Position numbers and translations under genes: made by a program. A stretch of DNA of 32,778 nucleotides from Acidithrix ferrooxidans. GTDB taxonomy: Bacteria; Actinomycetota; Acidimicrobiia; Acidimicrobiales; Acidimicrobiaceae. Every line of letters begins with the position of its first letter. The stretch's first letter is position 1. Positions 1 to 32,778 of this stretch are shown here, in pieces. Where the stretch lies: contig NZ_JXYS01000005.1 of the NCBI RefSeq assembly GCF_000949295.1, positions 1 to 32,778 of the forward strand, written 5' to 3'. The notes under the pieces are model-generated. The model did no database searches and was not told where the DNA came from. It was given only the letters and a program-made list of their open reading frames with translations.

Positions 1-178
1 GGTCGGACCATTGAGCCAACTGCCATCGCTTATTGAAGGTCGGACCATTGAGCCAACTGCCATCGCTTATTGAAGGTCGGACCATTGAGCCAACTGCCAT
101 CGCTTATTGAAGGTCGGACCATTGAGCCAACTGCCATCGCTTATTGAAGGTCGGACCATTGAGCCAACTGCCATCGCT
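1..178. repeat. 37-bp perfect tandem repeat, 4.8 copies
   Basis: Four complete copies of a 37-bp unit beginning GGTCGGACCATTGAGCCAAC start at 1, 38, 75 and 112. A fifth partial copy (149-178) diverges after the first 30 bases. The copies are identical by eye. Because 37 is not a multiple of three, every copy is read in a different frame, and a TGA at 86-88 closes the frame of the downstream HDOD gene. The last copy fits the HDOD reading frame well (GRTIEPTAIANARLLARL), so the unit seems to be amplified from the gene itself. At a contig edge this may be either a real tandem expansion or an assembly artefact. Confidence 0.95.
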
Positions 179-865
179 AACGCGAGGTTGCTCGCAAGGC
201 TGGACTCTCCTGATGCTTCGTTGAATGAGATTGAGGCTGTGGTGCGCAACGATCCGTCGTTGGCTCATCGACTTCTAAAGGTTGCAGCAGATGGTAGTTC
301 GAACGGCTTAGCTCGAAGAGTGAGATCTTTGCGAGAGGCCATTACTTTGGTTGGCTGGCGCAAACTAAAAGATTGGGTGATGCTATTATCGCTTTCGGAT
401 CCAATCGACTCATTTGAAGCGCAGTTTAATTCAGCACTTTTGCGTGCGAAGCTTTGCGAAAGTCTAACGCTACTTCTATTACTACAAAGTGCATAGGTGG
501 CATATACGATAGGTATGCTTTCTGCATTGGACCTTCTTTTGGGTATTTCAGTAGAGGTGATTCTTGCTGATCAGCCCGTTGACTTAGTGCTCAAGAGTGC
601 AATTTTGAGTTATGAAGGGTTATTGGGTAAGATCCTGGAGGAGGCTATCTTGATTCAGGAAGGCGTTGTCTCCTCCATGATCTTTGAGATGATTGCACAA
701 GAGGGAGTTGGAATGCCCCTAGAGGTGTTGCAGGAGGCGTATCTGGACGTTATAGCTTTAGCGGATCAGCTGGTATCGTCGCTTTGGGAGGCTAACTCCT
801 CGAAAGTGCGCCTTAGTGAAAACTCACTTTGTTGTCCTTCGAGGCCTATCTGCCTGGCGATCTAA
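107..865 (+). pseudogene. HDOD-domain signalling protein, split by an in-frame amber stop and 5'-disrupted
   Basis: Two open stretches in the same frame, 107-496 and 497-865, are separated only by a TAG at 494-496. Read through that codon they form one HDOD domain. The first part carries RLLARLDSPDASLNEIEAVV and RNDPSLAHRLLKVA, then LREAITLVGWRKLKDWVMLL. The second continues with YTIGMLSALDLLLGISVEVI, the helix order seen in the HDOD half of EAL-HDOD (YuxH-like) proteins. An upstream EAL domain, if there was one, would lie beyond the window edge; the 37-bp tandem repeat now replaces it and brings stop codons. HDOD proteins act as non-catalytic phosphodiesterase-like signalling scaffolds. The TTG at 107 is only a formal start. 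The amber codon could be a single-base change from CAG or GAG, or a sequencing error. I infer a non-functional remnant. Confidence 0.75.
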
Positions 866-885
866 AGAGGAAGATGGTCAGATAT

Positions 886-907
886 TAAAGTCGAACGATC
901 GGCTTTA
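886..907. terminator. Weak stem-loop between convergent HDOD remnant and ctaA
   Basis: TAAAGTCG (886-893) can pair with CGGCTTTA (900-907), one G-T pair included, leaving a 6-nt loop AACGAT. It lies between two convergent genes, where a bidirectional terminator is expected. The flanking T-tract is poor (GTCTTATT), so this is a tentative call. Confidence 0.3.
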
Positions 908-977
908 GTCTTATTCCGTTTCGCCATGTTTGAAGGATCAGCCCAATTGGATCTTTTGTGCGCCTTGGGTTTATCTC

Positions 978-1913
978 TTATTTGGGAGTGAGCTCATCGG
1001 CTACTTTTGTAGAACTGATAGTTTTAGCACCGAGGCCATGTGTCCATACTTGTACGGTCAGCGTCACCCAAAGGGCAGCGGCGACTCCGAGGTGGATGTC
1101 GGCCCAGACAGGGTTTGATTTACTCAATGCCACGCCGGCGCCGACGGCGGCTACGACACCTAAGAGGATGACTAGGAATTTGGAACGCATCTTCCACCTT
1201 TTGTCGGCGCTAGACCAAGCAGCAACGACGAAGGCCACGATGACAATTGCTGAGGCTCCCATCATCATACGGTGAAAGAGCGCTATGGCAGTTAGGCGAG
1301 CTGGACCATTCGCAAAGCATACTGGCCAGGTTGGACACGCAGCTCCCGCGCCGGAGCCAACTACCAAACTCCCAGAGAATAAAAGTGCGAGTGTAGTTTC
1401 CAACGACCACATTCCCCAACGTCGGGCCACTCTGGACAGGTGTTCGAATCGATCTTTGGTGAAACCTAGGACGCAAACAACGGTGGTAGATGCTAGAAAG
1501 GTCAGTCCTGTAAGTAGATGAAGGGCGACCGTCCAGGGTGCATTTCTCGCTAGAACTGTTAGTCCGCCTAGTCCGATTTGAAAGACGACTAAGCCTGCGG
1601 CTATCTGGGCTGCTTTGCGCACAGGTCCCCTTTCGCGGTTGGCAAGGACCAGTGCCAGGGTTGAAAAGACGAAGATGGAGACGATCCCCGCTAGGTATCG
1701 GTGGCTTTCCTCTAAGATCGGATGGTATTTAAAGATTGGGCCGATTTGACCATAACAAAGTGGCCAAGATGGACATCCCATACCCGAGTTGGTGACTCGA
1801 ACCGTACTTCCGAGGCCTACAAGCGCGTAGGTGAGAGCTGTAGTGGTAAAGGCCACCCAAGGCATCAACTTTGGGGCTAAAGTACGAGTGCGAATGTTGT
1901 CAGCCAATTTCAT
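978..1913 (-). CDS. ctaA: Heme A synthase (COX15/CtaA family)
   Basis: This 311-residue polytopic membrane protein has the CtaA signature twice, as expected for the two homologous four-helix bundles. The N-terminal half has the cysteine pair in GMGCPSWPLCYG (C47, C53) followed by EESHRYLAG (E69, H71). The C-terminal half has ACPTWPVCF and HRMMMG, with a further DIHLG histidine near the end. About eight hydrophobic segments are visible. The family oxidises the C8 methyl of heme O to make heme A for aa3-type cytochrome oxidase. Length is normal. The ATG at 1913 is preceded on the minus strand by AAGGG only 2-3 nt upstream, which is tight, but no better start is seen. ctaB and oxidase genes are not adjacent in this window, so the gene stands alone here. 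Confidence in the family is high. Confidence 0.93.
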   Translation of the reverse strand: MKLADNIRTRTLAPKLMPWVAFTTTALTYALVGLGSTVRVTNSGMGCPSWPLCYGQIGPIFKYHPILEESHRYLAGIVSIFVFSTLALVLANRERGPVRKAAQIAAGLVVFQIGLGGLTVLARNAPWTVALHLLTGLTFLASTTVVCVLGFTKDRFEHLSRVARRWGMWSLETTLALLFSGSLVVGSGAGAACPTWPVCFANGPARLTAIALFHRMMMGASAIVIVAFVVAAWSSADKRWKMRSKFLVILLGVVAAVGAGVALSKSNPVWADIHLGVAAALWVTLTVQVWTHGLGAKTISSTKVADELTPK

Positions 1914-2071
1914 TTCCCTTGTTTAGTCGATTCACCCATAGGTTCTTGGTGATCTTTAGCGCCCATTGTCAAAAGAGGCTAAGCCAACTTAATCTTTCAT
2001 CCCGCTGAAGCTAATTTTTTGGCGATGCCCTATTTGGCTTCTTTGAATAGCCTTCTAATTGGAGTTTTCGC

Positions 2072-2257
2072 ATGGAAAATCTAATTTCGAAAGTTTTCAG
2101 TCGAATTGAGTCAGGAGGTGATTTTAGCGCGCTGATTTTGCCCTCAATAGGTACTTATGGCCCTAGTTGCGGTGAGCGATTCGTTATTTTGGTATTGCAT
2201 TTGAGAGATGGGTTACCCAAAGATCTCTATGCGGAAATATCATGTTATGCCTGTTGA
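2072..2257 (+). CDS. Possible small hypothetical protein upstream of the antiporter
   Basis: A 61-codon frame starts with ATG at 2072, 9 nt after a GGAG (2059-2062), and ends 86 nt before the antiporter start at 2344. The product (MENLISKVFSRIESG..., ending EISCYAC) has no hydrophobic segment and no motif I recognise. It ends in the DNA between ctaA and the antiporter, so it could be a leader peptide, a degenerate gene or chance. The only support is the ribosome-binding site, the position and reasonable residue composition. Confidence 0.25.
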   Translation: MENLISKVFSRIESGGDFSALILPSIGTYGPSCGERFVILVLHLRDGLPKDLYAEISCYAC

Positions 2258-2343
2258 AATCCGATGTTAGAGTATTGAATGGCGTGTCGGGAAGTCTGGT
2301 CGACAGGTCTCCAAGGTTGGGGACTCGTTCTCGAGGAGAAATT

Positions 2344-3813
2344 ATGTCAGACACCGTTCCTTTTGCTATTACGATTTTGATCGTCTCGATCGTGGGCCTA
2401 CTTGCAGTTGTCTCCAGCCGGTTGTCTTCCTTGATCAAAATACCATCCCCAGCGTTTTTCTTTGTCGGCGCTAGTCTTGTCGCCACCTTTGCGCCCCACT
2501 TCGTCTATCTTTCTCCACGTTTGATCTCAAAGGTAGTTACAGTGGCTCTTGTTATCATTCTTTTTGAAGGCGGAATGCACATCGGGTGGAGCAAGGTCAA
2601 GGCGGCACTGATTCCCATCTTGGGTGTTGGAATTATTGGTACCTTTTTGACGACGATAGCCAGCGCCGTCTTTATTCATTATAGTTTTGGTCTCTCCTGG
2701 TATGCCGCGAGTCTGATTGCAACTGCGATTGCCCCCACAGACCCAGCTATGGTCTTTTCAGTGTTGGGTCAAAGAGAGATCTCCGGAATTAGTGGGGATC
2801 TCATCGAGGGTGAATCAGGTGCCAATGATCCAGTTGGAATTTCATTGATGGTTGCTTTGATAGGCGCTGGGGGAGTTGGTGCTTCTTCTCTTTTGAGCGT
2901 GGGAGGTAACTTTATACTGCAAATGGCAGTCGGTGCGCTTTTGGGAATAGTCGGTGGTCGCCTTCTCTTGGTCTTTATGAGGTCAATTCCGCTTCCAAAG
3001 GAGGGCCTCTATCCGCTTCGAAGCCTAACTTTCATATTTATCATTTATGCAGCTGCAACCATTGCTCATGGATCTGGCTTCTTGGCGGTCTTTCTGGGAG
3101 GAATTATCATTGGTGATGAGCGCGCTCCCTATAAGGGTGAAATTGTGCGCTTCCACTCTGCGCTGGCGAGTTTGGGCGAGATTGTTGCGTTTTTCTTTTT
3201 GGGAATGATGGTCGATCTTCATCAATTGATGGCTTCGGATATCTGGTTGCCTGGCCTGATAATCGCTCTGGTACTGATCTTTTTAGTCCGTCCACTCTTT
3301 GTCGGGCCGATTTTAGCGACTAGTTCGCTGTCTTTTAAGCAATCCATCTTTGTCTTATTTGCCGGATTGAAGGGCGCTGTTCCTGTCTTGTTGGGGAGTT
3401 ACCTTCTAAGCTCACACATTCCTGGAGCATCACGCCTCTTTGGAATAATCGTGATAGTGGTTCTCGTCTCAGTTGTCGTGCAGGGTTCTTTTGTACCGAT
3501 GGTGGCGCGACTTCTCTATGTACCGATGCGTATCGTTGAGCCAGAGCCCTGGTCCATCGGCGTCAGTTTGGCGAATGAGCCCGATGGAGTCCATAGGTTG
3601 GTTGTGGCCAAAGACTCACTAGGAGATGGGTCATCCATCTCAGAGGTGATGAATTTTCCTGGTGGTGCTTGGATTTCGATGGTTGTTCGTGATGGCGGGT
3701 TGATCCCAGTCAATGGAGCTACGATTTTGTTGGCGGGAGATAGTCTTTTGATACTTGGTGACAGTTATCTCTATGACGCTTTGGTCGAAACCTTTGAACG
3801 ACATAAAGAATGA
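2344..3813 (+). CDS. K+/H+ (or Na+/H+) antiporter, CPA1 family, NhaP2/CvrA-like
   Basis: The 489-residue protein has about 12-13 membrane segments followed by a cytosolic tail. CPA1 hallmarks are LFEGGMHIGW, ATAIAPTDPAMVFSVLG and LIEGESGANDPVGI; the last includes the ND pair that binds the transported ion. The last ~70 residues (from SLGDGSSISEVM to LAGDSLLILGD) look like a TrkA_C/RCK_C regulatory domain, the combination found in NhaP2/CvrA K+/H+ antiporters. The frame stays open upstream to 2242. I choose ATG 2344 because GAGGAGA (2333-2339) precedes it at proper spacing, and because the 34 extra residues are polar and unlike an N-terminal membrane segment. Such an antiporter would help pH and K+ balance, which suits an acidophile (inference). 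It converges with the MFS gene downstream, 54 bp away. Confidence 0.9.
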   Translation: MSDTVPFAITILIVSIVGLLAVVSSRLSSLIKIPSPAFFFVGASLVATFAPHFVYLSPRLISKVVTVALVIILFEGGMHIGWSKVKAALIPILGVGIIGTFLTTIASAVFIHYSFGLSWYAASLIATAIAPTDPAMVFSVLGQREISGISGDLIEGESGANDPVGISLMVALIGAGGVGASSLLSVGGNFILQMAVGALLGIVGGRLLLVFMRSIPLPKEGLYPLRSLTFIFIIYAAATIAHGSGFLAVFLGGIIIGDERAPYKGEIVRFHSALASLGEIVAFFFLGMMVDLHQLMASDIWLPGLIIALVLIFLVRPLFVGPILATSSLSFKQSIFVLFAGLKGAVPVLLGSYLLSSHIPGASRLFGIIVIVVLVSVVVQGSFVPMVARLLYVPMRIVEPEPWSIGVSLANEPDGVHRLVVAKDSLGDGSSISEVMNFPGGAWISMVVRDGGLIPVNGATILLAGDSLLILGDSYLYDALVETFERHKE

Positions 3814-3867
3814 GATCAATGACAATACCCCTACGGTCTTTATGTGCCTTGTGGCTTCTTTTGGTAT

Positions 3868-5136
3868 TTAGTCGCTGTCGGTGACTGGGTTTGCAATCTC
3901 TTCGGGAGGGGGTCGATCTATAAAGAAGCGGACATAAAAGATGGAACTCACAAACTGTAATATCGATCCAACCACAAAGGGCATCTCGTATGAGATTGAG
4001 TCAAAGAGGTATCCAGCCAAGAGAGGCGAAGCGCTTTGGGCTATTTGAGAGGGTATATTCGACAGCGCGGCAACTTGGGCTCGTTCGTTAGGGTCGGCCT
4101 GGCTCTGAACGTAGCTCGAACGTAGCGGCAAGGCGGCGCGCTGAACCGTGGCGCGAACTATGTAGAAGATAGAAGCGAGCAAAAAGGTGGGGGCATATGC
4201 AAACGGGATCAAAAGAAGTGCCTGACCAAAACGTAGAATGGTAGTTACCTTGACACTTCCGTAGCGATCAGCCAGCGTGGTTGCTACGCCAATTGGACCG
4301 AGGCTTATGGCGTTGGTGATCAGATATAAAATTGCCACTGTATTTGGGGTACTGTGGAACTTTACGAAAAAGAAATAGGTCAAAAACGGTCCGAACATCC
4401 CCACGGCCAGGCCATTTAGAGAATTCGTTATTGCCAACCTAAAGAGCAATCCCATAGAGTTGCGGGGAAGTAACGATCTCCTTGGCGCCTTGGAATCCTT
4501 ATCTTTAGTCGGTTTTTTCTCTTCTTGGATTAAAAGGGCCACCAATCCGCCTAGTAGGGCAGCTATTGCAGCTATCGAAAAGGGGATTGTTATTGCACCA
4601 TTTAGGTGCGATGGATGCAGTGAACCAAAGAGGGTGGCAGAGACCGCTGAACCAATCAAGGCGCCAACTACTGTCATCTGCGTAACTTTTACGAAAGCAT
4701 CATTTCTTTTGGTCGATGCAATTTCGGCTAAAAGGGCCGATTCGGCCGGTTGATACGGACCGACTTGGCCCGCGCCTGCTCCTCCGCCACGACCAAAGCT
4801 ACCCAAGACGGTACAGAGGATCAATATCCAAGCGATCGAGGTTGAGATAAAGACGATGAGGGTTACACTCACCACAATTGGGTAGACGACCATGAAGATC
4901 TTACGGCCAACACGGTCGGAGATGCTTCCAATAATGGCGGAGGTCACCATGGTAAAGATTGAAGCTAACCCAAAGACAACTCCTAGCTTGGTAGCTGAGA
5001 ATCCGCTGGCTGCAAAGTAGATCGGAACGCCAATCGCCGCTATAACCCGCGATGTGCTCATTAGAGCTCTTGCAATGTAGATGATTCGTAGCTGCCAAAG
5101 CCGATCGGCAAATTTTTCTGTTGTCATCGATCTCAC
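3868..5136 (-). CDS. MFS transporter, 12-helix type
   Basis: This 422-residue major facilitator protein has two six-helix halves separated by a charged central loop (EEKKPTKDKDSKAPRRS, about residues 205-221). The loop-2/3 motif appears as GSISDRVGRKIF and its second-half counterpart as ATTLADRYGSVK. The stretch YVQSQADPNERAQVAALSNI is typical of drug- or sugar-type MFS carriers, but the substrate cannot be told from sequence. Start choice is uncertain. The GTG at 5136 lies inside a 15-bp inverted repeat and has AAGGG upstream; an ATG at 5127 would remove only three residues. No partner gene is co-directional, so it is probably a single-gene unit controlled through the repeat over its start. 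Confidence 0.85.
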   Translation of the reverse strand: MRSMTTEKFADRLWQLRIIYIARALMSTSRVIAAIGVPIYFAASGFSATKLGVVFGLASIFTMVTSAIIGSISDRVGRKIFMVVYPIVVSVTLIVFISTSIAWILILCTVLGSFGRGGGAGAGQVGPYQPAESALLAEIASTKRNDAFVKVTQMTVVGALIGSAVSATLFGSLHPSHLNGAITIPFSIAAIAALLGGLVALLIQEEKKPTKDKDSKAPRRSLLPRNSMGLLFRLAITNSLNGLAVGMFGPFLTYFFFVKFHSTPNTVAILYLITNAISLGPIGVATTLADRYGSVKVTTILRFGQALLLIPFAYAPTFLLASIFYIVRATVQRAALPLRSSYVQSQADPNERAQVAALSNIPSQIAQSASPLLAGYLFDSISYEMPFVVGSILQFVSSIFYVRFFIDRPPPEEIANPVTDSD

Positions 5137-5173
5137 TTGAGCCCAAAACCCTTGATAATTTTGGGCTCAAGTG
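5134..5173. promoter_or_regulatory. 15-bp perfect inverted repeat over the MFS start
   Basis: CACTTGAGCCCAAAA (5134-5148) and TTTTGGGCTCAAGTG (5159-5173) are perfect reverse complements separated by 10 bases. The left arm contains the GTG start (5136) and borders the ATG (5127) of the minus-strand MFS gene. Reading minus, the hairpin would fold in the mRNA leader over the ribosome-binding region; as DNA it could be a dimeric repressor operator. A terminator seems less likely: no T-tract follows in the direction of any known upstream gene. Confidence 0.6.
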
Positions 5174-5656
5174 CTAAGGGAGATCGTTGTGAGTAGATGG
5201 ATCGGCGATGGGCTAGTACTTTGGCCTTTATTGGCTTCAGATCGGAGATCGTCGAAAGCGTTAGCCTTTGGTGGAACGTCCATCGAAGGCTCGTTGGCGC
5301 TTGGGCATCGAAGTAACGAGCTCTTGTATAGTCGCTCCAGCCGTCTTTCTTTGCGAGGCCGCAAATATGGTTGAAAAATAGATATTTGTTGATTTTTTTG
5401 GGTGGTGATAGTTCGATAATGATAGGTACTCGGTCTTTTTCTAATACATTTCAATTTTTGTTAATTACGAAACTTAGTTGGCCCTTCGATTATCTGGGCC
5501 ACGTGGAGAGGTTACTTAGATTTTTTCTTACTTTTGACCCTATTTCTATTGATTGATGATCGCAATGAGGCTGGTGCCTCTACCAAGGTCTAAAGAGATA
5601 ATGAGCAAGATGCAATGTTGGTTATCTTTAATAATCAGGTAATAGCCTTGGCGTAA
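5174..5656. other. Gene-poor intergenic region
   Basis: About 480 bp between the divergent MFS and glycosyltransferase genes. Short frames exist on both strands but none has a convincing ribosome-binding site or recognisable product. The right half is AT-rich with several T-runs, which suits promoters, but I cannot assign a specific -35/-10 pair. Confidence 0.4.
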
Positions 5657-7234
5657 ATGATTCAACGGTTCAATAAAATACCTAAGACAAACGATGCTAG
5701 GCGTGATCTTTCTGAGCCCAAGGCGAAGCCGCTTTGGTTGATTGGTTGCATCACTTTGGTTCTTGGCAGTCTTCTTCTTTTGCAGCTTATGTTACATGGC
5801 CACATTGGAGCTGTCGATGAATACGACGACGGTGTTTATTTTGCTTCAGCGATGAATCTTGGCCATGGCGTGCTTCCCTATAAGGACTTTGCTTTTTTGC
5901 AGCCCCCGGTCATTTTATATCTACTTCTACCTGCTACCTGGTTTGGTAACCACTTCGGAACTATGTTTGGACTGGAGGTAGCACGTTCTTTTATCGATCT
6001 CATTCCACTTTGTAACGTAGTCTTAGTCGGGTTGGTTTTGAGGACTCGAAAAACTACTTCCCTGTTGCTGGGGATGGGGGTAATGGCATTTTACGAAGGG
6101 ACGATTACCTCAGCCCAGACCGTTTTAATAGAGCCGGCTCTCTGTCTTTTTTGCTTGATAGCAATAGTGATAATCTTCTGGGAACAGAAGCTTACTAGTT
6201 CGATGTGGCGCCTGAGCTTAGGTGGAATCTCCTTTGGCATAGCTGGAGCAACCAAGCTATGGGCGGTGTTTCCTTTTCTGATTGTCGCTGTGATACTTCT
6301 TAGACGCTCTGTTGGTGTGAGTCTGCGCTTTGTCTTGGCCACCGGGTTAGGTTTTTTAATTCCGATCGCGCCTTTTCTTGTAACTTCGCCATTTTCGTTC
6401 TTTAACCAGATTCTATTTACTCAAGCTCGTCGAGGTTTTAGCGGGTTGACTATCTTTGGGCGGATCTCTAGCCTATCGTCTGAACTCTATATCTATCATT
6501 GGGACAAAGTTGTTGGGGTGCTGGTCGCAATTGTGGTTCTTTTGACTTTCATTTCTCTTAGTTTGAAGGTTATCAAGAACGTTGGATCGTCGAATTGGGA
6601 GTCGATAGAGGTATTTGGAATCGGCTCGACCCTAATTGTTGGGGCTATATTGGCGGTGGCTCCGGCCTACTATTACCATTATGCCGGTTTTGTGGCACCA
6701 TTTTGCGCATTTGGCATCGTTGGGCTCTTTGAGTATTTCACAAACTCCCCCTTGGGCTTGGATGATCTACAACAACGGCGGCGTTATAGGGCTAAATCAC
6801 AAAAAGTCTTTGTTGGGGCGTTGCTGGCGATATTGGTCATAGGTGACTTCGTGGGGATCTTCGAGAACCCCGCCGCTCCGATTGTTCCGCCGGTTGCCAA
6901 GGCTGCGGTTCAATCTTTAGGGTGCGTTGTTAGTGATGTTCCTACCGTAATGATTTTGATGAACAGGCTTACTACATTCACTAAGGGCTGCCCTAATGTC
7001 GTGGATTGGAATGGCCAAGAGCGTGTAGTTGATTTTGGTGCATCCGGGGTGGCTTCGGACGCTTCTAACCCCGCATTTCAAAAGATGGTTTTGAGTTGGT
7101 TTCGTTCTGCTACGACGGTGGTTCTAGGTGGAGCTTATCCTGGTGTTGGACCAGTTGCGATGCGTTACCTAAGAGCAAACTATAGATCTACCTACAATAA
7201 GAGCCTCGGTATTACGATCTATTCAAAGTTGTAG
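5657..7234 (+). CDS. GT-C type membrane glycosyltransferase (PMT/GT39-like)
   Basis: The 525-residue protein has a short cytosolic N-terminus, then a first membrane helix (about 27-48) followed by an extracytosolic loop with AVDEYDDGVYFA (D54, E55, D57, D58) and LPYKDFAFLQPP. This acidic loop right after helix 1 is the hallmark of GT-C enzymes, where an Asp activates the acceptor using polyprenyl-phosphate sugars. Around ten further membrane helices follow (to about residue 400), then a soluble C-terminal domain of about 120 residues. Donor and acceptor cannot be inferred. The ATG at 5657 has no strong ribosome-binding site. The gene stands alone, with a hairpin and T-tract right after its stop. 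It could also be annotated simply as a DUF2029/ArnT-like membrane protein. Confidence 0.72.
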   Translation: MIQRFNKIPKTNDARRDLSEPKAKPLWLIGCITLVLGSLLLLQLMLHGHIGAVDEYDDGVYFASAMNLGHGVLPYKDFAFLQPPVILYLLLPATWFGNHFGTMFGLEVARSFIDLIPLCNVVLVGLVLRTRKTTSLLLGMGVMAFYEGTITSAQTVLIEPALCLFCLIAIVIIFWEQKLTSSMWRLSLGGISFGIAGATKLWAVFPFLIVAVILLRRSVGVSLRFVLATGLGFLIPIAPFLVTSPFSFFNQILFTQARRGFSGLTIFGRISSLSSELYIYHWDKVVGVLVAIVVLLTFISLSLKVIKNVGSSNWESIEVFGIGSTLIVGAILAVAPAYYYHYAGFVAPFCAFGIVGLFEYFTNSPLGLDDLQQRRRYRAKSQKVFVGALLAILVIGDFVGIFENPAAPIVPPVAKAAVQSLGCVVSDVPTVMILMNRLTTFTKGCPNVVDWNGQERVVDFGASGVASDASNPAFQKMVLSWFRSATTVVLGGAYPGVGPVAMRYLRANYRSTYNKSLGITIYSKL

Positions 7235-7246
7235 GGCTCTTTTTTT
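7199..7246 (+). terminator. Possible Rho-independent terminator of the glycosyltransferase
   Basis: AAGAGCC (7199-7205, inside the last codons) can pair with GGCTCTT (7235-7241, right after the TAG), and T residues 7240-7246 follow. The 29-nt loop is long for a terminator, so support is moderate. Confidence 0.4.
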
Positions 7247-7279
7247 GGTGTCACTCTTGTTTTAAGCAAATTAAATCGT

Positions 7280-7330
7280 TGTTTTTGAGTCATGGGCAAA
7301 ACGCAAATGTAAGGCGATGACTCAAAAACA
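7280..7330. repeat. 14-bp perfect inverted repeat
   Basis: TGTTTTTGAGTCAT (7280-7293) and ATGACTCAAAAACA (7317-7330) are exact reverse complements with a 23-nt spacer. No T-tract or start codon is associated. It lies between the convergent glycosyltransferase and aldo/keto reductase genes. It could be a transcript-end structure or a remnant of element ends. Confidence 0.6.
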
Positions 7331-7490
7331 GATGACAGAGGTTTCGCATGGAAAACCCATCGGATGATGACTATTGCATTTTATGTTCACTTGTCTAGCA
7401 ATGTTTAGGCGGCTAATTTCGAAGGGTTCTGTTTTGGCACCCCGGCCAATTGGCAATTGTGGTGGTTTTTGGCTCATTTCTGGCCTGAGA

Positions 7491-7526
7491 GCATCTACGG
7501 AAAGTTGAAAATCTTTCCGTAGATGC
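7491..7526. terminator. Strong hairpin after the aldo/keto reductase
   Basis: GCATCTACGGAAAG (7491-7504) pairs perfectly with CTTTCCGTAGATGC (7513-7526) around an 8-nt loop TTGAAAAT. It sits 6 bp past the stop of the minus-strand reductase, the usual place for a transcript-end structure. No U-tract follows on either strand, so it may stabilise mRNA 3' ends rather than act as a classical intrinsic terminator. Confidence 0.5.
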
Positions 7527-7531
7527 ATGTG

Positions 7532-8416
7532 TCAGATTAGCTCCAAGGTGCTCCCGTCAAAGAGTGGAGCCATTTCAAGGCTTCGGGCGTCAGCCTCGAT
7601 AGCAACTAGATCCAAATCTTTGGGTAGGTGGTTTGCAGCTTCAATGACCTTTGGTAGTAGCGAATAGTCACTAGATGTATTTAGAAAGAGGTTCGGCCTT
7701 GACAGGACAAATGCGACGGCTCTTTTGATTGCTCCATCATCTTTTATCGGCTCATACCAGCTAAAGCGTCGATCGGTGGTATTGTCGTCACTCCATCGGC
7801 GCCGAGCAATTGACTTGATCGTCTGTATTGCCACGTTCTTGTTCGTTGCGATCTCTATCAACTCTTCAACATCACTCTTATATTGAGGATTGGTTAGCAT
7901 CATGTAGTTGTAGGGAAAGAGAATGGAGTCATAGTCGTAGGCGCTTAGTGATCGAATATGCATGGAAGGGATTCGGGTTCCGTGACCGGTGACTCCAATA
8001 TACTTCACCAGTCCTTGTTGACGGGCATCCATCAACGCTTCAAGGGCGCCACCCTTGGAGTGCGCTATCTTCCACTCGTCTTCTTCTACCAAGTTGTGGA
8101 GTTGTATTAAGTCGATTTGATCGACGCCTAATCGAACTAAGGAGCGTTCAATGGATGCGCGCGCTCCATCACCGGTTCGATCGCCAGTCTTTGTGGCTAG
8201 AAAGAATTTGTTCCTGTGGTCTTTCATCCAGGGCGCAATTCGCTCTTCGGAGTTTCCATAAGATGACGCCGTATCGATGTGATTGATACCAGCTGCGAGG
8301 ATTACCTCCAGTGTCGCATCGGCGGTTGCCTGGGAGGATTCTCCCAATCCTGCCGCTCCGAAAATTACTCGGCTGGTCATATGTCCTGTTTTACCAAATT
8401 GAAGTTGAGGGATCAT
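7532..8416 (-). CDS. Aldo/keto reductase
   Basis: This 294-residue NAD(P)H-dependent oxidoreductase has a TIM-barrel fold. The catalytic tetrad is readable: D48 and Y53 in HIDTASSYG, K76 in FLATKTGDR, H107 in LIQLHNL. YIGVTGH marks the following strand. The C-terminal part is close to the subgroup acting on small aldehydes or sugars, but the substrate is not predictable. The C-terminal cofactor-phosphate motif is weak (ARRRWSDDNTTDRR), so the NADPH preference is uncertain. Length is within the family range. ATG 8416 is preceded by TAGGT close to the start. A later ATG (MTSRVIFG) would cut strand 1, so the longer form is preferred. It appears monocistronic, with a strong hairpin after the stop. 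Confidence 0.9.
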   Translation of the reverse strand: MIPQLQFGKTGHMTSRVIFGAAGLGESSQATADATLEVILAAGINHIDTASSYGNSEERIAPWMKDHRNKFFLATKTGDRTGDGARASIERSLVRLGVDQIDLIQLHNLVEEDEWKIAHSKGGALEALMDARQQGLVKYIGVTGHGTRIPSMHIRSLSAYDYDSILFPYNYMMLTNPQYKSDVEELIEIATNKNVAIQTIKSIARRRWSDDNTTDRRFSWYEPIKDDGAIKRAVAFVLSRPNLFLNTSSDYSLLPKVIEAANHLPKDLDLVAIEADARSLEMAPLFDGSTLELI

Positions 8417-9009
8417 TTACCTATTTTATGCAATCGTTCTCGGAAAGATGCATCTAAGGAGGTGTTTTGACGGCTGATTTTTCCATTGCGATCCTTGTCT
8501 GAACCTCTTTGGATTTCGATTTGATCATCTTGATCGAATGGTTAGCTAAAACGCTCCGAGAACCACCGCGTTATTGCCTTTAGGATAGTGGCTATTTTTG
8601 TGAGCGCTAACGTGAATGGCCCAATTGAGAGTTCGATGCCTTGGCCAATTGGCGCGGCCCAAGAGATGGCTACCATTTCATCGCTCTGTGAATTACAAGG
8701 TTGGTAAAGCTAAAAATTGTAGTTGACGATTAGTTCGGAATTGCCCTTTGGATGCGGTGTTGGTTAGGGTTTAGGTTTTAGCTAGTTTCACGTGATCGAT
8801 AGGTAGCATGATTAGGCCCTAGCGATCAGTTGATGCTCACTTGATTCAGATCTGATTATACCTCATGGTGACGCTTGGGATTTTTTTGAATTCCTCTGCT
8901 GGGCTGGTACCTTGTGTCGTGGCTTTCTTTGACTAGCACAATCTCGCCAAAACCCTATAGGCCATGTGTTGGGCATTGAACTGTTTATCAATCGTAAAGT
9001 GGGGCCACA
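8417..9009. other. Gene-free stretch between the reductase and sqr
   Basis: About 590 bp upstream of two divergent genes. I see only short frames without ribosome-binding sites or recognisable products, and several CCAATTGG-type short palindromes (for example near 8644). No tRNA or structured RNA is apparent. Confidence 0.4.
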
Positions 9010-9025
9010 ATACCCTATTGGGTAT
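9010..9025. promoter_or_regulatory. Palindromic operator upstream of sqr, CstR/CsoR-like
   Basis: ATACCC-TATT-GGGTAT is a 6+6 inverted repeat with a 4-nt centre, 128 bp before the sqr start. A possible -10 box TATGAT (9025-9030) overlaps its right end, so a bound repressor would block the promoter. Sites of the form ATACCC...GGGTAT are typical of CsoR-family persulfide sensors (CstR), which control sulfide-oxidation genes. The match to the downstream function is the main reason for the call. No regulator gene of this family is in the window. Confidence 0.55.
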
Positions 9026-9152
9026 ATGATTATGGTGATAAGGTTAGGTTTTAGAGTCCATTTCTGTCGCTTTGGCGAGATTTGGATTGGTTGTAGGAAT
9101 CATTATTTGATGGCCTCCCAAAAGGGTCACCATCTCTGAATGGAGTTAACTC

Positions 9153-10610
9153 ATGGCTAGAGTCGTGATTTTAGGAGCGGGCATCTCGGGTCATACGGCT
9201 GCTCTTTATCTACGTCGCTTTCTTGATACTAGTCACGAGGTGGTGGTGGTCTCTCCGAATTCAAATTGGAATTGGATCCCCTCCAACATCTGGGTTGGCG
9301 TCGGAAAGATGACGACGAACCAGGTTACCTTTCCCCTTGCGCCCATCTATCGTCGTAAGGGCATCGACTTTCGCCAAGCCCTTGCGGTTGGCCTCTATCC
9401 AGAAGGCGACCAAACTTCGACTAAGCCTTTTGTGGAGATCATACACACCTCCAAGAAAGAGAAGGACAGGCTGGAGAGATTGCACTATGACTATCTCATA
9501 AATGCCACCGGTCCTAAGTTGAACTTCGCGGCTACTCCGGGTCTTGGTCCTGATGCCAATACTCTTTCGGTTTGTACCCCAGACCATGCCACTAAGACCG
9601 CTGGTGAATTTGAAAAGATCATAGAAGCGCTCGCTAAAGGTGATCCAAAGACACTGGTGATTGGTGTCGGCCACGGAACCTGCACATGCGAAGGTGCCGC
9701 ATTTGAATACGCATTCAATGTGGAACATGAACTACGCAACAGGGGTGTTAGAGAACTCGCTACGGTTATCTATTTGACAAATGAATTTGAGCTAGGTGAC
9801 TTTGGTGTTGGGGGGATGGAATTTGTCCAAAATGGATTTGTGACCACCTCAAAGATGTGGACTGAGTCACTTTTTCGTGAGCGAGGTGTGAAGGCGATCC
9901 TCGGAGCACACGTTGAGCGAGTCGACGAAGGGGTGCTCACCTATGAGCAGCTAGATGGTTCAAAACTAACACTATCTTTTGATTTTGCAATGCTGCTTCC
10001 ACCCTTTAGAGGTGTGGACCTAAGGGCATATGACCAAGGTGGAGATGACATTACCTCTGAGATATTTGCACCCAATGGCTTTATGAAGGTGGATGCTGAC
10101 TACACCTCTAGAACATTCGATGATTGGAATGCTTCGGATTGGCCTAGCACCTATCAGTCCCAAAAGTACGAGAACGTCTTTGGCGTTGGTATTGCTTTTG
10201 CACCGCCACATCCCATCTCTCGACCAAGGACTAGTCCCAACGGAACAGTGATCTCACCTGCTCCTCCGAGAACTGGCATGCCATCTGGCGTAATGGGAAA
10301 GACCGTGGCCAGGTCGATCGCCGATCGAATTAATCTTGGAGAAGATGCCCCATTGCATGAGGCATCAATGGCCAAGATGGGTGCTGCCTGCATCGCCTCT
10401 GCTGGGGCTGGAATTAAAAATGGAACTGCTGCAGCGATGACAATGTACCCAGTTGTACCAGATTACCAGCGTTTTCCCGGCTCCGGTCGAGACTCTAAAG
10501 GGACATCTGGCGAGATCGGCTTAGGCGGACACTGGGTGAAATTGATGCTTCACTATCTCTTTATCTACAAGGCAAAAGCCCTTCCAGGATGGTATCGAAT
10601 CCCCGAGTAG
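9153..10610 (+). CDS. sqr: Sulfide:quinone oxidoreductase (FAD-dependent)
   Basis: The 485-residue flavoprotein starts with the FAD-binding motif VVILGAGISGHTAAL (residues 4-18) and has the second dinucleotide-type region near 165-185. SQR cysteines are in place: C141 in SVCTPDHA (equivalent to C128 of the Acidithiobacillus enzyme, whose motif is SICTIDHA), C179 in GTCTCEGAAFEYAF (equivalent to C160), and C413 in MGAACIASAG (likely the third redox cysteine). SQR oxidises sulfide to polysulfide or persulfide and reduces quinone at the membrane surface. The C-terminus (GGHWVKLMLHYLFIYKAKAL) is amphipathic, as expected for membrane attachment. The protein is about 50 residues longer than usual, mainly from an insert around 330-385. 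ATG 9153 follows GGAG (9142-9145) at 7 nt. A palindromic operator lies upstream and a small gene follows. Confidence 0.88.
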   Translation: MARVVILGAGISGHTAALYLRRFLDTSHEVVVVSPNSNWNWIPSNIWVGVGKMTTNQVTFPLAPIYRRKGIDFRQALAVGLYPEGDQTSTKPFVEIIHTSKKEKDRLERLHYDYLINATGPKLNFAATPGLGPDANTLSVCTPDHATKTAGEFEKIIEALAKGDPKTLVIGVGHGTCTCEGAAFEYAFNVEHELRNRGVRELATVIYLTNEFELGDFGVGGMEFVQNGFVTTSKMWTESLFRERGVKAILGAHVERVDEGVLTYEQLDGSKLTLSFDFAMLLPPFRGVDLRAYDQGGDDITSEIFAPNGFMKVDADYTSRTFDDWNASDWPSTYQSQKYENVFGVGIAFAPPHPISRPRTSPNGTVISPAPPRTGMPSGVMGKTVARSIADRINLGEDAPLHEASMAKMGAACIASAGAGIKNGTAAAMTMYPVVPDYQRFPGSGRDSKGTSGEIGLGGHWVKLMLHYLFIYKAKALPGWYRIPE

Positions 10611-10658
10611 GCCAATTTAGGTTTAAGCTCTATGAATTGAAAGGTCCAATGAAGAATT

Positions 10659-10805
10659 ATGGATAATGGAAACCAAGATATTTCTCGTGCACCACTGCCT
10701 ACGGCCAGAACGATTGCACTGAGGACCAATCTTTTCTACCAAGGCTGGCGATTTGTGGTCTTTAATCTCAAAATGTTAGGAATGGTCCTCAAGGGTCATG
10801 ATTGA
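10659..10805 (+). CDS. 48-residue small protein in the sqr operon
   Basis: A 48-codon frame starts 48 bp after the sqr stop, with ATG at 10659 preceded by GAAG and, further up, GAAAGGT (10639-10645). The product begins MDNGNQDISRAPLPTARTIA and ends WRFVVFNLKMLGMVLKGHD. The N-terminal half is polar. The C-terminal half (about residues 24-46) is a hydrophobic helix with flanking basic residues, suited to lying on or in the membrane. Its same-strand place right behind sqr suggests co-transcription and a role with the membrane-bound oxidoreductase, for example as an anchor or quinone-site partner. This is inferred from context only. I do not recognise a named family. The gene is too short for many gene finders. 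Confidence 0.6.
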   Translation: MDNGNQDISRAPLPTARTIALRTNLFYQGWRFVVFNLKMLGMVLKGHD

Positions 10806-10927
10806 TTTGATTGGGCGCGCTGAGGTGGTCTCGAGCGAATGAATCCGATAGCTAGCTTATCTGCTACAGATAATTTGGTATTAGAAATTCAAATCTTATC
10901 AAGGTCAATCAAATCGATCTTCCGCAG

Positions 10928-10981
10928 GGTTGACGACCATGAACTGTCTAACAGGGTCGTCAACCATCATCCGACTTTTTT
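10928..10981 (+). terminator. Inverted repeat with downstream T-run, possible sqr operon terminator
   Basis: GGTTGACGACC (10928-10938) and GGTCGTCAACC (10955-10965) are perfect complements around a 16-nt loop. A T6 run begins about 10 nt further on (10976-10981). The gap between stem and T-run is longer than in standard terminators, but no gene follows for 1.1 kb, so an end of transcription here is plausible. Confidence 0.4.
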
Positions 10982-12075
10982 GGGTGAGCCATGGAAGTGT
11001 CTTCGTAGCCATTTCCTAGCAAGGTGATTGGCACAGTATGGGTTGTTGTATCTTTTGACGCGGGGACAACCCAAGTGCTCTCGATAGGGGATGCTTAATT
11101 CAGAGAGAATGGGTCCCCTCCTAGTGGTTTGACAAATAGGCAAATAAAGGTCTTAAAAGGTGCTCGGGCGGATTTTTGAGATAAAACACTTTTGAGTTCG
11201 AATTGTCGTTTTTGGTGTGTGGATTTCGTTCGCTTGAGTATGCGATCATTTTGCTGACTAGAACTTTTTGCTACCTTGCCTTTGGTTTTTGAAAGATCCA
11301 ATGGGATGGGTTCAATGTTGGAACTTATTTTTGGTTTGGATCCAACCTGTGGTTAGATTGCTTTGATCAATTTTTGTTCATTTTAAGAGTGACAAGTTGC
11401 GGAGGTCTCCTTGACTTTAGGTCGAGCCGAGTTTCAACCCTAGAAAGTAAAACTGTGGGCAAATCTGTAATTAGTGAAGATCTTGCCGATGCTTTTAGAA
11501 TGTTGGCCCTTAGGCGTCAGATGTATGTCCCTTTGATGAAGCTTTGGGATCAGCAACTGCGAACGATTTGAAATGATTATTTGGATAAATGGATTAAGCA
11601 GCGTGGATTCAACTTATTTTGCCCTTATGATCTGGACTCTTCCAGGCACTCTTAATGGGTTGAGTCCAAATTCAATGCGCAAGAATCTATGGTTAGCCCC
11701 AATGACACATTGATTAAAAGTTGTCGCCATCTCTCTAATTTCATAGTTAGTCGCCAGATCAGATTATGTTCCTGACAATGGTTCCATAAGGAGCTATGTT
11801 GATGGTCACATATTTGCGAGGGGCTCATTTGAAAAGAGCTCGTTGTTCAGGGCTCTAATGACGCCATGGATATTCCGTAGAAGTATCTCAAATATCTGAT
11901 CTTTGAATGGCCTAACAAGCAAGTTTTTGGCCTTAGATAAGAAATTCATTTCTAGTGAAGTGCTATGGTTTTGGAATAGGATTTAGGGCAAGAAGTCACA
12001 AATTGTAGAGTTTGTACTCAAGGTCACCAAGGCGTGTTCCTTTTTGTCTCTGGTTGACATCATAAGGTAGCGATT
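10982..12075. other. 1.1-kb region without an intact gene; one broken frame
   Basis: The only stretch with protein-like character is 11374-11655 (+), a frame broken by a TGA at 11569-11571. Before the stop it encodes SEDLADAFRMLALRRQMYVP; after it, in the same frame, NDYLDKWIKQRGFNLFCPYD. Both pieces are helical and charged, which suggests a decayed small gene of unknown kind. The rest shows no recognisable product, RNA gene or repeat. The segment just before 12076 carries the ribosome-binding site of the next gene (AAGGTAG, 12064-12070). Confidence 0.35.
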
Positions 12076-15000
12076 ATGTTTAGGTTGACTCCCAACCGTT
12101 GGTGCAATCGACGGATAGCTCTACGTTGGCTGTTGTGTCTTTGCGTCATAGTGCTCTCAATAGGGCAATTTGGGAGTCAGCCAGTCGAAGGCCAAGGTTC
12201 CAACCTGTACGTATCTGGATCTGGAAGCGACATTTCTAACAACTGCCAAAATATCTCCTCACCTTGTAAAACACTTCAATATGCCCTCAGTCAGGCGGCA
12301 AGCGGTGACACGATTGACGTCTATGGAATCGTCTTTGCAAATGCGATTAAGGGCCAAGGTGCAACCATTCCTACGTCCATTGCCTCGCTTCAAATTGTGG
12401 GTACCAACGGTAATTCGACAGTGGAAGATCTTCAACCCACAAGCCTTACTACGATAAATCCGAGTGGTGGATCGGTTATCACAATACCTCAAGCTGGACA
12501 GCAAATTTCGATCACCGATTTGACCCTATCGGATGGAGATAATCAATATGGTGGAGGTATCTACGCTCAAAGCGGGACTACAACGATGCTCAATGGCGTC
12601 AAAGTGTATACCAACTTCTCCACTAATGGCGGTGGTATTTACAATGCGGGCACTATGTCGATAATTGATTCTTCCATTGTGAACAATTTTGCGGGCAATA
12701 TAGGAGTATTTTGTCTCGTCTCCTCACCAAACCAGTGCGTTCAATTAGCCTACGGCGGCGGTATATATAATGGTGGTCGGCTGACCATTAGCCGCTCATT
12801 GATTAGTCAAAATGTGATCGATGAAAGTTTGAGTAGTTATTCCTCTTCCCCCGCTAACTACTACGGCGGCGGTATATTTAATGGTGGTCGGCTTGATATG
12901 TTCGAGTCGTCAGTGACTCACAACTCTATCTCGGGAAGTGCTGGAAATGGGCAAACGATCTCTGGAACTATAACCGACGGTGGCGGAATCTTCAACATCA
13001 GTCAGAATTCGGCCGTTATTGCTTCGACGATTGCCGGAAACCACGTTTCTGTCAATGGTGGTGGTGCCGGAATCGGTTTCGGTCCTGGAGTACTTGCCCC
13101 TTCGTTGCTTAAGATGAGCGGCTCGTACGTGGTAGATAATACGGATCGTAATACTACGGATTTGATAAACAACTGTAGCCTCGGGCAAGCTACAGGGACT
13201 ATTTTTTCATTGGGTTATAATGTCTCTGATTCATCTGAATGCAATTTCACTGCTTCTGGCGATGTTAGTAACGTTAAAGTGACGCCAGTTGACGCACATT
13301 CCAGATACTTTGTGCCTACTAGTGGATCGATAGGGTTAGAGATGGTTCCCTACGATACCGTTATCTCCTATAGTGCCTCGGAGCCGAACTTTACCCTTTG
13401 TCCAACGACCGACGAGCTTGGCAACTCTCGGCCTTCTAGTGCAAGTGGATATTGCGACGTTGGAGCCATTGAGATAAATTACGGTCAAAGCGTAGTTTCG
13501 CCGTCGATAACCTCCGCTGCCACCACTACTTTTATCGATGGGGAGCAGGGATCTTTCACCTTCACATCTACTGGAACACCAAAAATCACCTATAACACCA
13601 CCACGACATTGCCATCGGGGATTACCCTGTCTCCTGAGGGGGTATTGTCAGGCGTTTCCTCTGGAGGTGGACCCTATTCCTTCAGGGTAACTGCTAAAAA
13701 CTATGGTGGGCACTCAAGCCAAAATTTCACAATTAATTTTCAAAAGGCGACTTCTTCGATCACCCTGAAAGCATCGCCATCACCATCTGAAGCAGGTGTG
13801 TCTACCAAGGTATCGGTGGCGGTTGAAGATGCAAATGGTACTAATAAATATCCGCCTACGGGCAGCGTTGAAATATCTACTCCTGGAGTGAATCAACCTT
13901 TGTGCGATATTCAACTTAGTGACCTGTCCATCCTGAATATCCCGAGCGCCATCTCCGTAGGGAGTTGTAATATCGAATCGCCCGTATTGAGATCAATGGA
14001 TCTCATTGCAAGTTATCCCGGAGATGGTAACTATTTGCAAGCGAAAGCGACTACCTCCCTTACTATTAATGGAGCTATAACCATTTCTTCCAAGCCTGCA
14101 AATTCGTCGATTTTAGTTGGCTCTAACTATAGCTACACCCCAACGATTAGTGGCGGTGTGGGTGCTGATATTTTCAGTGAAAGCGGCCACTTGCCACCGG
14201 GACTGAACTTTGATAGTTCAGTTGGATCGCTGAGTGGGAGGGCGACTGCCGCGGGTACCTACAGCTATTGGGTGAGCGTAAAGGATTCATTGGGCGCTAG
14301 CGCCACTCAAAACGAATCTATAACCGTCGATAGGTCGAATAGCTCCCTTTTGCTTTCCATATCTCCAACCGTGGCGCTGGCTGGCTCCTCGGTCGTGTTG
14401 TCTGCAACTATCAATGGCTTCAATCCAACTGGTTATGTGAATTTTTTCGATGAAAACGGCCCGCTATGTTCATCGCTTATCTCTGGGAACGCAGCTTCAT
14501 GCAGGATAACCCTTGACAGCGGTAATTACAGTCTTTATGCTAGCTATAGCGGCGATGGCAACAATTATGGCCAAGTGTCAGGCTCCGCATCCTTGAATCT
14601 CCTACCAACTTTGGCTCTATCTGCATCGAATCCACATGATGCAACCGTCGGAAATTATTACAATACTTCTTTAAATGCCCAGGGTGGAACTCCCCCTTAT
14701 GAATGGACCTTGGTCTCTGGAAATCTTCCAAATGGACTGTCCTTGTCAACCTCAGGTGTTTTGTATGGAACACCAACAGCACAAGGGTCATTTACCTTTA
14801 GGGTGTTGGACTCTGACTCAGGTCTTTTGTTACATCAACAATCGATCGCTACTTATACCTTGATTGTCGTAGCCCATCCCGCGACTTCTTCTGGAAGCAC
14901 TTCACCAAGTGGGACTAGTAATCCTCAACCATCGACCCAGGGTTCTCCAACGACACCAAGTGGGACTAGTAATCCTCAACCATCGACCCAGGGTTCTCCA

Positions 15001-15384
15001 ACGACACCAAGTGGGACTAGTAATCCTCAACCATCGACCCAGGGTTCTCCAACGACACCAAGTGACTTCAATCTGACCCTGACGAATCCGGGGAGCCAAG
15101 CAAGCAATATTCAGGGATCTCAACTGATTGAGTCGCCGTCGTCTTCTAGTGGTTTCACCTCTCCAACCAAGCCCACATTAATGGAGCCAATTCCGCCATC
15201 CAACACCATAAACGTTACTAACTCCAATGCCCCAAGTGGCTCTTCTTCGCGTAGCCATAGTGGAACTACTAGACCAGATCGCTTTTTTATTACTTTCACT
15301 GAACTTTTATTTTTAGTATTTGCTTTAATGGTGTTGATTGGGTGGATCATTTATCGATCACAACCCAAGAGTCGACCTAGCTGA
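12076..15384 (+). CDS. Large surface-anchored beta-helix / Ig-like repeat protein
   Basis: The 1102-residue exported protein starts with a signal peptide (basic MFRLTPNRWCNRRIALRW, then a hydrophobic core to about residue 34). Residues 44-70 read LYVSGSGSDISNNCQ...PCKTLQYAL, the opening typical of pectate-lyase-like right-handed beta-helices. GGGIYNGG-type rungs follow to about 345, and CDVGAIEI near 460 closes a choice-of-anchor-Q-type domain. Then three He_PIG/putative-Ig domains (about 475-560, 665-755, 850-935; signatures LPSGITLSPEGVLSG, LPPGLNFDSS, LPNGLSLSTSGVLYGTP) alternate with two Big_3-like domains (SSITLKASPSPSEAG and SLLLSISPTVALAGS). A Ser/Thr/Pro linker with three 17-residue repeats leads to one membrane helix (about 1071-1093) and a short basic tail. 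Likely a cell-surface adhesion or matrix protein; no catalytic residues can be assigned. AAGGTAG precedes the ATG. Confidence 0.85.
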   Translation: MFRLTPNRWCNRRIALRWLLCLCVIVLSIGQFGSQPVEGQGSNLYVSGSGSDISNNCQNISSPCKTLQYALSQAASGDTIDVYGIVFANAIKGQGATIPTSIASLQIVGTNGNSTVEDLQPTSLTTINPSGGSVITIPQAGQQISITDLTLSDGDNQYGGGIYAQSGTTTMLNGVKVYTNFSTNGGGIYNAGTMSIIDSSIVNNFAGNIGVFCLVSSPNQCVQLAYGGGIYNGGRLTISRSLISQNVIDESLSSYSSSPANYYGGGIFNGGRLDMFESSVTHNSISGSAGNGQTISGTITDGGGIFNISQNSAVIASTIAGNHVSVNGGGAGIGFGPGVLAPSLLKMSGSYVVDNTDRNTTDLINNCSLGQATGTIFSLGYNVSDSSECNFTASGDVSNVKVTPVDAHSRYFVPTSGSIGLEMVPYDTVISYSASEPNFTLCPTTDELGNSRPSSASGYCDVGAIEINYGQSVVSPSITSAATTTFIDGEQGSFTFTSTGTPKITYNTTTTLPSGITLSPEGVLSGVSSGGGPYSFRVTAKNYGGHSSQNFTINFQKATSSITLKASPSPSEAGVSTKVSVAVEDANGTNKYPPTGSVEISTPGVNQPLCDIQLSDLSILNIPSAISVGSCNIESPVLRSMDLIASYPGDGNYLQAKATTSLTINGAITISSKPANSSILVGSNYSYTPTISGGVGADIFSESGHLPPGLNFDSSVGSLSGRATAAGTYSYWVSVKDSLGASATQNESITVDRSNSSLLLSISPTVALAGSSVVLSATINGFNPTGYVNFFDENGPLCSSLISGNAASCRITLDSGNYSLYASYSGDGNNYGQVSGSASLNLLPTLALSASNPHDATVGNYYNTSLNAQGGTPPYEWTLVSGNLPNGLSLSTSGVLYGTPTAQGSFTFRVLDSDSGLLLHQQSIATYTLIVVAHPATSSGSTSPSGTSNPQPSTQGSPTTPSGTSNPQPSTQGSPTTPSGTSNPQPSTQGSPTTPSDFNLTLTNPGSQASNIQGSQLIESPSSSSGFTSPTKPTLMEPIPPSNTINVTNSNAPSGSSSRSHSGTTRPDRFFITFTELLFLVFALMVLIGWIIYRSQPKSRPS
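14908..15064 (+). repeat. 51-bp in-frame tandem repeat, 3 copies
   Basis: Three identical 51-bp units (14908-14958, 14959-15009, 15010-15060) plus AGTG of a fourth encode SGTSNPQPSTQGSPTTP three times in the wall-spanning linker of the surface protein. The DNA copies are identical even at synonymous positions, so the expansion is recent or kept homogeneous. As 51 is a multiple of three, changes in copy number alter only linker length. Confidence 0.95.
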
Positions 15385-15755
15385 CCTCGATTCGAGAGGC
15401 TCGATATGAACTCGGGTTGCCTGGAGTTCAACTGCTACTAGAAGAGCTAGACGATAGGTCTCACGCTTATTGCGAGGTACGTTCTAATCTAAATTTGGAT
15501 ATTCATGCATCATCTACTTCGTATCTGAAACCTTTATAATCGACTTAGAAGGTCCAATTCGCAGCTCGATAGTTATTTAAGCACCGACTTTAACTGAGAG
15601 GTTTTGGATGAATCACTTAGGTGTTTGAACAATTCCAAGAAGTTGGGTCTCCATCTCCTTTGCTCCTGGATATATGGACTTTTATCTCTATCTCTCAGCT
15701 ACCATGGCATTGGTCGTCTGGTTTGCAGTAAGGCATAATATTGGATTAATTTGTA
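15385..15755. other. Intergenic region after the surface protein
   Basis: About 370 bp with no convincing gene. A 35-codon frame at 15674-15781 encodes a short hydrophobic peptide (MDFYLYLSATMALVVWFAVR...), but it lacks a ribosome-binding site and its 3' part runs into the terminator stem at 15756. Confidence 0.35.
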
Positions 15756-15819
15756 AATCAACAGGGCTGCATCTAGGGTGATCATCTATCTAGATGCAGC
15801 CCTGCTGATTTTAATTTCA
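15756..15819 (+). terminator. Strong Rho-independent terminator, probably bidirectional
   Basis: Two 21-nt arms, 15756-15776 and 15790-15810, pair at 20 of 21 positions (one A/C mismatch) around a 13-nt loop. The core is CAGGGCTGCATCTAG. The right arm is followed by TTTAATTT, and the left arm is preceded by AT-rich DNA that gives a weaker U-tract on the minus strand. It separates the surface-protein gene from the minus-strand gluconolactonase, about 140 bp beyond the latter's stop. Confidence 0.8.
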
Positions 15820-15948
15820 AGGAGTCTTTCGCTAGCTATCGTGGACGTCTCGTAAATTGATTAGGTCGCAATCACTCCAAAGTGGCATGGTTCACAATTT
15901 GAAAATCCAGGGTGCTATTTTTATTAGAGGTGGCGGTCTATGTGCTAC

Positions 15949-16851
15949 CTAAGGACGACCGGCGTGGGGCACCTCGACTCTGGTCGTCATAATTACTGCT
16001 TCAGTCTTGTTCTTGCGCAGGTGTTCAAAGGAGTCCGGAGCACTGCACAAAAGGAGCGTCTTTCCGTCCTCGCCGCCAAGCATGCATGCGAAGAAGCCCA
16101 TCCCAGAGGGTGCAGGGATCTCGTCTGTAATCTGGCCGCCTGGGGCGATCCTAATTACTCGATTGGCAAGTGCGTCAGCCGCCCAGATCTGTCCTTGTGC
16201 ATCCAATGAGCATCCATCAGGTGCTATGGTCACTTGTCCTATTGTCTCTCCAAAGGTTCCGAGCGTTGGTAGGGGAGCAAGTTCGGCCCAGGTGCGGCGA
16301 TTTGAGAGCGTACCATCGTCTTCGATGTCGAAGGCGCTATAGCGACAACCCATGGTTTCGCCTACGATTAGGGTCTTTCCGTCTGGGGTGATAACAGAGC
16401 CATTCGGGAAGTACATCTCAGATGCTACAACTTGGCTTGTGCCATCCATGTCGACCATCACTATTGAGGTGGATTTGGGATCAGCACCATTCATAAAGTC
16501 AAATCCAAAGTTACCGACATAAGCGTGTCCTTTAGCATCTATCGCCATGTCATTGGAGGGACCGCCGCTGTATTGTGAAAGGTCAGCATGCACGCTGGAA
16601 GTTCCTTTTGCTGTTGATCGAAGGAGGAGGTGGTCCTTCATCGAGACGACGAGCATCGAACCATCAGGCAGCCATCCAATTCCTGATGGTTGACCAGGTA
16701 CTTCAAGCATTACTTCAGGAGCATTGTTTGAATCGAGACGGATCACCCTATGGCTGTAGAAGTCCGATAGCCACCACGAGCCGTCGTGCCACCGTGGTGA
16801 TTCAAAGAAGGTGCCATTTTCTAGAATTGTCTCCAATTGATATTGTGTCAT
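15949..16851 (-). CDS. SMP-30/gluconolactonase/LRE-like family protein
   Basis: The 300-residue protein should form a six-bladed beta-propeller. Metal-site residues of the SMP-30 family are visible: E17 in FFESPRW, N100 in GGPSNDMAID, N150 in YFPNGSVITPDGKTL and D217 in APDGCSLDAQGQIWAAD. Blade-repeat phrases (PDGSMLVVS, DAKGHAYVGNFG, PDGKTLIVGE, APGGQI) are evenly spaced. The family hydrolyses lactones such as gluconolactone, or acts as lactonase/esterase on small ring esters; the substrate here is unknown. It is usual in length, with no signal peptide, so cytosolic. ATG 16851 is chosen because MTQYQLETILENG leads directly into the first blade. Neighbours do not suggest a pathway. Confidence 0.88.
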   Translation of the reverse strand: MTQYQLETILENGTFFESPRWHDGSWWLSDFYSHRVIRLDSNNAPEVMLEVPGQPSGIGWLPDGSMLVVSMKDHLLLRSTAKGTSSVHADLSQYSGGPSNDMAIDAKGHAYVGNFGFDFMNGADPKSTSIVMVDMDGTSQVVASEMYFPNGSVITPDGKTLIVGETMGCRYSAFDIEDDGTLSNRRTWAELAPLPTLGTFGETIGQVTIAPDGCSLDAQGQIWAADALANRVIRIAPGGQITDEIPAPSGMGFFACMLGGEDGKTLLLCSAPDSFEHLRKNKTEAVIMTTRVEVPHAGRP

Positions 16852-17075
16852 CGCTAATTTCCTCGAGATCTATATGGCCTATAACTGAGTCAAATCTAGC
16901 GCAGGCTGTATAGGTGGAGATGGCTATTTTTGAATCGATTCACCAATTTTCCCCGAATAGGTCGCTGTCTCGTATTTTCCATCGTTGATTGCTCATTCTT
17001 CTTCCTTGACTGATAATCATGCTGATTTCTATTTGGGTCTAATTGGTTATCAAGGATCAATTGGAGATGATTGAG

Positions 17076-17087
17076 ACTTGATCAAGT
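17076..17087. promoter_or_regulatory. 12-bp perfect palindrome upstream of the S51 peptidase
   Basis: ACTTGATCAAGT is a perfect palindrome 76 bp upstream of the peptidase start. It lies in a 310-bp AT-rich gap shared by two divergent genes and is a candidate operator. A palindrome this short can also occur by chance. Confidence 0.3.
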
Positions 17088-17163
17088 TGCAATTTTTTAA
17101 GGATTAAAGGTTGGAGATGAGAAGGCAATTCATAAGCGCCGATGACGATGTATATTTGCTCCT

Positions 17164-17904
17164 ATGACAAATAACGTTCCTACTGTGATTGCGACCTCCG
17201 GTGGATTTTTTCAGGGTAGACGAAACCCAATAGCCTATGGTCCACTTATCTATCACGCCATTGAGCGATCAGGCGTTAGGGGAAGAAGACCATCAATCTG
17301 CCACATCTCAACGGCATCTGGTGATCAAAGATATTTCCAAGCATCTTTGGATCAAGCTGGTAGAGATAGCGGATTTACTACATCACACCTGAATCTCTTT
17401 CCAATGCCGAATGTGGATGATATTGAGTCTTTTCTTGGCGAGCATGATGTTATTTGGGTCGGTGGCGGGAGCGTTGCCAACCTCCTTGCTATCTGGAAGC
17501 TCCATGGACTTGATGAGATTATGCATAGGCTTTGGCTAGGAGGAACCGTTTTAGGAGGGGTCTCGGCTGGGTCGATATGTTGGCATATAGGCGGCACGAC
17601 TGATTCATTTGGTCCCGATTTGAGGGTTGTTGATAACGGCCTTGGTTTTATCCCTTACTCGAATGGAGTCCACTACAATTCTGAGGCCCAGCGGCGACCG
17701 CTTTTTCAGGAGGCTATTCGAAGTGGGGCTTTGCCCGAAGGGTATGCCAGTGATGACGGTGTGGGTTTGGTCTACGTTGGTACCTTATTTGAAGAGGCCA
17801 TAACTGAAGTTGTAGATCGCTACGCTTATCACGTTTGGCGCGATGGCGAGGAGGTGAAAGAAGATCAAATAGTACCCAGGGTAATAAATGGTGCAAGAGG
17901 CTAG
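17164..17904 (+). CDS. Peptidase E-like (S51) / type 1 glutamine amidotransferase-like protein
   Basis: The 246-residue cytosolic protein has the class-I-amidotransferase-like fold of family S51. It starts with a strand ending in VIATSGGFF, then has DVIWVGGGSVANLLAIW (oxyanion region) and the nucleophile elbow GGVSAGSICW with Ser134 in place of the amidotransferase Cys. H170 in GVHYN follows, and DDGVGLVYV is typical of the C-terminal part. S51 members include alpha-aspartyl dipeptidase (PepE) and cyanophycinase; at this length it matches the dipeptidase side. It would cleave N-terminal Asp dipeptides or act on a related amide (inference). No cyanophycin synthetase is nearby. ATG 17164 has only a weak upstream purine stretch. 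Confidence 0.85.
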   Translation: MTNNVPTVIATSGGFFQGRRNPIAYGPLIYHAIERSGVRGRRPSICHISTASGDQRYFQASLDQAGRDSGFTTSHLNLFPMPNVDDIESFLGEHDVIWVGGGSVANLLAIWKLHGLDEIMHRLWLGGTVLGGVSAGSICWHIGGTTDSFGPDLRVVDNGLGFIPYSNGVHYNSEAQRRPLFQEAIRSGALPEGYASDDGVGLVYVGTLFEEAITEVVDRYAYHVWRDGEEVKEDQIVPRVINGARG

Positions 17905-18205
17905 TCTTGGATAACTTGAGAAGTTTTGTCGTTTAGTCTATTTTTTCACCTTAGAGAGTCTCAAATCTCTTAGTTTGATCGATTTGAAATCAACTAATTC
18001 CCTTTTATAGCAATCTCATTCTCTAGTGCAACTTTTTTCTTTATCAACTTGCTTTCGGTTTTAATGCCCAGATAATGGATGCTCGAGGGAGTTTTTATAC
18101 CCTAACGACAAGGTTGGCAATATGGCTAGCAATATGGTTGACGAAGTCGGGTTGTTATAGAATTGATTAATTTTCGATACCGGGTTGGATCCGCCCCGTA
18201 GGCCT
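17905..18205. other. Gap between convergent peptidase and TetR genes
   Basis: About 300 bp with no gene-like frame and no obvious terminator hairpin. AT-rich, with a pair of near-identical short phrases (GGCAATATGG / AGCAATATGG around 18115-18135). Confidence 0.35.
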
Positions 18206-18823
18206 TTAATTGGGTTCTTTCGCCTTTAGCGATTGGATTCCATGAATCAGCGGTGTTACCAAATTTATGACGATCTCCTCTGGAAGATCTTCGTTGATAG
18301 GAAGGCCATTGGCAAGCGCCGCATGGATTATAAGGGACGGTATTAGATCGCCCACTCGGTTTAGCTCTTGCTTGTCGAGGGCGAGTTGACTTTGGTGTTG
18401 TTCCATAATATTTCGAAAGATCATCCGCCTCGGTTCCGCGATTCTCTTGTCAACCAGCTCCCTTAGTTCATCTTTTCTACGTGATTCCAAGATGAGCGCT
18501 AGAGCGATCTTTCCACTAGGAGCATTGAATCCTTCAACTACGCTCCTCGCGGCTGATATTAGGTCGTTGGTGAGATCACTGGATTGATCAGGAACTTTAA
18601 TTCGAGGAAGAAGAGGTTCAACTGCAGCGATTACAAGTTCGGTCTTATTGGGCCAACGCCGGTAGATAGAGGCTTTTGAAGTGCAGGACAGTTCAGCAAC
18701 ACGCTCAATTGAGAAGGCTAAGAGCCCCTTTGAACAGAGTTCTTCTCTGGCTGCCCCAAAGATAGCTTCCTCTAGTTCACAGCCCCGGCGCCGGGTCTTG
18801 GTAACGGAGTTTTGGGTATTCAT
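18206..18823 (-). CDS. TetR/AcrR family transcriptional repressor
   Basis: The 205-residue regulator has an N-terminal helix-turn-helix (about residues 18-64): EEAIFGAAREELCSKGLLAF, then SIERVAELSCTSKASIYRRW, ending PNKTELV, the standard TetR order. The C-terminal ligand domain has the LESRRKDELRELVDKR region seen in efflux regulators and is otherwise divergent. It is transcribed away from a DHA2-type MFS pump starting 93 bp upstream, with a 24-bp palindrome between them. The simplest reading is a repressor that controls both itself and the pump and releases DNA on binding a toxic compound carried by the pump (inference). Confidence 0.9.
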   Translation of the reverse strand: MNTQNSVTKTRRRGCELEEAIFGAAREELCSKGLLAFSIERVAELSCTSKASIYRRWPNKTELVIAAVEPLLPRIKVPDQSSDLTNDLISAARSVVEGFNAPSGKIALALILESRRKDELRELVDKRIAEPRRMIFRNIMEQHQSQLALDKQELNRVGDLIPSLIIHAALANGLPINEDLPEEIVINLVTPLIHGIQSLKAKEPN

Positions 18824-18842
18824 ATTTTTATCTCGTTTGGGA

Positions 18843-18866
18843 ATAAGAAACGCTTGCGTTCCTTAT
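18843..18866. promoter_or_regulatory. 24-bp near-perfect palindrome, likely TetR operator
   Basis: Symmetric blocks ATAAG / CTTAT (18843-18847, 18862-18866) and AACGC / GCGTT (18849-18853, 18856-18860) surround a TT centre. Only one outer pair (A48/C61) and the centre break the symmetry. It is 20 bp from the TetR start and 50 bp from the pump start, the place expected for a shared TetR operator. Confidence 0.65.
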
Positions 18867-18915
18867 AGTATATCAGTTAGAAGTTTTTTGTGATTTGTGA
18901 TTTGGAGTAAACATA

Positions 18916-20391
18916 ATGCCGGAGAAGATTAGAGGGCCACATAAAGCGCCAGGACCGTTGGCCATTGCACTTATCGCTAGTGCTCAGTTGATGATTGTTC
19001 TCGACATAACCATCGTAAATGTTGCACTGCCCTCTATCGGCAAAGCGTTTTCCTTTTCGCCCACCTCTCTTACCTGGGTAGTAGACGCCTATACGCTTGT
19101 CTTTGGCGGACTGCTTCTATTGGGTGGTAGATCTGGCGATATCTTTGGAAGACGCAAGATGTTCATGATCGGGGTCTTACTCTTTGCTGGCGCTAGTTTT
19201 GCTGGTGGCTTTGCAACTAGTGGTGCGCTTTTGATTGCGGCTCGAGCTCTTCAAGGAATTGGCGGGGCTATTGCCTCTCCGACTGCGCTTGCTCTAATTG
19301 CTTCGAACTTTGAGGATCTCAAGGAACGAACAGAGGCGCTAGCGATCTTTGCCGCTGTCTCTGCGGCAGGGGCCTCAATTGGATTGATAGCTGGAGCATT
19401 GCTAACGCAATATCTCAGCTGGAGGTGGGTCTTCTTTGTCAATACCCCTATAGCTATAACCTTGGCTATTTTAGCGCCTCGGGTTTTGCGCGAGTCTGAA
19501 AAGCAACACGTTCCAGCCGACTTTATAGGAGCAATCGCATCTATCCTGGGTGTTTCAGGAATCGTCTATGGTTTTATCCATTCGGCAGCCTCAGGTTGGA
19601 CCTCGCCAATTAGTATTGGGGCTTTTGGTATCGGAGTCGTTGGACTCATCTCTTTTTACCTTCGCGAGCGATCAGCCAAGCAGCCGCTCTTGAATCTTTC
19701 GATCTTTTCAAACCGTAACCGAAGCGGTGCTTACGCTGTCATGTTTCTAGTGGCTGCAGCGCTATTTTCACTCTGGTTCTTTCTTACCCAATTCCTCCAG
19801 GATGTACTTGGCTACTCGCCTCTAAAGGCAGGTTTTGCCTTCCTTCCTATGACCGCTACAGTTATGTTGATTGCCAAGAATGGAGCTAGAGCGATGCGTA
19901 AGATCGGGCCGCTCCCGCTTTTGGTCTATGGTCCCATGGCAGTTGGATTGGCATTGTTCCTGTTCTCCCGCCTTGGTCCCGGAGCATCTTATACAACACA
20001 TGTTCTTCCTATCTTGTTGTTGAATGCCACAGGCCTTGGTGCTACATTTTCAGCGGTATTTCCTACATCTATGACAGGAGTTACTCCTAAAGAGGCTGGA
20101 CTTAGTTCGGTTATGGTGAGTGTCGCTCAGCAAGTTGGAGGAAGCCTCGGAATTTCAGTCTTAGCGACTGTGTCAGCGGCTAGTGCTACGAACAAAGCTG
20201 CTCAGCTTGTTGCCTCCCATTTTACTGGCCATAATGCCAAGATCCTGATCGAGGTTTCAGGTTGGATATCAGGCTTTAAGGCTGGGGCAGTAATGGCTGT
20301 TTTGGCCGGTATTATTGCATTGTTTTCCGTTCGGCGACCTAAGCAGGAGGCAATCGCACCTGGAGTAATGACTAGCGTTGTTATGGAATAG
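18916..20391 (+). CDS. DHA2-family MFS efflux pump (EmrB/QacA-like, 14 helices)
   Basis: The 491-residue drug:H+ antiporter carries motif D1 of the DHA2 family in helix 1 (LDITIVNVALPSI), the loop motif GGRSGDIFGRRKMF, and antiporter motif C in helix 5 (GAALL-type phrase SAAGASIGLIAGALL). Fourteen hydrophobic segments fit the length. It would expel hydrophobic or cationic toxicants using the proton gradient. ATG 18916 follows GGAG (18903-18906) at 9 nt. It is divergent from the TetR gene, which should control it. No membrane-fusion partner gene (EmrA-like) is adjacent, as in Gram-positive-type bacteria. Confidence 0.9.
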   Translation: MPEKIRGPHKAPGPLAIALIASAQLMIVLDITIVNVALPSIGKAFSFSPTSLTWVVDAYTLVFGGLLLLGGRSGDIFGRRKMFMIGVLLFAGASFAGGFATSGALLIAARALQGIGGAIASPTALALIASNFEDLKERTEALAIFAAVSAAGASIGLIAGALLTQYLSWRWVFFVNTPIAITLAILAPRVLRESEKQHVPADFIGAIASILGVSGIVYGFIHSAASGWTSPISIGAFGIGVVGLISFYLRERSAKQPLLNLSIFSNRNRSGAYAVMFLVAAALFSLWFFLTQFLQDVLGYSPLKAGFAFLPMTATVMLIAKNGARAMRKIGPLPLLVYGPMAVGLALFLFSRLGPGASYTTHVLPILLLNATGLGATFSAVFPTSMTGVTPKEAGLSSVMVSVAQQVGGSLGISVLATVSAASATNKAAQLVASHFTGHNAKILIEVSGWISGFKAGAVMAVLAGIIALFSVRRPKQEAIAPGVMTSVVME

Positions 20392-20581
20392 AGTTCTTCT
20401 CTGATATCTGGGCGGATTCAACTTGACACCTACCAATTGCCCATACGATGTTGCAATGTTAGGCGTCAAGTTGGCAATCAATAAGGGGAACTTCACCTTG
20501 GAGTTCAAAAGCGGCCCATAGGGTAATTGATTGTGGTAACCGCGTAATAGAGGTTGCTGTAGAGCTCATCCTTGGAGAAAA
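20392..20581. other. Intergenic DNA entering the decayed region
   Basis: No gene recognised. The pump stop is followed by short frames only. A loose repeat (TTCAACTTGACACC, 20417-20430, and GCGTCAAGTTGGCA, 20463-20476) could fold but has no T-tract. Confidence 0.3.
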
Positions 20582-20758
20582 TTTATAAGAAGATGGGCCC
20601 GCGAGAAACGTCTCCGCATCCAAGCTAGTAAATCCACAAGCGAAAAACCTCTGAGTGCTCTGGAACCAGCTGAGCTAACCAGGTTGATGCGCCAAGTGGT
20701 TGAGCTAGAGAAAGATCTAGCCTTCCTTGTTGAAGAACGACAGACTTACCACGCATGA
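20582..20758 (+). pseudogene. Remnant of an IS3-family OrfA-like transposase subunit
   Basis: A 58-residue stretch without a start codon reads FIRRWAREKRLRIQASK, then ALEPAELTRLMRQVVELEKD and LAFLVEERQTYHA before TGA. The order, a basic RRW helix end followed by a leucine-heptad coiled coil with ELxRLxRxVxELExD, is the C-terminal half of IS3-type OrfA proteins, where the coiled coil allows dimer formation. The N-terminal helix-turn-helix is lost. Scraps that could be OrfB lie just downstream (20790-20900) but are too degraded to name. I rate the family as likely, not certain. Confidence 0.5.
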
Positions 20759-21636
20759 GAATCCGCCAAGCAAGAGAGATTTGCGCTAACGCAAGCATAA
20801 GTGCTCGAGCTTCGAGGTCACAGGAATGGCTCGTCTCGTAGTGGCATCTCGTGCTCCCTAGGCGTCAAGTGAGTTGGCATCTACAAAAAGACAATAATCA
20901 AGCGCCCGGTTGTGTTTGATAACAAACAAAGTGGTGTGTGCTTGTCTATAGGGGAATTTACACGAGGTACTCATGACTAATCAAACGGTGGCTCTTTACC
21001 ATGGTTTATAGTCTGTAAAGTTGCTCTCAGATGTAGGTGACAGCGAAAAGGATCTCTATGGGCGATCACGGTTCGAGCAGTGGACCATATTGAGATCGAA
21101 GCGGCAGGGCATGCATGTCTCTATTTGATGGCTGTTGCCGGAAGTTGGCCGCAACTCCCCGACGATCTAGATACTGACCGAGCGGCCTTCGAAGCGGGCA
21201 ACCCTACCTAGTGGTCTGCAACCATTGATGTACTTGCATTCGGCCTCGTAATTGATGATCCCGACCCGAATTTCATGTACCTCGATCATGGGAGCACGAG
21301 CCAGCACGAAGTTATCCGAGGCCTTAGTCATAGCGGCCGAAGCTGTCCCATTTTCGTAGTTCATTGGAGGGTTATGGAAAGAGCTGCGAGACAGACTCGG
21401 ACTGGACGGGACGTTCTAGGACGCAACTGTTGGGTGAAAAGTGGGTATAAGTATTCGTCAATGACGTGGGGTTGATGGGATTCGTGGTTGATGGCATCAG
21501 TGATTTAATCCATCCACCATATTTTCTTCCCAGTGTGGTGAGTTCAGGAGCTTCGTAAAATGCCACTTTTCAAGCTGTAATCGCCTTTGCGCTTAGCGAA
21601 TGGTAGCACAAAGGACGCACAGAGAGGAGATTTAGA
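20759..21636. other. Decayed region, fragments of unidentified genes
   Basis: No intact gene. From 21060 to about 21210 a plus-strand frame reads AITVRAVDHIEIEAAGHACL and then YLMAVAGSWPQLPDDLDTDR before a TAG. A continuation in the same general sense (IDVLAFGLVIDDPDPNFMYL) follows to about 21350. These look like a frame-broken soluble protein rather than noise, but I do not recognise the family. The last 35 bp carry the ribosome-binding site of the antitoxin gene. Confidence 0.35.
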
Positions 21637-21918
21637 GTGTCCACAACATCTCGACGTCCTAGCATGAGGATGGACCTTCGGACTACTCCAGATGAGAGGC
21701 AACTAATCGACCGTGCGGTTCAAGAATGCTCGAGCGATCTTGTAAATTTTGTTATTTCACAGGCATGTGAGGCTGCCCAACGCGTACTAGCTGATCGGGA
21801 CAGTTTCGTCCTTGACGGAGAAGTACTTGAAGAGTGGAACAGAATCAATGCTAGACCCACAAGGGATCTTCTAGGTCTTTGCCAGGTCCCACGGCGCCCA
21901 TCTTCCTTCGTCGAGTGA
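21637..21918 (+). CDS. DUF1778/TacA-type antitoxin
   Basis: The 93-residue protein has the TacA-family ribbon-helix-helix signature: SMRMDLRTTPDERQLIDRAV, then LVNFVISQACEAAQRVLADR, followed by the extended C-terminal arm that wraps the toxin (VLDGEVLEEWNRINARPTRD). Such antitoxins bind operator DNA and neutralise a GNAT toxin that acetylates aminoacyl-tRNA. The start is GTG 21637, 6 nt after GAGAGGAGA (21622-21630), a strong ribosome-binding site. Its stop overlaps the toxin start as GTGA (21915-21918), so the two were translationally coupled. The toxin is broken, leaving this gene intact and orphaned. Confidence 0.85.
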   Translation: MSTTSRRPSMRMDLRTTPDERQLIDRAVQECSSDLVNFVISQACEAAQRVLADRDSFVLDGEVLEEWNRINARPTRDLLGLCQVPRRPSSFVE

Positions 21919-22461
21919 GCCCGAGGTATGCACCACCAGACCTCCTCTTCCTCGGTCATGATCTAAGCCAGTACCATTGTCGTTCATCGGAATAAACTGA
22001 CTGGCTATATCGGCACGCCCTTCAAGCTACCTCTAGCGGCTCAACGCGAGTCTTTGTGGTCCCACAGCGCTCCAGTAACTCGGTTGTAGCCTACTATGCG
22101 TGGTGCATGGCACAGATTCGTTTTGACGTTGCACCCACAAGAGTTCAGCAGGATGAAGACATTATCCTGAGCCAATTGCCCTTCTAGCGCGTCTTGGAGT
22201 TGACCTTAGACACGAGAAGCTAGGCTTGGATCCGCTCTTGTGCGAGACGTAGTTCTGCGACTCCTCGACCTGTCTGACAAGATCGGCTGCCGCGGGCTTC
22301 TGATTCATGCGCAATCCGACGAGGCCCGTGACTTTTATCTCCGCCTCATCCCCGAATTCGAAAAGAGTCCAACGGATGACCTTCATCTAGTTTTGTTAAT
22401 GAAGGATATCCGTCGCACTTTACGAGCTGAAACATTACTCACAGAATCCCACCCCTATTGA
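21915..22461 (+). pseudogene. TacT-type GNAT toxin, decayed (three frames)
   Basis: The native start is GTG 21915, giving VSPRYAPPDLLFLGHDLSQY, the N-terminus normal for TacT toxins. The frame meets TAA at 21993 and continues with TDWLYRHALQATSSGSTRVF, VVAYYAW and on to a TAG at 22185. The acetyl-CoA-binding core then appears in a second frame (PIALLARLGVDLRHEKLGL, from 22172) and the rest in a third (ALVRDVVLRLLDLSDKIGCR, GLLIHAQSDEARDFYLRLIP, then LVLLMKDIRRTL) from 22234 to the TGA at 22459-22461. So there is at least one nonsense change and two indels. GNAT toxins of this family acetylate charged tRNA and halt translation; this copy cannot. Confidence 0.82.
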
Positions 22462-24112
22462 TCTCGAAATGCTTGGGATAACACAGGTTGGCGCGCGTCA
22501 CGCTTTCATATTTCATCGAACCAAACCTGTCCGCCAGTAGTCGGGCAGACAGATAAATATATCCCTCAGATGGGCTTTCATTTGCCCTAAAGCGCCCGAT
22601 CGAGAGCATCGACGACTTGCGAAAACGTATCAATAAAGAGGTGCGCACCAAAGAAGAGACCCGACCTACAACCATTAGTCAATCCGAGAACTGGTTCTTC
22701 GGAGCGAACCGGCAGCAATCCGTGGGCCCTTCCACACCGATATCTGGGATGGATCCGTATCAAACCTTGCCAGCAAAGAGGCGGTCGCAATTTATCTGGT
22801 TGCTAGATGGTGAGCGAATCGCCCAGCTTTTGATCGGAGCGATAATGGCGATAGATACTCGATAATTGTAAGCATTGAGGCACCTGAGGTAGATGTCGAT
22901 CTTTGGACACCCGTTGCCCAGCTCAATTTCCCGACTAACAGATCGATGCCCAGGATCTCTTTAGCAGGATTTTAAACAATCATAGAGTTAGAAAAGGACA
23001 ACTGCAGGTGGAAGCACAATGTAGCTTAATAAATTCTAGTAACTCAGTCGGGAGCGTTATGACTTACGAGGCGCAGATCCGAGGTGCGGGAGGATCTGCT
23101 TGGCCGCAATAGGTATTTCCCTGTCACTGTAGCAATGTCGATGCGGCCGATGGAAAGCGTACTTGCCTTGACTTAGCTTAGGGCCTTCTTCCGTCCCCAT
23201 TTGAATGCTCCTTAGAAAACTAGTTGGCAAAACCGCTACGATTGGCCAGACTGGTGGCTTTATCGGCTGGTCTCGACCTGAGACAGCGAGCAAAAATCAG
23301 ATCGAAATGTGCTTTCTACTTTAAAGAATTGATAACGAAGACATCGAATGCAGGTGTGATCGAAACCAAGATGGACGGTACCGCTTAGCCGTCTTCATCG
23401 CTCCAGTAATCGAGGGCGTGCGTTACTTTAATCGGCAGCCCGCTAAGGCGAATCTTAGATAGGGTCATTGGGACGAGCCCCTTTTCGGGATCTACTCCCA
23501 GCGATTCAATTTCTGGATTTCGACGATTCCGGCGCCTTCGCCTTTTGGCCTGTCAATCTCGTTTCCAGCTGAGGTTATTTCGAAACCTCGTCACCTTGAT
23601 AGCCAGGTTGTTGCGAGGCTTGACATTCCAGGCTTGACATTGCAGAGTTTGCCTTTAAAGAGGCATCTGAAACGCTTTGTTTGAGATTTTTGTTTTTATT
23701 GGGTTTTCCCTTGTCAACCCCCCCCCGGGTGACCACAACCCCCGCGCAACCACAACAATGGGTGTTCCCTAGGTTGATTGATGATTTGTCGGTGGTTAAT
23801 AGCAATCTTCGTGGCGGCGATAACCCAAGGAGCTAATTCGATCTCTTGATACGCTGTATTTTTGAAGTGGTATTAGCAATTTTGGCGTCGGTTCTCGCCT
23901 CTAGTGGCAGTGCCACCTAATCGATTCAGAACCATAATGTCGACCATGAGTCAAACTCGCTTTGATTAATCGTGCTAAGTTTGAGCCAAGAACGTATCGG
24001 AAGCGGGCTTTTTAAAGCGGCCTTCTTGAGTGAACTGCTTTGATTTTTAAGTTGAAGACAACAAAGACTAAGTCGGCTGCACTAATTGGATGGACTAAGG
24101 AGCACTGAGCTA
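22462..24112. other. Decayed region with unidentified fragments
   Basis: No intact gene in 1.6 kb. On the minus strand, 22440-22700 has protein-like pieces in two frames (GAHLFIDTFSQVVDALDRAL, then RANESPSEGYIYLSARLLAD), and 23385-23552 is an open minus-strand tail (LGVDPEKGLVPMTLSKIRLS, GLPIKVTHALDYWSDEDG, TAA at 23385-23387) preceded by an arginine-rich run. Neither family is recognised. Other notes: a run of nine C at 23718-23726, outside any gene, and a short direct repeat GGCTTGACATT near 23618 and 23632. The ribosome-binding site AAGGAG of the next gene is at 24097-24102. Confidence 0.35.
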
Positions 24113-25612
24113 ATGCTGACAAATAAGATCGATCCCTCTGAAGATGATGGTGGCTCGGATGCTAACCAATACTTGGCCCCAATCTATGGATCTCGGGAGG
24201 TGGGTGAGCCAATTCCTCGCTTTAGGATGCCAGATTCTTCGAGTTCTCCACGTTTGATTGCCCAATTGATCAAAGATGAGTTGAATTTGGATGGCAATCA
24301 ATCGTTGAATTTAGCTACCTTTGTGACTACTTGGATGGAGCCAGAGGCCGAAGAACTGATGGCTCAGAGCTTGGGCAAAAACTTTGTCGATGCGGATGAG
24401 TACCCTCAAACTATTGCGATTGCTGATCGATGCGTGAATATGATCGCGGATCTCTTCAATGCACCAAATAGCGGCCAAGCTCTGGGCACTGCTACCGTTG
24501 GATCTTCTGAAGCGATCCACCTAGCTGGCCTTGCCCTTAAATGGAGATGGCGAAATAGCCTTGGAGAAGGTGCGGGCGTGACTAGCCATCGAGTGCCAAA
24601 TATCGTGATGGGGGCAAACGTCCAAGTTTGCTGGGAGAAGTTCGCACGTTATTTTGATGTGACTCCGCGATATGTTCCAATGGCATCGGATCGATACGTC
24701 ATAGGGGTGAAGGAGGCTATTGACTTAGTCGATGAAGATACAATTGGAGTCGTTGGCATTTTGGGGTCAACCTATACCGGTGAGTACGAACCTATCGAAG
24801 AGCTCGCTAATGCGCTCGATGACCTACAAGCCACAAACGGAATTGATGTACCGATTCACGTTGATGCTGCATCTGGAGGGTTCGTGGCTCCTTTTTTAAC
24901 TCCCAACTTGAAGTGGGACTTTCGGCTCCCAAGGGTCCATTCAATCAATACCTCGGGCCATAAATATGGTCTCGTCTATCCAGGTGTCGGTTGGGTAGTC
25001 TGGCGCGACCGGCAGTATCTACCCGATGACCTAATCTTTCATGTCAACTATCTTGGGGGCGATCACCCCACCTTCAATTTGAATTTTTCACGAGGATCGT
25101 CTCAGATTATTGCCCAGTATTACAACTTCCTTCGACTCGGGCGTCGAGGATACACACAGGTCATGGTTGCTTTGGACTCAACTGCTCGATGGATAACTCA
25201 AAGAATAGAGGAGATTGGACTCTTCAAAGTCTTATCTGCGGAGGAGACACTACCTGTGGTATGTATCTCTTTGGTCGATACCTCTCGTTATAGTGTCTTT
25301 GACATTTCATCTTCACTTCGCGAACGAGGATGGATAGTTCCTGCATATACGCTTGCACCTAATGCGTCTGAGATCGCTGTTTTGCGTATCGTTGTGCGCG
25401 AGGGGTTGGGGATGGATCTAGCATCAAATCTGATTGATGATCTTAAATCTGTTATAGATCACCTCATTAGGGGGCATAAACCGGCAACCCGAGTTAATCA
25501 CCGCCACCGTAGTTTGGTTCCTAAAGGTGCCAAGGCCACCAAGGTTACTAGCGGTAATCATGAAGAAATAGCGATGCAAAAGCAAAAGGACAAGCCTCAG
25601 GGAATCTGCTAG
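24113..25612 (+). CDS. gadB: Glutamate decarboxylase (PLP-dependent)
   Basis: The 499-residue enzyme converts glutamate to GABA and CO2, consuming a proton. Group II decarboxylase features are clear: TVGSSEAIHLAGLALKWRW for cofactor binding, D251 in HVDAASGGFVAPF, and the Schiff-base lysine K284 in NTSGHKYGLVYPGVGWVVWR, matching the region around K276 of the E. coli enzyme. The N-terminus has YGSREVGEPIPRFRMPD as in other bacterial Gads. ATG 24113 is chosen over the in-frame TTG 24086 because AAGGAG (24097-24102) lies between them. The C-terminal tail past residue 460 is basic and variable. No glutamate/GABA antiporter is adjacent, so acid resistance or a GABA shunt are both possible. It is intact amid decayed DNA. 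Confidence 0.93.
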   Translation: MLTNKIDPSEDDGGSDANQYLAPIYGSREVGEPIPRFRMPDSSSSPRLIAQLIKDELNLDGNQSLNLATFVTTWMEPEAEELMAQSLGKNFVDADEYPQTIAIADRCVNMIADLFNAPNSGQALGTATVGSSEAIHLAGLALKWRWRNSLGEGAGVTSHRVPNIVMGANVQVCWEKFARYFDVTPRYVPMASDRYVIGVKEAIDLVDEDTIGVVGILGSTYTGEYEPIEELANALDDLQATNGIDVPIHVDAASGGFVAPFLTPNLKWDFRLPRVHSINTSGHKYGLVYPGVGWVVWRDRQYLPDDLIFHVNYLGGDHPTFNLNFSRGSSQIIAQYYNFLRLGRRGYTQVMVALDSTARWITQRIEEIGLFKVLSAEETLPVVCISLVDTSRYSVFDISSSLRERGWIVPAYTLAPNASEIAVLRIVVREGLGMDLASNLIDDLKSVIDHLIRGHKPATRVNHRHRSLVPKGAKATKVTSGNHEEIAMQKQKDKPQGIC

Positions 25613-26088
25613 ATCTCTTGGTCTATCTGATTTGAGCGGTTCTTTGGAGAAAGAACTGGCTGACCTGCTGTGCAATGGCAAATGAGAATAACCATCGCTA
25701 TTGATATCGCAACCGAAATCACCTACTGAGGGATAGGATCAGCTGAAATCGGCTCAGCTGAAATCGGCTCAGCTGAAATCGGCTGTCCTAATTGGTTGGT
25801 TCGATTGATCACCAATGGTTTGATGGCTTACATATGTGCACCTGAACATCGCAGTGACGAAGAATCAATTTGACTAAATCGTGGGTAGGGAGAGACAATT
25901 TAGAGAGGCTGATCTTATGAGGGCTTAGACTAACCAACCTTACAACTCCATGGCGCGGCGATGGCTGCTTAGTGATACCTAATTATTGCGATTTTTTTTT
26001 GCAAATTGTCAATGAAGTATCTATGGTTTTATTTTTTATCGTCATGAAGATTTCTCACCCTCAATGCTTCCGATTGTCTCCAGCGACC
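25613..26088. other. Intergenic region between gad and the IS4-like element
   Basis: No gene seen. It holds a 3-copy 15-bp repeat (25739-25783) and an AT-rich stretch with T-runs from 25990 to 26038. Continuations of the interrupted GAF-ANTAR genes found beyond the IS are not recognisable here. Confidence 0.4.
25739..25783. repeat. 15-bp tandem repeat, 3 copies
   Basis: TCAGCTGAAATCGGC occurs three times head to tail (25739-25753, 25754-25768, 25769-25783). Each copy contains the palindrome CAGCTG. It lies about 130 bp after the glutamate decarboxylase stop. Function is unknown. Confidence 0.9.
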
Positions 26089-26126
26089 AAGCCTCAAACC
26101 TCCGGTAATAGCGAATTACATCAATG

Positions 26127-28247
26127 TCAAGATTTTGGCTCGATCTGATAAGTAATTGGTCGGTTGTCACCGCTAAGGCGCGGTGGGTTAGCGTTGAGTT
26201 GTTCTATGAGCAGACTAAGGGCTCGATTGATGCGGGGAGCATCAGGCTGACGAATGGTAACGGTAATTGCTCTTGGGCTATAGCGGATCTCACCGGGCTG
26301 ATGAAGCAAGTTACGAGTAATGCTCCGGTACTCATTTAGATCACAGAGATAGTTGTTGAGCGTTCGAGCCAAGTCAAGTTCTGCGTTGTAAGCGAGCAAT
26401 CTACAGACCATCTGTAAGGCCCGGCGATTGGTGACAGGCCAAGCTCTAGTGGCATTGGGATCGATATCGGTAGCGGGGATCTTGGCGGGGATAGCTTTGA
26501 GTGCAACTCTTGCTTCCTCGAAGACCACACGTGCCACCTCGAGTTGACGCGAGAGACTATCAAGAGTGTTGTTTTTCTCTTTGATGTCGGCAGTTTGGGT
26601 AGTAGCGTTTCTTCCAATAGATCTCTCAAGCTCTGCAACAGCTAATTCAGCGCTCTTGAGTGCGTTATGGGCTTGAGTGCGCATGGGATTGGTTACCTTG
26701 GCTACATTAGGGCGGCGATCCATGCGATAGTCACACAACCAACCAATGCCGTGGTGGTCTTGTAAGTACTTGAAGCTGTTTTCGATGCGCCACCGCGATC
26801 TCAGGGTGTGTGCTAGGCGAGCAGCACTGCTCACCAAATCAGAGGTGAGGATCTGCAATGCCACCTGACCATCCTCATAGATGCTGATCTGGCGGAGCGC
26901 TCCGACATCTTCTAGATGAAGAGTCTCTGATGCTACTTGGATGTAGTGTCGATATCCATCTATGGTTACCCATGAGTGTTTAGGTAAAACACTAGGTACC
27001 TCAAGAGGGGCACGGCGATAGGTGACCCAGTCGAAGCCGGCCTTGTTCAACTCGGCAAAGACCTTGGGGTAGGCACCACCCCGGTCAAAGCCGACCATCA
27101 CCGGGCGGTCCCCACAGATGACCCGTAGCTGTTCAAGAGGACCCCACATGGTTTTGGAGAGCGACGACGGTGCTCCAGATGAAAAACAGATGGCCCGCCA
27201 ATTCTCATCGACGATTAACGTGTCGTTCCTACCTGGCTCGCCGCGTCGTCGGCGGGTATTCCAACCTTTAGCCAGTGGAGCAGACCCGGTATAGGCAACG
27301 AAGTGATCGTCAACAAAGAACACTTCCGGAGCGCTATCGTCGGCCTCTAGCATTGCCTTGGCTAGAGCTACTTGTACTCTAAGAGGATCAATCTCATCGG
27401 CAAGGCCAGCGAGCCGGGGGCGCAGGGTTCGAAGATGAGGAAAGCGTTCCAAGCCGACCAGTGCTCCGGCGTCAGTGTCCAATAGGTGCTTGGTTCCCTC
27501 TAGTGACGATGCACCAAGTGCGAATCCAAAGGTTGCAACAAGCAACGTGGCGCTCACGTCGTAGCGGCGTGCCCTACCTGATGGCAACACACCGAACACA
27601 GCACTGGCACCCACTCGATCAAAAAAGCCATGCAAAAGCATCGCCCCTGCATAGGCACTTTGGCGGATCCCATCGCTGATGCGGGTAACTACTAGATTGT
27701 CGGTGTCGCTACTGTTTCCAAGATCGGGCTTTACTATGGCGGATTCGACTTCTATGTTTGCTTGATCGGGCTTTTCAACCCCATCAATGACACTGAGGCG
27801 TAGTTGTTCGGACTCAGGGCGAACTCGCCGTGCCAGAAGACGGCTCACAGTGGCGGTCGAGACCGAAATTGCAGCGGCGATCTCGGTCCCTGGACGGTTT
27901 GCATCCGCCATGGCATAGGCCTGAGCAATCGCCTCATCACTGAGAAGCCGGGGTCGTCCCATAGGTGGGACCAAAGCGGCGGAACCGCCCTTGGATGCTC
28001 TGCCGCGCAATCTCGAGATGTATTCGGGTCGCAACTCAAAGAGAGCAGCCACCTCTAAGCCCGAGGCTCCTGCCGAAGTAAGTGCCACGATGGCCAAGTT
28101 TCGCATTCCTAGGTCCGCTGGATCGTAGACGAAAACTGCCCGAGGCCCCCAGCTCACCACCATCTCGCCGTTTACCATCGTCTTAGTGAGCTTGAATGGC
28201 GCAGGCATACCCGGAAGCAATTCGATTTGTTCTCGGCGTTTTCTCAT
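26127..28247 (-). CDS. IS4-like DDE transposase
   Basis: The 706-residue protein has an N-terminal helix-turn-helix region (about 55-150: ASGLEVAALFELRPEYISRL and RPGTEIAAAISVSTATVSRL) and an RNase H-like catalytic core. Candidate acidic residues are in EVFFVDDHFVAYTG (first Asp), VMVGFDRGGAYPKVF (second Asp) and SRWRIENSFKYLQDH (Glu). The last matches the R-x3-E-x3-K style signature of IS4-type enzymes. It is longer than classic IS4 transposases, closer in size to IS1634 and related groups. It lies alone within inverted repeats and has no frameshift, so the element may be active. ATG 28247 is followed by a basic N-terminus (MRKRREQIELLPG). Confidence 0.8.
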   Translation of the reverse strand: MRKRREQIELLPGMPAPFKLTKTMVNGEMVVSWGPRAVFVYDPADLGMRNLAIVALTSAGASGLEVAALFELRPEYISRLRGRASKGGSAALVPPMGRPRLLSDEAIAQAYAMADANRPGTEIAAAISVSTATVSRLLARRVRPESEQLRLSVIDGVEKPDQANIEVESAIVKPDLGNSSDTDNLVVTRISDGIRQSAYAGAMLLHGFFDRVGASAVFGVLPSGRARRYDVSATLLVATFGFALGASSLEGTKHLLDTDAGALVGLERFPHLRTLRPRLAGLADEIDPLRVQVALAKAMLEADDSAPEVFFVDDHFVAYTGSAPLAKGWNTRRRRGEPGRNDTLIVDENWRAICFSSGAPSSLSKTMWGPLEQLRVICGDRPVMVGFDRGGAYPKVFAELNKAGFDWVTYRRAPLEVPSVLPKHSWVTIDGYRHYIQVASETLHLEDVGALRQISIYEDGQVALQILTSDLVSSAARLAHTLRSRWRIENSFKYLQDHHGIGWLCDYRMDRRPNVAKVTNPMRTQAHNALKSAELAVAELERSIGRNATTQTADIKEKNNTLDSLSRQLEVARVVFEEARVALKAIPAKIPATDIDPNATRAWPVTNRRALQMVCRLLAYNAELDLARTLNNYLCDLNEYRSITRNLLHQPGEIRYSPRAITVTIRQPDAPRINRALSLLIEQLNANPPRLSGDNRPITYQIEPKS

Positions 28248-28292
28248 CTCCTTATCATAGCACTATTGAACGACTTATGCAATTCCTAACAT

Positions 28293-28317
28293 AAAAGAAA
28301 CCCTGTTCAAAACAGGG
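28293..28317 (-). terminator. Rho-independent terminator just inside the IS4-like element
   Basis: Read on the minus strand, CCCTGTT-TTG-AACAGGG (28317-28301) is followed by TTTCTTTT (28300-28293), a short but textbook intrinsic terminator. It is inside the right inverted repeat and upstream of the transposase start at 28247, so it would stop transcription entering from outside the element. Confidence 0.7.
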
Positions 28318-28329
28318 ATTGCGGCTCAA

Positions 28330-28458
28330 CTACCGGAGGTCTGAGGCTTCGACGCAGCGATCACTCAGGGTCGTGAGGATGTTGATGATGTCGAAGCTGT
28401 CAACGAGATTGTCGGCCAACTCGACCAGCGTGCTGACTATCAGTGATTCTCTACTCAT
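28330..28458 (-). pseudogene. N-terminal fragment of a GAF-ANTAR regulator, cut by the IS4-like element
   Basis: A 42-residue frame starts with ATG 28458, 5 nt after GAGGG on the minus strand. It reads MSRESLIVSTLVELADNLVD and SFDIINILTTLSDRCVEASD, the standard N-terminus of actinobacterial GAF-ANTAR proteins. The last codons and the TAG (28330-28332) come from the inverted repeat of the IS4-like element, so the IS cut the gene after CVxx. The continuation is not found on the other side of the IS. This piece lies downstream of the C-terminal fragment at 28533-28841, so the two come from different gene copies or from a rearrangement. Confidence 0.7.
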
Positions 28459-28532
28459 AATTCCCTCGTCTTGCTGGGTTCCCCCAAGAACTGTCGGCGA
28501 TCCTTGAGGATGAACTACCGGATGCCTCTACA

Positions 28533-28841
28533 CTAGTTCCCATATTCCTCGTATTCCCTGTTTTTCGGGTCTGTTTCTAGCCAGACCCTAGACTGAAAGT
28601 CAAACCGAGTGCCACGGTCGATGATTCGATGCGCGAGTTCGGATGGAGATATATCCAAAGCAAACGCGTGTGCGCGAGGCATGATCAGGGCGTCTTTCAC
28701 CGAAAGCTTAGCCTGCACCGAAAGCATCCCCGAGGCTTGGTGCACGGAGAAATCAAAGGTGGACTGGCCCTGGAGTTCGTTGGCGATGGCGCCTCTGGGG
28801 ACACCGGCTTGCATCACAAGAACAGCGCGGCCGATGATGAG
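28533..28841 (-). pseudogene. C-terminal fragment of a GAF-ANTAR regulator
   Basis: The open frame follows a TGA at 28842-28844 and encodes VMQAGVPRGAIANELQG (the linker between GAF and ANTAR), then the ANTAR helices FSVHQASGMLSVQAKLSVKD and ALIMPRAHAFALDISPSELA, HRIIDRGTRFD. ANTAR domains bind dual-hexaloop RNA and act as antiterminators; GAF-ANTAR proteins are abundant in actinobacteria. The GAF half is missing, replaced by the TnpB-containing DNA, whose frame overlaps this one from 28753 to 28841. The internal ATG start is probably not used. ACTAGTTCC ends the frame. Confidence 0.72.
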
Positions 28842-29925
28842 TCAACCCATCATCGCAACTGCCGCCTGTACGAAATGGCCTGGGAACGGGCAGGGCGCTG
28901 GACCCAACTGGCCCACAACTGATAACCGACCAGTCACGGATATTCAATGAAGCATTCTCATCTCGATCCACCTCAACATGACAAGTATCACAGATAAGTC
29001 TCTTTGCGAGCTTTGCACCCGTGAGTCTGCCTGTGCAGTTGTGGTGGATTTGCGACGAGGGAAAGAAGCGATCTACAACGACTACCTTGACTCCGGCACT
29101 TATCGCCTTATAGGTAAGCGTTGGTTTGAAGGCTCCGAGTCCGGCATCAGATACCGAACGGCGCAATGCCCGTCTTCCCATACTTCGACCCATGGCAGCG
29201 ATGTTAAGGTCTTCAATCTTAACTTCGCTGTAGTTATCCACCAGGTAACAGGTTAACTGATGGATACTTTCACGACGGACGTATACGGCTTTACGGTCTA
29301 ACTTGACAAGCTTGGCTTTCGCTTGCCTGTGACCGTGTGATCCGGGTATCCGTCGGATGAGATTGCGCCCAACCCTACGACGCTCATTCATAGTAGCTCT
29401 GAGCGGAGCGGGGTTAGGAATAGCTGTCATGCTACCATTGCTGTCTGCGATAGTAGCAAGTGACCTTAGTCCTAGATCGACACCGGCGCGGGGGTCTTTC
29501 TTGGACATAGTTGCAGACGGTGGAGTAACTACGCTTGTCTTGATCGCGAGCTGGCAGGAGACGAACAACCTACCCCATCTCTGTGATAGAGTGCGCTTGA
29601 GTAGACGAGCATTGTTCTTAGCTAGGTGACGCTGTATTCTGCGCGTGTTCTCCATAGAGCGTAGCGCACCTATCATCGGCAGTACGATTGTTCTGCGATC
29701 ATCTTCAAAACCCATAGTGCCAGTCGTAAAACGTACTCTGTTGCGGTCTTTTGTTGCCCGCCAGCCAAGCTGATCATGCAGACGACATAGTAACTGATCA
29801 TGTTGTGTGATCGCTATGTCGCCAGTGACACTGATGGTGGTCACGGCGGTCCTCTGGTTGTCGCTAACTTTCTCATTCTCACTCTGAATCAACTTCTGAT
29901 ATTGCCTGGCGTGCCGATTTCTCAT
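28753..29925 (-). CDS. tnpB: TnpB (IS200/IS605-type RNA-guided nuclease), N-terminally truncated
   Basis: From about residue 60 the 390-codon frame is TnpB: KDRNRVRFTTGTMGFEDDRR, LPMIGALRS, then the RuvC parts AGVDLGLRSLATIAD (D150), VKIEDLNIAAM (E238) and VDRDENASLNI (D322). The zinc-finger region reads SSQIHHNCTG...ICDTCHVEVD: C297, C312 and C315 are present but the first cysteine is replaced by His294. The usual N-terminal REC/WED part (roughly 100-150 residues) is absent. The first ~58 residues do not resemble it and overlap the 3' end of the TniB-like gene. The last ~35 residues read across into the ANTAR fragment, so the original stop was probably lost. TnpB cuts DNA guided by an RNA from the element's 3' end; this copy is probably inactive. 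Confidence 0.75.
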   Translation of the reverse strand: MRNRHARQYQKLIQSENEKVSDNQRTAVTTISVTGDIAITQHDQLLCRLHDQLGWRATKDRNRVRFTTGTMGFEDDRRTIVLPMIGALRSMENTRRIQRHLAKNNARLLKRTLSQRWGRLFVSCQLAIKTSVVTPPSATMSKKDPRAGVDLGLRSLATIADSNGSMTAIPNPAPLRATMNERRRVGRNLIRRIPGSHGHRQAKAKLVKLDRKAVYVRRESIHQLTCYLVDNYSEVKIEDLNIAAMGRSMGRRALRRSVSDAGLGAFKPTLTYKAISAGVKVVVVDRFFPSSQIHHNCTGRLTGAKLAKRLICDTCHVEVDRDENASLNIRDWSVISCGPVGSSALPVPRPFRTGGSCDDGLTHHRPRCSCDASRCPQRRHRQRTPGPVHL

Positions 29926-30691
29926 CTACGATTGCGCTTTTATTTGCAAATGTAGCTATCAGTGCTTGACGGGCAAGGTTGTTGACCGCTCTCGGCAGAC
30001 CTCTGGAAACCTGATGAATCAGTCCCAACGCTTCATCTGAAAATAGAGCATCCGTTCGACCTGCCAGCTTCAGGTGATGTAGCGTATAGCTTTTGGTTTC
30101 CTCCGATTTCATTGGTGGAACGCTATAGCGAAGCGATATTCTCGGTTCAAGTGCGCTAAAGGTTCCAAGTCGCAGCCGTGCCTTTAGATTTGGCTGACCA
30201 ACTAAAACCAGAGCAAAAGAGCTGGATGAATCCATATCGCTATTGGTAAGAAATCTCAGCTCTTCTAACTGGGAACCTTCCAAGAGATGAGCCTCGTCAC
30301 ATACCACTACCACCTTTCGTCCCTTTTCCGATTCAGATGCAAGCAGCGAGATTGTCTGGGAGATAAGCGGTGTTTTGTAAAAACAGGGACTCTCGCCTAA
30401 ATGAGAGACGATCCCTGAATATATCCCTTTAGTTCCAAGTGCCGGATTAGCCAGATAGATAATACTGTGTCTCGATGGCTCTAACAGTGACACTGCTTTT
30501 CTCACTGCTACTGTTTTGCCAGATCCAACTTCTCCGGTTATCACTCCAATAGCTGATTCATCAACTAAAAAGCCAATCCGGGCAACTGCTTCTAAGCGCC
30601 CCTGGTTGGGGTGGAGATCAGACGGGGATATTTCTTTTGTAAATGGCATCTTTGTAAATCCAAAATGTGAACGTATCTGATCTATGCTCAT
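29879..30691 (-). CDS. TniB/ExeA-type AAA+ ATPase of a transposon
   Basis: The 270-residue ATPase has Walker A GEVGSGKT (53-60), Walker B VVVVCDEAHL (127-136), a sensor in LVLVGQPNLKARL and the lid-domain phrase ALGLIHQVSRGLPRAVNNLA. It starts HFGFTKMPFTKEISPSDL, as ExeA/GspA-like ATPases paired with rve transposases do. Its start codon overlaps the stop of the upstream transposase as ATGA (30688-30691), showing translational coupling. By analogy with TnsC, TniB and IstB it would select targets and activate the transposase (inference). The gene itself looks intact, but its partner transposase is broken. The stop at 29879-29881 is overlapped by the frame of the truncated TnpB. Confidence 0.85.
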   Translation of the reverse strand: MSIDQIRSHFGFTKMPFTKEISPSDLHPNQGRLEAVARIGFLVDESAIGVITGEVGSGKTVAVRKAVSLLEPSRHSIIYLANPALGTKGIYSGIVSHLGESPCFYKTPLISQTISLLASESEKGRKVVVVCDEAHLLEGSQLEELRFLTNSDMDSSSSFALVLVGQPNLKARLRLGTFSALEPRISLRYSVPPMKSEETKSYTLHHLKLAGRTDALFSDEALGLIHQVSRGLPRAVNNLARQALIATFANKSAIVDEKSARQAISEVDSE

Positions 30692-31026
30692 TTCTCTTCC
30701 TCTGCGTTTAGCTCCCTGTAGCCAATTGGAGATCCAAGGTATTTCCTGTGCTGTTTATCCACCAGGGATAGATAGTCAATTCCGGTTGGTTTTATGGTTT
30801 CTGGCGAGTGGGCAATGGTCATCGGATGCGAATGGCGGGAGATTTTATGAATAACAGCCTTACCAAAGTCTCTGTCCATATACCGCACATTGATAGCTGA
30901 GAGATCGAATGGATCAAAGACCAGATCTACTTTCCTACCTACCAGAGCCTGGTCTACTTCGTAGTCGTTCCCATAGAGGGAAACCGTTGCAGTTTTTGTA
31001 ACAGTTCTTGATTCAGAGAATAGAAA

Positions 31027-32068
31027 CATACTTATCAAGTTTCGTAAGTTTCGCCTCCACCGAGACCAGATTGGAGCTAATCTTTAGTAGAACAGATGTT
31101 CGATAAAGGAGGCATGGTGGATATCTCAGGCTTTATGGTACGCTTCGCTTCAGAGGAAGCATGTGAAGATCATTTGATCAAATTGCTTATGCTATGAGGG
31201 ATTTAGATGCCCAAAGTGTGACTCTGACCAGTTTACCTTAATCAGGCCAAACCATCGAAGAAATGCAGCATCTCGAGCTCCACTTTTTCAATGTAAATCT
31301 TGTCACCGTCAAACTAGCGTTACCTCCGGAACCATCTTCCATCGAAGCCATATCTCTTTATCCAAGTGGTTCTCCGCTATCTATCTATTGTCCAACGACA
31401 AGCGTGGTCTTTCGGCTACTACCATTGCTAAATTCGTTCAAGTATCTTATTCGACTGGCTGGTTGATGCTAAATAAGCTACGAAAAGCAATGGCTGACCG
31501 AAATGGTTTATATAAACTTGGAGGAAACGTCCAGGTAGATGAGTTCTTTTTAGGTGGTGAGAGCCATGGCGAAGGCAGAAGAGGAAAGGGAACAAAACAA
31601 ACCAATGTCCTAATTGGAGTGTCGATTAGCAATGGTGCTCCTACTCATTGCTTCATGGAAGTAATCAAAGATACCACTGCTAAATCACCCAAAGATGTTT
31701 TTGTGAGACGTTTAGATTCCGATACCAAGCTGATAAATGATGGTAACCCAAGTTACGGGGTATGTGCTGAAAGACCTTGGACTAGCGCATTCGATCACTC
31801 TATCCAAAGACGAACAAGCACATGTAACATTCAAATGGCTCAACATCCTGATAGGGAACTGCAAGAAATTTATCGACGGAACATACCACGGACGTGAGGA
31901 ACATAAGCAACTTTACCTCGAGGAATTCGCATACCGATTCAACCGAAGGCACTTTGAAATGTCCTTGGTAGAGCGACTTCTCAATACATGTGTGTTTGCG
32001 TCTCCACATCCGCTACTCCGCGAATCTGATTCCAAAATGGCTCTTGCTTACGAAACTTGATAAGTATG
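31027..32068 (+). mobile_element. IS1595-family insertion sequence, 1,042 bp
   Basis: Perfect 22-bp terminal inverted repeats (31027-31048 and 32047-32068, starting CATACTTATCAAG) enclose an ISXO2-type transposase. The 8-bp sequence AATAGAAA flanks both sides (31019-31026 and 32069-32076), the target-duplication length usual for this family. The insertion lies in the rve transposase gene: joining the flanks with one target copy restores the frame from REAFLF to SESRTV. Confidence 0.92.
31114..32060 (+). pseudogene. ISXO2-like IS1595-family transposase with two frameshifts
   Basis: The protein is readable in three frames. Frame 1 from ATG 31114: MVDISGFMVRFASEEACEDH, stopping at 31195-31197. 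Frame 2 from about 31181: GFRCPKCDSDQ and FQCKSCHRQTS (zinc ribbon), TSGTIFHRSHISLSKWFSAI, then the catalytic region NVQVDEFFLGGESHGEGR and KLINDGNPSYG. A second shift near the G4 run at 31756-31759 leads to frame 3: LKDLGLAHSITLSKDEQAHV, TFKWLNILIGNCKKFIDGTY, then YLEEFAYRFNRRHFE, ending in the right inverted repeat. AAAGGAGG (31105-31112) is only 1 nt before ATG 31114, so a later start is possible. Despite perfect ends, the transposase is broken, unless the indels are sequencing errors. Confidence 0.8.
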
Positions 32069-32778
32069 AATAGAAATGCCTCCCGCACAAGAGAAAGATC
32101 TGGTATCTTTGGCAGAATGGAGAACCGTTCAGGTGGTGTCTGGCCGGTTTCAGAATGAATCCGTCGGTGATAGACCTGTTCCACCCACCCCTGGAAGCGT
32201 TCTTCGAGAACTTCCAGCGAAGAGATATCGCTGTGGGCTACTTCTACTAGGAACTGGTCTCTTACCGTTGATGAAAAAACGCTCAATTTTTCCACGACCC
32301 ATTGGACGCCCAGGTTTCGAGTGCACTAGCCGAATCCCGAGAACTGCCAGGGCTCTTAGCAGTTGACGCGAGACAAATGGACTCCCGTTGTCGAGATACA
32401 CGGTACCCGGTATACCTCTTGAGAGTATTCCACGTCGTAGCGCTGCCTGAGCTGAAAGAGTATCTTCAGAATATGTCCAGCGGTGAGCTGTAACCAATCG
32501 GGAGTGATCGTCACAAAAACAAAACAAGATTGCCTTCTTTCCGGCAATTACCGGGCCGTGTAAAGCATCTCCCACCCAGAGCTCATTTGGATAGTCTGCC
32601 TCAAATCTCCCAAATGCAATGTTTTGACCGCTCAGCTGGGATCTTGTGAGTCCTAAAGCTTTGAAATGACGCTGTGGAGTTCTTTCATTAGGTGACCATC
32701 CATTTTGAGTTCTGATGATCTGGGCAATATGGGCTGCTGTTCTAAAAGGATCTTCTTTTCTAAGCTCACATGCTAAAG

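Follow-up and report, generated by a model that had tools for sequence, protein, structure and literature searches.

We find that the 48-codon frame directly behind sqr, the gene of a sulfide:quinone oxidoreductase (SQR), is almost certainly a real and conserved gene, judging from comparison with its relatives, and that its product is probably a dedicated accessory subunit of a single SQR clade, with a helix that would lie at the membrane-facing C-terminal end of the enzyme. The window, i.e., the whole stretch of DNA analysed, comprises 32,778 nucleotides, and its relevant features are listed in Table 1. The first-pass annotation of the window had already taken the short frame for a gene and for a small component tied to the window SQR. 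Both proposals have held up: the first through a homologue in all 63 same-clade SQR loci and through purifying selection, the second through the linkage in 63 of 63. The gene had also been presented as overlooked; it is indeed unnamed, but three plasmid records already annotate a homologue as 'hypothetical protein'.

Table 1. Features of sqr and of the small gene behind it (positions are those of the window)
Feature	Position	Strand	Basis
sqr, sulfide:quinone oxidoreductase-like flavoprotein, 485 aa	9153..10610	+	PF07992, PDB sequence matches, cysteine motifs, fold
AAAGG, weak Shine-Dalgarno-like site, candidate	10640..10644	+	14 nt before the small-gene ATG
48-codon small gene, conserved SQR partner	10659..10805	+	homologues behind same-clade SQRs, purifying selection, alignments A1 and A5
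APLPT motif, codons 11-15	10689..10703	+	family alignment
C-terminal helix, codons 25-45	10731..10793	+	invariant Q28; near-invariant R31, F32 and N36

Read from the window sequence, the frame extends from the ATG at 10659 to a TGA at 10803-10805 on the forward strand and encodes the 48 residues MDNGNQDISRAPLPTARTIALRTNLFYQGWRFVVFNLKMLGMVLKGHD. A gap of 48 nt separates its ATG from the stop codon of sqr. In several relatives (e.g., L002-L005, L007 and L008), GGAG-type sites are found approximately 6-8 nt 5' of the small gene. A scan of positions 8400-11200 for promoters and terminators returned one promoter-like and three terminator-like sites, which is no excess over shuffled sequences. Further downstream (12076-15384, forward strand) there is a frame of 1102 aa that starts with a signal-like segment, includes a repeated TPSGTSNPQPSTQGSP tract and has a hydrophobic segment at its C-terminus; its product resembles a surface protein.

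Length alone is no proof of a small gene here, as chance ORFs of such size are common in the region (68 ORFs of at least 30 aa in the ORF list overlap positions 7500-14500), and comparison was thus needed. While this abundance is what would be expected if the frame were a chance ORF in the non-coding DNA behind sqr, such an explanation is contradicted by the conservation of the small gene across phyla, by its constant position and by the purifying selection acting on it, and we consider its probability negligible.

The main evidence comes from the linkage between the small gene and one type of SQR. A homologue of the small gene is located directly downstream, on the same strand, of each of the 63 SQRs with 44-100% identity to the window SQR and an intact 3' end, whereas none of the 25 SQR-like enzymes with 27-33% identity has one. 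At least 200 nt of downstream sequence are available for 24 of these 25 non-carriers, the exception (L065) having only 60 nt and a shortened SQR. A midpoint-rooted tree, which comprises 62 carriers and the 25 non-carriers and omits L064, a 3' fragment of an SQR, unites the carriers in one clade (support 0.997). No same-clade SQR without the small gene was found among the 63 loci with a readable 3' end, of which L078 is the least certain positive (44% identity, E 0.0013). Besides, three further genomes with a frameshifted sqr also carry the small gene and stand outside this count. Taken as genomic evidence, this strongly supports a dedicated partnership of the small gene with this SQR clade, which we regard as very likely.

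These counts depend on how the loci were collected. The sample covers the phylum of the window, a single genus and two families of actinobacteria, and, for other phyla, three plasmid records. The loci were searched with SQR queries to reduce circularity (in the relatives, the phylum, the order, the genus Cryobacterium, the families of Tetrasphaera and Marmoricola, and the plasmids), and 41 of the 63 positives were reached only by an SQR-containing query; the other 22 (14 relatives, G001, G123, three actinobacteria and three plasmids) also surfaced in the search with the small protein. Cryobacterium and the two families were chosen for earlier small-protein hits there, the query used for Cryobacterium is a natural fusion and hence includes the small protein (12 loci), and the scoring profile A1 (17 rows) was built partly from genomes that are counted. 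Two loci were set aside as not judgeable, their SQR being cut by the contig end (L063 and L081), together with a duplicate (L120) and with L117, L118, L119, L123 and L124, which represent the three genomes with a frameshifted SQR (L123 and L124 are second views of L118 and L117, respectively). Loci known only via the small protein were excluded, among them L032, L034, L037 and L038, all four with an adjoining SQR. An SQR-like match occurred in 34 plasmid records; those examined were the three with identities above 50% and two from among the other 31.

Searching 60 relatives with the small protein gave matches at E < 1e-5 in 14 genomes, and in every one of these the match lies immediately behind an SQR homologue and shares its strand. 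A contig scan added a Marmoricola MAG, Tetrasphaera australiensis and Cryobacterium shii (all Actinomycetota), each with the small gene behind an SQR, and the plasmid carriers belong to Sulfurovum mangrovi (Campylobacterota), Thiodictyon syntrophicum (Gammaproteobacteria) and Marivivens (Alphaproteobacteria). In the phylum search, four weak profile hits (E 0.0018-0.0076) came from loci that lack an SQR and were dismissed as chance matches. The hits above E 0.005 among the 60 relatives were dismissed for the same reason, with the exception of L019, a divergent member. Against the subunit reading speaks the occurrence of a helix homologue in L036, whose 2.5-kb locus contains no SQR.

This match in L036 is a good one to the C-terminal helix of the partner, PWQLWRFAVINLKMIAMI (E 1.1e-6). 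The frame with the helix ends at 1587 on the forward strand, and its start resembles that of prolipoprotein diacylglyceryl transferase; the locus may be a remnant, a rearrangement or a misassembly. In the genomes with a frameshifted SQR (L117/L124, L118/L123 and L119), the enzyme is broken by a frameshift or a gap near residues 282-333, and the small gene behind it stays readable. The broken SQRs may be assembly errors.

The substitution patterns are those of a protein-coding gene. In three groups of equal-length small genes, pS was higher than pN in 66 of 66, 55 of 55 and 3 of 3 pairs, these 124 pairs being non-independent as they share sequences. In the two large groups, the median dN/dS over unsaturated pairs was 0.18 (32 pairs) and 0.25 (49 pairs), with single pairs reaching up to 0.53 and 0.68; the third group had one unsaturated pair, at 0.06. 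The low dN/dS by which the first-pass annotation had proposed to check the gene was found, synonymous differences per site exceeding nonsynonymous ones in all 124 pairs, and on these codon comparisons the small gene is under purifying selection as a protein. The gene was to be given up if relatives had no counterpart behind sqr or had stops in the corresponding frame; instead, a counterpart was present in 63 of 63 loci and pS exceeded pN in every pair. In one Cryobacterium genome (L093), the homologue is split by a frameshift.

The alignments show an N-terminus of variable length, a common APLPT motif and a C-terminal helix that is kept, this one helix being the best-conserved part of the small protein. 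In the family alignment, Q28 is present in 44 of 44 rows, followed by F32 (43), R22 (41), N36 (40) and R31 (39). The APLPT motif is less strict (A11 in 35 of the 44 rows, P12 in 35, L13 in 28, P14 in 37 and T15 in 35), and basic residues recur at position 31 (43 rows), 38 (37), 41 (34) and 45 (30). Three loci from the genus of the window (L059, L060 and L061) have a diverged partner of 44 residues without APLPT and with the helix pattern Q..(R/K)F...N; as their SQRs still share 66-69% identity with that of the window, the partner changes faster than the enzyme.

A natural gene fusion also speaks for the partnership. In Cryobacterium shii there is no stop codon between the two genes, and the small protein continues the SQR in frame; the stop is kept in the other 11 of the 12 Cryobacterium genomes with a same-clade SQR. 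The fusion is seen in one of 12 genomes and retains a Shine-Dalgarno-like AGGAG before the internal ATG, thus we give it modest weight, and it may have arisen recently or stem from an error in the sequence. The small frame of the window is also in register with sqr, as are 15 of the 51 loci when the window and the natural fusion are counted, which would suit a small frame that is translated as a C-terminal extension of SQR by stop-codon readthrough rather than as a separate protein. However, the 36 of 51 loci that are out of register contradict such an extension, the distance between the two genes ranges from 2 to 127 nt, the small gene of several relatives has a start of its own behind a Shine-Dalgarno-like site, and the two frames of the window are separated by three in-frame stops, that of sqr included. 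We therefore judge readthrough highly improbable.

SQR is one of the main entries of sulfide electrons into respiration and also serves in sulfide detoxification. The upstream gene of the window is an SQR-fold enzyme, as judged from its sequence and predicted structure. It matches PF07992 above the cut-off (E 7.6e-10), and this match together with the model indicates the two-dinucleotide-binding flavoprotein fold of the SQR family. Its best PDB sequence matches are the SQRs of A. ferrooxidans and Aquifex, and the top SQR match of the modelled window pair is the A. ferrooxidans SQR structure (Z 39.8, rmsd 1.9, 399 residues). The motif SVCTPDHA, which includes C141, aligns with SICTVDHA of A. 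ferrooxidans SQR, and CTCEGAAFEY, which includes C179, aligns with ASCFGPAYEY; the two cysteines correspond to Cys128 and Cys160 of that enzyme, a numbering that fits the titles of the matched structure entries. Both of these reference cysteines are catalytic. C413 is nearly invariant in the clade of the window SQR and lies outside the stretch aligned with A. ferrooxidans SQR, where Cys356 is the third redox cysteine. One member of the clade, L116 (SQR at 1501-2952 and small gene at 1289-1405, both on the reverse strand), is without two nearly invariant cysteines, having CTGEG for CTCEG and APFVTS for AACIAS, and its partner is divergent and without the APLPT motif. The enzyme of L116 is possibly no longer a sulfide oxidiser.

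With regard to SQR types, the type III selenoprotein subtype (NCBIfam NF049943) was rejected for the window SQR, which scored 41.6 bits against a curated cut-off of 525. Elimination from the published types suggests type IV for the Sulfurovum relative, as far as the types are given in the accessible part of PMC4584964. The named SqrD of Thiodictyon, as it appears in the accessible part of PMC5944118, is a different gene from the Thiodictyon plasmid relative found here.

The first-pass annotation had described the small protein as having a hydrophobic helix flanked by basic residues. The helix stands, but it is not plainly hydrophobic: the best 19-residue Kyte-Doolittle mean is 0.94, which is low for a membrane-spanning helix, K38 lies within it, and it looks amphipathic. 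The Sulfurovum member is more hydrophobic (2.06 over 19 residues), thus the membrane mode may vary among members. Q28, F32, F35, N36 and M39 form a conserved side of the helix (conservation moment p ~0.001, 20,000 position shuffles), and the basic positions 31, 38, 41 and 45 are located on another side. The hydrophobic moment is marginal, with p 0.05 or 0.17 depending on the range. We read the helix from these patterns as interfacial with one putative protein-binding face, and not as membrane-spanning.

Structure prediction, in which only 14 of 30 alignment rows were paired, gave a pLDDT of 87.5 and a pTM of 0.88 for the window pair, and 83.7 and 0.83 for the natural fusion. In both models the small protein consists of two short helices and one long helix, which is preceded by a disordered linker. 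The long helix corresponds to 527-547 in the window-pair model (residues 25-45 of the small protein), with a pLDDT of 80-84 in its core block, and to 522-541 in the fusion model, where the pLDDT falls from 79 to 62 (block 531-540) and then to below 50 (539-544).

Most SQRs have two C-terminal amphipathic helices, type VI has one, and the C-terminal domain is linked to membrane and quinone binding, according to the accessible sections of PMC9666304. The window SQR has one C-terminal helix in the model (457-474), and its chain ends at 485. Two plasmid SQR-like non-carriers (L045 and L046) extend approximately 30 residues past the corresponding helix-like stretch, while 22 of the 25 non-carriers end approximately 10 residues after their single helix-like stretch and one is shortened. 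As these 22 are also short and yet have no partner, a missing second helix does not by itself explain the presence of the partner.

In the fusion model, 14 of 16 SQR entries align up to 538-544, the end of the small-protein helix, and the NDH-2, flavocytochrome c and FSP1 entries stop before this helix. In the window model, alignments reach into the small protein for only 6 of the 16 SQR entries, and in both models CoA-disulfide reductases, a persulfide reductase and an NADH oxidase align that far as well. The overlay is read from the first and last aligned residues only, and the fusion-model alignments end exactly where the pLDDT is low (539-544, below 50). When the C-terminal tails of L045 and L046 were compared with both small-protein profiles, they scored no better than shuffled tails. 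Docking of the small-protein helix on the C-terminal end of SQR is thus suggestive only in these models. The low-confidence helix end and the lack of detected sequence similarity to the second C-terminal helix lower our confidence, and a particular docking at the C-terminal membrane/quinone region together with a quinone role is an option that we entertain more than favor.

Overall, we propose that the small protein binds SQR as a dedicated subunit, physical binding being quite probable. Its C-terminal helix would lie in the membrane surface with the basic residues towards the lipid headgroups, and the Q28/F32/N36 face would pack on the C-terminal membrane-facing region of SQR, near the site of electron transfer to quinone. 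The partner might in this way help to hold the monotopic SQR on the membrane or shape the quinone entrance, a role that would correspond to the job assigned to the SQR C-terminal helices in the literature.

Strict linkage and coding selection would fit equally well an assembly or stability factor that binds SQR transiently, e.g., for membrane delivery or FAD insertion, without belonging to the working enzyme, and the conserved APLPT motif and the basic stretch before the helix could then be a binding tail. On the other hand, an in-frame fusion would be easier to tolerate for a permanent partner, a weak argument from one genome, and we consider a transient factor unlikely, while giving it some credit. 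The helix also has, besides its conserved face, other faces free for lipid or a third protein, and the small protein could thus bridge SQR and a quinol oxidase or some other complex instead of serving the anchoring or quinone site of SQR itself. Nevertheless, no obviously respiratory third gene is common to the three annotated plasmid neighbourhoods, and we see a bridge as improbable.

The dedicated subunit remains our preferred reading. In its strongest form, the SQRs of this clade would be obligate two-gene enzymes, in which a protein of 40-70 residues with an invariant glutamine supplies in trans the membrane/quinone end that in most other SQRs takes the form of a second C-terminal helix; we hold this form to be rather doubtful. 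If it is true, SQR purified without its partner would be inactive or soluble.

The small protein does not belong to a described family as far as our searches reach. Among 44 members, no credible Pfam match was obtained (four stray families, best E 0.016, in one or two members each), and neither Pfam nor NCBIfam gave a credible match for the window protein; ten diverse members, i.e., the window protein and nine others, yielded stray hits only in these two databases (best E 0.056 and 0.15). A PDB sequence profile search with the small protein found no chain at E up to 10. No description of a small SQR partner was found in open-access full text, which omits most subscription-journal papers, and the accessible parts of PMC5944118, PMC9666304, PMC3368242, PMC5061849, PMC4584964 and PMC12345210 do not mention one. 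In the literature examined, as far as these partial texts go, the SQR is a monotopic flavoprotein, and no small subunit is described for it. A small subunit dedicated to an SQR would apparently be new. If the clade needs the microprotein, its SQR expressed alone in a foreign host would show misleading activities, part of the enzyme would be missed in genome annotation, and the pair would offer a small test case for how monotopic enzymes reach the membrane quinone.

Three known systems can be compared with this pair. Flavocytochrome c sulfide dehydrogenase is also a sulfide-oxidising flavoprotein of the same fold (matches 3vrd and 1fcd) with a partner subunit. This subunit is a c-type cytochrome, whereas the window small protein has no cysteine. 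A second comparison is with the second C-terminal helix of most SQRs (PMC9666304, in its accessible part), with which the small protein may, judging from the models, share the spatial position and the membrane/quinone job, but it is encoded by a separate gene. The third system is CydX, the 37-aa subunit of cytochrome bd oxidase (PMC4325964). As in the available portion of that account, we deal with a very small protein whose gene accompanies the gene(s) for a quinone-linked respiratory enzyme, whose sequence varies around a few highly conserved residues and which is in part unannotated; the small gene is likewise encoded and conserved alongside its enzyme gene, in 63 of 63 loci. The CydX family was absent among the Pfam matches of the 44 members, a search by which such short proteins can be missed. 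No sequence relation was thus seen by family search, and the resemblance would be one of analogy. In kind, CydX appears to be the closest counterpart of the small protein, with the difference that the partner here is an SQR-fold flavoprotein.
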